DNA from: Mesodorylaimus sp. YZB2_4
Taxonomy: Eukaryota; Nematoda; Enoplea; Dorylaimida; Dorylaimidae
NCBI GenBank assembly: GCA_030248295.1
Contig: JASANH010000142.1
Coordinates: forward strand, 62,001 to 126,000
Direction of reading: 5' to 3'
DNA: 64,000 nucleotides
Position numbers and translations under genes: made by a program. Under the pieces are notes generated by a model, which searched no databases, had not been told where the DNA came from, and saw only the letters and a list, made by a program, of their open reading frames with translations. Below, piece by piece: positions 1 through 64,000 of this stretch (positions are counted from its first letter, which is position 1; each line of letters opens with the position of its first letter).

Positions 1-49
1 CCTCAGCTGATCCCCATGCCACCTTGATCTAACACTGGCTCGCTTTCAG

Positions 50-3000
50 GTTGGCAAGTGGCTGCTGATAATAACTTGGCAGGCCATATGTACCCGGACC
101 AAAGCCTTTACCCAGCCAACTCTGGGCCCGAATTGTGCCGTCGTATAAACAAAACCTTGCAACGATGCGATCAAATCGAACAATGCGATGGTGGCCTCAG
201 GCGCGATTGGTTCGTGCCCATAGTGGCTGATGCTGAGGCTGGTTTTGGTGGCCCGTTGAACTGCTTCGAAATCATGAAAGCCTACATCGAGGCTGGTGCT
301 GCAGGTATGGACTGGTGCGGAAACCTAACGGTAAGGGATTGGGGCACTTCCATGATGTGGATGTGGTTGTGCTGAATAGATTATGATTTTCACAGTCAGT
401 GCAGAGCCCCCATCCCACATAGGCCCTTATAATATGCCTCACCACCTCCTGACTGTGAGGCTAGGTGCCCCCCCCCCCTCCAGCAGAGATGACACATGTC
501 ATGAAGAGTGTAGAGACACCATGAGAATCGCAATCAGAGCAGTAATATCTGATTTCTAGAAGTCAAAGAGTGGTGAAACATCAACTTGACGGGTCAAGTC
601 CTAAGATGCCGACTCTCAGCACAGGTTATAATTTTAGGAGTCCATTTCGAAGATCAGTTAGCGGCCGAGAAGAAATGCGGTCATCTGGGAGGCAAGGTGC
701 TAATTCCGACTCAAGCTCACGAGAGGAACCTGAACGCTGCTCGACTGGCGGCGGACACTTGTGGCGTTCCAACAATTTTGATCAGCCGCACCGACGCCGA
801 ATCGGCCAAGTTGATCACTAGCGATATCGATCCGCGTGACCACGACTTTATCGATTTTGAACGCGGTCGTACGGCCGAAGGGTTCTTCCGCCTGAAACCA
901 GGCACAGGATTAGCGCACTGTATAAATCGTGGTTTATCAGCGGCTCCTTTCGCCGATCTGCTTTGGTGGGAGACATCTACACCCGATTTGAAATTAGCTA
1001 AAGAGTTCGCTGAGGCTATCAGAAAGGAATATCCGGATAAAATGATGGCCTATAACTGCTCGCCTAGTAAGTCCTAGTTTAGTTTGCCTCGAATAGTTCC
1101 ACTCCTGGGGCCAATTCGTTTTTTTTCCCCCCCCCCCCCCCCCCGCCAAATAGTTTCCCTGATACTCCGGGGCAGGGGGTCCATCAGGGTGTAGACACTC
1201 TGCTAAGGGCTTTTTATTGTAGAAGAGAAGAAGAGAAGAAGGGAAAAAGCCCTGCCCTGCTCATTGTATGAATCTCATGTGCTGCGAGGGTGAACGCTCT
1301 GATTTTGAGAAAAAATTACAGAGAATTTCGATGCCAGAATGTGTTGTGACGTTAAATTTTAATTCCTCCGCCTGGAATCCATTTGAATGGTCTCCTCAGT
1401 TGACATTAGTTGAGTATTCGGAGTGATCGATGCATTCGCTCTATCTTCAGGTTTCAACTGGGAGGCTAATTTGACAAAGGATCAGATTGCCGAATTCCAA
1501 AAAGAGATTGGTGCTATGGGTTACAAGTTCCAGTTCGTCACGCTGGCTGGTTTCCACGCCATCAACTACAGTATGTTTCAACTTGCCTTGGATTACAAAG
1601 ATCGTGGCATGGCCGCCTACAGTCGTATGCAACAGGCCGAATTCGCACTGGCTCGTTATGGATACACGGCCATCAATCACCAACACGAAGTAGGCACTGG
1701 ATTCTTCGATCAAGTAGCTTTGGCAGCCGGCGGTGGCGCTGCATCGACCACAGCTTTGGACGAGTCGACCGAAGCCGCCCAGTTCCGACAAAAAGTCAAG
1801 GAGAACGTTGCCAAGGGGAAACCAGCCGAAGCTCAACAAGAACAGCAGCAACCACTCTCATACGCTAATCGACCAATCGGCACTAGCTACGATCCGTTTC
1901 ACGTTCGACCAGCCCGTTCATATCACACGTCGACTCGGCACCAGGCCAAGGTCGGCAATGAGAAATCGATCGATGGCCTGAGATTGACAATGGCGAAAAA
2001 AGAAGGCGATGAGACAATTTTGAGCAACGAGGCGTTGGAATTTTTGCTTTCATTACATCGCAAGTTCGAACCGAGACGCCAAGCACTATTGGACGCGCGC
2101 AAGGATCGTCAACACAGCATCGATCGAGGTCAAGACGCGCCTCATTTTTTCCAAGAAACGGCCAAGGTTAGCGAGTGATTGAGAGAGGGAGAAATCGATG
2201 TGATTGTGGTTTGGGGTCAGCAACTTTGATTGAGTTGAATTTAAGTGGGCCTATAAATATCGGGACGGGTTTTGAGTGTATTGATAACAGTATTGCGGCA
2301 GTGATAAGTTATCACTAAACGGGGCGGGTTGGGGTTATCTCTAACTTGGGACTACATCTTATCTTTTCAAATTTAGTAATATTTTTTGATTTTCTTTGGT
2401 TTCATTTTTTGCTGGCCAATTAATTTCAGAATCTTCATTTTGTAATGTCGTCATGCGTGATTTCTAAAAGTAAAATTTTTTTGAATTGGGATATGTTGGC
2501 CAAGCAAGAAATGGCGCCAAATTTGAATTATGTGTTTTTGATCCTACACATTTTCAGATTCGTGAAGCCGAATGGAGTGTTGGTCAAATACCTGCTGACT
2601 TGCAAGATCGTCGTGTCGAGATCACGGGACCAGTCGATCGAAAAATGGTTATCAATGCTTTGAATTCGGGCGCTCGTACTTTTATGGCCGATTTCGAGGA
2701 TAGTAATACACCAACTTGGAGAAATCAAATCGATGGTCAACGTAATCTGATGGATGCCGTCCGTCGTACTATTGTCTATGTCGATCCTCAAACTCATCGC
2801 GAGTACAAACTGGCTGACAAGACGGCCGTCTTGATCGTCCGTCCACGCGGATGGCATTTGCCCGAACGTCACCTGTTGATATCAGATGGTGATCAGGAGA
2901 CTCCGATTTCTGGATCATTGTTCGATTTTGGCTTATATTTTTTCCATAACGCTCGGGAATTGATGGAAAGGAAGACTGGACCGTATTTCTATCTGCCTAA

Positions 3001-4149
3001 AATGCAAAGTCACAAAGAAGCGGCATTGTGGAACGATGTATTCTTATTTGCCCAGGAACGATTAGGCATTCCAAAAGGCACGATCAAGGCGACCGTTCTC
3101 ATCGAACATATTTTGGCCACGTTCGAAGCTGACGAAATTCTGCACGCTCTGAAAGATCATATAGTTGGTTTGAATTGTGGTCGATGGGATTATATCTTCA
3201 GTTATATCAAAACCTTCCAAGCTCATTCCAAGTATTTACTACCTGATCGACAACTGATCACTATGAATGTTCCGTTTATGAGCCAGTACAGCAAGTTCAT
3301 CATTCGCGTTTGTCATAGGTAAGTATTAGAACTAGTTGCTGAAGATTTCAACGGGTGAGGAATAGTTAGGGAATAAGAGGGCGTGGCTTAGGTTGGTTGT
3401 AACCAATCGAAAGGATCGGCAAGGATCTGTTGACTACAAGGAGGGGCGAAATGAGTAGATTTATGAACAGCAATGTTTGTTGTAGACGCGGTGCTCACGC
3501 CATGGGAGGAATGGCAGCGTTCATTCCAGTCAAAAACGACCCGAAAATCAACGAAGTTGCATTGGACGCAGTGCGCAAAGACAAGGAGCGCGAAGCTACT
3601 GATGGCCACGATGGCACTTGGGTGGCTCATCCCGGCCTGGTGCAGTTGGCAACTGACGTCTTCGATAAATTCATGCCAACTCCGAATCAAGTTGATAAAG
3701 TCGTTGATCCAAAATCACCATTTCCATCCGCCAATGACCTGATCCAGGTTCCGGATGGTTCGAGGACGGAAGCCGGTTTGCGCCGCAACGTCAGCGTTAC
3801 TCTGGGCTACTTGGAGTCGTGGTTGCGTGGTCAGGGATGCGTTCCATTGTTCAATTTGATGGAAGACGCGGCCACAGCTGAGATCAGTCGCGCCCAACTG
3901 TGGCAATGGCTGCATCATCACGGGAAGCTAGAAGATGGCAGACTGGTCAACGAGGCCATGCTGAAACGAGTCATCAATGAGGAAACAGCCAAATGGGCTA
4001 AATCGATGACCACTAGGAAGGCTGATCACGATCCATCTGACACATTGCGCGAGGCGGCCGATCTGCTCCGTCAAATGCTTGATACGAAGGAAATGCCCGA
4101 ATTCCTTACCCTGCCAGCCTACGATTTGATCATTGAAAAGGGATTATGA
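50..4149 (+). CDS. Bifunctional glyoxylate-cycle enzyme: isocitrate lyase + malate synthase (5' partial)
   Basis: Catalyses both glyoxylate-shunt steps: isocitrate to succinate plus glyoxylate, then glyoxylate plus acetyl-CoA to malate. Five exons are visible (50-304, 638-1066, 1451-2166, 2558-3318, 3486-4149); all phases join and give about 941 residues. The lyase half begins at GWQVAAD, carries the DAEAGFGG stretch and the catalytic KKCGH signature, and ends about [17 protein letters not shown] Gln/Ser-rich linker follows. The synthase half shows [23 protein letters not shown] and [13 protein letters not shown]. This lyase-synthase order is the one known from nematode fusions such as C. elegans icl-1. 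By analogy roughly the first 100 lyase residues lie upstream of base 1. The C-terminus (EKGL) is not a canonical SKL-type peroxisomal signal. Intron 2 contains a C-homopolymer near 1128-1144. Identification is secure; exact junctions are inferred. Confidence 0.95.
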
Positions 4150-5422
4150 GTCGATTGTGTTTAGTATGGGATGGTTTGGGTGATGCTGCTGAAAATTTTT
4201 TTGGTCTTTTCTATGTCAAATTTTCTATTGATATGATTTGGCGAGAGTATCGTCGTAACGAGATTTTTGGGGCTTGTTTAGAATTAAAGAAGTAGCTTTG
4301 GTTTGCAAATCGTCAACCCTTCCTCTGCCAGCGTCAGCGACACGCTGTTAACGCGCGGGTGCTTCAGAATTACGATGAGCTCTCAATACGGCGATTCTCA
4401 CCAGCACGCACAAGCCATCCAGGATAGGCGTGGAATGCGGAGTGTGGGGCAGCAAAGTCTTCACATGATGCCATCTATAGAAAAAGCCTATTTCAGATGA
4501 GCAGTGCACAGAATATTCTGATGGCATTGGTAACATTTATTCTCGTTATTCCTTCTCTGTCTCCAATCCGATGACTAGGTTGGTGGATCGACGAATGTCA
4601 CCATTGTTTTCTTGCCGAGCGGTAAAGTAACTTTCTAACCGTTAAAATTTTTAAAATTCTTGTGGCATGCGTTCAACCAAAGAATTCTCACGCAACTCAA
4701 CCCGTTTTTCTCGTCGCTTGTTATGATATGTGTGAGGACTGTTAGAAGACTGTGGTTTGTGGTCGACTGTGAGGAGACTAATCCACATGACAGCTCTTAC
4801 CGGCGTCTTCACCGGGTTGCCAAAAACATGGGAGTGGGCGGGCGTCAGCAAAAAAGTTTCAGTTTTTGCGGAGGGGCAGCACCCCGGGCCAAAAAAGCAA
4901 TAGGGCATCTTTGCTTGAATGAAGGACTGAAGGGCCCGCCCGGCTGGTGTGTTCGAGGGGCCAGTTTCTCGATTATCTAACGAGTCCTCAGAGCCCCTCA
5001 CACTATATATGCTAGTGCAAAACGATCAGGACTCCCTTTGTCCATCATGGACCCGCTGGTCCGCCCTCACGCCTAGCGATACAGGCTCTCTCTCAGTTTA
5101 CCCTGCCATATCCAGTGTTCGTGGAAGGTTCTAGGAACGGCCAGACGCACTGGTAGCGGGCATGTCAGGATTCGAGGAGTGCAGTGTCCTCATCGTCGAT
5201 CCCGCCCAGGGGAGGATGCGGAATCTCGTATGACCCATAGATCGAGCGGCTGCTTCAGTCCATCGTACAACAGAGGTCACACTAACGATAAGTATGAGCG
5301 TCACATATGCGCCGTCAGAAACCCGTCTTACCGAGACTTGTGCATTTTGGAATTCACCATCAACTCGCTAACTTCCAGTTTCACTTTCAGTATTTCAATC
5401 GCCGATTTTTTCGATAAAGTTT

Positions 5423-5485
5423 TGGAACCACCGGGAATTGAACCCCGGTCACTCGCGTGGAAGTCGAAAATCGTACTACTTTGAA
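5423..5485 (-). repeat. Decayed tRNA-like fragment (Gly-TCC-like 3' portion)
   Basis: On the minus strand this reads as an anticodon arm with loop CTTCCAC, then a T-arm with GGTTCAATTCC and a 3' acceptor-like GGTTCCA. The loop would give anticodon TCC. The T-stem has an extra G and no matching 5' acceptor strand is present, so it is probably a tRNA pseudogene or the head of an old SINE and not a working tRNA. Confidence 0.35.
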
Positions 5486-5882
5486 ATAATACATGGGATC
5501 AGTCAGAAGCGACATGACGTCTGTATTTATGTTTGCTCTCACTGATTTACTGAGCGAGCTGATTGTTTATAATTGCACATGCATAGCCTTTGAGAATCTA
5601 TAATAGAGTGATCTGCATATCTTCTAGCATAAAAACTTTGCTTGCGTATTTGCTTCCCTTCTTCACACCTAGCGGCACAGCCTAGTAATGGCCTCGCATA
5701 TTCAACGTTCTTGGTACCAGTAACTGCATGCCTCGCTAATCAATACTAGCACACTTAACACTACGCTGGGATCCAGGGCAGTACTGTATGCCGATAGAAG
5801 CAATAAGGATCGCTTGTCAAATTTATTTTATTATATAAATTTATTTAGACAAGATTATGATTCATTTAGGACATGAAAGATT

Positions 5883-6095
5883 GTGCAAAGGAGGACACTG
5901 ACTGCCCTTACGAAGAAGTCCGCTCGAGCTGCCCTTCGCTTGGCAACGGACCTTGAAGCCCAGAAAAATGTCACCTCTCCTCGCTTGACCTATGAATTCG
6001 TATTCGTGAAAACTCTACGGAAGAAATTACGAAAATTAGTTTCAATGTGTCGCTTCATGGATGAAGAGATGGTGCGTAAAAGTAGGTTTGTTTAA
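5883..6095 (+). pseudogene. Possible Tc1/mariner-like transposase fragment
   Basis: The open frame encodes a basic helical stretch with RTLTALTKKSARAALRLAT followed by VKTLRKKLRK. This is reminiscent of the paired helix-turn-helix DNA-binding region of Tc1-like transposases, where a TSR.L motif and a V.TVRR.L helix occur. The frame stops after 70 residues, no DDE catalytic part follows, and no terminal repeats were found. It may equally be a chance frame; the call rests on pattern resemblance only. Confidence 0.25.
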
Positions 6096-6391
6096 GAAAA
6101 GCGTTCGACGTTGGACAGAGTGACAACACTTGAGTGTACAGTACTAACAAAATGCACTGCCTGCCTTATTCGCTGATGCTAAGAGGCAATTGGAAAATAA
6201 TGAGCTGCTAATCACAGAGTTAGCAAGGATCTAGCGAGTCAAAAAAGCACAAGGCAAGGAAGACACCAAACAGAGCATTCAACTAAGCCCAAGTAGAAGC
6301 AGAAAAATTATCGGAGCTGCCCTTATTGATTCTTTCGTTTGCTGGTCGTTCCAGTCGACGTGGCCGTCCATGCTGTAGGTGTCCCAATGTC

Positions 6392-6949
6392 TTATAATCT
6401 GCCAACTTCTCCGAAAGGAGGTGGCGCTTCCAAAATAGCTCCCTCTTGAGCCCTTCTGCTGGGTGACGGCGGTAGTTTTTCCGACATCTAAGTATATAAT
6501 GCGAATCATTAGCGAGGGATTGGCAGCACCTTAGCACCGCCCACGGTGAACAAGCAGCTTCCTACCCGACCGTATTCTCAATATGGACTACTTACCTCCA
6601 TATCGCAAATCCTTTCGCATTCTCTCCGACTGTTAAATCTGTTCGCATTCCCATCACAACCGTAATAAAAAAACATGGCGCATCTCTTCATGACATTATC
6701 AAAAAAGTATTTCGTGGCCGCAAAGACCTGTTTGGTGGCGCCCTGATTCGATCGACACCTGACACCGCGATCGACGGGCATTCGGCATACCGACAGCACC
6801 ATGTCCACTGTCCGTCCACCACTTTCCTCCACTTGACCCTGTGTGATGGGCAAGAAGCAAAACATCTGAAATGGACACAAAATCGATCAATGTTTCAGAT
6901 CATAGGGACACATGTATCTTACCAGGAGCAAGCCTAACTCGCCATTCAT
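6392..6949 (-). CDS. Secreted single-domain Kunitz (BPTI-type) protein
   Basis: Three exons on the minus strand: 6949-6923, 6865-6596 and 6487-6392, all in phase, giving 130 residues. A further in-frame Met at 7003 would add 18. The start at 6949 gives a compact signal peptide (MNGELGLLLMFCFLP). The Kunitz domain lies at about residues 36-98, with six cysteines spaced C-9-C-24-C-7-C-12-C-3-C and the hallmark FYYGCDGNANRF core. The second-to-third Cys gap (usually about 15) is unusually long, so the loop is enlarged. The short acidic/Pro-rich tail comes from exon 3. Such domains usually inhibit serine proteases, but some block channels; the target cannot be told. The gene lies about 480 bp downstream of the allatostatin-C gene on the same strand. 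Confidence 0.8.
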
Positions 6950-7427
6950 TTTTGTCATCAGTTCTTGCGCTAGCTCGAACTTGTGCAATGTCATGTGTGT
7001 CATGATGTTGGGTCTTTATTACGAACTAGTGCCAATAGAAAACTAGTACCTGCCAAACTTGTCCTCATAGGGCAATCCTCCGCCTTTTTTCTGACTGCCA
7101 TGCCAGCCATGCTATGAATTGCAGAGCCGTTAGGCCGATCGAAACGATGGGTTGCAATGACTAGATGCCTATGTATGGACTCATTTTATGCTGCCACCGG
7201 CATTTACTTCATTGACACCAGGTGCAGTCTGGTGGCGTAAGATAAGTTGACTGTTCCACAACACCGAAATAACAGTCATCAACTCGGCCATTGAAGACAA
7301 AAGTTTGAAACTAGAGCAGGAGTAGAGAGGTACGTGAGTAGAAGGGTCATTTCACAAAGGTTGTTGTTTGGTATAAGACACACAAGCCACGTACAGCAAG
7401 AGAGTTCATAAGTATATCTTCGGCTCA

Positions 7428-7941
7428 TCAGAAGCAAGACACGGGTGAAAAGTAGCAGCGCACGTTATTCGTATCCTTGAAATTCACTTTTCGAATTTTC
7501 TTTTCTGCGTTTTTCTTTCCCAGAAAAATGTCTTTTAACATTCCTCTTGGGGCTCGTGTCTGACGACGTGGATAGAACGGGATAATATCGAACACAGAGG
7601 AAATGCTGCTGTGGATGCTGTTGGGGCTGAAGGCTGGAATTCGGTTGTCTTCCAACTGAAATGCATGCACAAGGGTGTGGTTATAATAAAAATCTCGTTG
7701 AGGGTGAGCTGAGGGGACGGGCAAGTAGCCATGGCATAGTGAGGGAGCTCGTGCCTATACTGGGGGGGCACTCCCTTTTCAGTGTGGCCCACTCACATAG
7801 AATTTCAAGATGGTCATCTGTTCACCTTACCTTCTTCGCATCACCCCCTTTTTGGTTTCCAATGGCTAGGCCAGTCGACCCCGTGGCGATGATACACAGT
7901 AGAGCAAAACAAAGAAGCAGCCCATTCATCGTTACTTTCAT
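7428..7941 (-). CDS. Allatostatin-C-type neuropeptide precursor, free C-terminus
   Basis: Two exons (7941-7831 and 7754-7428, intron 76 nt, phase 0) encode about 145 residues; a second Met at 7929 is equally possible. The N-terminus is a signal peptide (MNGLLLCFALLCIIATG). The precursor ends exactly with RCYFSPVSCF before the stop. This matches the arthropod allatostatin-C signature (CYFNPISCF), in which the two Cys form a disulfide ring and the terminal Phe is not amidated. A basic stretch (EKKIRK) upstream of VNFKDTNN is the probable processing site. In arthropods the peptide acts through somatostatin-like GPCRs to inhibit muscle or endocrine output. A paralogue with a nearly identical peptide lies 600 bp upstream on the same strand. 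Family assignment is strong from the terminal motif; function in this animal is inferred. Confidence 0.88.
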
Positions 7942-8540
7942 TCTCGCCCTTCCTTCCGCAGTGTCGACCAAGGATAGTAGTGTCAAGCTATTACCTCGGG
8001 CAGACTGCCTTCAATGAAGAAGGTGTGGGTACCCACCCGCATTTGTTGCGAGTGTGACGTCAATAGCACTGATTTGAGTATTGGCACACGGACGTGATTA
8101 CGTCTTGACGGAATCAGACCTATTACGCCCATGAACAATAAGAATAACGACAGATCAAAACAGGGAGAGTAATCTACTCCTAATACAGGCGTGATTGATT
8201 CTACCATTCCTAGAAGTGAAGAATGCCAGGAAGAAACGAAATGTTGATCATTGGCGCGAATATTCTCGCTCACTAAGGACACCAAGATTCTGGCTTCAAC
8301 TTGAAACGCGCCAACTCTGCTTTTATCCCACTCAATCACGAACTCGGTTAGGTATCAGGAGATTGTTGACACAGGGCAGAGATCGTGAATGACCTCTGAG
8401 AGTACCTATACCTCGACGACAGATCATTCCGCGTTGAAGCGCACTAGGAAATTTGGAGCAGTTTTACTTGAGCATAATTCTCACATGTCCTCTTTAACAT
8501 CAGTCACATGATCCACCTCAAAGCCGCCACCCGCCTTTCC

Positions 8541-8967
8541 TCAACCAAAGCACGATACAGGGCTAAAATAACACTTGATCGATCTCAAGTTCTTGCCATT
8601 GACCAAGGGTGCCTCGGGTGTGGTGGCCACTGAACGGGGTCGTAGCACACGCGAATTGGCCCGACGTTTGTGAAGTCTCTTGTCCTTGATTCGGACAGGA
8701 TTGACGATATCGTTAACAAATAAGTCCGGCATCACTTTTCGCATTTCTACAATTCGGACTTGACCGCGATAAACGGCCGTTCGAATTAAGTCGCGCAGTT
8801 GTCCTGACTTGTCCAACCATTCCTAAACAGAGACCTCCTCGAGCAATGGCCAGAAAAGCTGGCTTCAAACAACGTACTTCATCCAAGTCCGAATGTGGTC
8901 TTGCTTCACTTTGGCTCGAGACGGCAAACAAAATCGTGATCAGACAAAACGCCTGCATGGTCGACAC
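8541..8967 (-). CDS. Allatostatin-C-type neuropeptide precursor, Gly-extended (predicted amidated)
   Basis: Two exons (8967-8878 and 8822-8541) are separated by a 55-nt intron with donor GTACGT. They give 123 residues starting with a signal peptide (MQAFCLITILFAVSSQ; Met at 8967 or 8958). The protein ends with KCYFSPVSCFG and then a stop. The cyclic core CYFSPVSCF is identical to the tandem neighbour, but the extra Gly should be converted to a C-terminal amide. In arthropods the AST-C group split into non-amidated AST-C and amidated AST-CC/AST-CCC forms, and this pair shows the same split. A basic run (KDKRLHKRR) lies about 40 residues upstream; no dibasic site directly abuts the ring peptide. 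A TATA box stands 57 nt upstream of the start. Confidence 0.88.
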
Positions 8968-9023
8968 TGTATCGCTCGGGTGACATGCCTCAGAACATGG
9001 CCAAGACTAAGAATCGGGCTTTA

Positions 9024-9031
9024 CTTTTATA
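9024..9031 (-). promoter_or_regulatory. TATA box of the amidated allatostatin-C gene
   Basis: Minus-strand TATAAAAG lies 57 nt upstream of the start codon at 8967. This leaves a predicted 5' UTR of about 25-30 nt, a spacing that fits a core promoter. Confidence 0.6.
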
Positions 9032-9806
9032 TCGCCAGCTTCTTACACGATCAAATGTCACGATCAGTCGACAGGAAGATCAGTGACGCAGTCCCGTTTC
9101 GGACAATGACCAATGACGTCCAAACTGGGCTTGCCATCACTTTTCGCAACCTTTTATCTTTCGGAAGTGCATTCGAAAAGATCTGTCTCAACTTTTAGAT
9201 CTATCGGAAATACCATTTTTAGGCAAGTCCCTAATGGATTTATGGAGGTATAATAGTGTTGATTTTGATAGCAAATGCTAGTAAAGACGTCAAGATCACG
9301 AGGGAAGGTGCTCTGTTTTGCATTACGGCACGGGGGCATCCATAACATCTCCGATCTTATTAGGAGCTACAGTATCATGGCCAGGGCAAGACGGACCCAC
9401 GAAGGGGATGCATAAGAAGAGCTATTGTCATAAGGGCGCGCCCATGACCTCAATCGTAACCCAGCAACCATGGTTCGCGCAGGAGTAAATATTCCCGCAA
9501 GACGCGGCTTCAGGGGCAGTGCCTGTCTGAAATGTGAATTTGATTTCATCAAAATAAGTGAAAAATATTTGGGTCACATCATGTCTTGTGTAATGTGTCC
9601 TCTGAATGTGTAATGTGTGTAACCCCCTAAAGCCCGCTGGTGATGTGGTGATGTGGTTGAGCGTTTGGTGATGTGGTAAACAGGAACAGGAAAAGGATGC
9701 AAAGGCCGCCGATAAACTGACTAGTGTTAAAGCTTTTCGCATTTCGCCCTCAGTAGCTGTACGACCAGCAGACTTCCAGTGTCCATGTCAAAGTGTCGCA
9801 CGGGCA

Positions 9807-10988
9807 GTCCACACTGCACCTCGGCTGCCGAGCTGAGCCAGCCGCGAGCCGAGCCAGCCGAGCTTGTCAGCTGAGGTGTCGTTCACATTGCGACTATCAG
9901 CTCAGCCCGCGGTCGGCTCGGTTTGCAGCTGGCTCGGCTGCACTGTTCACATTCAGCTCGGTTTGCGGCTCAGGAGCTTGGCCAGCTCGGCTCGCTTCAA
10001 CTTTCCCAGCCGAACCAGCCGAGCTTGGAACAATGGTTCTGGAGTTATCAACAGGAAAGTAGCCAATTTCGATAAAAAATATGGATTAAGATGAAATTAT
10101 TGAATTATTGTGAACTTATGAAACGGTTTATCGGTTCTAGCGGCTATGAATCTCGAGAACTTCACGGTTTCAACCGGGGACTTTAATAAACAAAGCGGAT
10201 AGAGTCCGGCGAGTCGGCATAATTCGTGTGCTAGGGGAACGGGTGGGACTGAGGTGTCAAATTTGGCATTTCAATCCAAAACAGGATTAGAGAAATGGTC
10301 TCGAGGAAGTCCGCTAGAAATAGTGAGATTCAAGATTTACAGAAGGCCTCCTCCATCGGCCAGGAGGCTAATTGAATTTAGAATCGAGAAACTACAGTAG
10401 AATTGCAATGCGTGTGTATGCATCGATGAGGGGTATTACTAAAAATGGCAGTAGTGGAACCGACTCTAGCAAAACTGTTTACTTTGTAGTTCAATCACTG
10501 CTCCTTTTCATTCTGAAACTGTCGACCTGATATCCCATGTGTATACTGAGTAAAAAATACAGTATGTTCGTTCGTGAGTACACGTATGCGTGGTTGGGAT
10601 GTCCGTGATGCTAAAGATAAGCTGATGCAGCACATTGTGCATAGGTCGTGTACTGCTCTTCGTTCAGCAGACCAATAGCAGCCACATTCTAGTTTTATTC
10701 TTTTGATTTTTATGATGATAATTCTCTGCAGTATTCTTGCTTCAGGGGAAACTTTTTGCGAGCCGAGCAAACCGAGCTCCTCAGCCGAGCCCGCCGAAAA
10801 GCAGACAGAATGTTTGGAGCAGCGTCGCGGCTTCTAATGTGAACGACCCAGCCGAGCTGAAGTGACCGCAAGCCGCAAACTGAGCCAGCCGCAAGCTGAG
10901 CCAACCGAGGCATGCAATGTGAACGCACGTCAGCTCAGCTGACAGCTCGGTTAGCTCGGCAGCCGATCAGTCGAGGTGCAATGTGGAC
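9807..10988. mobile_element. Non-autonomous DNA-transposon-like element with subterminal repeats
   Basis: The ends are inverted copies. The left end starts GTCCACACTGCACCTCGGCT and the right end, read on the minus strand, starts GTCCACATTGCACCTCGACT. Both continue with CTGCCGAGCT. Inside each end lie about 200 bp packed with short variants of AGCCGAGC/GCTCGGCT, plus repeated TTCACATT motifs. The middle (about 10060-10740) is AT-richer and encodes no recognisable transposase. Short inverted ends followed by many subterminal motif copies are typical of non-autonomous hAT or CACTA-like elements, where the motifs bind transposase. No clear target-site duplication was seen. Confidence 0.7.
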
Positions 10989-11029
10989 GCCGCTTGGGTG
11001 AAGGGACACACTAAACACGCCATGATTAA

Positions 11030-11110
11030 ACCCGGCTGCGAGTCGAACCCCGCCAGTAACGGCCCACCTGGCGTGAGAGACAGACTTCTAACCCATCATA
11101 GGCGGGGGGG
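11030..11110 (-). repeat. tRNA-derived SINE-like fragment (Glu-like)
   Basis: On the minus strand the sequence carries an A-box-like TGGGTTAGAAG, an anticodon-arm-like CTGTCTCTCACGCC and a B-box-like GGTTCGACTCG, in tRNA order and roughly tRNA spacing. Acceptor ends do not pair, so it is more likely a SINE head or tRNA pseudogene than a tRNA. Confidence 0.4.
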
Positions 11111-12463
11111 TGCTTGGGGGCTCGGGCCCTCTATGACCCTGAAAAGTGAGGTACAGGTACAAACCCGTACAAACCTGTACAAACTTCGTACAATGCCGGC
11201 CATGCGTTTGGGTGCGTGTTCACTAGATACATTTTGTGTTTTCGCGTGCAAGATTAAAATTTTTCGCCTCCGGCGGGGCGGAGATGAACCCCAGCGGCGC
11301 GCACAACGGGTGGCATTGCGACCAATGGTCACCTTCCAAACCAGAGACGTGGCCACAGTGGTCCTCAAAATCCCCAGTTGATAACATTGACGCTTTGTTC
11401 TTGTATGTCGTTAGTACGATCGGCGTACACAGATGGTTCTCATTGCTTCTTTACGATCAGAAAGATTCTGTTTAAATTTTGGTAGGTCAGAATCCACGCA
11501 GAAGCCTTCAGCTTTTTGACTGGGAGGTGGCTGGAGTATTTGGCAGGGTTTAAGAGTGTGATTTCTTGCCCTGAAACAGGTATTTCCTGCAAATTTATTC
11601 ACAGAATCATGAAAAATTTTGTGTGTGAGAGGCCAATTTTTCAAAAATTTCGCCTCCGGCGGGGGCACCCCACCCCTCTCTGGCGCTTCGCCCCCTCGGA
11701 TCGCGCTTTCGGCGCTTATTTCGAACTAGCAAATTAGACTCCATGTTTCATTTAGCCTTATTCGTCAACTGGACTTTGCACGAGCTGCTAAATTAGCATA
11801 TTTGTGCAAATTTTTTCTTGGCACCCCACGAGCCCGAAACTCTGCGTGCGCGCCTGCATCAGGTCCCCGTGGCCCTCCCTGCATTTTGTCATTCAGCCCA
11901 TCATAATCCAAAGTTTGCATGACGTCATTGTTCACCATTTGATTTAAATTTCCCGCACAAACGAGACAGTAAAGTCTATAATACACTTTGTTGAAAAAGC
12001 AGGTAAGACTGTGCAAACTCTGCATGCCTCGATGATAAAAGGACTGTTTGAACTTACGATCAGCTGTGTTTGCTCAGGCAGCCATGTTTGAACATTGTTG
12101 AAGCACCGGGTACAGTAGACTTCAGATTGGTGTTATCTGATTGAGATAGCAAACTTGCACCTCGCTGCGATGTTTAATTGTGTCAGGCGGTTGAAAAAAC
12201 TGACTTGTGAGCGAAACCTTGGATACCGCGGAGGCATGCCACTGTTTGCCCAGTTACCTGTGCTAACAATGTCATCACTGAATGAAGTGGCTGCACCAAA
12301 ACGAGAACTACATACAAAACCCCGCAAACCATGTTTTCTTGGGCGGCGATGCCGACTCATTCAGCCTGCGCTCAAATCGGATGTCATAACTTTGCTGAGT
12401 CGCAAAAAGCAGGGTTTACAGTATGAGTTAGTCGAACAGTGTCTTTTATGGCCTGAAAACTTC

Positions 12464-12468
12464 AAAAA
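12464..12468 (-). terminator. RNA polymerase III T5 terminator of tRNA-iMet
   Basis: A run of five T on the minus strand lies four bases past the mature tRNA 3' end, as expected for pol III termination. Confidence 0.7.
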
Positions 12469-12471
12469 GTC

Positions 12472-12543
12472 TAGCAGAACGTGGTTTCGATCCACGGACC
12501 TCTGGGTTATGGGCCCAGCACGCTTCCACTGCGCCACTCTGCT
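12472..12543 (-). tRNA. Initiator tRNA-Met (CAT)
   Basis: The 72-nt cloverleaf folds with acceptor AGCAGAG/TTCTGCT, anticodon stem-loop CTGGG-CCCATAA-CCCAG and T-arm CGTGG-ATCGAAA-CCACG. The A at the start of the T-loop (ATCGAAA), the A-T first acceptor pair and the three G-C pairs of the anticodon stem are hallmarks of eukaryotic initiator tRNA. Internal A and B boxes are intact and a T5 terminator follows, so the gene looks functional. Confidence 0.95.
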
Positions 12544-13189
12544 TCTATTACTACAGACGTAATGTCTTATTGCTTCCGCCTTATTGATCCTTGCAACTCC
12601 CGCATTAACGTCTTTTCTCGCGACGCAGAAACCGGAAACACAAGTCTGCTGTCGAGTCGTCTACACAAGACTACGCATGACGACGAGAAGTTCTCATCCG
12701 GCCCAGACATAAGACAGTGCTGTTTCAATCCTGGCACCGAACTAGGCTTGCAAACTTGAGAGCAAAGTTGTTTTGGCCGGAGTCTAAATAACGATTGTTA
12801 CGTGCAAGTTTCCTCGAGCATGCTACAATAGCTTAGCAATAACTACTAGGCATATTGGCGGGAAGTCTCGTTTGGTTAATTTCCATGAGCACCCTTCCAG
12901 CCTAGCCTGCTCCTGGCACATCCAGCGGAAAGTAGGGCTGGCAGTGGGCGCTCTCCGCGCGGTTGCTTATAGTCTGCCTGGCACTGGCTGGCACACGGCT
13001 CGTCTATGTTGTGTCTGCTTTCGAACCATAAGCATGGCTGTACACGTGAAGAACTCTTCGCTCGCGACAAACGGCTGACTGAAACAAGTCTCCTTTCGCT
13101 CCTATAGTAACGGCTTATGCGTCGCCCAAAGGCAGAAGTCGTTTAGTTTGCAGGGAAATTCTCCCTCACTTCAGACTCCTATCTGCCAA

Positions 13190-13197
13190 TATAAAAG
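13190..13197 (+). promoter_or_regulatory. TATA box of the unknown 131-aa gene
   Basis: TATAAAAG stands 90 nt upstream of the chosen Met at 13280. A start site about 30 bp downstream of it would give a 5' UTR of roughly 60 nt. Confidence 0.5.
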
Positions 13198-13279
13198 GCT
13201 TTGACTGTCAACCAAATTGGATATTCGAGACGTGCAGACTAGTTCTGAAAGTTCGGCCAAAATCTGCTGTACTCATACT

Positions 13280-13920
13280 ATGGCGATGCGATCACGGTCC
13301 TACAGTTGTTCGACTACAGTTTGTGAAAATCCGAATCGCAAACGTGCGCGATCTGGTGGATGCTTTGATGAGCACTTTATATCAGCCAAACAACCAATGA
13401 TGGAACGAAAGGCCAGTAATTTACCAGTGAAGGTAAGCATCTTGCTGTACGGATAGACAAGGGTTTCTGGAGCGAAGCGTGACCACTGGGCACAGCCATG
13501 GGCTGACTCGAATCAGTCAGGAGTCATGGAGTCATAGAGTCGAATAGACTATCAGCTCCCAGCTAACCGCAGAAAACACAGGATTGGCAGTGTCTGTTCC
13601 TCTGCTTCCAGTGGCTCTTGCCTGAGCTCAGTATCCCGGCGATCACATTTTCTTCACCTTTTTGTTTTTAATTTTAGCTTCCAAGTACATTGGATGTTGT
13701 GAGCAGCGATGAATCTCCCTCGTCTCCATTAGCCCCTAATTTGCAGGTGGCTTGGGTGGAAACGGCTTTAGGTTACCCCGTAATGCTTTTGGTTCCTAAG
13801 CCCTTATTGATCCGTAGTTCAACAGCACCAGCGCCAAATTGTCGAGAAGTGGCGTGTCAAACTGAGCAATCGACCGCTATGATCTATGATTATCATGGTC
13901 GAGTGAGAGTGGAAAACTAA
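13280..13920 (+). CDS. Unknown small Ser/Cys-rich protein, two exons
   Basis: Exon 1 (13280-13432) and exon 2 (13678-13920) join in phase 0 across a canonical GTAAGC...TTTTAG intron, giving 131 residues. No family is recognised. The N-terminus is basic and Ser/Cys-rich (MAMRSRSYSCSTTVCENP) with an NRKRARSGG stretch that could be a nuclear-localisation signal. The second half holds an acidic Ser cluster (SSDESPSSPLAP), a hydrophobic segment (ALGYPVMLLVPKPLLI) and REVACQTEQS before a short hydrophilic tail. There is no signal peptide. RSRSYS resembles an AGC-kinase phosphorylation site. Support for being real: TATA box, clean splice sites, coding-like composition. Function unknown. Confidence 0.55.
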
Positions 13921-16165
13921 TCACAAAAATTAGTTGAGACTTGATGATTTCCCAGCAGCTTTCGATGTGTCACTTTGATATCATAGCCTTGTACGGAGAT
14001 GCAGGTTCGGATAGCCATGTAGGTGAGAACACGTAGTGCCATTTCACAGTTCTGTCAGTGTTCTGCTGTGTATCAGCAGTGCTTGTTGTGGTGCCTACAG
14101 TAATCCTGTATTATGAAGAAGCCTGGATGTAAAGTGAAACTTTTGAAATTCTAAGCCGGATCTTGCAAATGAGTGGGAAAGTCAGCGACATTTAAATTTA
14201 ACGTTATGTCGTCTTGGTAGCGGTTGTTGCCCGGTTAACCTGATCTCTACAGTTTACCAATCTCATGCTATGTGCTCTTGTTTATGTACTGTATAAATAA
14301 TGAGATGACTTTAGAAAATGTCCAATTCTTATCATCAGCTCCCACACTAACATCCTAACGATGGAATCAGCAAAGATTGACGCGGCTGAAGTTGACGCTG
14401 CTGCCAAACATAAAACGCTAGTGTAATCCGGGGGTTGCCCGTTGGGGCTTTTACTCCCGTCATAAGTCCCACAAAGTCAATCGAGTCTTTCGACTGGTAA
14501 TGGGTGAAACAAAACTGACTTGTAGTGCTCATGTTGGCAGATGGTCAATGTCGACAGTAGATCATGCCTGACATGACGAACGACTAACGAGACGGGGCGT
14601 GCGATGCGTACGTGATATTGCTTTGACATCCGACTGCCATTAGGCTCCCGCTGATTTTGTCACGTGACTGGCGGATTCAGGCGTTTGCTTCTTCAAAACT
14701 TGTCAAGCCTGACGGGATAAAAAAAGGGAGAAAGAAAAAGGGACATGCTAGTTTTCTCATGAAACCCCGAACTTTCAATCCAGAACTTACTGTAGACAGG
14801 ATCTTGCAGCATATTATAAGACAATATCGATTTTCAGATGCTGCATTGGCAAATCGTGTCGCACTGAAGCTACTGTGAGAACATGCGCACATAACATTTG
14901 ATCATGAGACTGCTCGGTTGGGCGGGCGGGCGAAAAAATGATCATAATCAGGCTGTAGAGCCTGGCTGACCGCACCATCTTTGTTCAAGTCGCATCATTA
15001 TCGTCCATATGTCATCTTCTTTCACAAGGAAGACGGTCTGGGAAGGTCTGCGTCCGTCTTTCTCGATCGCTCGTTCAGCACGTTGACCCAATCACCAGAC
15101 GATTTACTGTGCATAGAGAATAACCCTACTTTAAATATTTGAATATCTTTGGAGATATCTCAAAAAGGTGCTAGGAGGAAAAACTATTAAGGAGAAATAA
15201 AAACTTAAACGCGTTTTGAAATTATGAAGAATTAATGATACTGTGCACTGGTACTCACAGAATCAGTCCAAACACCCTTGCAGTAAATGGCATTCACTCA
15301 ATGACCATTGCTTCTCAACTCTCCCTCTTCTCTATGGCGAGGTATTTAGGGGTGGGCTATTCCGCATATTCGCAGGACCCACAAAACCCAGGGGAAACTA
15401 TTTGAGGTAAAAAATTATCGCCAAGTGGGAATTACCAGCCTCGTGGCCTGGTATGTTACGTGTATGCCTTTCGATCCCAGAAGGGAAAAGTAAGAGTGTT
15501 TACAGATTAATCCGTATCACTATAGGGGCAAACATACATTGAGACACAACTTCCAATGGAAATTTCCAAGTTGGAACAGAAAAAATAACCTTTCTTGCAG
15601 AAGCTTTTTAATACCTTCCAAAAAGTTTTTCCTTCTAACGACACGCAGCACGATTCCTTGTGAAATTACCTTAGGAAGTTTCACACAATTCCGTTCTTAT
15701 TTGGCAAAGCTGGTTTTTTGATTTCTAGCTGGACGTTTTATTCGCATAATTTTGTCATAGTCGTTTATGTGTGTCTCTCACCCGTTTGAGTGCATGTAAG
15801 TGCTGGGGTATGATTAAAGTATGGTATGGTATGGTACGCAGCGTCAGTCAGGCTTCACTGCTCTGATCGTGAACGGCGGATGATGGGCCAGAATCTGTGA
15901 TTTTTTTGCTGGAGACCCAGCTGCGTTTTTAGGCCGATAATTGACTATGTTTTACCCTATTTTGCACCGATGGCGCTTTAAGCTGCTTTCGAAGACGTCA
16001 GTTTGAGTTGGTATTGGCCTGGGCCCGTGGTCGTTGGCTGAGCCCTCTTCAAGCCGAAGCTGGTGCTTCTTTAGCCGGCGGCTCTTTCGGTGTTCTGCGG
16101 GCGGTGCCACTTTTTGTGATGGCGACCTGCTGCTCGCGGGCGCCCAGGTGAAGCATCATTCCTGG

Positions 16166-16560
16166 CTGCCCTCCCCGATGATGTAGCGGTAAAAGGCGTA
16201 TGTCACAGCTTGCTTGGCAGAGCTGGAAACTCTGGCCGTATGGGAACGTGGTGAAGTTCTCTCCGCGCATTGCACGCCTGGCGGTGGGAGACTCACCCTT
16301 CATCCGTCCGAGGTCGATAAATGAGGAGAGGCGTTACTGGCCAGGAGGCTTTCGAGTCCGGGTCCCCTCACAGGGCACAAGCTTGGCATGGTTACCCCAT
16401 GAGACAACCACCGGCATCGCGGGGTAATCGAGGGGTAGCGACTAACACGCACCCTTCCCCGATTGGCCTTAGTCGATGGGTCAACTAACAAGCCCCAAAG
16501 CCCGCGGATAAAAGGACTAAAAGTCGACCCTCCCCTGGACCGGCCAGGATGGGTAAAAAA
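16166..16560 (+). repeat. Dispersed repeat family A, copy 1
   Basis: About 390 bp that match 43467-43846 in order along their length: GTAGCGGTAAAAGGCG, GTCACAGCTTGC, GGTGAAGTTCTCTC, a GACTCACCCTTCATCC block, a B-box-like TTTCGAGTCCGGGTC, GCGACTAACACGCACCCTT, and a tail with CGACCCTCCCCTGGA and CCAGGATGGGT. No coding capacity. A SINE-like or other non-autonomous retroelement is likely, given the B-box-like motif. Confidence 0.65.
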
Positions 16561-16938
16561 TCATTCCTGGCCGTCGGGAGATCGATACCCTCCTCTGGCT
16601 GGGAGATGTCAACCACTTCGGTTGATGTTTCAGCGGCAGGTATAGTCGCGAGACACGCCTTCCCGCGGTCGGTTTTTGTTCCAAAGGCTTCGCCCTCTCA
16701 TATCTTCCGCCGCCTATGCACGCTGTTCACACAGGTCTTTTGTTTGGCACCTCGAGTCATGAAGAAATAGCAATTCGATCAGATCGATCTAATCATGAGG
16801 GGTCAGCATCCGGTGCAAGAAACAAAATTTGAATCTGCTTGATTTGCAGGCGCTGTTTGAAAAAAAGTTCAACCTGTGGAATACCATGTGAGTGAGCTGA
16901 GTCTGTGTGACTGATGACATGCTGGTCCGGTCACCAGT

Positions 16939-17430
16939 GTGAGCATCACTCGGGCCACGAGTGAGTGGGTATGTGCTCGCGACCCAGTCGTCGCAGTGCA
17001 GTCGAAGTCGTAGTGCAAACGCGACTTGGGTTGACCAGCAAGGGGGCTTTCTTTTAGCCAATGGAGTTGATGCTTCGTATGCTCCTGCATGGGGGGCAAG
17101 GTGCATTTTCCCTTTCCTTCAGGTGTAGGCGGTAGTACCTGTTGCTCGCGGGTGATTTGGCGACCACCTCGCGGTGACAGGGCGACAGAGCCATCGAAAA
17201 AAGGAATACACAGATTATAGGATCGTGAGTGGGTCATCAGAACATAGTGCAAGTAAAAAAATTTGACATGTCTGACGCAACCTCGTGAGCGCCATTCGGG
17301 TCTCGAGTGAGTAGATGCTCTTGATACAGTCGCCGCAATTCAGTCGAGACAGGTCGTAGAACGCGCATTGGGTTTGCTTGGATTTTGAAAAGACGGTTTC
17401 CCGAATTCGACCAGACTGGTTCAAGCCAGG
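16939..17430 (+). repeat. Diverged local duplication (about 346-bp spacing)
   Basis: The segment from 16939 (GTGAGCATCACTCGGGCCACG, then ..CAGTCG.CGCAGTGCAGTCG) recurs from 17285 (GTGAGCGCCATTCGGGTCTCG, then ..CAGTCGCCGCAATTCAGTCG). Similarity continues through the following 100 bp, ending near TTGGGTT. A second pair (GTGTAGGCGGTAGT near 17125 and GTGTAGGCGGTGGT near 17539) lies just outside and suggests the repeated unit is longer. Nothing coding is conserved between copies. Confidence 0.55.
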
Positions 17431-19750
17431 AGCGATCCCACGTACATGGAGCCAGCCTACCACGAGGGCCTCATAGATTCTCAAATCGGGGAGCGGCCAA
17501 ACGGAGTTCTTACGGACTGGACTGTAGGGACTCCTTGGGTGTAGGCGGTGGTGCTCGCAGAGCAGTTCAAACGCTCACCAGACCTCGATCTCGTTCTCGG
17601 TTCCGTGCTTGGCCCGATTTTCAATTATGGGAGAGGCAGACAGGTTCCCTGACCAGTGCGGATAAGTTCATCCACGCCTGTGTAGTTTTACCAATGCCCT
17701 GACAAGTTTGACTCAAATTGATACACCGACTGCTGATGAGTGCTAGCCTGAAGAAGCGAAGATGCACCCTAAAAAAACCTAGCTGCATAAAAAATCCAAT
17801 CAGGGAGCATCAGACATGGTCTGTCAGTTAAGAGTCAGATAGAGCAGGGACGTGGGGACGTGCTACCTGCTACTTGTACTGCGCCAACTGTGACGTGCCT
17901 GTGACATTTTTGACCCGACCCTAATTTATGCTTCTTTTCGGGTTCATGACTCTTACATAGTGAGATTAAGGCGGTAGCTTTGAGAAAAACTCTATTTAAG
18001 ACAAACTCTTTCATCACAGAACACTGCAAATGATAGAAATAATCCAAAAATAGTTTATTGTATTTGACAATACGCACAGCACCAGCGCATAAGTGTGGAT
18101 TCTGCTGTGAAATGCGACCCTCGGTTTCAATGGTCATGAACCAGGGCGACGGTCGGGAGTTTCAAGAAGTCGACAAAGGAAGCTGACAGGGATCTGAAAT
18201 TTAGAGCACCTAGGAGGACACATACAATAGCACTGACGGATAGAATCGGACTTATTATCAGTCAGGAGTACGGCCATCTTGTGGTTGTGACCTGCCGAGA
18301 AGATAGGCTTCGACAACAAGAGCGAAAAGGGCAGAACACAAGAACATGGAATTCGCTCTCTAGACAGGATCTAAACAAATTCAACAGCGGACAAGAATGT
18401 CTATTGCGCAGTCAAGTCATGTCATGCCTTTTTTTCATACATAAACACGTTGCACACTTACGTCAGAAACGTACGAAACAACCACACGCGTTTTAGAACA
18501 ATCAGTCCATCACAGGCGTTCTATGACTTCAGACTGTGCCATAACACGGAAAATGGTTGCCCTTGATTCATGTCCCACTCACGTGAAATATTCCATTGTG
18601 CTCCCTTTCCTGCACAGGCACACTTTTCGATCCCCCTCTCACTGCGCATGCCATAGGTCTGCTTGAAACTCCGCAAAAATGCATAGCAGCATCCATAGGA
18701 AACCATTTTGCGCACACCCTTGCAAGACAAGAATCGTTGCTCGAATCAATAAAGCTACTCGTATCTCATTTTTTGCTGCAGCCTGGTTCCTATCATATTC
18801 TTCCTCGGTTTTCTCTCCCTTCGCGCGCACATGTTATTCACGAAGGGGTGATGTTGATGGAATTGGAGCTGAGCCAACTTGCGTGCCATTGCCATGTTTG
18901 TTACTGGCAACCGGGCGGCGAACCGGCTTGGCTTTACCGCCAGCTCTATGACAAACGGTATGTTCCGCTGCTTAGAGATTTGCAGTGATGGCGAGGCGGC
19001 CAGGAGAGCAGGTGATGGTGGGGAATGTTTCTTCGGCGGTTTGTTATGTTATTGCGCACCGTACGTGCAGAAGGACGTCAGCGACAGCGCCCGTGTTTAG
19101 AAGTCTAAAGTTCGAAATCGTTGGCGAATCGCAAAAAATCGTGGCCAAGTGGATTTTTCATTAGTAGAGATCGAGTAGTGTTCTGCTTAGCTAGCTACCA
19201 TGGCATTGGGTTGGGGTGCAAGTTTCAGTGGGGAGATTTTTTGAACGAAAGCGTATTCCAGTCTGTTGTCCTAGCTGTTCTATATTTGGTATGTATCCGC
19301 CTCCTGCGACGGTTCACCATCTGTCTCCCTCAGAAATGCATTGCGACCTCTTGTTTTACGTTTCTACCAGCACGTGGTTTTCTATTGCGCGCATCGCAGT
19401 CACGCTATTTCTAGAACTTGGGCGTTGTACCTAATACCTGCTTGATTCTGGTCAAAATGGAAATGCATTTCTTCTATTTTTTGCACTCATTCAGTGCAAA
19501 TTACAAAACCCGTGATGCAAATTGAACGTAAATCGATGTTTGTCCGTATGCGCGCAAGGAGGGCTGATGGGTAAACATGACAAGCTCGTTTACTCGTTGC
19601 TGCCTCCATCTGCAATGATTTGAAGAAGCGGATGTTTGGCCTACTTTCGCGAAGACTACGGCCGTTACCGACTCTAACTTTATTCTACTGGCGCAAAAGA
19701 GGTTTCCCTTGTCTTCTATTTCAGGGATTTCGCATCTGCGCGAATCAAGC

Positions 19751-22425
19751 ATGGACGAGTTCGACGAGATTAATGAAATGGATTTTGTGAGGGGACGTTC
19801 ATATACTTGGGCTCATCATCAAGAGCGTGGATCTACTATTTTGAATAAACGAGGATCTTTCTCAAACGGTGACTATGAACAGGACATGCGCGCTAGAGGT
19901 CAAAACGACGAATCTCCCTTGTCCGACGATGCCGCGGTCGGCCACCTGCAACAAGTGCAGGTTGGAAGTGGGAAGAAGAAAAGAAAATCTTATACGGAAA
20001 TTATTGCAACTGCAATTCTGAGTTCGCCGGAAAAAAGGCTAACTTTAGCCGAAATTTATGACTGGTGAGAGTTTCCTGGTTGAGTTGATTGGGCTGGGTG
20101 TTCTAAGTTGCCTTTTTGCAGGATGGCTTCAAATGTGGAAGAATATAAAAATCAGCGTTATGTGCCAAGTTCCTCAAGTTGGAAGGCAAGTTTGCAAGAA
20201 TATTCTGCTGAATAAGTTGAAACGGGCATACTGCAAGGTCCTCCTTTTTGTCCTCTCAGAACGCGGTGCGCCATAATTTATCGGTGCAGTCGTGTTTTAA
20301 ACGAGTCAAACGGCACGGAGTCGAGAAGCCATCGTGGTGGACAGTGGACGTTCGTCAAGCGGCTAAGCGACGATTGTCTCTGCCACTGATCGCTGAGAAT
20401 AACAACGATCCTGCCGCTGACAATGAGATCAAGGCTCCTCACAAACGCTCGCATGCGACAGCTGTATCTGAAGATGCGGTCATGGTGAATGGAACGGAGC
20501 TGTCGAACGATGGGTTCATGCCAAACGGCGATGCCATCGGGGAGTCGAGTGGAGAGCACGCTTATTCGAGAAATGTCCAGCCATTAAATGAAGGTACAGA
20601 AGGCATGCTTGTTTGGTGTAGTTTCAGAGTGTTTGTGTTGACTGTCATCGAGTCATTCTCCTGATCACTGATCTCCCTCCTAGGCACGCAACAGGGTCTC
20701 GGCAACTCCTAATTTAAAGCTAGGTGACGTAATGTATGAAATATAGGAGTGGAAGGCGCTTCGTGCATAGTGGCTCTAACGGCAAATGGACGATATGAGA
20801 GGAATTTTCCATGACGTCCTCTCGATTTTCTAGCGAAGGCCCGTGATAAGATGATGCTATTCATAAGTTGCTGTCACGTGCACGAAATGTAGGCATTGCT
20901 CACATTGCCCATGGTAAAATAATAAGCATCGGTCACATGCTATTGTCATGTTTAATCAACTTGCCGCGTTTTTCAGGACACACTGCTAAGATGAAATTGA
21001 ATTCAGCGATTAACTGGGATGAGGAAGGGCACTCTGTTGCCACTTTTAACGTGGACAGCGACGGTTCATCGATTCCGCTATCGGCTGAACAGTTGGCGGA
21101 GGCCTGGTTAAGTCGATACAAAACTTCTGGAGCGGGTTTAGTTATTGGTAAGGACGGGTCAACGGCTCAGACACTACGAGTGAAAACGGCGCAGGGCGTC
21201 GAGCAAAATGTCCGGTTCGCGGGGCCGATACGTATAAATGTGGTCGTGAGATGCGAGAAGGCTGCCCAAACTGACGATTTGGATTTTGATAACGGAATGA
21301 CGAAATTGCAAAATGGTGAAGCCGTGGGTACTTCCTATCCAAGGTGTCATGAGTTTGAGGTAAGTGCATGCTTGGACCGACTCTGAGCTGTGGTGCGTAG
21401 TGGCGCAGTATTGAGTGAATAGTATGGGTTCCACACCATACTTTACTCGCAGGTACCCAAGCACTCGAAGGGTGTCTGCAACTGAGGATTGCTCGCTGCA
21501 AATGGGACCCAGGTGGGTGAGAGCTCCGACCAGGGAGTTCTGTTTTCTGCGATGGAGATTTAAAAAAGTCTTGAACCCTTTGAATATCTCAGGATGTTTC
21601 AAGTAGAGAGACCGACTTCAATATAAAGACTCGTCTGACAATCGATCCTTTGCAAGAGCTGGTAGCTGGTAACGTCACCTTCAAGGTGATGTTCCAGCCA
21701 TTGACTAGGTCCAGAGGCCGAGAGCCAGCCAAGGGCTGCCCTGGGTTTTTGATAGGATGCGAAACCTCTCCAGTGCTAAGTTGCGGAACTAGTCGAGTAA
21801 TGAAAACCTGAGAAGGGAATCTGTCATATGTACACACGCACAGCGGGCGGAATAGAAAAGTTACTAGAACCAAAAAGGGTCTATCGTGTGATGAGCAAGA
21901 ACAATTTGGTGGATGCCGTGGCAATGCTTTAGCTTGCCAACCGAACTAGTGGTCCAGGCACTCGATTACTCCTATATGACTTGAAAGGTTTTAGTCAGTC
22001 TGCAGACTAGTCGTCTCTGTCTGTAAGGGGAGTACCAGTTCAAGAGCTAGGAAGAGTAGGCACATACTGAACGAGTAATGGTGTGGTTACCACTTTAGTG
22101 GGCTTCTTGAAAGGCCTGTCTTCCTTGACCTCTGTGGTGGTTTGGGTAACCTGAAACAAGTGGTAGCTTTCCAGCGCCTGCTACTGTGCGTTCACCCTTC
22201 ATATCCCTAACGTTTTAGGCTCTTAGCCGTGGCACCAGCAATGATCAAACGATGATCAACTTCGGAAACGATTGTGACATTTCAAAAATTTTGCACGGTG
22301 ATGTAAAAATGTCATCGGCCATGAATGTATTATCGCCATCTGCGGTTTTAGAAGAGGATGCATTGACTGAGTGCTGGAATGAGATCAGTGGAGATGATTT
22401 ATTGACTCTCACTAACATGTCCTAA
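19751..22425 (+). CDS. FOXO-type forkhead transcription factor, paralogue 1
   Basis: Five exons (19751-20064, 20122-20185, 20260-20593, 20977-21359, 22219-22425) sum to 1302 nt and encode 433 residues. The N-terminus carries RGRSYTW (residues 14-20), matching the first Akt site of FOXO proteins (RPRSCTW in human). The forkhead domain spans about residues 80-165 (SYTEIIATAILSSPEKR, the variable wing region, WKNAVRHNLS, KPSWWTVD) and has the FOXO-like WKN..RHNLS. It ends at KRRLSLP, equivalent to the second Akt site. A block near TLRVKTA...VVVRCEKAAQTD is shared with the second paralogue. FOXO proteins act in the nucleus downstream of insulin/PI3K/Akt in starvation and stress responses. Intron 2 uses a GC donor. 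An acceptor (TATTTCAG) just before the Met suggests an untranslated 5' exon. Confidence 0.88.
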
Positions 22426-23005
22426 TTGTGTCTCGGGGGTTCCTGATTTCTATCGCTTGTGTGACTGGCAGGTTTGTCTTTTGTACCTCCAGCTTGATAT
22501 TTAGCTTCATTTAAGCGCTTTAGCACCTAGTGTTGTACAGCTATGGTATATTGAAATTTTTGCAAAAAATATGCAATAGTTACTGGGTATATTACCCTGA
22601 GAAGCAGAATAAATGGAGAGTTTGCATAGCTGGAATTGAGTCGGAATGTAATTAATTTTTGTGGTTATTACAGCTGCTTAGTTAGCCGCGCAAAGTTTGC
22701 TGGCGTGGTGACGATGACCCTCACTGATCGCGGCATGGCGTTATCTTGGTTTCAGAATTCACTCTAATAAGAGAACCCTAATTTTGGCTGATATGACCAT
22801 GGCTTCTGGAGGAATACTCTGCAACTGCTTGAAAAAGTAGCCATTGATTTGGGCAATGAACTTGACTCGCTGCTGGTCAAATTTTTCAGTCTATATGCCT
22901 GTTCACACTACGCAGTATATGTAGAAGCAAAAATCATAGAGTCTTGATGGCAGATAATTTTTGACGGACGGCATAGTATCGCATCTCCTTGGCTAGTAGA
23001 TTTGC

Positions 23006-26000
23006 TCAAAGTAGCTTCAGCTGCTGATGATGTTCTTGATTCGAATTTTCGCAAACTTCTTGTAACTTCTTTTCTAATACTCCTAACAGGGCCATCGACA
23101 CTTTGTCGCAAGAATAGCCTTCGTGCAAGCTGGTGACACTGGATAACGATTTCGGATCTCGCTCAACGATGAATTTCAAGACGTCCTAATAGACAAAGAG
23201 TTTGCTTGTGGTGGAGTAGTTGGAGTAGTGATAGGAAATTAGAGAAAGATTAGACCAAACCTTTAGAAATGCGCAGTCAGGAGATTCCGCGAATGCAGGA
23301 TACTGACTGCAATAAGATTCAATGGCATCCTGGAAAGACATCTCGAATCTGTGATAGTAATCTGATTGCTCAGACAGTGGTCTATGCAAGTTTTTGTGGT
23401 CTATGCAAGGGGCAAGTACCTGCGAACAATCCAAATCCTTGCAAATTCTGCACAAAACTGCCTTCGAAATACAATCGACCATCCATTTATCAGAGTCGAT
23501 ATTGCGTGATGCGATCTGAAAAGACATAGGTGAGAAAAGTTCAGGTTCCGGAAGTTTCGTGTACTTTTTCATAAATTGCAGTCGCACGATCAAACTGTTG
23601 CAATTGAGCTGCCAGCTGGCCTGTCCTCAAATAACAGCCGTTCGCTGAACTAAAAGAACAGCTTGGAAATGGTTACGTGGTAATTAGATCCACAAAGACT
23701 GCCTAGATGCAAGAAAAGAAGCGGGGGGGGGGGGGAAGAGGGATTCAGGGCAGCCCATCGGTGGAAGGTTCATTACAGGAGCGGATTATATAGCGTGCTG
23801 AGGGGGAGATACGGCAGCAGGACCCGACGAATCGAGATCAAACAAATGAAAGCAACAGTCAATTTCAGGTCAAGTCAAATAAAGGTTGAGGCTCGTCAAT
23901 CGTATCGCTGCGCAGCGGCTGACTGAGGGAATCACCCGTCAGAGTGATGCTTCAGCCACGGATCGGATGGGAAGACTTTGCCAGCTGCCCCCTGTTCCTT
24001 GTGTTACAGAAAAGCCCCCTTGCAGTAATACAGACCCAGAGATATTTCAGCAGGGCTTTAACTTCAAGATTCGACAAAAGCAGGGATGGAGCAAGCGCGC
24101 AAAAATATTAAAATATTTAGAAGATGAAGAGCTGACCTTTTCCTATCGTCAAGCAAAAAGTACTCTCCCGCTTTCTCATAGTGTTCAATTGCCTTCTCCG
24201 AATCGTGAGCACACGCTTCGTATAGTTCAGCAATCGAATGGTGTTCCATAGCCGCAATGTCCAGCTCCCCCTAGAATGATGGTCATGAAAAAAAGTTACA
24301 TTTAAGTTATCGTTTTGTACCATTTGTGCATAAATTTTTGCAGCTTTTCCAATGCAATGAGCTGCCAAAGGGACGCTGATTCTTCGGAGACACCCAGCGG
24401 CATCCGAATAATTATGTGCCGATTCCCAAGTCGATCCGTACATGCCACATCGTTTGGTGGCACAGATATCAGCCGATTTGAGCATGCATTCACCAGCTTC
24501 TTTCCATCGTTTAGTTAATTTAAAAAGTTTAGCAGCTTCTTCGTACAAATCGCACGCTTCCTTGCCTTTCCCGCCACTGGAACAGAACAAACGTGTTGTA
24601 GTGACCGTGGTGGTTGATGTAATAGGCGGGACAGCCCTACATTAGAGAATATCCCGCGGGGCAGGTCACCTAGTCGTAGGTGCCCGAGACATCAACCCGA
24701 CGGGTTTTAGCCTCGCCTGGAGGAGCGTATCGAGCGGCCAACGAAGGCAACTGATACGCTGTATGCGGCGGCCAGTCAAGGCAATCACACACTGCTCCGT
24801 GCATAAGGCGGCCAGTTAAGGCAACCAGATACACTACCTTCTCCACAGGCCAAACACGCCTACTACATTGGTTACCCCAATGATGCCAGCGGGAAATACC
24901 CAGTTGCGCTGCTTGCGAGTTGCGCCATTCGGACAGCGTCGTTTCAGTTGCGCCGTTTCCTGATTCCGCCGTTTTGAGTAGCGCCGATTCTTTATTGCGC
25001 CGTTTTGAGTTGGGCTGGTGACTAGTTGAGCTGTTTTCTCAGGTAAAATTTACTTTTGTATTTGTATACGGACACGCAAACTCAAATTTATCATTCATAG
25101 ACAAATCAAACATTAAAAAGGTATGTACGATCATGGTCTTACCAATCATTCGATCGGTGTGCTCAAGGTCCATATTTACAAATCCAGTTATAGCATTGAA
25201 AACCCGATGCCCTTGTCCATACAGCAGTCTCGACTCTGCAAATGATATCGCATACAACTACAGTAGAAATCCTATCATTCCGACTTACAGTGCTGTAATA
25301 GATATAAGTATATGCTCAGAGATTAGGTGTGCTCTCGATCTGGATATAATAAACTGTAAAGCTGACTTTAGATTGAACCCACTCAGTGCCGTAAAGATTT
25401 GTGATCAATGCTCGTACTGTGGCTGATTAAATCGCTCAAATTTTGATGGCTTTCGCAAAGAACTTGACAAAAATGTTATTGCACAAACAGCATTCATCAG
25501 GATCATTGCAAGGTAAGTTATTCTGCGAGTAAACACAGGCAACTACCGACCTGGACACGAACCAGACCAGACCAGGATCGAAATAAAGCATAGTCAGGTT
25601 TGTTGATGTTAGTCAGGTTAGACCAAACAAGTTGTAGCAAAGCTCGACAGCTTGTTTAATTGCAGTGAAGATCAAGAAGATCAAGATTCACCCACGATAA
25701 TTCCGATGTAGTTTATGAATAACCCCATCAAAAGCTATTTTAACTGAGAACTTTTCTATTTTTGCTGTGGAATGTGGAATGATACAAGGCACACGGTTTC
25801 TTCCTGGATTGGCCAGGTCAGTCTGGTTCGGCTCTACACCCCGGGTCCTGGTTCGGTGGTTTGGTCCAATCTGGCCACAAACAGTAAATGACCCGGCTCA
25901 ATCTATGAGCGGCGCAACAGAAAGAAGCCCCATTCGGGGCCGGCGCAAACCAAAACAGCGCAAACAGGTCAGCGCAACTATAAACGGCGCAATCAGGAAC

Positions 26001-26186
26001 GGCTCAACTGACCTACACCCGATGCCAGCACAGCAGTTTGCGAAATGACTTCTTCACTTACCCGTACCAGCTTAACAGTCCGAAACAATCTAGAATACTT
26101 CCGATAGCCTTGGATTTCTCAGCTGCTAACTTGGATAGCTGGAACGCTTTCTTCTCAGTTTCCCTCACAGCATCCTCGCTCTCCAT
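23006..26186 (-). CDS. Alpha-SNAP (soluble NSF attachment protein), divergent
   Basis: Seven minus-strand exons (26186-26062, 24576-24321, 24270-24137, 23649-23565, 23515-23420, 23329-23261, 23185-23006) are all in phase, total 945 nt and give 314 residues, against about 295 in the family. The TPR-like helical repeats align by eye with animal alpha-SNAP along the whole length: KEACDLYEEAAKLFKLTKRW, IAAMEHHSIAELYEA, EKAIEHYEKAGEYF, SSANGC, QLAAQLQQFDRATAIYEK, FLKDVLKFIVERD. The protein recruits NSF to SNARE complexes so they can be disassembled after membrane fusion. The C-terminus is extended and Gln/His-rich (NSNQEHHQQLKLL) where the family usually ends in acidic residues plus Leu, which matters because that end stimulates NSF. 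Start 26186 matches the family; a Met at 26273 is also in frame. Intron 1 (1.5 kb) contains a mobile element. Confidence 0.9.
24901..26012. mobile_element. Non-autonomous element with GCGCC/GGCGC subterminal repeats, in alpha-SNAP intron 1
   Basis: The left end is packed with TTGCGCC/GTTTTGAGT-type motifs (CAGTTGCGCCGTTTCCTGAT near 24947). The right end carries their reverse complements (GGCGCAATCAGGAACGGCTC near 25985-26005). The middle (about 25030-25890) is AT-rich and includes no recognisable transposase. The layout matches the 9807-10988 element but with a different motif, so it is a separate family of the same kind. End positions are approximate. Confidence 0.6.
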
Positions 26187-26935
26187 GACGGGTGTGCCTG
26201 AGTATTCGCATTCGCCGCCCTTTTCTGTTCGGACTACCCATTTCGCCTGCAGGAGCTGTCTTTTCGTATTCATGCGGGCATTTCTTTAATTAAGGCTGCC
26301 TAATTAGCAAGACTGAATTCTTTTCGCTCAGCATTATATTTTCTCGCATATTTTTAAACACTGCTGTAGAAACTCGAAATCTGAATTGGCACATTCGCTT
26401 CGCTGTCTACTTGGAGATCAAATCAGGTTATCTACATGTCAGGGAAAATCAGTGATGATTGCTTTTCGTTTCGGTCCGGATACTTTAGGCCAGAAGCCAG
26501 TCAGAATAAATTTTTACAGCATTGATTTTTTGTTCTTCATAAAGATAGATGCAAACGCAGTTTTTAGCGCGAGAAGCTGAGTATTCTTCGAATTAGACCG
26601 TAAGGTACAAACTTGAAATAAAGTGGAAAATTATAAATATGGTGCAACAAAACCTCATGTCGTGGATCCCATGAAACTGCTGGGACTTGGTGGAATCTAG
26701 TCACCTTTTCAGCGAGGTGTTTCCAGATTCCCTTCAGTCACACGATTTGGAGATTTGTAATGGGATCTACCTATGTACAGTGCAAACAAGACCTAGATCC
26801 TGCATGGGTGCCGTACGTTTATCAGAAGGGTCGTGGTACTAGTAAGAAATGATGGGTTAGGCCTGGTACACTATCGGGGATGCTTCTGGAGAGGCGGCGG
26901 CGCTTGTGCAGCGGTTCGGCATTCGTCTACCCTTA

Positions 26936-27245
26936 TTGGTTGGTGGCGAGTGGCTGAACTCGTCCCGGGTTCAACCCTTGGTGATGGAAATCTGTTTGCG
27001 AACCATAAACCCTCGCTGACCTTGCACGCCAGGCCGTGGGTGACTCACCCGGTACCGCCGAGGTGTCTTAGTGGAGAGACGGAAGCCGAACAGTCTCGAC
27101 TGTCCAACAAGGACAGGGTTCAAAGCCCACCCGCCATCGTACGAGGAAGTCAGTGCCCAATCCAGGACACCCTCGCGTGGAGGTGCTCCTAGTGGAGGAC
27201 ACACAGAGGGAAACTGCCGTGAGAGCTGTCACCGCACAGCCTCGC
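26936..27245 (+). repeat. tRNA-derived SINE-like family B, copy 1 (full length)
   Basis: The 5' head (GGCGAGTGGCTGAACTCG, then CGGGTTCAACCC) resembles a tRNA D-arm/A-box and a B-box. The body (GACCTTGCACGCCAGG, GTGACTCACCC, ACAGTCTCGACTGTC, CACCCGCCATCGTACGAGGA, GGTGCTCCTAGTGGAGGACAC) recurs inverted at 51541-51780 and, more diverged, at 61985-62285. Three copies with the same layout and a pol III-type head mark a dispersed SINE family. Confidence 0.7.
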
Positions 27246-27479
27246 ATCATATCATGCCCTCTGGCCGGCTATAAACATAAACGGGTTGGAAGTCCCGTGG
27301 GGGTGGGGGGGGGGGGGGCTGGAGTGGCGTGGGGTCCAACCCACAAAAAATCACTTTTTCATCATTTTCAGCCGCTCAGGAGTGGCGGTGGTGTCAAGGC
27401 TGGGAGACACGCATAAGACTGTACAGCAGAGTATGGCTTCCGGGTTAGCAATCCAGCGTTGATACACTCCTAAAGCCCG

Positions 27480-27608
27480 AAGTATAGTTCGATGCGATGC
27501 GTCAAATAAGCGTGCGATGCGACGCTTTTGGGTCAACTGACAATGTAAAAAAGTGCCTAAAACGTCGCATCGCAAGCTTATTTGACGCATCGCATCGAAC
27601 TATACTTC
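27480..27608. repeat. Foldback hairpin with about 45-bp arms
   Basis: The left arm from 27480 (GAAGTATAGTTCGATGCGAT...) and the right arm ending at 27608 (...ATCGCATCGAACTATACTTC) are near-perfect reverse complements over about 45 bp, around a loop of about 40 nt. The arms contain two GATGCGATGCG-type repeats. No coding content; a miniature foldback element or cruciform-forming sequence. Confidence 0.8.
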
Positions 27609-27686
27609 CAGCTTAACGGTAGTACACTTTGCGTAGTAGAAGTCGAATAGCGCACAGTGGTCACAGACGTTTGGCATTTCTATTCT

Positions 27687-27902
27687 TCACCACATAGCCT
27701 CGTCCGTCGGACATTTGGCGCAGCGAATTCGCACCATGAAAGTAGGGAAGACTGCCCTCTGTCGGTCGACACGGGGGGTGTCCATGACTAAATAGCGATC
27801 ATGGAAAAGCTGGCTCGTACTTTCATTTCTCCAACGCAAAATCACATCGTGTCGATTCTCGTGTTGCAGAAATACATTAAGATCTTTGCACATGGTGAGA
27901 AA
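27687..27902 (-). CDS. Possible last exon of an unknown gene
   Basis: A minus-strand open frame follows a good acceptor (TTTTCTCGTCAG) and runs 71 codons to a stop. Its composition looks protein-like: FLQHENRHDVILRWRNES, then FHDRYLVMDTPRVDRQR and VRIRCAKCPTDEAMW with a CAKC pair. No family is recognised and no upstream exon with a start was found before the repeats, so this may be an exon of an unseen gene, a gene relic or a chance frame. Confidence 0.25.
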   Translation of the reverse strand, partial: FLTMCKDLNVFLQHENRHDVILRWRNESTSQLFHDRYLVMDTPRVDRQRAVFPTFMVRIRCAKCPTDEAMW

Positions 27903-28787
27903 CTGACGAGAAAAGGCGCAATCACAGGCAGCGCTGAGGGGCGAGACTCATTATATTCATAGTCGATAGCTTATTACGTGACTGCAGTGCTGACGCACTA
28001 CGACTGCGTTATGTCACACAAAAGAATACAACTTTTTATTAGCTCCAATATTATAAATTATAAATCCTAATTATACCCAAAAACTATATGTATTATATGA
28101 AGTAAAATCTGATAGCATACTATAACATATCCGTACTTATATCACCCGTTACACCATTATCGCACTATCAGTACTTGATGCGGATATCCATATAACCAGT
28201 ATACGTACTGCCAAAAACTTTAAACCATCTAACAAACAACACACACCCGGTTTACAATAGGCAAGGACATAACTAGAACAACAAACAAAGGTCAAAACGC
28301 ACGTGGTGCGAACATGCGCACAACTACAAGTATCGTAATTTGGAAAAGTGAAACACGATTTTCATAGAAAAGAATAAACTTATATTGCAATTACGTCGAC
28401 AACACAAAAATATAACTTCGTTCTGTAAAAATTTAGTACAAAGTTAAAATTTTTGAAATGCTAACTGAACTTTCATCTACACTACGTTTAGTACTGTACA
28501 GTACATGAGCCCGTTTTCCCCAAATTACCCAAACCCGAACCAATACACCGAAGACCATACTTCGAGCGGAATCTCGATTTCGAACTACACGAAGCACAAG
28601 ATCACCAATATGTTACTCTCACAATTAAAAACCCACGCCTCGCTTTAATGACCGCTTTCGGTCTGCCAGCCATAACTACCCGCACGCAATTACCTATATA
28701 AACGTGCTTAGCCATCACGAACCCGTCAAGACACCCATTCATGAGGACTGCTCGAAGCGATCGGCTGTTGCTATTCCCATAAACCAA

Positions 28788-31221
28788 TTAGGTTTCAGAC
28801 ATATCCATCATGGCCGAAGTAGTAAACACTGGCCGCGTGCTGGCATTTGGTGCAGACAAATCGTCAACACCATCCGCGTATGGCGTGTGCTCCAAAGACG
28901 GATTCCACGACCACCCCCACATGGGTCTGCTGGATGCTTCGAGAGTCGCGCCTAACACCTCGTCAATATTGCAATCTAGATCCCCCTCGATTTGAAGACC
29001 AGCCAAATCGTCAGGTAAATCTGACGCTGATGCCGATTCGTGGTTCTGAAAAAATATAGATTGGAAAAACGACATTGAATTTGGACGGATGCTCCGTAAT
29101 CCTCGCTTGTACTCTCGGGCTATATGATTTCACGGCGGTCTGACCCTGGGGATATAAGTGGGGGGGGGGGGGGGGGCTACAGGGATTCGAACGGGCCGGG
29201 CGTTCGCTTGTATGTCCTGTACAAAAGTACCTAATATTAGGCTTTCTACTGGTATATACTGTGGGACCTAATAATAGGCATTTTTGTTAGCTATGATGAT
29301 GAAAAACAGTGAAAAAAAAACGAAAACATGGGTGCCCAAAATCGATCTTATGACGTACGTTCTACACGGGGGGTGTACCGTCAGTGAACAAGCGCGAGGA
29401 GTTCCGTCAAGCTCGAGAAAAAACTACGAAAAAGAAGAATGTAAGAAATCACAAACATTGCTGCGTGATCACTTGATCGATCTTGGACGAGAGATGTTTG
29501 AACACACAACTAATTAGTTGCGCTTGTTGGCGCAGAACTTACATGCTGCTGATACATTCCGCACAGTTGATGATCCCACCTCGCCACACTCTTATGCGCG
29601 TTGCGATGGTCGTTGGCTTCATCGGTTTGTGTCATTCCATCGCACTTGACCACGGTGCGCATGGGGAGCAGACCATTGAAGTTGATATCCTCCACATTGC
29701 CCCACGCTGTCTTGACTCGCAACGTTTGGCTGGGTGTCCCCACGCCGCTACCGCCTTCATCGGTTCGATTGGCCATGTTCAACGATTCAGCGATGTTGGG
29801 CCAAGTGTTAAAGTGGTTCAAGGACCCGCTTAACTGACCACCATTCGTACTTGGACTGGACTGAGAACAGGAGCTACTGGCGGACGAGGTCCAGCTGTAC
29901 ATGCCAGGCGAAGAGTCGGAGGTAGTATTTTGACCGCAGTCGCTGGATTGGAAGCTGACTTCCAACTGGGCATGCCGATATGGGTGAACAGAAGTTGGTG
30001 ATTCTTTACAGACCAACGTGACTGAGGGGACCAAATTAGTTGGACTATGGATCAGATGTTTCGATTCCCTTTGCGATGCGTCGACTGCGCAAGGTTTCAA
30101 GAACACAGTGTCGTCCACGCTGCTTTCGTTGCCATTTAGTTCTGCAACAGAGAAGGCCTCATCAAATTGCTTATCAATAAGAGCTAATAAACTGACTTGT
30201 CATGCTTCCAAATGGTGATTCACCCGAGTGTGACAAGTTGAATCCAGTATTTCCCACGCTGAACATAGTCATGTCGCTGCTATGAGTCGGTATGGCTGGA
30301 CGAATCGGAGTGTAATGGGTGCGTTGTGTGTTCGCGTTTGAAAACTGGAAATTCGTTGTTGACATTATATCATTGGTCGACGCAACCCTGTAAGTAATCT
30401 TGTGCGCTCCAGTGGTTTCTTTTGGGACGTTTGCTTGCGGACACGGGACGGGCCCGCTGTACGTATTTCGACGCGGTGGCAAGAACGGTTCGTTGTCATC
30501 AAAGTTCCCATTCGCACTGTCCACGTTGACGGTGGGACGAAGGACCAATCTTCGTTTGGCCACTTCAGCCATGTCTACTGTCCACCACGATGGTTTCTCC
30601 ATGCCGTGACGTTTAACGCGTTTGAAGCAAGTTTGTACGGAAAGGTTGTGACGAACAGCATTCTGAAAGGAACGAAGAGGTGCGGGGGCTAAATGATAAT
30701 CATCCATTTGGATCCCATCTTGTAATTAGTGTGCTTTGATCGCGTGACAGACTAATTAGAGCCCGGAAATTCCCGCCTCTCTACCACGCTGTACACATCA
30801 CAAGACCTACCTTCCATCCCAGAGAACTGTGCATGTATCTCTGATCTTTGAACGATGGCACATTCAAGACAAACCAATCGTAAATTTCGGCCAAAGTTTT
30901 TCGTTTTTCTGGCGAACTGAGAATGGCGCTAGCGATGAGTTCCGTGTATGAGTGACGGCGCTTTTTTATTTGCGCTTGTCCAGCCGTCCCATTGCTCATT
31001 GACTTGGACCGACTTCGTTGCGCATCCATGACGAAATTAGCCTCTTGATTGCTTGTTGCATCGTCCGTTTCGTAAATGCAACTCAAACCAGTCGGTCGAG
31101 ATGGACCCATCGACTGTTTACGAGTATTTTCCAGAAATGCCGGCCGCTGCATGTGAGACCACGAGTTTGAACGGAACAAAGGGCGATCTTGCTCATCATC
31201 TTCAACGTCGACCGGATCCAT
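28788..31221 (-). CDS. FOXO-type forkhead transcription factor, paralogue 2
   Basis: Four exons (31221-30811, 30662-30197, 30141-29543, 29045-28788) total 1734 nt and give 577 residues. The N-terminus has RPLFRSNSW (residues 13-21), a first Akt-site-like motif. The forkhead domain is at about 92-176 (HSYTELIASAILSSPEKR, FKDQRYMHSSLGWKNAVRH, KPSWWTVD). The second Akt site is degenerate: KRRLVL, where paralogue 1 has KRRLSL. The shared TLRVKTA block and an MTQTDE motif follow. The last exon includes LDCNIDEVLG, resembling the acidic FOXO transactivation helix, which is less clear in paralogue 1. It is longer and more typical than paralogue 1, with conserved splice positions inside the forkhead. 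It presumably regulates stress and starvation genes in the nucleus. Confidence 0.9.
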
Positions 31222-34200
31222 CTTAGCGCTCTAAAATTAGAACCTCTCTATGTTATATGCATAAAAATCGTAAAAAAGAAAACTTCGCGAAGCAGAGATA
31301 CTGTAACTAATAGGAATTTCTCGTTTCGGGACTTCCTCGTATAGAACACCCCAACTTCCCCTCAGACTATCTCACAGTCCACCCTGCCCTCAAGATTATT
31401 CGATGAAACAACATCGACGAAAAACAAGCCCGTCAGACGCAGAGTGTCGCTTTTCTCTTATTAGGGATGGTTGCCGTGATCACGAATAGACAGATCTACT
31501 CGGAAAACAGAAGCCGCATGATGTCAGATGTTTGTCCTGGCAACAGATCACTTTTTGCCACTTGCAGCTCAATGTCACGAGCAATATCTTCTGGGAGTTC
31601 AGCGGACACACAATGACACCGGTGAGGATGGATAGAGCAATTTTATCAGGCACCCCTAGTACAGAACCTCCCAGCCCTGGCCTCGTTGAGAATACGTCGG
31701 CATGGATACTTTTCACGGTCCACATTTTGCGCAAAAACAGTCATTACTTGAAACCCCGTGCTGAGCAGCTAACGTAGGAGACGACCAGACAGACGGCCAG
31801 ACACACGGGTTTTGAAACTTTGAAAAGATACATTCCAGACAATTACAAATTCTACTTTCTTCCTTATTAGGAAAATAGAACTCCTATCTCTTAAAACTAG
31901 ACAAAGAGCTTTGACGAAAACATACTTCGAGCAAGACAACTATTCCCTAAGAATAGGCCCCAGGGAGTCACTAAGTCAACAGCAAGCGGGAACACCCGCG
32001 CTATCAGGGTCAACATAAAATGAAATCTTGGCAATGGCTAGCTACAAAAAAAACTTGTTTTGCCGAGTTGTGTACGTATGAGTGAACGTAAAATAAGTAT
32101 ATTCTTCGACTACTTTTAGTTTGATGTCATCAATACGCGCAGGAAACAATAAATATATGGCACGTCAGTCCTCTCATTACGCATCGCTCTTTGCCCTTTT
32201 GTGCAAGTCTCCATCAACATTTGGGAAAAAATGTTTCCAAAAGATTAAAATACACTTAACTAAAATCACGTGATATTCACGTTTCTACGAAATCTTTGTG
32301 GGGCGAAAGAACTCTTGGCGCTCACCTGGCTAGCCCAGTCACTGATGTATTTTTTTGTCTCAAAAGTTACCATGCGCACGTTCACCCAACGAGCTCATCT
32401 TGGGTAAACGATGATGGGGAGTCACAAGTGCTTGGTGCAAATTTCGGATTCGAAGGAGGAGAAAATAGAAGCAAGTAAGAACTGCGAAAATAAAACAAGA
32501 TCTATCAAAATATGGGCACCAAGCTGAAAAACAGGACCCGATGATTTTGAACCCAGAAGACGCAAAATGAAAAACAGTTGCAGCTGGAATAAGAGTTGTA
32601 AGAAGCTTATTTTAGTGGCGCATACTGCCAAAAGTGATCCTCAATATTCCATATGCATAACTAGTTACATTGTGCGCTCTAACGAACTAGAGCACGAATG
32701 CCGCTGGGCACAAGGATCCTTTTTTTACGTAGAAAAGTAAAAAAGAAAAGCAGTGGCCAGCAGCCATCGAAAGTCTAAGCAAGAATTGATGGTCAACATT
32801 ACGTAAGGACCTAATTAGCTGTTTCGCTTACCTCCTGAGGGCTAAGAATTCCAGAGCAGGAACTAAATACTTGCTAGAGCTCGTCAATATAATTTGCCCA
32901 CAGCGAATTCTTTTATGGCCTCTTTCCATAAAATATCGACCCGCAGCTGTTTATCGAACGAACCGCCGATCTATACTTGCTCGTTCAATAAAAGTGCTTT
33001 CTTAGTGCGTTGCTGCTCTCTGCTGAAACACGTTTCGGTTGTGGAGGCTTCAGATGTGCCGCACAGTTTTCGAATACGCAACCAGTTGCGTCAAAGGGAG
33101 CGAAACTAGTACGTAGCTACCTGAACGGACAAATATAATTCCGAACCAGGGACCCAGATGGTTTACTGCCGGCACGTTTTCACGTAACGATCATGCCGAA
33201 AGTATAAAAAGATAGGACTAGTCTTGAGTGAAAGAATAAATACTCGAATGAGCATTCTTGAATGTTTTTGTTTTTCCTATTTCTACAGGGGAGCAAGAGC
33301 GCTCTCGCGAAAGTGCACGTAACGTTGGCGATCCGGGCGGCGTAGGTAACTGAAGAATACGCTCTAACTAGGCGAGCTGAGCGAAACTTGGCAACCATCT
33401 GACATCAACAAGCTTGTTTTTCCAAAGACTCGCTGTGCGCAGCGCGTGAGAGCGGAAACATGTTTCTGCCCTTCGAGTCGATCTATTGGCGCAGTCGGGC
33501 GAAAACAGCTGCCTGACGTCGATTGCGTGAAAGCAGCATGCGCCAGAGAGCTACCCTTACATACATGGGCACTCGTCAGGGAGTATCTGGCAATTGGCGG
33601 ATCGATTCACTTTTTTCAACAGTCGACCAAGCGTCAAGAGGGGCCGTCGTTTTTGTCACTAATAATACACCATATTCGATATTGGACGAACGTGGGTGGG
33701 CTGAAGCAGGGATAGCAAGGAAGTTGTTTCCCAATTTTGCGCATGTTGGTACGGGAGCACTCACCGTCCATCCACGCAGAATTATCCTGGGGACTCGCGT
33801 GCTTCTGCGCGATGTACAGTAGATTGCACTGTGCAAAATAATTCGGTTGAAGAGTTGGCTCGCTAAAGTGTTTATTCGCGTGTAAATTTCCAAGAATATA
33901 GTTCCGTTATCTCGCATTTGTTATTCGAAGGAAGAAGTAAAAGATGCCGTCGCTCTTGTTTTCACGTACAGTGTTCAACTTTCTGCTTTATGTCATCCCT
34001 TAGAGGCCAGATCAGTATGCATAAACAGCATAAAATGATAAGCTGATTAGCTGCCGGGGAAGATTCGTGGCAAACATCTATTGAGGTCGGATCTAGGAAT
34101 AATCGGTGACTCCAAACAGAGCCACGGCTTATGATTATGGTATGTTATTTTGTTCCTGGTCAAAACACCACGTAATTACAAAAGCAAAATAACATTTTGG

Positions 34201-34959
34201 AAGTGAGCTTAGTAATTTGCGTATTATGAACTGAAAAATACAAAGTTTTTAAGTGTGCCACGATCCCGTTGGTATCGTCACTAGGGAATTCAAATTTCCT
34301 TGTTATTCTATGAATAAAACATGCTGCGCGAACGAATTAGACTTTGATCCTTTGTTTGGCTATGGCTGAAGACTGCGAGTGCGAGCGAGGTGCACGAAGT
34401 CCGCTAGCATGGAGGGGGCCGTAATTATTCGACAAACATCGTAAAAATTACGTGCGTCTTACACAGCAGCACGTGCTAGAAAGTGGCCGAAGCATGTTGT
34501 TTGCTGCCGTTTTAGCCATCTTGTCGCCTTTGTCCAGGTGCCTGTGCGTGAGCCACTAAAATATGTTTCCACTGCCTTGAAAAGCTTCGAGTGGCTTTGA
34601 GGTGCAAACAACGCATTTCACTGCGTCGAATGTTATCGGCATAGAATAGAAGAGGAACTGGTGAAAATAATGACGTGGCCGCTACGTAAATACGAGCACA
34701 TCTAAATACGCCAACGATAGGTGCTTATGATGCGTAAATGGCTAATGAGAGAAGGTGCACTCAAGCCAAGAAGACCCAACGTTGCATGTTTATGAAACTG
34801 GACTGGTGCCAAAGCTGTGGAATTACCTTGAGCTAGTTGTTAGCGAGTTGTTGTTGCAGATCAGGGCCCGTGGACCAAACTTGAGTGGGTGAATATGAGC
34901 TATTCTAACAAGGTCGATGTTGTTGCTTTACGAACCTCTACAGTACACTATAAGCAAGC
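31222..34959. other. Gene-poor region upstream of FOXO paralogue 2
   Basis: One possible coding remnant (31496-31725, minus) is listed separately. An AATAAAAGTGCTTTCTTAG run near 32987 with surrounding sequence looks polyadenylation-like but no LTR pair was found. The rest shows no gene, RNA or clear repeat that could be supported by eye. Confidence 0.4.
31496..31725 (-). pseudogene. Unidentified coding remnant with apparent frame change
   Basis: The minus-strand frame from a Met at 31725 reads as an ordinary protein (WTVKSIHADVFSTRPGLGG, then GVPDKIALSILTG). The adjacent frame then continues with equally protein-like SAELPEDIARDIELQVAK and LLPGQTSDIMRLLFSE before a stop at 31496. The two halves overlap near 31600 and no intron of workable length links them, so a small indel or a misread exon boundary is likely. 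The family was not recognised. It lies about 275 bp upstream of the FOXO paralogue 2 start on the same strand. Confidence 0.35.
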
Positions 34960-36770
34960 ATTTTTGAGAAAAACACGCATATTTGCGCGGTATACGGTTG
35001 ATAAAAATACTTGATTTGAATGCGTATGCGTATTGCGTAATACGCAAACTGCGTACTCCACAAAGTATGCGTACAAGTTTGCGTATTGCGAATTTTTCCT
35101 ACTATAGCTAATGATATATCTATTCCTGAACTGCAACTAACTGCATGTCAACAACTGAAACGCCAGCTTCCACAACAGTGCAACAGACGTTAAACATCGC
35201 AGAACTTGTCGCTGCCGCTCATGATCAGCATAAAAAAAACGTCTGCAGGGAGAAATTTCGGTTAGATTCGATCATGGGTTATTTCTCAGGGGCCCATCCT
35301 GGTTCAGCCGGCAACCCAGCAATCCTGGCCAGAAAGGGCCAGAATCCCTCTCTGGCTGGGTGCCTCTTTTGAGCCAGTGTCGCGTTTTGGCAAGTGTTCT
35401 TGTACGGCCAGTCCCGATTCAGCCAAAATCTCTGTACAGCAAGTGCATATGGTGGGCAGTGTTCTCTCCGCATGCCTGCACCAACACCCACGACGTGGTT
35501 AAAAATGGGCAAAATGCCAACAGATCATGATCGAGAACTAAAACTGAAGATGATTCTACAAAACGGCCATGGTGCCATCCTGCTGTGCTCTTCGTAAAGA
35601 CTCTCAAAAAGTCAGAATATGTTATCGATGGAATGTTGGTTTGGTTCCAAACACTCATGCCAGATCATGTGCTCGCTATTCATGCTCCTCACCATGTGCT
35701 GGTGCAAGAAATCCACTCGGATCCTTGGTTCACTAAGCGCATTTCCTAAAAGGGAGTTTGAGTGAACTCGTTCTTTTAAAGAAGCTACCTTTTCGAAAAA
35801 TATTTTGGCCGAATCAGTTTTCTGGTTGAAACGGGACTAACCAAAGAAAACTATGGCTGGAACAAAACCCTGGCCGAGCTAGGAATTTTGCTGGCTGAAA
35901 GGGATCACAATCGGCACAAGATACTGGGGCCAGGATATTGTTCAGGGCACAAGTTGCCGTATATCCTGTTTAGAAATCCAAGAACCGATTCTCCAAGCTC
36001 GGCCTTTGGCTTGGTGGCCCTGAAACCTACAATCAGCAAGCGACCGACTTCGAGCTTGTTCGACAACCGTCTAGTCTAGCTTCGAGAAGCTACAGCGGCG
36101 GTCACTCACTGAATTAAAGCAGCTCTCTTGCAGGCCAAATATTTAAAAAAATAGGTTTTCCAACTATGAGCATTTTCCTCATGTCCTGTGTGCGCTTAGA
36201 CTGTCATTTGGAGTCCTGTGCAGTCATGTCAAGCAGTCAGTCACTTTGCGGAATCGAATACAGATTCCTCCGCCTCGCCACAATGTATGTGCACATCAGA
36301 AATCCGAACCCAGAAATAATGAGACCAAGTAAATTAGCTGTGACTGATTGCATTTTGCTGCAAACTCCCAACCTTACTGCGAGAGAACTCTATAAAAAAC
36401 TTTCTAAAGTAATCGATTACTACCTCTAGCTAATAAGTTGACTCATATTCCCGATTGCGAAGACGTGCAGTATTTAAAAAATATGGTACAAAAGTGAATT
36501 ATACTTTATTGTAGCCCTTCCTTGTACTACAACGAAGTCGTAAGTGACGCAATAATTTTTAATTTTGTTGAAGACGCTAACATCAAAATACACATTGTAT
36601 GTATTGCGTACAAGCAAGTTAGCGTATGCGTATATGCGCACTCAGGTCGAATGCGTAGGCGCATGCGTACACTTATACGCATCCAAATTTTAATGCGTAA
36701 CACGCAAACTTTGCGTATGAGTATTTTGTACGCAACCAATTGTAGCGCGGTACAACAGGAACTACGTAGA
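34960..36770. mobile_element. TGCGTA-rich inverted-repeat element, possibly with a nested insertion
   Basis: The left end (about 34985-35095) and right end (about 36600-36750) are crowded with TGCGTA/TACGCA motifs in opposite overall orientation. Inverted matches include GGTTGATAAAAATACT on the left against GGTTGCGTACAAAATACT read on the minus strand at the right. Between them lie short open frames without a recognisable transposase. A block at about 35290-35960 carries its own GGCCAG/CTGGCC and CAGCCA/TGGCTG motifs at both ends and may be a second element inserted in the first. Boundaries are approximate. Confidence 0.55.
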
Positions 36771-37012
36771 GGACCAGCATACCAAATCTGCTGTTTCGTT
36801 GGTCAGGCACGAAATAGCCGCACGATCGGTCGTTGTTTACATTAGTCACTCTGGTTGATGTCCAGAACACGTTGGGCTATCGAGAGAATCGCACATTGTG
36901 GGACACAGGAAGAAGAATACACAAATCAAAGCACGAAACACCAATCTCACCGGATAGACATCGTGAGAAGATGAGTGACTCGTGCCATGCGCTTAAGATA
37001 ATGCGAATTTTC

Positions 37013-37020
37013 TATAAAAG
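37013..37020 (+). promoter_or_regulatory. TATA box of the poly-cysteine precursor gene
   Basis: TATAAAAG stands 95 nt upstream of the start codon. A start site about 30 nt downstream (CTGCAGTTTC region, near 37050) would leave a 5' UTR of about 60 nt. Confidence 0.65.
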
Positions 37021-37107
37021 GCCGATCCGTCGAGATGTGCAGCATCGTCCTGCAGTTTCTTCAAGCTTAAAGCACCTTCTGTAAGCTTAGCTCTCGGTGT
37101 CTTCAGA

Positions 37108-37588
37108 ATGCAATCGGCTTTCGTCATTGTCTTGTGCTCGGCTTTGGTCTTCTTGGTAGCGGCTTTACCAGCTGAGAAACGTGGTTTCGAAGAAGAACAA
37201 CAAGCTCAAATACTCGCTCCTCAAGTCTATGGTAAAGACCAGTGACGCTTCATCGAAGCTTTGACTGTATGTAATAAACCTTTCAGATGCGATCGACAAC
37301 AGTGCCGCTTTGCAAGCCAACTTCCCATCCATCTCGGCTCGCTCGAGTGAAGAACGTGTGAAACGTTGTGGCGGTGGATGCGGCGGTGGAGATGGTGGAC
37401 ACTGGGGCAAGCGTGAGATCGAAGAACGTCAGAAACGCTGCGGAGGCGGTGGTGGTATGGGCTGGGGACGCGTTGCTCGCTCGATCCAGGAACAAGGCAC
37501 CTCCGATGCTGCTGCTGCCAACGTCGACAAGCGCATGGCCCGCATGAAACGCGGTTGCTGTTGCTGCTGCAAGTGCTGCTGCTGCTGT

Positions 37589-37623
<35 letters not shown>

Positions 37624-37876
37624 CTGCAAGTGTTGCTGCTGCTGCGGCAAGCGTGCCTTGCGTGAAGCTACCTTAAATGGTCAACAAGGAAACTCCAACT
37701 ACGAAAGCAGCATCATTTTGGGCAACCTCCGCGACACCAACACCCGCCAAAAGCGATGCTGGTCCAGCCGCAGCCAACGTGATGCCAGCGACTTCTTGGG
37801 ACATTTCGAGAAGAAAATGGCCAAGCGATGCATGGGTGGCGGTATGGGCGGTGGCATGGGAGGCGGATGCCACTAA
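37108..37876 (+). CDS. Secreted prohormone-like precursor releasing Cys/Gly-rich peptides, one nearly all cysteine
   Basis: Exon 1 (37108-37231) and exon 2 (37287-37876) flank a 55-nt intron and encode 237 residues. A signal peptide (MQSAFVIVLCSALVFLVAA) is followed by Lys-Arg sites at 24-25, 67-68, 83-84, 91-92, 123-124, 129-130, 163-164, 197-198 and 221-222. Predicted products: residues 69-81 (Cys/Gly-rich, ending HW before GKR), 93-101 (ending GMGW before GR), 131-161, 199 onward (CWSSR) and 223-237 (CMGGG repeats ending CH). The 131-161 peptide is G, C5, K, C18, K, C5, then GKR: 28 Cys in 31 residues with mirror symmetry and a predicted amide. Cys codons mix TGC and TGT. The layout is that of a neuropeptide or antimicrobial-peptide precursor. 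The Cys block could instead bind metal or cross-link. No family is recognised. Confidence 0.85.
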
Positions 37877-38182
37877 GAACACTATTTAGGCTTTTGATAA
37901 TTTGACTTTTCATCCTGGTTCTGTTCTGAAAGAAGCTTATTTTCTGTTAAGCACAAACTCTCTGGGAATGTTCGCACCTGTTATTTTTGAAACCGGATGG
38001 ATATCTGGAATGTAAAATAAGGCAATTCCATCAGCTTCCTGGTCCCAGTTTCTGGTTCCATTGGGTCTGATGTTTAGCTCCAGACCTCACAACAGACTAT
38101 CACTTTATTGCAAGGCTATGATCATTGAAATACTTTTAATCAGTCTCATTTGACACTTCCCACTGCCCCTTTGTCTACCAGT

Positions 38183-39405
38183 TTAGCAGTAAGGATTCGC
38201 GGCGCTGGTAGACAAGTAAAACACACCACCTTGCCTCTGATCTGCTGGCACATCTTTGTGACACGTGGAATAGTATCCCATATATTGCTGCTTTCCACCC
38301 TGATCACACGACTGGTCTGGCAGTGGCTTCACACTGCGACACGGACCATGTGACATGCAAGTTCCTTTCGGTTTTTGCAGGCTGTAGACAAAAAGCAGCA
38401 CTGATCGGTGATGACTGCATCCATGGAAATCGTTGTCAAAGACGCTGCATCCAGGTTGTTTGACTCCGCCATTCGGGTAGAAGTCTACAAAGCCCCATGA
38501 CCTCAATGCACCTTGGTGGGGGATTATGGGGTCGATATGACCACTGAAATTGCCGTCAGTATGAATAGCGTCCACGCAGGTCGCACTTTGAGGTAAGAGA
38601 GATGGATTCTTTGGACAGTTCTCGAAACCAGGTCCAGCTGCATCCAAACCAGACATGCGATCGAATAAACCACTGGCCTTTAGTCCAGCTTGGCCGCAAA
38701 CATGGGCACCCAGACTGTGTCCGATGCAGTAGAGGTATAGGAGATTCTTATCACCTACAAGAAAACTATGAAATAATCAAGTGTGACAGAAGCAGGACGT
38801 CTGACCTCGAAACGTATCCACATGTAGTATAGCCTCGGCCAAATTAGCAATCACCTCTCCGACTGTCTCAATGTTGGCAGCAGCCTGAGCGTATGCTAAA
38901 GGAGACAAATAAGCTCCTTTCTCCCACCCTGTCACAAAAACAGTAGAGTCTTCAACAGAAAGAAGTCCATCTTTGATGTCGCGCATGTATCCGGCATTAA
39001 TGTCATCCCTAAATCCATGCACAAGAAATACCACTTCCCTGCCCTGTCGAAAAAAGCCGAAACGTTCGAGTTCTGCTGCAGTGGCATTCGCCTGCCCCAA
39101 ATCACTGATAGTGAAGTTGGTGGTTCCATTTCGTGTATACACCCTGAATTCGGGGCTGATCTTTGCTACGGAATACGGACGTGGCCAATGGCAAAAATTA
39201 AGACCCACTTCGACGTGAAACAGGGTTTGGTTATCTGTAAGTTGTGCAAAACAGTGAAACTTGGTGTATTATCTGCTAGTGACAGTGGTTGCATACTGTG
39301 TGAAAGCACTGAAAGAAAACCTTTTAGTTTCGTACCTCGAGTATCTGAGCTGAAGACATATCCAAAAAGAAAAACAAGCGACAGCAGTGAAAATGCGATA
39401 GCCAT
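38183..39405 (-). CDS. Secreted pancreatic-lipase-family enzyme
   Basis: Three exons (39405-39336, 39234-38806, 38754-38183) total 1071 nt, 356 residues; Met at 39441 is an alternative. The signal peptide is MAIAFSLLSLVFLFGYVFS. The alpha/beta-hydrolase core includes VVFLVHGFRDD (oxyanion region), the nucleophile elbow IGHSLGAHVCG (Ser), the catalytic Asp in SGLDAAGPGF and the His in FHGCSHHRS, so the triad looks complete. It hydrolyses ester bonds of lipids (tri- or phospholipids) outside the cell or in the gut. The protein ends at NPYC and has no PLAT domain, as in the short, arthropod-type lipases and phospholipases A1. The 3' end faces that of the poly-Cys precursor gene about 300 bp away. 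Confidence 0.92.
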
Positions 39406-39742
39406 CTTCCAAGGAGAATAAAATCTTGTATGAAATTGCATTCGCTTTCTGACTCGTTGTAGATTGCAGGACTCACGAGGTACATTTTTCAGTGCCTAGT
39501 AGGTTGGTGCGAACTAAGATAAGAATTAGTTTCTCTATCCAGCATATGCTCCCAGCAATGCACCTGAGTATACTCTGTGTAAACTATTCTAAAGTGTTTT
39601 TCAGTCCGTAACTTGCGCCATTAGGCTCTTGGGCTCCTTGGCGATGACATCCAAGCAAAACTCGAGCCAAGCTGACTAGCGGGTTTAGGTTTCGGACAAA
39701 ATGAGATGTAGTCCTCACGCGTCTGTCGATGCATCGCAGCGT

Positions 39743-39825
39743 CGGGTTCTAATGGTATAAGAATGGTTGGTACTCAGCGCAGATGGGTGTAAGGTTGGAT
39801 TGGAGGGTTTGAGTCCCGCGCACGT
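39743..39825 (+). repeat. tRNA-like SINE head
   Basis: GGGTTCTAATGGTATAAGAATGGTTGG and, about 50 nt on, GGGTTTGAGTCCCGCGC look like a D-arm/A-box and a T-arm/B-box (consensus GGTTCRANNCC). The ends do not pair as an acceptor stem, so a SINE or tRNA pseudogene is more likely than a tRNA. Confidence 0.35.
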
Positions 39826-40302
39826 GCTGGAACAGACGTCAGTTTATACGAAGACTGGCATTGCATTTTACACCTCGCCGATCATAGCCAGTTACCCATC
39901 TGCAGATGAAACCACGCTCCAATGGCAGGGTTTTATGGGTGTGCACTTAATCATCTCAAGTGTTCATTTTTGTATAGCATACTGCCTGCACAACGAATCG
40001 CATGTCTGCTGCGATTTAGGTATTGATGTCAAAGTAGGTATTTTGTTTATGAAACACCCGGTATCTCCTACTGTAGTGTGCATGGTGGTCAGACAGACGC
40101 ACACAGCTCTGCGCATATTGAAGGAAGATAAACGGGAGTCATGCTTGTAGGCCAAATCTTTCCGTGGCACTTTACTGCAGTGCACTGGAACTAAACTTTT
40201 AAGATTAAGCATCGATAGCAGCACTATAACTGAATTTTTTACAGTACAGTATGTGTGCCTACTCGAATGATTGTTGACTACCTCTCCAGGACAAGGGTAT
40301 AA

Positions 40303-41420
40303 TTTAAAGCTATACTAGCACGGGGGGTAACCTTGAAGGTGAGAGTGCTGTGATATGCAGTCCCCATGTAAAATAAGGTTGGAATACTTCATTTCGCTCA
40401 GATCCGTATCATTATTTTAAGAAATGCGAAAATCAAATTTTCGGAGAAAGTTGATTGCACGCACTTCGCGCGCTTTTGCCTGTGATGCGCAGGATAGCAG
40501 AGTACTGTAACCAATATTTATTAACATTATTGAAAAAATGGGTTAAAGCTCTTTATTCTTAGTTTCTTCGAGATTTAAAAGCGTAGTGATCTTATGGGTG
40601 ATTTTTTAAAGAGAGTAGCGCTTTCGACGAATATATGTTGATCAACAAGTGTGGCTAATGCTTACATTAGTAATGCTCCCATTTTTGGGTTAGAACTGTA
40701 ACGGCTCAATGGCAAGAAAATAACCTTTCAGACAATAAACTAAAAACGAGAAGCGCGATTATTTTTTTATTGACGTCTGAAAATCAATACAAATAATTAT
40801 AATTAAAGAAAAATTTTGGAAATGCAGAAAAATCAAAGCATATGTATTCCTCTGCGCAAGCATGTAAGTACTGTATTTTTGTCGATATTTTCCGTAGCGT
40901 ATGAATACAAATTTCGAACTAAAAAATTATATCCCGCCATGTAAAATTACCCATAGAATAAACAATTGGGCTTGGGAACCAAATATTGTCGTTTTGTGGC
41001 ATACTTTTTACCAACTTCCGTGCTAATCTTACTGAAGAAGATCAATTACGCTTTTAAATCTCGAAGAAACTATAACCTGTTTTCTTTGGGAATATACACG
41101 CCTGCCGCGTTAAAGAATAGTCCGCGTGTACATTCCTAAAGAAAAAAGATGATAAGAAAAAAGAGCTCCAACCCATTTTTTCACCAATGTTGATAAAAGT
41201 TGTTGCGGTAACAGTACTCTGCTATCCTGCGCATCACAGGCAAAAGCGCGCGAAGTGCGTGCAATTCAACTTTCCTCGAAAATTTGATTTTCGCATTTTT
41301 TAAAATAATGATATGGATCTGAGCAAAATGAAGTATGCCAACCTTATTTTACATGGGGACTGCATATCACAGCGCTCTCACCTTCTTCAAGGTTACCCCC
41401 CGTGCTAGTAAAGCTTTAAA
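40303..41420. mobile_element. Foldback element with long inverted repeats (over 200 bp)
   Basis: From TTTAAAGCTATACTAGCACG at 40303 inward, the sequence is repeated inverted ending at 41420 (read on the minus strand TTTAAAGCTTTACTAGCACG). The match runs over about 220 bp: GGGGGGTAACCTTGAAGGTGAGAG, ATGCAGTCCCCATGTAAAATAAGGTTGG, GCACGCACTTCGCGCGCTTTTGCCTG and TGCGCAGGATAGCAGAGTACTGT. Weaker pairing continues further in. It has no ORF of note. A smaller palindromic unit (41069-41147) lies inside. Arm identity looks high, suggesting fairly recent activity or arm-to-arm gene conversion. Confidence 0.85.
41069..41147. repeat. Small palindromic unit, copy 1
   Basis: ACTATAACCTGTTTTCTTTGGGAATATACACGC is followed after a short spacer by the near reverse complement GCGTGTACATTCCTAAAGAAAA. 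The same unit recurs at 55605-55690 in an intron of the second channel gene. Confidence 0.6.
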
Positions 41421-41954
41421 AACCAAACCGTCCGTAATATTTATACGTCGACAGCAACGACTACGCACAGAAGGCTCATTACTATGCTCAAAACTAGTGG
41501 ACAAAAGTCATGCTCTTACTCGAGTGCAGCTCCCATTCAATTTAGAAAGCACCAGCACTCGTAGAAAGGACTGGACAGATTTGGATTTTACGCGGCGCGT
41601 GCCATCTCCATTTGACGCATGTAGTCCTGTGCGTGTGATCTTCATAAATGTATAGGCACTGGTGCAACTTTTTTCCGCACGAGATACGATACAAGTAGAT
41701 ATTAGCCGCCGCGAGGAGGATCATATGACAGGAGGAGTCTTTGACTGGTCATGACTGCTACCATAAAGAAGCACGAACTCGTTTTTATCCAAAGCTCAAC
41801 GCAGGCTACTGTAATAATCAGCCGTCTCAGGTAGCTCTTATTAAAAAAAAGATGAATTATGGAAAACGCGAGAGCCTGGAGCGGAAATACAAGGTGCATT
41901 CCTGAGATTGCCAGTGCAAAGTACTAACATTGTACGACCATTGCTCTGAGTAGG

Positions 41955-42760
41955 CCCCTGCACAATAAGAGTCAGTTTGTCATCATGAGCCACAGTGTGT
42001 GCGAGACTGTGTACGCTAGCACTTATTTCGTCGCTGGAATGGTCAGATATTTGGCATACGTCTTTAGTAGACCAGAGACATCTACCCAGTCTGTGTGCAT
42101 CTGCAAGCAGCTGCCTCTGCCAGCCGCCGGCCGTCTGGTTCTCATCAGCATTGGCTCTCTGGGCATAGATCGAGTTTTATGTATTTCGAAACCCATATTT
42201 TATAAACTTCTAAATACCAAGAAGTACCTTTTAGTTTTAAATGCCATCGTCTGGGGTCTCGTTTGTCTCGAGATTCCGTTTTCTTTTTGGAATATTACCC
42301 GAATAGGAAATTCCCAGTTTGTAGTGCAGCCACCAGTGTCGATGCCAGTTTTATGCCTTACCTGAACCATTCGTACACAGTGGTGACCGTACTTATGACT
42401 ATCGTCTACTTGCTGTCGTCTATTAGCATGTATAGCAGGAACAGAAAGACGAGCAAGTTGGTTGAGGAACATCAACGTAGCCACTGGAGAAGACAGCTCG
42501 ACTTCAAGGTCTTTTTGGCTAAAAGCATAGTTGGGACCATTTACTTGGTGAGTGCTGGTTTCATGGCTATCACATATTCATTCATGGCCAAGCATCTGTC
42601 ATTGAAGACAAACATAGTGCTCACGCCCATGATTACTGCCAGTGCTATTTGTAGCTCGATATCTCATTTATTTGTGTACCTGGCATTCAACAGTTTGTTT
42701 AGAAAAGCGTTTCTTAGACTACTGAATAAGGTAGAAACAAAACATAATCCAGTGCATTGA
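41955..42760 (+). pseudogene. Frameshifted rhodopsin-like GPCR (5' incomplete)
   Basis: An exon probably begins at 41955 after a TACTAAC branch-site-like sequence and TAG acceptor. It encodes TM2 (FVIMSHSVCETVYASTYFVAG), an extracellular Cys before TM3, TM3 with a GIDRVL motif in the DRY position, and TM4 (LLVLNAIVWGLVCLEIPFSF). The frame is then lost near 42305-42365; the next frame carries the second-loop Cys (VCSAATS), TM5, TM6 (IVGTIYLVSAGFMAITYSF) and TM7 (FVYLAFNSLFRKAF). No intron can bridge the shift, since both frames overlap and no gap is needed. TM1 was not found. Either a pseudogene or an indel error in the sequence. It resembles nematode srsx-type chemoreceptors in the IGSLGIDR.L..S.PIFY region. 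Ligand unknown. Confidence 0.65.
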
Positions 42761-45700
42761 CATTTCTGGCGTTAATAGATTGAACACAGTTCATGTGGAG
42801 CCTGTCAAACGACCTGCGGTTGAGTAGGTTTCACTAAATGCTGAGCAGGAATAATCTGCATACAGTCTCTTGTACAGTATATGCTTCCTGATGGATATAT
42901 TGTACAGTGTATCAATGTTTAGAGAAAATAAAAAAAGCAGGCATCACTGGGATGTAATTTAGTATTGTTCAAGAAAGACCCCTACAAAAGGCCACGGTCA
43001 TACGAGTATTATACAAAATATGTCCTAGGGAAATCTCCGTGACAGCCGAATATTATTCCATCGGCTCTATGCGACGAGGCCGCGTTGACATAAGGGCGGC
43101 TTGGCGATGAATGGCTGCCCTTCAATCGCTTAGGGTTCCGCAAAACCTCCCTCACATACAACAAGCCTTACAGAACGTACGGTATCCCTTGACTGGCGCT
43201 CTTCTCATGAGGATGCGAGTCATGCTGCCTGCCAAAATAAGACGAAATGAAAATATGTTCAGTTCGATTCGTCGACACGCCGAACTCGAAAACCAAACCG
43301 TGCTCGATATTTGACTCCTAATTCACAGGCATGCTCACGATCAGACTGGTCCTACCGGAACAACACTCTAGAGGGTGTCGCATAACCTTTTGCATGGGGG
43401 TCATAGGCAGATCAGTAGACGTCTGCTACAAGTACAGTGCAACATTAGAAAATCGTGCCGCCTCGGTGAGGTAGCGGTGAAAGGCGCGTGTCACAGCTTG
43501 CCCGGCAGAGCTGGAAAACGGTCGGCCGCGAGTTGAGCTCTGGCCGTTCTGAGAACTTGGTGAAGTTCTCTCTGCGCCCTCCATGCCTGGCGGTGAGTGA
43601 CTCACCCTTCATCCCTCCAGGATCGATGAACGAGGATAGGTATTAGGGGCATGAGGCTCTGGAATCCGGGTCTCCTCACGGGTCACCCACCGACATAGTG
43701 GGGTTGCGACTAACACGCACCCTTGAATGCATCCCGGATTGACCCTAGTCGACGGCAAGATAGGGTCAATTAAAAAGCCATCTAGCCCGCGGGTAAAAGG
43801 CCAAAAATCGACCCTCCCCTGGATCGACCAGGATGGGTCAGACAAAAAAGAAGAGGAGCTGGGCACATGTTTTAGGTTTCTTCCGCTGATAACTTGACCG
43901 CCAGGCCACGACCCGGGCAGTTGCAACTAGGACACATCCTCCGGGAATTCGGTTTGGGGGAATCCAGGAGCTGGGCTCATGTTTTGGATCTTTTCTTACT
44001 GGCTGGACCCTAATCAAAGCCGGTTCAACACCAATGTCACTTCCTGTGGCTGTGCTCCTCGCCTGGTGAAATCTTTGGCTCGCTCTTGGGCAAACTAGGG
44101 CTGACCAGAGGATGGCGCAAGTCACAGAAGCGAGCCCACGCGGTCCACGTCACCTACATAGTGCTGAGTTTATGGCCAGCGAATCACGTGTAATTGTTCG
44201 CCGGGCGATTGTTCGCTGAGAAATTTTGTGAGGCTCCCACTTTATGCAAGAATAAGCCAACCAACAAGAAAATAAAAAATTGACGACAGAAAAAAACATT
44301 AGAAAATCCGTCAAAATCGGAATCGAATGAGCTACTGTACTAAGAATCAACCTTGTTCGAAATGGCTTTGACCTACGACTCTAATTGTAAGAATCAAAGG
44401 ATTATTGACTGTTTCATTGCTTTCCGTTAAGCGCGTGATGCTGGCGCGTCTTTGATCGATCGAAATTGGGTCGCTAATCAGTGCGGTGCGTCTCGGACAC
44501 CTGTTCCTTCACGATGAAGCGCTGCATGCGCGCGAAAGCGACTCAACATCTCCTGAAAGCCAGTGGCATCTAATTTTGGGCTCATGACGATTGCCCCGGA
44601 TCGCAAACTTAGTGGAACACATTGGAGCAATAATCAAGGATGAAATCAAAGCTAAGATGCTGGTAGAAACTTGGAAAAAATCGATCTTGGTTGAAAGTTT
44701 GAACGAACATGATATTGGTATTGGAAAGTCATGAAAATCGCACTGAGATGTTTGAGGATTTCTTGTGCTCCTGCCCATCTCGTTTTAAGGTTGTCCAAGG
44801 CGCTCGAGGTCGACGTATGGACTATTAAAATAAAAGCAGTAAATTTGATTTTGGACGGGCTTTCAAATGATATACTGCTTGTAATATTTCCACAGAATTT
44901 CTAATAGAAAAAGAGCTGTATGCTGTGCAGAAATACGCCAGAAATTCAAATCTCGGGATTTATAGTGCGATTTTTTCGACCCATCGTCAGTGAAGCGTTG
45001 GCAAGAAGTAAATAACAAAATGACAGACTTTTGCTTCAAGCAGTGACACGCGCCGAAAATCTCACGAGTCGAATCCGAGGTTGATCGGCTCTCACAGCCG
45101 AGTAAAGCAGCAAAAGAGGACTAGTTATTTGCAGCATATTTGGGAAACATGAATCTGTGCGTTCACATTGCACTTCACTTGCTTCTTACCAAATTGCCAC
45201 CTTAGAGATCGATCAATAATTCGCTCGCCTTATCACTGTATAATCACGCACTGTAGTGGGCAGTGTCTGCAAACGCGCAGTACGTTGTGTTCGTTTGGGT
45301 CACAAAAAAGAGAGATTGGCTTTTCGCGTCACCGAAGCCATGTACACAGTTACTTTATACTGTACTGTATCATAGACTGCGCTGGATTATTTGAAACTGC
45401 TAGCTACTTTTTCTAATTCCGCTGTGTGAAAACCGAGGTCAAGCTCTTTTCCGCAAGTGAACCATGGCCTAGTTCAAGCTCAGAGGGGGATCAAGAAACG
45501 CGGTCAGCCAGAATTTACTTCTATTTTGGACGATGAATTTCGATACAACTTCGCGCGTCAATCAGCCGATCTCCAGTTCGACTTGCACTCATTACGACCA
45601 TAGCCTAGAATGTGATGCCATTATCTTTTGTGCTTATGCCCTGAACCGTGTCAGTGTGCGTCAGGTAATTACAAGGTCACATGTCGCAGGAAGTGTGCCA

Positions 45701-45787
45701 TGGTTCTATGGACCTGTGTTGCGAAATCCCTAAAGCATGGTCTGAATTTTTGGAGACCCGCAGAATCAATGCTAAGCCCTGAAAAAA
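42761..45787. other. Intergenic region between the two GPCR loci
   Basis: It contains repeat family A copy 2 (43467-43846) and a short direct duplication (AGGAGCTGGGC.CATGTTTT at about 43855 and 43969). No gene is supported by frames, splice sites or motifs. A TTCACATTGCA motif near 45164, similar to the 9.8-11 kb element's motif, is single and may be chance. Confidence 0.45.
43467..43846 (+). repeat. Dispersed repeat family A, copy 2
   Basis: Aligns with 16166-16560 in the same orientation: GGTAGCGGTGAAAGGCGCGTG, GTCACAGCTTGCCCGGCAGAG, GGTGAAGTTCTCTCTGCGC, GACTCACCCTTCATCC, GACTAACACGCACCCTT, and CGACCCTCCCCTGGATCGAC with CCAGGATGGGT at the end. It has a small extra stretch (GGTCGGCCGCGAGTTG) relative to copy 1. 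Confidence 0.65.
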
Positions 45788-47101
45788 ATGTCCAAACAAG
45801 ATCTTGTTAATGCCACTTTATCAGCGCAGGACGAGTTCCAGCTTATGGTCGACAATGAAGTGACTGCTTTCATGCATATTTTTGGTCAATTACGTAAAGT
45901 GACTAACGTTTTGGAATCGATTTTGTTGTGGGCGGGGGCCACTGGAAATTTATTGTCCTTAATTATTTTGTGCACGAGTCAACATATGCGCACAGTGTCA
46001 TTCGTTTATCATAAATGTCTTATGGTTGCACATTTTACATATTGCTTGAATTTTCTGACTGTAAAGTACTTTGAAGAGTATCACTTGCTGGAGAGGCTAC
46101 CTTCACCAGCCTTCGATAATTTCATCCTAGCTTATTATATAGGCGTGATCAGCCGCGTCGTGGCCAGTGCTACTGGATTTTTGGCCATGTATACCACCCT
46201 GGCAATTAGTACTGATCGATTCGTGGCCCTTTTAGAATTCTCTCGCTACTCAGCTTTCAATAGATCATCAGTGGCCTGCGCGTGGATCGTGTGCTCATTG
46301 GTCTTCAGTGTAGCATTCAATTCTTGGTCACCTTGGATTGAAAAATCTATTCTACAAAATCAGAAAATTTTGAAAAATAATCGAGATAATCGATCAGACT
46401 TTGGCGATCTGGATATTATGACAAGTTATGCCATTGTCAAGACAGAGATGGACGATGTGACTCAGACAGCTCTTCATATTAAAAGTGTGTACAATGCGAT
46501 TGTTCGATGCGGTTATCTGATTGCACTGCTGGCCCTGACTCTCTCGGTCATTTCCCAATTTGTACGACAACGAAGAAGGCGGTGCTCAATGACGCGTCGT
46601 GATTTGAAACGCAGACGGCGGGATCATAGTCTCTATTTACTAATGATTGCTATGTTGCTACTGGCATATATTCAAGTCGTGCCGCGGGAAGTAAAGCGCA
46701 TTTTCGAACTTGTCTATCCCGAATCAAATGTGGAAGAACAGATCGATAATGAACAATTATCGATTAATGACCGTAAATTTTATGTTCGACTATATTTTTA
46801 CCTTTACGTCATGTCGACTCAAGTGACCAATATTTGTACGGTCACTGAAAGAAGTTTGTCATTTTATTTGAACATTATTTTAAATTTTAATTTTCGTCAC
46901 GAATTTCTCGCCCTTATTCGAAAAGTTTTACGATTACGGAACGGTAGTCAAGCGCGTATGGGCAATGGTCCTGATAGATCAACTGGTTGGTACAGCAATT
47001 CGGCAGCAGCACAGAGATCGCTCAGCAAAGTCACATCGAACGAACGAGGTGCACCACGAAGACTGTTATTGTCTGTAAATTCTAATCAATCATTTTTATG
47101 A
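45788..47101 (+). CDS. Class A (rhodopsin-like) GPCR, probable peptide receptor
   Basis: A single-exon 437-residue frame starting MSKQDLVNATLSAQDEF, with an N-glycosylation site (NAT). TM1 includes ATGNLLSLIILC (family GN motif), and ICL1 carries HMRTVSFVYHKCL. TM3 ends STDRFVAL, where DRF replaces DRY. Hydrophobic TM4 and TM5 (YLIALLALTLSVISQFV) follow, then a very basic third loop (RQRRRRCSMTRRDLKRRRR). TM6 is LLMIAMLLLAYIQVVPREVKR, and TM7 SLSFYLNIILNFNF takes the place of NPxxY. The tail has Ser/Asn and ends NSNQSFL. Length and the lack of introns fit a retrocopied or lineage-expanded receptor. The ligand cannot be assigned; FMRFamide-like peptide receptors share the GN..S..IL and MR motifs. 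Confidence 0.85.
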   Translation: MSKQDLVNATLSAQDEFQLMVDNEVTAFMHIFGQLRKVTNVLESILLWAGATGNLLSLIILCTSQHMRTVSFVYHKCLMVAHFTYCLNFLTVKYFEEYHLLERLPSPAFDNFILAYYIGVISRVVASATGFLAMYTTLAISTDRFVALLEFSRYSAFNRSSVACAWIVCSLVFSVAFNSWSPWIEKSILQNQKILKNNRDNRSDFGDLDIMTSYAIVKTEMDDVTQTALHIKSVYNAIVRCGYLIALLALTLSVISQFVRQRRRRCSMTRRDLKRRRRDHSLYLLMIAMLLLAYIQVVPREVKRIFELVYPESNVEEQIDNEQLSINDRKFYVRLYFYLYVMSTQVTNICTVTERSLSFYLNIILNFNFRHEFLALIRKVLRLRNGSQARMGNGPDRSTGWYSNSAAAQRSLSKVTSNERGAPRRLLLSVNSNQSFL

Positions 47102-47452
47102 CTTCACCTATTTCCATGAAATTTGCGCCAAATTGGATGCACTGTAAGAATTTTTAAACAGCTTTTGGTTCTGTGTGACGACTCAAATGACAAAAATTTA
47201 GGTAGCTTTTCAAAGTAACATCTTTCTCTAATACAGACATTAATTATAACAATGGTAGAAGATACAAATTTGCCCAACCCAAACCCAAACCCAAGGCAAA
47301 TACATGCCATCAAAAATAAGAGCACAATCTACACTAAGCTTGACACGCAGCCTAATCTGGATGATAAAATTCTTTTCTGCGCATTTCTTTGATAATTTGC
47401 TCAGGTTGGATCTCGAGTTGTTTGAAACAAGATCTGGATGAAGGGTCAGAGT

Positions 47453-47989
47453 TCACAAATTACCTCGTAGAAAATGGTAATATTTAGCCACCACAACTGT
47501 GAACCACGTGTTGATACCAGTAGCCAACAAGACGACCACGAGGATACCGATGTTACTGCCGAGGTAATCGATACTGTTGCCGTGCAAGGCGGTCGTAATG
47601 GTACTGACACTGAGAACGATGGCCAGAATGAGCAAGGCGATGGTGGCCAGAACTTGGATGGCAATATGTGGTAATAGGAAGGCCGGCTGTTGACGACGAA
47701 CCGCCAAGAAAAGACTGATCAACGACAATGAACCAATGAGGGCACTGATGATAACCACAACGAGCGAACCAACTGCCTCAGTTCCTTGGGAATATCGAGC
47801 AATAACTGAGATAAAAGCAATCGCGAGGGACACCGCCTCCAAGGCACCGATCAACAAGGTGGCCGTACGCAGATGCATGCAGCCGCATAAGCAGGTGTAA
47901 AGACGACGATCCTTAGGAGTAGCTGATAACGATGGGTTCTCTGGATTATTGAGCACTGCTGGGCCAACGCTCATTGCTGGTTCAACCAT
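47453..47989 (-). CDS. LAPTM-like four-transmembrane protein
   Basis: 178 residues from Met 47989 with four hydrophobic segments at about 42-62, 71-96, 103-128 and 143-163. The CLCGCMHLRTATLLIGALE stretch just before and into TM1 is the conserved start of the LAPTM4/5 and nematode LAPTM-like families, which sit in late endosomes and lysosomes and act in sorting of cargo. The frame ends HFLRGNL, but CGAG|GTAATT at the same spot is a possible splice donor, and about 50 bases beyond an open stretch reads CFKQLEIQPEQIIKEMRR, so a short last exon may be missing; the phases do not join simply. The gene is tail to tail with the GPCR at 45788-47101. Confidence 0.75.
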   Translation of the reverse strand: MVEPAMSVGPAVLNNPENPSLSATPKDRRLYTCLCGCMHLRTATLLIGALEAVSLAIAFISVIARYSQGTEAVGSLVVVIISALIGSLSLISLFLAVRRQQPAFLLPHIAIQVLATIALLILAIVLSVSTITTALHGNSIDYLGSNIGILVVVLLATGINTWFTVVVAKYYHFLRGNL

Positions 47990-50253
47990 TTCTGATCAGT
48001 GGTCAAGCTGAAACAGTGCAAAAATAAGTTGACTCTCAAAATTGGAAAAGACGTTGTGCAAAACCTGAAGCGCGAAACAGTAAGCCTCGACTTAAAAGCA
48101 ATGTTCGTTATTCATTCGCAAAATATTCTCTTATATGACGTCAATAAACGACAATCTTGGCGGAACCAGCCATTGCTGGGATGGTGAGTTATCCCGTCTG
48201 ACCTCTATTCACGTTGCCGCACAGGTAATCAGCCGCCAGCCTTTCAAGGTCATATTTTTCTTCTTTCCTATTTACTCAACTCCTTCAAGGCAGGCGGGGT
48301 GGGAGACTCTAAATTTGTTTTTAATTGACCTTGATTTCGACCGCTCCCGAAACTACGTAAGTGAAGTCACAAAAACGTGATCAGAGAACAGCGCAAGAGT
48401 CACGATCGTTTTATTAAGCTAACGCTACAAATCCCGTCAGGCATCCGGACTTGGAAAAAACCTTTTCCCAGTGTTCACAGGCCTTAAAAATCTGTCACAC
48501 TGTAAGGCATATCCCTGCAAAATCTAGTTGGGCACAAAAAAGTTCGAACGAGAAACAGCAGGAGTGCAACCTAGCTCGGTCTGTCATATTTGTATCGCCT
48601 GAGGTAGATTGATGCGCAAATGATGGACAATCAAAGGCATAAAAATTTGCCTCAACTAGTAGGGTATTTGAGAAAGAGTCGAAATGTGAAAAAAGGGACG
48701 AATAAATGACAGATAATACTGTGGATAAGCTGATACGGACTTGGGAGGGGCGGGGCGGACAAACATGTACACCACGCGTGATAAGATTTTTTGACTTCCG
48801 AATCGGACTTGCAGAATGAAGGACACGGTATAGTATGGTGGTCAGGTAAGACGTATATCATAAAGTGCAATTGCAGGGTAAGGGTGGTGGATATAGCTAA
48901 ATCAAGGCCATGGTGCGGCTCCACCAGGCCTTCCTATTTCCCTAATTTCCATGATCTATTTGCCAACGCAGACCTGGTGGCGCGGGAATGAAGGGCATGC
49001 ACTTGGATATATGGATATATATCCGAGTTTTGTGGCACCGCCCCTTTTCGGATAGTGGGGGTACAAAATGCCTCTACTCCTCGAATCGCCAAATCACGTC
49101 TCATCGTGACCTTATCTAGTTTAGTCGAAGAACACCCGAATACAACATCCTCTTTCTTACTTGAAAAATAGTAGATGTTTGGCGAAATGTAAAAATCCGT
49201 AACAGCCGTCAATTGTCTCCTCGTTCGAGCCACGTCGTCGGACGAATGGAGTAAATCAAGAATATTTGATGTAAATGCAAAGTTTCTAATGTGTGGCGAG
49301 ATGGACGACTTTTGGAAGAGCAAGGCGCGTACTTGGCGAACTCGGAGACGACGAGTCGTGTTGGTTTCGTGGGCTAGTTTTAATAGTTTACCATAGACGA
49401 CGACGTTGTCTTGCCTCGGCGGCCAAGACGACTTGTGGAAAAGGTTTCTAGCGACAGGAGTGATTCCGTTTCAGCCGCGTGTCCTTCACTGTCATGAATT
49501 CGGTACTTTTTTTAAACCAATACAACATTCAAAAAGAAGAGTCTTCCACTTTCCATTTCTCTTTTCTTAACCATGAACGTGCCGGTATGGCGTGTTGTCG
49601 TGCTACCTCGAAAGACGAGGGGTGCCTTATTTGGGGAAACCAGAATCGAATAAGGCCCTAAGCGTTTTCGCGGCTAGTAAAATATTGGCAGTCGCTTAAC
49701 GAAATCAAGCCTTGTACTTCGGCTCGACATAGCTTAGCGTCTGCACTGCGCACGACCTATGCTTGGCCCCCTCAAATGCATTCCATGCACGTTGGCATGG
49801 AGAAAATAAAAACTCGTCCTACGGTTTCCTAGTTTACTTTGGAATTTCGGTACTTTTTACCACACGTACCAACGCCACTCGAGGCTGTAATGCGTGTGTG
49901 TATTGCGTGGTGGGTGATGTGAGGGGGGATACAGTGCAGGAGATGCGGTAACGGTACGCGCGGCCATTCTGTGCCAGTCTCATTCTTACGAGAGCATGGC
50001 ACGTCACGAGTTGCGAGTCGTTTCGCCAATCCACTCTACCATACCACTCCCCTTTGCCCATCCAATTTGCACAAAGTGCGGCCCAATCATGTTGGTTATA
50101 TTGGCCCCCCATACACGTCGTTCATCATTTTCAATACTGGATACAAAAGTAAAGGACGGAGGAAGCTGTGCCATTTCGATGCTAGCGCTTTGGGAGCATA
50201 AAGGCTAGCAAATAGCTGAGCCTAAAAGTGCTGAAGATTCGAAGATTAGATTA
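47990..50253. other. Intergenic, no supported gene
   Basis: Nothing convincing was found. The minus-strand frame 48934-49323 and the overlapping frames near 49830-50110 lack start context, splice sites or recognisable motifs. A small ATATGGATATATATCC palindrome near 49010 is low complexity. Confidence 0.4.
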
Positions 50254-50724
50254 ATGCTGTATGCTCAAAAAGATGATGCCATTGGACCATGTACCCATGG
50301 CCAATGCCCTCACGAGGTGGTCATCTCCGGAGCCAAAACTTGGGAATCCCATGAGTTGGTGATGCCCCGAAGGAGCTTTCCTGAAAAGGCAGCGCCTTCC
50401 AATAAAATCCAGTCAATGACGGCTGAACATCAACCAGTGGATTGTCAACCGTTGCTGCCACGATCAGTCCAAGAGGTACTGCTGCTTGAAGCAAAATTCG
50501 GGAGTACGGCTACGTTGTCAATATGTTGAATTAGATGAAGAAAAACACGAAGCGAGATGGCATTGCACAGCGAAGAAAAAATGGACATGCAGTAGTCATA
50601 TTTTACTGACACTAACATAAGCTGTTTGTTTCGTTTTTAGACGTTTCGGCAGCATCGCGCAGCCATCCAACAGCGCACTAGCAACCACAAAAACGCAGTT
50701 GGAATATCAGGGGCAGAAACGTGA
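50254..50724 (+). CDS. Possible small two-exon gene, unknown product
   Basis: Exon 1 (50254-50475) starts at an ATG and ends at GAG|GTACTG. Exon 2 (50641-50724) follows a strong acceptor (TGTTTCGTTTTTAG) with a branch-like ACTAAC 30 nt before it. The join is phase 0 and gives 101 residues. The first part has a CTHGQCPHEVV Cys/His cluster. The last exon is short, polar and helical (FRQHRAAIQQRTSNHKNAV) and ends GAET. No signal peptide or known domain is seen. Support is limited to splice signals and composition; it could also be part of a longer gene or a chance pairing of frames. Confidence 0.4.
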
Positions 50725-52387
50725 AACTGACTAAAGCCAGCTCGTCACAAATCGTACAAAACGGAGCGACCTCAGAGATGGTAGTTGCAGCAAATAAACT
50801 GGAGAGTCCCCTCCCAGATATCAGGGTGCATATCGGAATCACGCCTGTCCAGGATGGTATCGGGTTAGCGTTCAAAAAGCGCGCCAGATGTGATGTTGTT
50901 CATGAAGGCGACGGCTGTCGATTAGGCAGCCACTTGGCAAGAATCTTGCGCGTAGTAGTGTTGATAAACGCATGAATCGGCATCAGATAAATATTCACAT
51001 AGCCAAGCTCAAAGGGCTTAAAAGCTCTTTCCTCACTGGACTGCATCGCAGTGGGTCAAGCAATTGAGTCGGTAGACGACATCAATGCAGTCAAGGGATG
51101 GTGGGGACACTTGACCATGCGCGAGGAGGGCCGGGGTGGGGGGCGACGGTCGCAAAGGGTGGGGGAAGCGGGCGAAGAGGATACCTGTCGGAGCGCAAAG
51201 TAAAACAGATGCAGCGCATCTCACTAGCGTACCCAGCGTCTGTACAGGGAACTGCATCGGCACGACCAGGGTTGGACTGGTTTGTGACTCACCTCACGAT
51301 CAGTGAAGCGAGCTGTGTGAGTACTACTAGAGATATCTATCTGGTAGACGTGGGCAGTGTACTGTACGCGGGCTTCCAGTAGCCTCGACTCAGAGATAGG
51401 GACATTCAAGAATGGAAGCCGACCAGCCTGCTACAGCTCGACATCAGGTTTGGACGTCATGAGTTAATTTTTTTGGTTTTTGCGGGTCGGAGCCCGTTTT
51501 TGCCGATAGCCAGCCAGCAGTCAAACCTTATTAGCAAGGCTGTGCCGGGACCGGCACACACAGCGTCCCTCTTCGTGTCTCCTCTAGGAGCACCTCCACG
51601 CGAAGGCATCCTGGACTGGACACCGACTTCCTCGGACGATGGCGGGTGAGCTGTCGGTATTCGACAGCCGAGACTGTCTCCTCGTTTGGCTGCCGTCTCT
51701 CCGCTCGGAGCACCACTAGGGTACCGAAAGAGTCACCCACAGCCGGGCGTGCAAGGTCAGCGAGGGTTAATCGCAAGAGGAGTAGCAAACTCCTTTTCAA
51801 GCTCATGCATTCAGAGTGTGCTATAGTGCTGCAGAACATTGACCTAGCTTCTAGCGAAATAAGAAGGAATAAGAGGCAATCTGAAAAGGTGGACAAATAG
51901 GTCTAGCTATTACAGTTGGGACAATTTTTAATTCGCGAAAATAGGTATCCAAAACTGTAATTTTCCTATCTTTTGCGCAGCGGTATTTGTCCGCTATAGC
52001 ATGCAGTGCAGAAGGTATGCTAGTACAACTTCACACACAGCGTAAAAGAGCAGCGCACTTTGATGAATCTCAGCTTATGCTAATTACGAGCTGACAACGA
52101 GCACAACGGAGCTAAAATATATTACGCAGACCTGTAACCCCTCTTTTGTGTACTCCTATCCTATGTAGAACAGCATGCAAGGCAATGGATTGTAATGGAT
52201 CATCGTATCTCAGTGATTGAATGTAATTGCGTTTTTATCACAATCCAAGTCTTCTTCGAACGAAAATATTCAACTTTAATTTTTGTGATGACTAACCTGA
52301 TTCCAAAACCTTCTTTAGCCAAAGTCGGCTTGCTTCACTTCCGATGCAGTCGGACTAGCCTTCGTGCTTTCAAAGCATTCAGGCATC
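50725..52387. other. Intergenic region with inverted SINE copy
   Basis: SINE family B copy 2 occupies 51541-51780 on the minus strand. A frame at 50721-50975 directly after the possible small gene has no recognisable product. Elsewhere nothing is supported. Confidence 0.45.
51541..51780 (-). repeat. tRNA-derived SINE-like family B, copy 2 (5' truncated)
   Basis: Read on the minus strand it matches 27005-27240: AACCCTCGCTGACCTTGCAC, GTGGGTGACTC, GGTACC, ACAGTCTCGGCTGTC, CACCCGCCATCGTCCGAGGA, GGTGCTCCTAGAGGAGACAC. The tRNA-like head of copy 1 is absent, consistent with truncation on insertion. Confidence 0.7.
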
Positions 52388-54164
52388 ATGCATCTAGTGC
52401 TCCTATTCCAGGCCTTGATCGCATTTTGTGTTTGCCTCACTTTCGTATCTGCATTTCCATATTGCACAAATGCGACTGGCGATGAGGGTCGCTGCTGTTA
52501 TTCTAAGGAAGAAGAAAAAGGTATCGGTTTGGTTATCACCATTCTGCCTTCACACACATAAGATTCATCTGTTTTAGATACTGCTCTGGCTGATGCCCAG
52601 GCTCATGAGGCTAGTTGTTTATATGTGACCTTGATTCGACGATTCTGTAATCAATATTGCCCATATTTGCTTAGAACACAGTCTTTTGATAGACAAATGA
52701 CCGCAGTAATGCACAGCCCACCAAACAATGGCCAGCCGACTGTAGAAGTAACCCATTACTGGTTAAAACGGCTGGCCATAGTGAGTAAAGAAAAAATGCG
52801 CCACACACCTGGTGCCACCTATAGGCTTCTCCTTTTCAGGATGAGTCTGAGCAAGAAATGATCTCGCGTGCGACCATTCGTCTGGTAAATTCTAGTTTGT
52901 GAAATTTGTGAACTAGATAGTTTCTGTTTTTATAGAGATGGACAGATACACGACTCAAATGGGGAGATGAGCTAAGTTCTAGAAAGTATCTTAAACTGGA
53001 CAGCATAAATGATTTTTGGCATCCGTTTGTTCGCCGTGCGTATTTATCGCCAGGGTAAATAAGTTTTTTCAGCTACCTTCTGCAAATTTGAAAAGCAGTA
53101 AGCCTTTTGTTCAGGTCCCCTGATCGTGAGTATATGCATGAAAATGGCGGATTGCTGGATCAAAATGGAACGGTCACGTATGCAATAAGTTTCTCAGAAA
53201 TCGAATCATGTCCATTCGATTATACAGACTACCCTTTCGACGAACACAAGTGCTGCATCGACTTTAAAGTCTCATCGAAGGTGGCCGTAACTTACAAGAA
53301 CTTGGTCGGCGAAAATAAGTACCAGCTGGAAACAAAGCAATTAAATAGCCGCCTTTGGAAAGACGTCACCCCTTTCTTTGATATCAAGAAGCCAAAAGAA
53401 ACGTCCGATAATGAGTTCGCAGTGATTTTCAGTGTCTGCGCCAAATTTAGACGCGGTTCTGCGACTGCCGTCACTGAAATTGTCCTTCCATTGGTCGTAA
53501 CCATTCTGCTTTCCATCATATTGCCTGTATTCTGCTCATGGAAATACCAAATCACGAGCAAAGTGTTTTGTCTCTTTCTCCAGTTTGCTAACAGCTTTGT
53601 TTTGACGCTGGACACAGAATATTTGCAACTTGGGTCAACAACGCCGAAGCTGTGTAAGTAAAAAATATTTTAATACATTTTTCCAATCAGCAGCAACTTT
53701 TGAAAATATCACCGAACGAGGCAGGATGACAGGCCAAGCATGCTGACTGTGTCATTTTAGTGGTCTTGCACGAGCTGGTCATTTGGACATCAACGCTGGG
53801 CCTGATCAGTACACTGGTGCTGCAAGCTCTTTCCAAACGTACTTTCTTTCTGCCCCCACCATCGTTGCTCGTCAGAATAACTACACTGGTCAACTTGTAC
53901 TTATGGTGGTCAATGTTCGATGTACGAGACGATGATGGCGAGGATGAGTTCGATCAAGCCACTATTCCGATTGCTGCTGCAGTTACTACCAGCAATTTAG
54001 AAACGGAAACTGGAGAAAATGTGAACGCTGTGGCGTTCCGTGGTAAAGAGCCCATAAAAGAGCGTCGCGATTCTTGGTGGAGTGTTTGGATGGCTTTGGC
54101 TCGTCTTCTACATGTGGTGTTTGCACTTGTATATGTGATTGGGGCCCTAGCTTTGCTTTCGTAA
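52388..54164 (+). CDS. Cys-loop ligand-gated ion channel subunit, tandem copy 1
   Basis: Six exons (52388-52520, 52578-52780, 52840-52884, 52936-53039, 53115-53653, 53761-54164) total 1428 nt, 475 residues. Signal peptide MHLVLLFQALIAFCVCLTFVSA. An N-terminal Cys cluster (YC...GRCCY) precedes a short ligand-binding domain with WTDTRLKW and FWHPF. The Cys-loop is C194-x13-C208, with DYPFDEHKCC in place of FPFD.Q.C and an extra adjacent Cys. TM1-TM2 read EIVLPLVVTILLSIILPVF and KVFCLFLQFANSFVLTL; TM3 follows exon 6 start; TM4 is the last 20 residues. The TM1-TM2 linker (CSWKYQ) lacks the GEK found in cation channels, and no Pro-Ala-Arg anion motif is present. No loop-C Cys pair is seen. It is probably a nicotinic-like receptor subunit; ligand and ion are unknown. 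Confidence 0.87.
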
Positions 54165-54774
54165 TCGAATCATATCGGTCAACTTGGACTACTTGGGGAA
54201 CTGCATGTTGAGTACATTGCTTATCCGAGTATAAACTTGCTCGTTCTGTGACGCTTTGGAGTTCGGAATCAGAGCCGATGCATCGTGATGCTGCAGACTG
54301 TTTGAATAACAGTGTGTAACGTGTATGCACAGTTAGAATTTACACACCAGTTACCTTAGAGGTACTACCTGGATGAGTTATTCTCCCTTAAATATGCTTG
54401 AATAAAAAAGTATAGCCTGCGGCCTTATGAAAAATAGACTGCATGCGGAGCTTGATGTTGGCACAGTGCAAGAAAGCAAAATTTGCCACAGTACGCCAGT
54501 ACGGATATAGCTGCAATATCAATCAGCATAATTAGATTAGTCAACTAGAAAATCACGAAGCAAATTTCTATAAAATTGTCAGATTCGATTCCGTTGATAA
54601 AAATTTTATTCAATTCGTTAATGACTCCAAAAGCGATGCAATTTACAAGCAAATATCGCTCATTTTACACTGATTCATGGCGGTCTTTAAGTGACGTCTG
54701 AAATGTGCAGCCGGCTTTTCAGTGTTGCAAGAAACTACCAAACCAGCGACGTCTGCCAAGCTGTACCTGCAGAC
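54165..54774. other. Spacer between the tandem channel genes
   Basis: AT-rich 610-bp spacer holding the 3' UTR of copy 1 and the promoter region of copy 2. AATAAAA near 54402 could be the copy 1 polyadenylation signal. Nothing else recognised. Confidence 0.4.
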
Positions 54775-56719
54775 ATGCCTGCCACGATCATTTTCGCAGC
54801 GTTGCTTTTCCTGCAGTCACTTCGTACTTCAGAGTGCTCCTATTGCCTTGATGCAAGCGATGGATATTGCTGTTATGACACGGAAGAAATGAAAAGTGAG
54901 TTCTGTCGATCATTGTTTATGCGCTCCTTTCTTTATGATTTGCATACTGATTCAGACGAAACTTGGTCAATCATGAAAGAAAACAGTGTTAGCTGCATTT
55001 TCGTAAATATTGTTCGTAATGCCTGGAAAAAGGCAGGCGGGCTGCCAAGCGCTTCGTTTTCGCAACAAAAGACAACACTCTTACAGTCGCCAAGGTGGTT
55101 TGAAGACACCCCTGTCGACGTTATAGCGAGTGACTTTTTGATTGATTACATGAGCATGGTAGCTTTTTCTAAATGAACACGTTACTTTTGAAGTTTTGAA
55201 AGACGTTTCAGGGTGAGTCCACCCAGAAGCTGACGATTGGTGGATATCTATATCTGGTAAGTAGCTAGTGCAAAGCTTAGTGCAAAGATACCGTAAAGGA
55301 TCAAAATACCATTTCATTTCTTACGCTCCTGAAAGACCAAAGGTTGCTTCTCATTCCGCACAGTCAAGCCACATCACACCCCCCCCCCCCCATTTCAGCT
55401 TGTCATAAAAATTCAAAGTTTGGATTTAAAAAGTCGTCATATCGTGCTTTACTATTCAAGAGCAAACGCTTTCCATGTGAGCTTTTTAGAACTGGACAGA
55501 TGAAAGGTTAATGTTTACCGAACGCGATTTTGAGTACTATAGTGCATCTGACATATGGCATCCTCGTATTTTTCAACAGTATGTGACGTAAGTAGGGTGA
55601 ACGATACTATCTGTTTTCTTAGGGAATGTACACGCGGCCTATGCGGTAACGTGGAGGGCGCTTATATTCTTAAAGAAAAGAGGTTATAGTGAAGGTTCAA
55701 ATCGCCGAAAAATATTTGAATTTTTAGGGGTAGTCTCAATCCCATAAAAGCTACCATCACTGGTAAAACTGGAAATGTCCAACTTGAAATATCTGTTTCT
55801 TTGTCTGAAATCTGCTCTTTTGATTACACGTACTATCCATTCGACGAGCACGAATGTTGCATAGATTTGTATTCTTCGAGACGCGTGAATTTCAAGATAT
55901 CATCCGCTTTACAAGACATAGAAGTGAACAAAAAGGGAAGCAGTCGACTTTGGAAAAACGTAGTTGGCTCATTGCGAGGTGGCGGTCAATATCAAGAGCG
56001 TGATTATAGCAAGCCTTTAAACCCTCTATTCTCAATTTGTGCCAATTTCGAACGAGGTTCTGCTACAGCTATGACCGAAATCGTCCTGCCATTTTCAGTG
56101 ACAATCCTACTTTCTGTCGTCTTACCCATATTCTGCCCGTGGAAACTCCAAATCCTAGCAAAAGCCTTTTGCCTGTTTCTTCAATTCTCTTGCAGTTTTG
56201 TGCTAACTTTGGACACTGAACATCTGCAACTTGGTTCAACGACACCGCGCTTACGTAAGTGCCAAAAAATGTTTACTTTTTTTGTACAGTTTCATCAAAA
56301 GGGCTTTTTCAGTGAGATTACATGAACTAGTCATCTGGACAACGCTAGTCAGCCTTATCAGCACAGTCATCTTTTGGAACTTATCAAACCGTAATTTTAA
56401 ACAGCCCCCTCCATCAGGTCTGATCAAAGGGACCACACTTTCGAATTCGCTTTTATGGTGGTCATCGTTAGATGATTACAAAAATAGTGATGCCACCGTG
56501 CTCGATCAACCTGGTTCTGAGAATGGGCGCGTGAAAAGCTCAATTATTGATACCGAAAATGGCGATGAGAGAACCAATAGCAGTGGCGCAGCAGGAATGG
56601 CTCAAAACATGAAGCAAACGCGAGATCTGTGGAAAAACGTTTGGATCGGTATGAATCGCTTTTTTCAAGTGATTTTCATGTACGTTTATGTTATTGGATC
56701 CTTGGCGTTGCTTTTGTAG
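54775..56719 (+). CDS. Cys-loop ligand-gated ion channel subunit, tandem copy 2
   Basis: Six exons (54775-54895, 54956-55158, 55212-55256, 55490-55587, 55728-56254, 56313-56719) total 1401 nt, 466 residues. Exons 2 and 3 have exactly the same lengths as in copy 1 (203 and 45 nt) and all phases match. Signal peptide MPATIIFAALLFLQSLRTSEC, then the same Cys cluster (YC...GYCCY). The Cys-loop is C185-x13-C199 with an adjacent Cys (YYPFDEHECC). TM1 is EIVLPFSVTILLSVVLPIF, the linker CPWKLQ again lacks GEK, and TM2 is KAFCLFLQFSCSFVLTL, followed by the shared DTEHLQLGSTTP. TM4 closes the protein. The binding domain has diverged far more than the pore, which suggests a different ligand or partner. 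Upstream in-frame Mets exist, but 54775 gives the signal peptide. Confidence 0.87.
55605..55690. repeat. Small palindromic unit, copy 2, in a channel-gene intron
   Basis: CTGTTTTCTTAGGGAATGTACACGCGG on one side and, inverted, ACTATAACCTCTTTTCTTTAAGAATAT on the other resemble the 41069-41147 unit. It sits in intron 4 of the second channel gene, between 55588 and 55727. Confidence 0.5.
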
Positions 56720-59272
56720 TGCCACTTTGTATGGGCTGACCCACTTCAGATTCATAGGCACACGGTAGTAATACAACTTTGCTGGATGAATGGAAGGCAT
56801 GTCACCGTTCATAGTTAGTCCAAATTGCTCTACAAATATCGTTGACTTACCCCTACAGCATGGTATAGATGGGGTATTAATTCGTTTACCGCTGCCGAAA
56901 TAGAAAACCAGCTTAATTCATGAGCACGCCCAGCCAGAATCGCCTATCCTGTAGTGCTTGTGTATCAAGCGGCACAGAAATACACTAGGGCCAGAGGAGG
57001 CATGCAACATCGGCGGGCGAAACATTACACACATAACATAACACGCAATCAGCCGCTGTTGTCAAAGGGCTCGCGGGTGTTCGGGTGGCTCGCGAGCAGC
57101 GAATCCCAACCATGGACCACAGAGTCTATTGGCAACGGAGAACTTGTCGCACAGGAGGTATTTACAGTAAGTTGTGTGTGTGTGTGTTGACGCTAATCAG
57201 GAACATGCTGGGGTGTGTAGGCAAAAGGTTAAATTTCTAAAGGAGCAAGTCATTGTTGATGACAGCGCCAGAAACCGCGGGGTTCTTTCTTATTTGGGTC
57301 TTCTTACCTGGTAGTGCGTGGCCTCGAGGCGTCCAGTGGCGAATTCGACCTGAACAATGCTGGAGATAATGAATGCATTGTGTTTTTCTATGCTATTAAT
57401 ACAGTAGCTGTGCATGCTGGCAGGCCGCGAAGTCCCTTTTGCCCCATCTCGGCTGGGTGCGCCTAGGTGAGGAGTTGGTTCGGCACCCTGGGCATATTGT
57501 TGACATTCTATCACCGGCGCAACCGCTGAGAGCAACAAATTGATCAAAATTCTAATGGCGTGGGCAACTGCTCCTAGGAAGCTGCTTCACATGAATATGA
57601 ACTCACTAAAAAGGGCTGTTGCTCAAGGAACCCCCTTTACCCGCCGCCCGAAATGTGGGCACCTGGCCTACCCATACTTCGCAAATTTCCATTTTTGTCT
57701 TTTATCATTTGTCGGCACCAGTGGCTGAATACTTTACGTCGAACCAAGACAAGACAGAAGATACACCAAGATGGAGGAAAAAAAGTCGCAGGTGGCAAGA
57801 CAACCATGCATCTCAAACACGGCCTCTCCACTCCCATGCAATTTCCGACACCCTGAAATACCTTTACTCGCCAAGCAGACTCTTCCCTCCAACGCTAACA
57901 TACAGTGAACAAACACAAAGCATAGGTACCTTGGAAGAGTGACTTCAGCGAGGACTTTTTGTTCTGTGTGAGACTTTTACGCGGTAGCGAATCTGCTGGG
58001 TGAGCAACCGTCAAGAACGAAACTTGACTAGGTTATGACCATATAAAGTAGGTAGTTCGAACAATAATTGGTCATTGGTCGAAATTTGAAGTATTCAGCC
58101 AAGCATCAAGGTGCACAAGCCACTATTCTACATTCAATTTCGCGCCTTGATGTGCAGGCGAGTTGTTGCTACGGGCGTTGTAGGATTATTAGTTATGCAG
58201 GCAGCGCATGCCCTGTGAGAGCGCCAGAAAAAATTCGATAGGTTGCAGACTGCGGGCGCGAGTAGAGGGGAGCACATGTTTCTAGCGAACTCTGGGTGCG
58301 TTATTGGGAGTCGGCTGTCGCTCGCGAAGGGCGGCTACCTAGTCTTCGAACGTGGATGTAGACGATTCTCGTTCCTATTGACAATTGCGCGCCACACTCA
58401 CACTGCGCAGATCGTAGGTGCCTGCTACTTGCCAAAGGCACCGGTGGTTAGTCGGTGTGAGTGGCAAGTCGAACTGTGCGCGTCGCAGAGTGTCTTCTAT
58501 TTGGAACTGCTATCTTCTGTTTCTTCGACTATGGACATCTAAAAAATTTCCGTATTTTCGAATACTTGCTGCTTTTCTAACTTTGATGACAGCTAATCGT
58601 TACTTATTTGACAAGTGTGATGAGAATTCCGTTTAAAGGTGAGCAGTAAGCGAACACGCGTTAGCCCTGGCCGGAATAGGCCTGTTTGCCGTGTGCGCGC
58701 GCCAGCTGTCGTATTTCCATTGAAGCTTGCAGGCATTTTCATTTTTCTGATTATTTGTTTTGTGGGTCAGCGGCGTGATAAAATAGAAAATACTGTACTA
58801 GTTAAGCTTACTGTACTGTAATTTTGATCAGTGATGTCAAGCAGAGATTCATGTTTATTGCGGTCATTCGTCTCAATTTCAAGAGTTTCTGCGCGCATGT
58901 GCAGGCGAAAAAGGTTTCAAAATGGATACGCCCCCCTTCCTCCTCGAGCTAGGTTGTTCTTGCTGTATCAGCCGGATGAGGAGATGGAGGAAAAGGGTTT
59001 CCATCATTTCCATCATTGTAGCTAGCAAACAGTAAAGGTCGGACAAATCGGTGCCTCGTCACATACTGTAGACTAATTAATTGTCTGTCCTTTTTGATTG
59101 ACATTTCCGACTAAACTCATCCTTTATAAGTATGAACAAAGCTTTTTCTTTCAGTATTGATCTATAAACGGAAATGATTGTTGGTGTTCTCAATATTTGG
59201 AGCAATTAGTTGTTCGTATCAGCATCGATACCTCATTTTGGCTGGAAAGTGCGTTGTTTCGAAGCTTGCATA
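56720..59272. other. Intergenic, no supported gene
   Basis: Contains a short (TGTG)n run near 57174-57185. Frames here (for example 58243-58542, 57619-57942) have no recognisable domain, no consistent splice sites and no shared similarity with neighbours. Confidence 0.4.
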
Positions 59273-62200
59273 ATGATCGAACCGAACGTGGTCCAGATTA
59301 TACGACACGGATCACCAGGCCTCCGTAGGAAAAGTGATCAAGTCAAATCGGGTTCCGAATGTTTCAACCCTCACCTGGGCCTTGGTTTCAAACGGATATC
59401 GGTTCTGACCGTGGTCGTAATTTTATGGACATCACGAGCCCAAGCTCTAAGATCCTTTACAACTGACTGCTCTGCTAATGTAAGTTTCTTAGATAAGATT
59501 ATAGCAAGGTCCTACGTCGTACAGTACGGGAGTTCGCCCTGTTGTCTTGAAGTAGATAGGACGACTGCTGTTTCGGGTCATCTAAGCCTGGCGGGTCTTC
59601 AATGGTGCGAATTCCTTTTATCAGTCCAGTTTTGAGTGTGATAAATAGCCACCTCATGAAACCTCAAAATGTGAGAGATTATCTTATTTTTCAGGATCGT
59701 TTGCGGTGCCAGGTTAATGAAGGTATGTTTACTTTTTGTCTATTAATAAGTGGGTGTCTGATGAGGTGTCGCTGCCAAGGGTCATCAGAGATTGACCCTT
59801 GGTTGCGTGACTAACTTTTGCGGAGGCACCCTCCGATGAACAAAATTTCGACCAAGCTTTATTTGTCACCAAGGTCATTCACGGTGTTTGTGTCGTTGGA
59901 TTTATTTTGGCTTGGCTTCTTCCATATTCCACAGTCTTTGTATTGTGAATTAGTTTTTATTCTAGGGTTTTTCTAAGCAATATGGTTTTCTTTGAGTAGT
60001 GGGTGGGAGTGAGATTATTCAGCTGCTAATGGAGTCCGCACATTTGAAAAGGTTATTGGCAATCGCTAAATTTTTATGGCGGCCGAATGCGATAAGACCT
60101 CCGCTGTTTTGATTTCCGTCATTTTAGCTCGAGGCTCGGTCGGAGCACATCATTTTCGCACCGAGTCTCCTTGAATGAAGGAAGTGTGCGAAGCCTGCTA
60201 GCAAATCGCTGGGAAACGTTTTTTAGACGCTACTATTGTGTCGTTATGCGTCACGATCGATGCATGCGTTTCTAGTTTCTTCTACAAGAAATTAGCTTTG
60301 CCCTCCTCACAGCGCGGTCCTCATTGTTGAGATTGGTACTTCTGCTGCACCTGCTTTGCCTATGCCGTGGATCGGCTGTGTCACCCACTGTTCGTATTCT
60401 TGTGCCAGTTTTGCTCGTAACAACTTGGAACGATGGTGATAGTTCTACTGCAGAATGGATGAAAAACTTGCACCTTTCTTCGGCTGTACATACGCGCCTA
60501 TTATAGCGCATTTGAAGCGAGTGCTCCTCTTTTCTCGTTTACCGTCTCCGGCTCGGCAGTGACGCAAATGGCCTCCGCCGATGAGAGATGAATGTGCAAA
60601 CGGGTGCGAGTGCAGTTTTACTAAAAATTGAACGCCCCGTCTCCCTTCTCGTCTGGCACGAATATCGCGCAAATGCAACCCCCTTATCAATCGTGCAAGC
60701 CAGGCAGGCACGCACATGCGCACTGGTCATATATGGCCTACCTGGCTCGCTCTCAAATGAGCTATGCTCTGCTAAAATTAGTGTGCCTTCGATCGTTCTA
60801 GATAAACGGTTCGATGGAAAAAGGCTGCTCGGCCGACTTTTTTTTGCTATTGCCATCGCGGGAATAGGACTGCTAGCTTGCATCTGCATATGTCGAATCG
60901 GGTAGGATTTTTTCTCTCCAAGAGTCATCCCAGGGAAAAATCGAACATCTTTTCGTTTCTAGCCGCGCAAGGAGTAAGTTCGCTGGCGTCATTCTCGGGA
61001 CGCTTTTCGAAGCCAGATCCAGCGGCAGTCTGGGGGAGGGAAAGCGGCATGCATAGTCGTCGTCATCGAGTATGCAGAAGTAAAAAGAGGTTCTGCAACC
61101 CTCGATGCTGAAAGAGAAGAAAAAATTCGATCCGTGCCCCCGCCGCGAGTTCTTGCAAGTCGTAGATAGAAAAAGGGCAATATTGCCTGGCTCGCAAAAG
61201 AGAGTAGGTAGCAGCACGCGTGAAGGGTATGGTATTGATTTTCATTCGCTTACGGCTGCAAGATCCTTGGACCAAGTTCCAGCTTCGTGTTGAGCTGTGC
61301 ATAAAATCGAATCGCGGCCACGCGAGCTTTTACGAGTAATAAGGAGCCGTTGAATCTGCAAAACTGCACCGGGCTTTTGATCGAATAGGACGGATAAAAG
61401 GGGCCGTATGTCAGCAAAATAATAAGATCTGCACCTGCGAAGTCTCCCGCGTATCGTGTGGTCGATAATGCTTGCTCGAGGCCGGGCTATATACCGTACT
61501 TTATGTGATGAAATAACCTGCCAGAAGAAAGGTAGATAGCTACAATAATTAAATTTCTGTCCGTAGAGCTGAGTGCGTATCTCAGTTTGGCCGATGCTCT
61601 AATGCCAACTTCTTTCCCTGCGGCTGACACTCCTCCTTGGACCAGCGAAAGTCATTTTCCGACTCGAGGCTGATCGAATATGTCAGGTCTGAGAGCCACG
61701 AGACTGGCTTTTATGATTAGGATTTTCCATCACACTTCTCAAAAGTGATTGCGGTAGGAGAAATGGTCTTCGGACAAGACAACAGTGTCGCACCTTTTTT
61801 TGTTGACCTCGCGAATTATACCGCAGTAGGAAAAAACTTGAAACTGATACCTGTCCTTCTGCACTTGAAGACTCCATGACTGACAACCCTCTTGTCTGCT
61901 GTGTCTTACTGGGGACAAAACAAGAAAGATTGTTTAGATCTTTTGTGGACCCTGTTTTAGCGGGTTAAACCTAAAATGAAGTGTGGGTCGGCCACACGGC
62001 AGTCTCCCTCCTGCGTCTCAACTTGGAACACAGCCAGATGGGGGCACGAGGACCACAAAAGCAGAAAGGACTCCCAGGCGCGAACATGTCCGACTGGACA
62101 TCGGCTTCTTCAGGCGACGGCAGGCGGGCTGCTGATGCTCGACAGCTGAGACTGGCTCCTCCTTGACGTGCAAGCTCACTTGGGCTTATGATTTTCAGAG

Positions 62201-64000
62201 GGTACCTCCATCGGGGGGATCGAACTTGGGACAAGCTCAACCGCTCGAGCAAGTACTGCTAGCAGACAAAACCAAACCTCGGCAAGCACTTTCATAATTG
62301 GGACCGCCGAAGCAGAACATATGCCCAGGGATGAAAAGTGCACGGGTATATCTTGTGCGATGCTTCTCAACCAGCTAACCCGCGTGCTCGCTCGTGCCAA
62401 AGCTCGTGCTCGCGCCGACAGGTACACACCGTCGTACCGAGCCGAGAATCAGCACTAAATACAGGCCTAGTATTATCATTTCCTCTCTCTCCGAGATTAT
62501 GACCGGCGTGTCATCTTTGATTAGCGCTTAATTATCGTAATTAAGCGTGCAAGTCACTCGCCTAGGCAGCGAGGTGGGTCGAGTCAGGCGTCATACTTTC
62601 CTCTACTGTAGCTAGAATGATGATGTCGAATGATTAGGCGGCTGGTGCTTGCAATGCAGAACCATCTACGGTGAAAATAACGAGAGAGCTTGGCTTTTGT
62701 TCGAACTGGCTATTCTGTGCGGAGCTTGAAAGCTTGCGAAAACGTGGAGGCGTCTCGCTAATCCTTTATAAAAGTTCGGAAGCTCCATCTAGTTTGAAAA
62801 GAGATGTAAGTCAGCAAGATATCATTGCCTGCTGTATATTTAGTGTATGCACCTGTATGTCGGGTTCGAGGGGCGCTTGCAGCGTGAGACCGTCTGAGGT
62901 TCAGCCGACGGACTGAGATTCTCTCTCGAGCGGCGAGCCTGTCGCCTTCATAACTTGCTCGTCGCAGTGATAGGTATGGTGTGATAATTGTGGTGAGACG
63001 ATTTTAGGATAAGGTAGGTGTGGTAACAGGGTCGGATTAACGTCCTTGGATAAAGGGAGAGTTGTTGTGAATTTGAGCTAGATATTCAAATAGTCGTCGT
63101 TTTTCACAAACCTACAATTATTTCGATTATGTACTACGGTGTCTGGCTGGTTAAGGGGTTTGCCAGGGAACTTTATGTAGCCACAAAATCTATATATTGA
63201 TTTAGAAACTGGGGCACTCGTCAATGACCTGGTGTGGTGGTGCGATTAATCGTATGTGCTTTGCGGGAACCATGGCGACGATAGATTATTGTCCTATGGA
63301 GCTAATCGTGCTTCTTCTGTTACGCCGAGTCCTTCAATATATTTCCACATTGATGAAAGTTTTATAATTTAGTCATCTTGCTAGGTTGTGTCTGTGAGCA
63401 TCAAAGGGTTGATGAGAGAAGAAAACCTAATGTACAGAAAAAATTATATTCCCTGGACTGAGATAGTTGCCCGTGGCCTGCATTCACTTTGACGTAAGAA
63501 CTCGAACAATTAAGCGCTTTAGGGTTACGGTTTGCTGTTCGATTCGGAAATGACTGACGTAAACGGAAAGTCTACATCCATTTTTTTGCACGATTTTAGG
63601 ATCGTGCGCTAATAATTCTCATTCCGACGATTATCCTGCAGCACCGTTCGATTTACGCATTTCGTGGTTTATGGTGGCATCGACGCCTGGAAAGTTGGAC
63701 ACGTACCAATTGTGGGTCAATGTCAGCTGGAAGCCGACTTACGAAAGTAAGCAAATTATGACCCGTTTCAGGGGGGCGGACGGTATTGATTGGGTTCTTT
63801 TGCGCTAAAAGGCCAAACCCTAATAAAAAAAATTTTGCAATCGATGACCTTTGATGTTGATTCGAACAGCGAAAGGGAAAGGTCAAGTTGCATATCAACA
63901 ACGGGAAAGTATCAACGTGGGCTAGATTTATTATTCCATTTTAGAAAGCATCAATAAAACGGATGGTTTTGAACTGACTATCACAGACAAGGATACGAAT
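59273..64000 (+). CDS. Start of a surface or secreted protein with fibronectin-III-like domain (3' partial)
   Basis: Four exons link in phase: 59273-59479, 59695-59722, 63600-63746 and 63945-64000 (runs off the end). The first encodes a hydrophobic segment (ISVLTVVVILWTSRAQA) preceded by about 46 polar residues, so it is either a late-placed signal peptide/anchor or the true Met lies further in. The secreted part has DRLRCQVNEGSCANNSHSDD, then PAAPFDLRISWFMVAS, LWVNVSWKPTYE and TDGFELTITDKDTN. The VNVSWKP...GFELTITD pattern is typical of a fibronectin type III sandwich. Intron 3 is about 3.9 kb. The whole protein could be a cytokine-type receptor (IL-17R/SEF ectodomains are similar in style), a receptor kinase/phosphatase or an anosmin-like matrix protein; the visible part cannot decide. 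Confidence 0.55.
59723..63599. other. Large intron of the FN3-like gene
   Basis: Contains SINE family B copy 3 (61985-62285, minus), a small perfect hairpin (GCGCTTAATTA-TCG-TAATTAAGC near 62525-62549), and no supported internal gene. The frame at 60324-60506 has a leader-like start but begins at TTG and has no ATG. Confidence 0.4.
61985..62285 (-). repeat. tRNA-derived SINE-like family B, copy 3 (diverged)
   Basis: Minus-strand head CTCGAGCGGTTGAGC followed by AAGTTCGATCCCCCCGATGG corresponds to the copy 1 head (A-box and B-box region). The body then matches copy 2 with CAGTCTCAGCTGTCGAGCA, CCCGCCTGCCGTCGCCTGAAG and GATGTCCAGTC. More diverged than copies 1 and 2. Confidence 0.6.

Follow-up and report, generated by a model that had tools for sequence, protein, structure and literature searches.

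The locus at positions 37108-37876 of the 64,000-nucleotide stretch of DNA that we analysed (the window) raises the question of whether a long run of cysteine codons within an apparently secreted precursor is maintained as cysteine, and of what a peptide consisting of little else might do. Translation of the window gives, on the forward strand, a precursor of 237 amino acids with no internal stop, encoded in two exons (Table 1). In most respects it agrees with the initial annotation: the N-terminus is hydrophobic, in keeping with the proposed signal peptide (hydropathy), nine Lys-Arg (KR) sites can be counted, and the block said to hold 28 Cys in 31 residues, with KR before it and GKR after it, is indeed read at 37553-37645, its cysteine codons being the irregular mix of TGC (20 codons) and TGT (8 codons) that had been described. 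The statement that most of the other released peptides start with Cys was too strong, since the pieces following KR in this gene begin with G, C, E, C, M, G, A, C and C, four of the nine being Cys-initial. What we say of the expression, splicing, cleavage, amidation, cysteine pairing, site and function of the precursor we infer from the DNA sequence.

Table 1. Predicted features of the window gene and its products (positions in the window)
Feature	Position	Strand	Basis or remark
TATA box TATAAAAG	37013-37020	+	95 nt upstream of ATG
Exon 1: signal peptide MQSAFVIVLCSALVFLVAALPA and start of spacer	37108-37231	+	ATG at 37108; hydropathy only
Predicted intron, 55 nt, phase 1, GT...AG	37232-37286	+	gene model
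Exon 2: remaining peptides and stop codon (37874-37876)	37287-37876	+	gene model
Predicted peptide CGGGCGGGDGGHW, then GKR (amidation-type)	37367-37405	+	translation; product inferred
Predicted peptide CGGGGGMGW, then GR	37439-37465	+	translation; product inferred
Poly-Cys peptide G-C5-K-C18-K-C5	37553-37645	+	translation
GKR, putative amidation and cleavage signal	37646-37654	+	Gly-basic-basic 3' of block in 28/28 loci
Piece starting with Cys, CWSSRSQRDASDFLGHFEKKMAKR	37757-37828	+	translation
C-terminal peptide CMGGGMGGGMGGGCH, Met/Gly repeat flanked by two Cys	37829-37873	+	translation, alignment

The label of neuropeptide-like precursor holds as far as the signal peptide and the dibasic and amidation-type sites are concerned, but the gene is not a lone one and belongs to a multigene family within a single genome. 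When the whole assembly (145,146,385 bases in 1067 contigs) was searched at the DNA level with the window gene, at least 63 matches were obtained among the best candidates scored. Thirty-two stretches were translated around these matches, of which 18 carry 25 relatives and 14 are (TGY)n tracts lacking the family flanks, giving 26 loci together with the window gene. Four protein queries taken from different members jointly recovered the same 26 loci and added a further two, L047 and L048. These searches establish that the window gene belongs to a family of 28 nematode loci predicted to encode related precursors (27 besides the window gene), distributed over 15 contigs, a copy number that is that of the assembly and in which haplotypic duplicates may be counted twice. 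Several copies are clustered or inverted and recent, with five on one contig (C247), an inverted pair of about 97% identity over 1.2 kb on another (C109) and three copies with near-identical proteins on a third (C46). The locus at C49:426655 is interrupted by one in-frame stop, which makes it a probable pseudogene. Separately from the family, the first 2.6 kb of two contigs (C706 and C163; L039 and L040) carry a nearly identical open frame with matching coordinates, which points to haplotypic duplication in this assembly.

Candidate signal exons were recognised by hydropathy only at 27 of the 28 loci, with none convincing for L024. A first exon was modelled at 25 loci, and in 22 of them the best model was a signal-peptide exon followed by a phase-1 intron, a count to be read with the knowledge that the score rewarded phase 1 and that many loci offered one possible model only; the first exons at C49:429749 and C2:1612803 are uncertain. 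The precursors contain between 6 and 10 KR sites each, and the usual order is one of Cys-starting Gly/Met-rich pieces alternating with spacers, then the Cys block, then more Cys-starting pieces. The last piece resembles CMGGGMGGGMGGGC in most members, the C46 copies and L024 being the exceptions, and in nine aligned sequences two Cys and one MGG of this C-terminal peptide are invariant. L024 itself (C2:1612803-1613759) consists of many pieces starting with RCCG and a single C31 run followed by GKK, and its first exon was not found.

The borders of the Cys-rich block are kept throughout: KR directly precedes it at all 28 loci, and a Gly-basic-basic signal follows it at all 28 (GKR in 23, GRKR in 3, GKK in 1 and GRR in 1). 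The block is made of Cys and Lys alone in 24 loci, reads CGGG-C31 in L024 and is mixed in L027, L047 and L048, where Cys is accompanied mainly by Gly, Ser or His; L027 has two blocks built of CC[SGH] units, and the other two are built of CG units. L047 and L048, located at 867.5 kb and 736.9 kb of contig C2, are relatives of the window family with a largely alternating Cys-Gly sequence between KR and GKR. Eight members share the arrangement C5-K-C24-K-C5, others having, for example, C5-K-C27, C6-K-C11-K-C5, or runs of C26 to C41 without Lys. The mirror symmetry remarked upon in the initial annotation thus holds for the window gene and these eight relatives, but is absent from others such as C5-K-C27. 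The comparison of relatives that had been proposed as a check, carried out here on paralogues, gives a similarly divided result, in that the KR and Gly-basic-basic sites (28 of 28) and the Cys-rich nature of the block are retained but the number of Cys and the layout of the Lys vary. Length differs even between close copies, C26 and C41 occurring within one inverted pair, and such changes probably arose by slippage.

The total number of Cys per block is even in 14 of the 17 distinct architectures (one-sided binomial probability 0.006), or in 14 of 18 (about 0.015) when the second block of L027, with 27 Cys, is added; in C6-K-C25-K-C5 and C5-K-C17-K-C5-K-C5, for instance, the sub-runs are odd but their sum is even. 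Even totals are what complete disulfide pairing would favour, and we regard this as no stronger than a hint, since the observation is post hoc, was made on related sequences and could equally result from six-base slippage. As to the amidation signals, the copper monooxygenase domain PF03712 is encoded in this genome, with 35 exon matches and a best E value of 6.7e-31. This domain is carried by peptide-amidating enzymes and also by relatives such as dopamine beta-hydroxylase; it is likely that an amidating enzyme is encoded among these matches, none of which was singled out from its PF03712 relatives.

Our reading of the family, for which we see about as much reason for acceptance as for doubt, is that of NLP-like secreted precursors whose poly-Cys amide acts extracellularly as disulfide-rich material. 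The precursor would enter the secretory pathway, be cut at its KR sites and then be amidated, which would release an amidated cysteine peptide with some 22-41 Cys together with GGW-amide-like and CxGGM...C peptides. In the least certain steps of this scheme the released peptides would form extracellular disulfide-rich material, probably in the cuticle, an epidermal barrier or a gland secretion, and the poly-Cys peptide would supply many disulfides, and possibly soft-metal sites, instead of serving as the ligand of a receptor. Signalling peptides would be expected to show amidation and several dibasic sites just as much as materials would, and free thiols, disulfides and metal thiolates are indistinguishable from sequence. 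Going one step further, and with confidence falling a little short of an even balance, we propose a natural polycysteine of an animal, probably of an enoplean nematode lineage: about 28 genes whose amidated, mostly homopolymeric peptides of that length (about 22-41 Cys) would serve outside the cell as a polymer of thiols or disulfides, in the role of a cross-linker, a sealant or a metal sink, mostly with an even number of Cys so that all of them can pair. A genetically encoded polythiol of this kind might offer a new material for cross-linking or metal binding and raises the matter of how the secretory pathway folds, stores and releases a poly-Cys peptide, and the family may provide a marker for a poorly studied nematode branch.

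A possible though unlikely alternative is that the peptides bind soft metals (Cu+, Zn, Cd), their Cys, Met and His residues acting as chelators, extracellularly or along the secretory route, in the manner of a metallothionein cut from a precursor. The Cys-starting pieces are rich in soft ligands, including poly-Cys, MGGMGGGMGM repeats and, in many members, DDHH, and Ts-PCHTP, which comes nearest among the named secreted poly-cysteine proteins of nematodes, is described as binding Fe, Ni and Zn (PMC2954182). On the other hand, the four members that were scanned had no Pfam metallothionein match, the mostly even number of Cys points to disulfides, and amidation would have no obvious use in metal binding. 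Secretory vesicles and the cell exterior are, moreover, oxidising environments.

Rather doubtful, in our estimation, is a role in defence or signalling of the NLP kind, in which the GGW-amides would be antimicrobial or transmitters and the poly-Cys would be toxic, membrane-active or a disulfide aggregation domain packing the precursor into granules. Trp-Gly-(Lys)-Arg endings after Gly-rich stretches are present in 18 of the 28 precursors (GGGWG, MGGWG, GGHWG and others, with no Tyr) and resemble YGGWG, the motif given for nematode NLPs (PMC6780910), and the clustered, recently duplicated copies recall the recent expansion of the antimicrobial nlp genes of C. elegans (PMC2453101). Long Cys homopolymers are also reported to lower the viability of mammalian COS-7 cells (PMC6821194), in line with toxicity. 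Against this role, the QWGYG sequence of the NLP-29 group is absent from the family and dibasic sites are present.

The maintenance of the tract as cysteine was addressed by a codon test on the eight C5-K-C24-K-C5 members, which align without gaps over 36 codons and include the probable pseudogene at C49:426655. Nineteen of the 36 third positions vary and none of the 72 first and second positions; summed over the 28 pairs, differences amount to 201 of 336 synonymous sites (pS 0.598) and 0 of 2688 non-synonymous sites (pN 0.000), the flanks in the same comparison giving pS 0.306 and pN 0.057. Because each TGY position offers one transition, silent at the third position only, the location of all 19 changes at third positions has a probability near 1e-9 under equal rates if sites are independent, an assumption that paralogues satisfy only in part. 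Over the 24 blocks of Cys and Lys, 816 Cys codons were counted, Lys being the one other residue encoded; the absence of further residues is partly by construction, these blocks having been picked by that pattern, with L024, L027, L047 and L048 as the exceptions. The initial annotation had argued for selection from the mixture of TGC and TGT codons; selection is supported by these family tests, but the mixture alone is no proof, as (TGY)n tracts outside the family share it.

It is very improbable that the tract is a CTG/TGY microsatellite lying by chance in a coding or non-coding stretch, an explanation that can draw on the period-3 array called by Tandem Repeats Finder at 37556-37645 (73% matches) and on the variable block length of close copies, and that is already refuted as the main one by the 19 third-position against 0 first- and second-position differences, by the KR and Gly-basic-basic borders at every locus and by the relatives built of CG or CCS units. 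Plain repeat slippage, which had been named as a result that would count against the original interpretation, was not borne out, and the plain trinucleotide repeat was rejected as a candidate, the variable sites (0, 0 and 19 at codon positions 1, 2 and 3) not being spread over the three positions. With three loci using CG or CCS units, it is Cys content, rather than one DNA repeat, that is kept.

Read from the opposite strand, the tract would be the polyglutamine of another gene. The Gln and Cys readings share their third codon positions, so that the codon test of the eight equal-length blocks cannot separate Cys from Gln. The antisense Gln frame is open across every block of the 26 loci examined (63-266 codons), and it is open for at least 150 codons in 11 of the 14 non-family (TGY)n loci of this genome. 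The flanks of 18 main members (C49:426655 left out) were compared in both directions: the sense flanks contain no stop, and their pN/pS is 0.234 on the upstream side of the block and 0.173 on the downstream side; the antisense flanks have stops in many members, affecting 92 and 327 of the codon pairs compared, and higher ratios of 0.329 and 0.227. The gap in pN/pS is modest, and in our judgement the stops and the conserved anatomy weigh more as evidence on the strand. An antisense polyglutamine reading of the family block is exceedingly improbable and was rejected on these stops and ratios, on further stops that the antisense frame meets within or bordering the blocks of L047 and L048 and the second L027 block, on the Gly codons of L047 and L048, which use all four third bases, a freedom silent for Gly but not in antisense, and on the location of the signal exons, TATA boxes, KR and Gly-basic-basic sites, all of them on the sense strand.

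Since variation is confined to third positions and the antisense Gln frame is broken by stops, we conclude that the block is selected as Cys; comparison among the paralogues establishes that its cysteines are kept by selection. That a family should keep 22-41 Cys per short block under strong purifying selection is surprising, because runs of Cys are among the least tolerated in proteomes (PMC5125637), and long Cys homopolymers are reported to lower cell viability, as mentioned above. Outside the family, L028, L030, L038 and other loci carry long (TGY)n tracts with an antisense Gln frame open over hundreds of codons, and there are apparently many polyglutamine genes in this genome.

In the upstream regions a TATAWA element was found no more than 200 nt upstream of the ATG at 26 of the 27 loci examined (L024 left out), as against 8.5% of 5000 random 200-mers from the window, a forkhead-like TRTTTRCW in 15 of 27 (4.4% of random 200-mers) and RCATGAY in 12 of 27 (4.1%), counts that are not independent, the loci being of common ancestry. 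The last two motifs occur mostly in the main subfamily and are absent from the window gene, which, though divergent, retains its TATA box.

The window also contains several other genes. At 28-4149 (+) isocitrate lyase exons are followed on the same strand by malate synthase, suggesting a fused glyoxylate-cycle enzyme of the isocitrate lyase/malate synthase type known from nematodes. Two similar forkhead-domain genes, FoxO-like by eye, lie in opposite orientation at 19619-20661 (+) and 28791-31230 (-) and are perhaps an inverted duplication. Adjacent diverged exons resembling Cys-loop ion channels, belonging by eye to at least two genes, are found at 53092-56719 (+), and the one piece tested gave a ligand-binding match just below the Pfam cut-off.

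The initial annotation had pointed to tardigrades as well as nematodes as places to look for relatives. The tardigrade suggestion falls, the nematode cuticle-collagen model PF01484 having 133 matches in this genome, all above the cut-off, and none in 14 control genomes. Since these matches are accompanied by a receptor piece in the window resembling Srsx chemoreceptors (just below the Pfam cut-off), we assign the genome to a nematode. The arthropod cuticle model PF00379 had no match in the genome, the control genomes being silent too, and a search with a CAHS1 sequence likewise gave no match in the genome, which is uninformative by itself. Fifteen cox1 matches were found that are apparently nuclear copies of mitochondrial DNA, and the stretch C73 251445-254668 (L041, L043) holds an inverted pair with cox1 and then nad4. 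A nuclear-looking cox1 copy reads in the invertebrate mitochondrial code, and several of its Ser positions conserved with mammalian cox1 are encoded by AGR; by eye, nad4 follows it and an apparent large rRNA precedes it on the opposite strand. Mitochondrial genes are commonly on both strands in Enoplea and on one strand in Chromadorea (PMC9115964). The 22-mer SL1 was absent from the genome at up to one mismatch. Genes on both mitochondrial strands and the missing SL1 together suggest that the genome is enoplean. Searches of a large protein database with the window precursor and one paralogue found no relative, and a neighbouring receptor used as a control was equally empty; because this control failed, the lineage being probably absent from the database, the empty searches say little about relatives elsewhere.

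The claim that no described family has this architecture was upheld in the searches made, which covered Pfam, the PDB and open-licence literature. Four members scanned against Pfam at E<=1 gave nothing above the curated cut-offs and no metallothionein, only weak matches below them (YxzE, GRP and Anophelin), a miss that carries little weight in low-complexity sequence. A PDB search with the Cys block gave no match, as expected for such sequence, and the strings CCCCCKCCCC, CCCCCGKR and KRGCCCCC were absent from the open-licence literature searched, supplements being outside its scope; among the poly-cysteine papers listed, 30 of 244, none showed such a natural peptide. The predicted poly-Cys product matches no family, solved structure or paper found, within the limits set by low-complexity sequence and open-licence literature.

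Metallothioneins and phytochelatins are likewise small thiol-rich peptides, but they are cytosolic, with Cys in CxC/CC patterns or as gamma-Glu-Cys, whereas the family is predicted to be secreted and homopolymeric, and the four members scanned lack a Pfam metallothionein match. The ultra-high-sulfur keratin-associated proteins combine CC-rich and Gly-rich partners in disulfide networks, and the CCS-type blocks of L027 look like them; these proteins are neither derived from a multi-peptide precursor nor pure Cys, and the four members scanned had no Pfam match above the curated cut-offs. Conotoxin-type precursors, consisting of a signal, a pro-region and KR-GCC...-G, share with the family the KR-GCC start and the Gly amidation signal, but have fixed Cys frameworks, of which there is none in the family, and usually give one mature peptide each.

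The YGGW-type NLPs and caenacins of C. elegans comprise nlp-24 to nlp-33 and cnc, and we know of no NLP with a Cys homopolymer. Like the predicted family precursors, theirs are short, secreted and Gly-rich and have grown recently in copy number; the W-G-basic endings of the family recall their YGGWG motif but lack its Tyr. NLP-29 and CNC-2 are described as lacking dibasic sites (PMC11993903), the NLP-29 group being defined by QWGYG after the signal peptide; the family translations have many dibasic sites (6-10 KR each) and, by eye, no QWGYG, which sets them apart from the NLP-29/cnc group. The analogy to NLP-29 is a loose one because NLP-29 lacks dibasic sites.

In Ts-PCHTP, whose name is similar, 36 Cys (8.8%) are spread over a protein whose large domains have their Cys spaced apart, the consensus including CKCCC but no run beyond a few Cys, and which ends in a His tail (PMC2954182); by-eye comparison with that consensus found neither this Cys spacing nor the His tail in the window gene. 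It nevertheless resembles the family in being a Cys-rich nematode protein that is secreted, as is predicted here for the precursors, and it has itself been found in the cuticle, as well as in other tissues.
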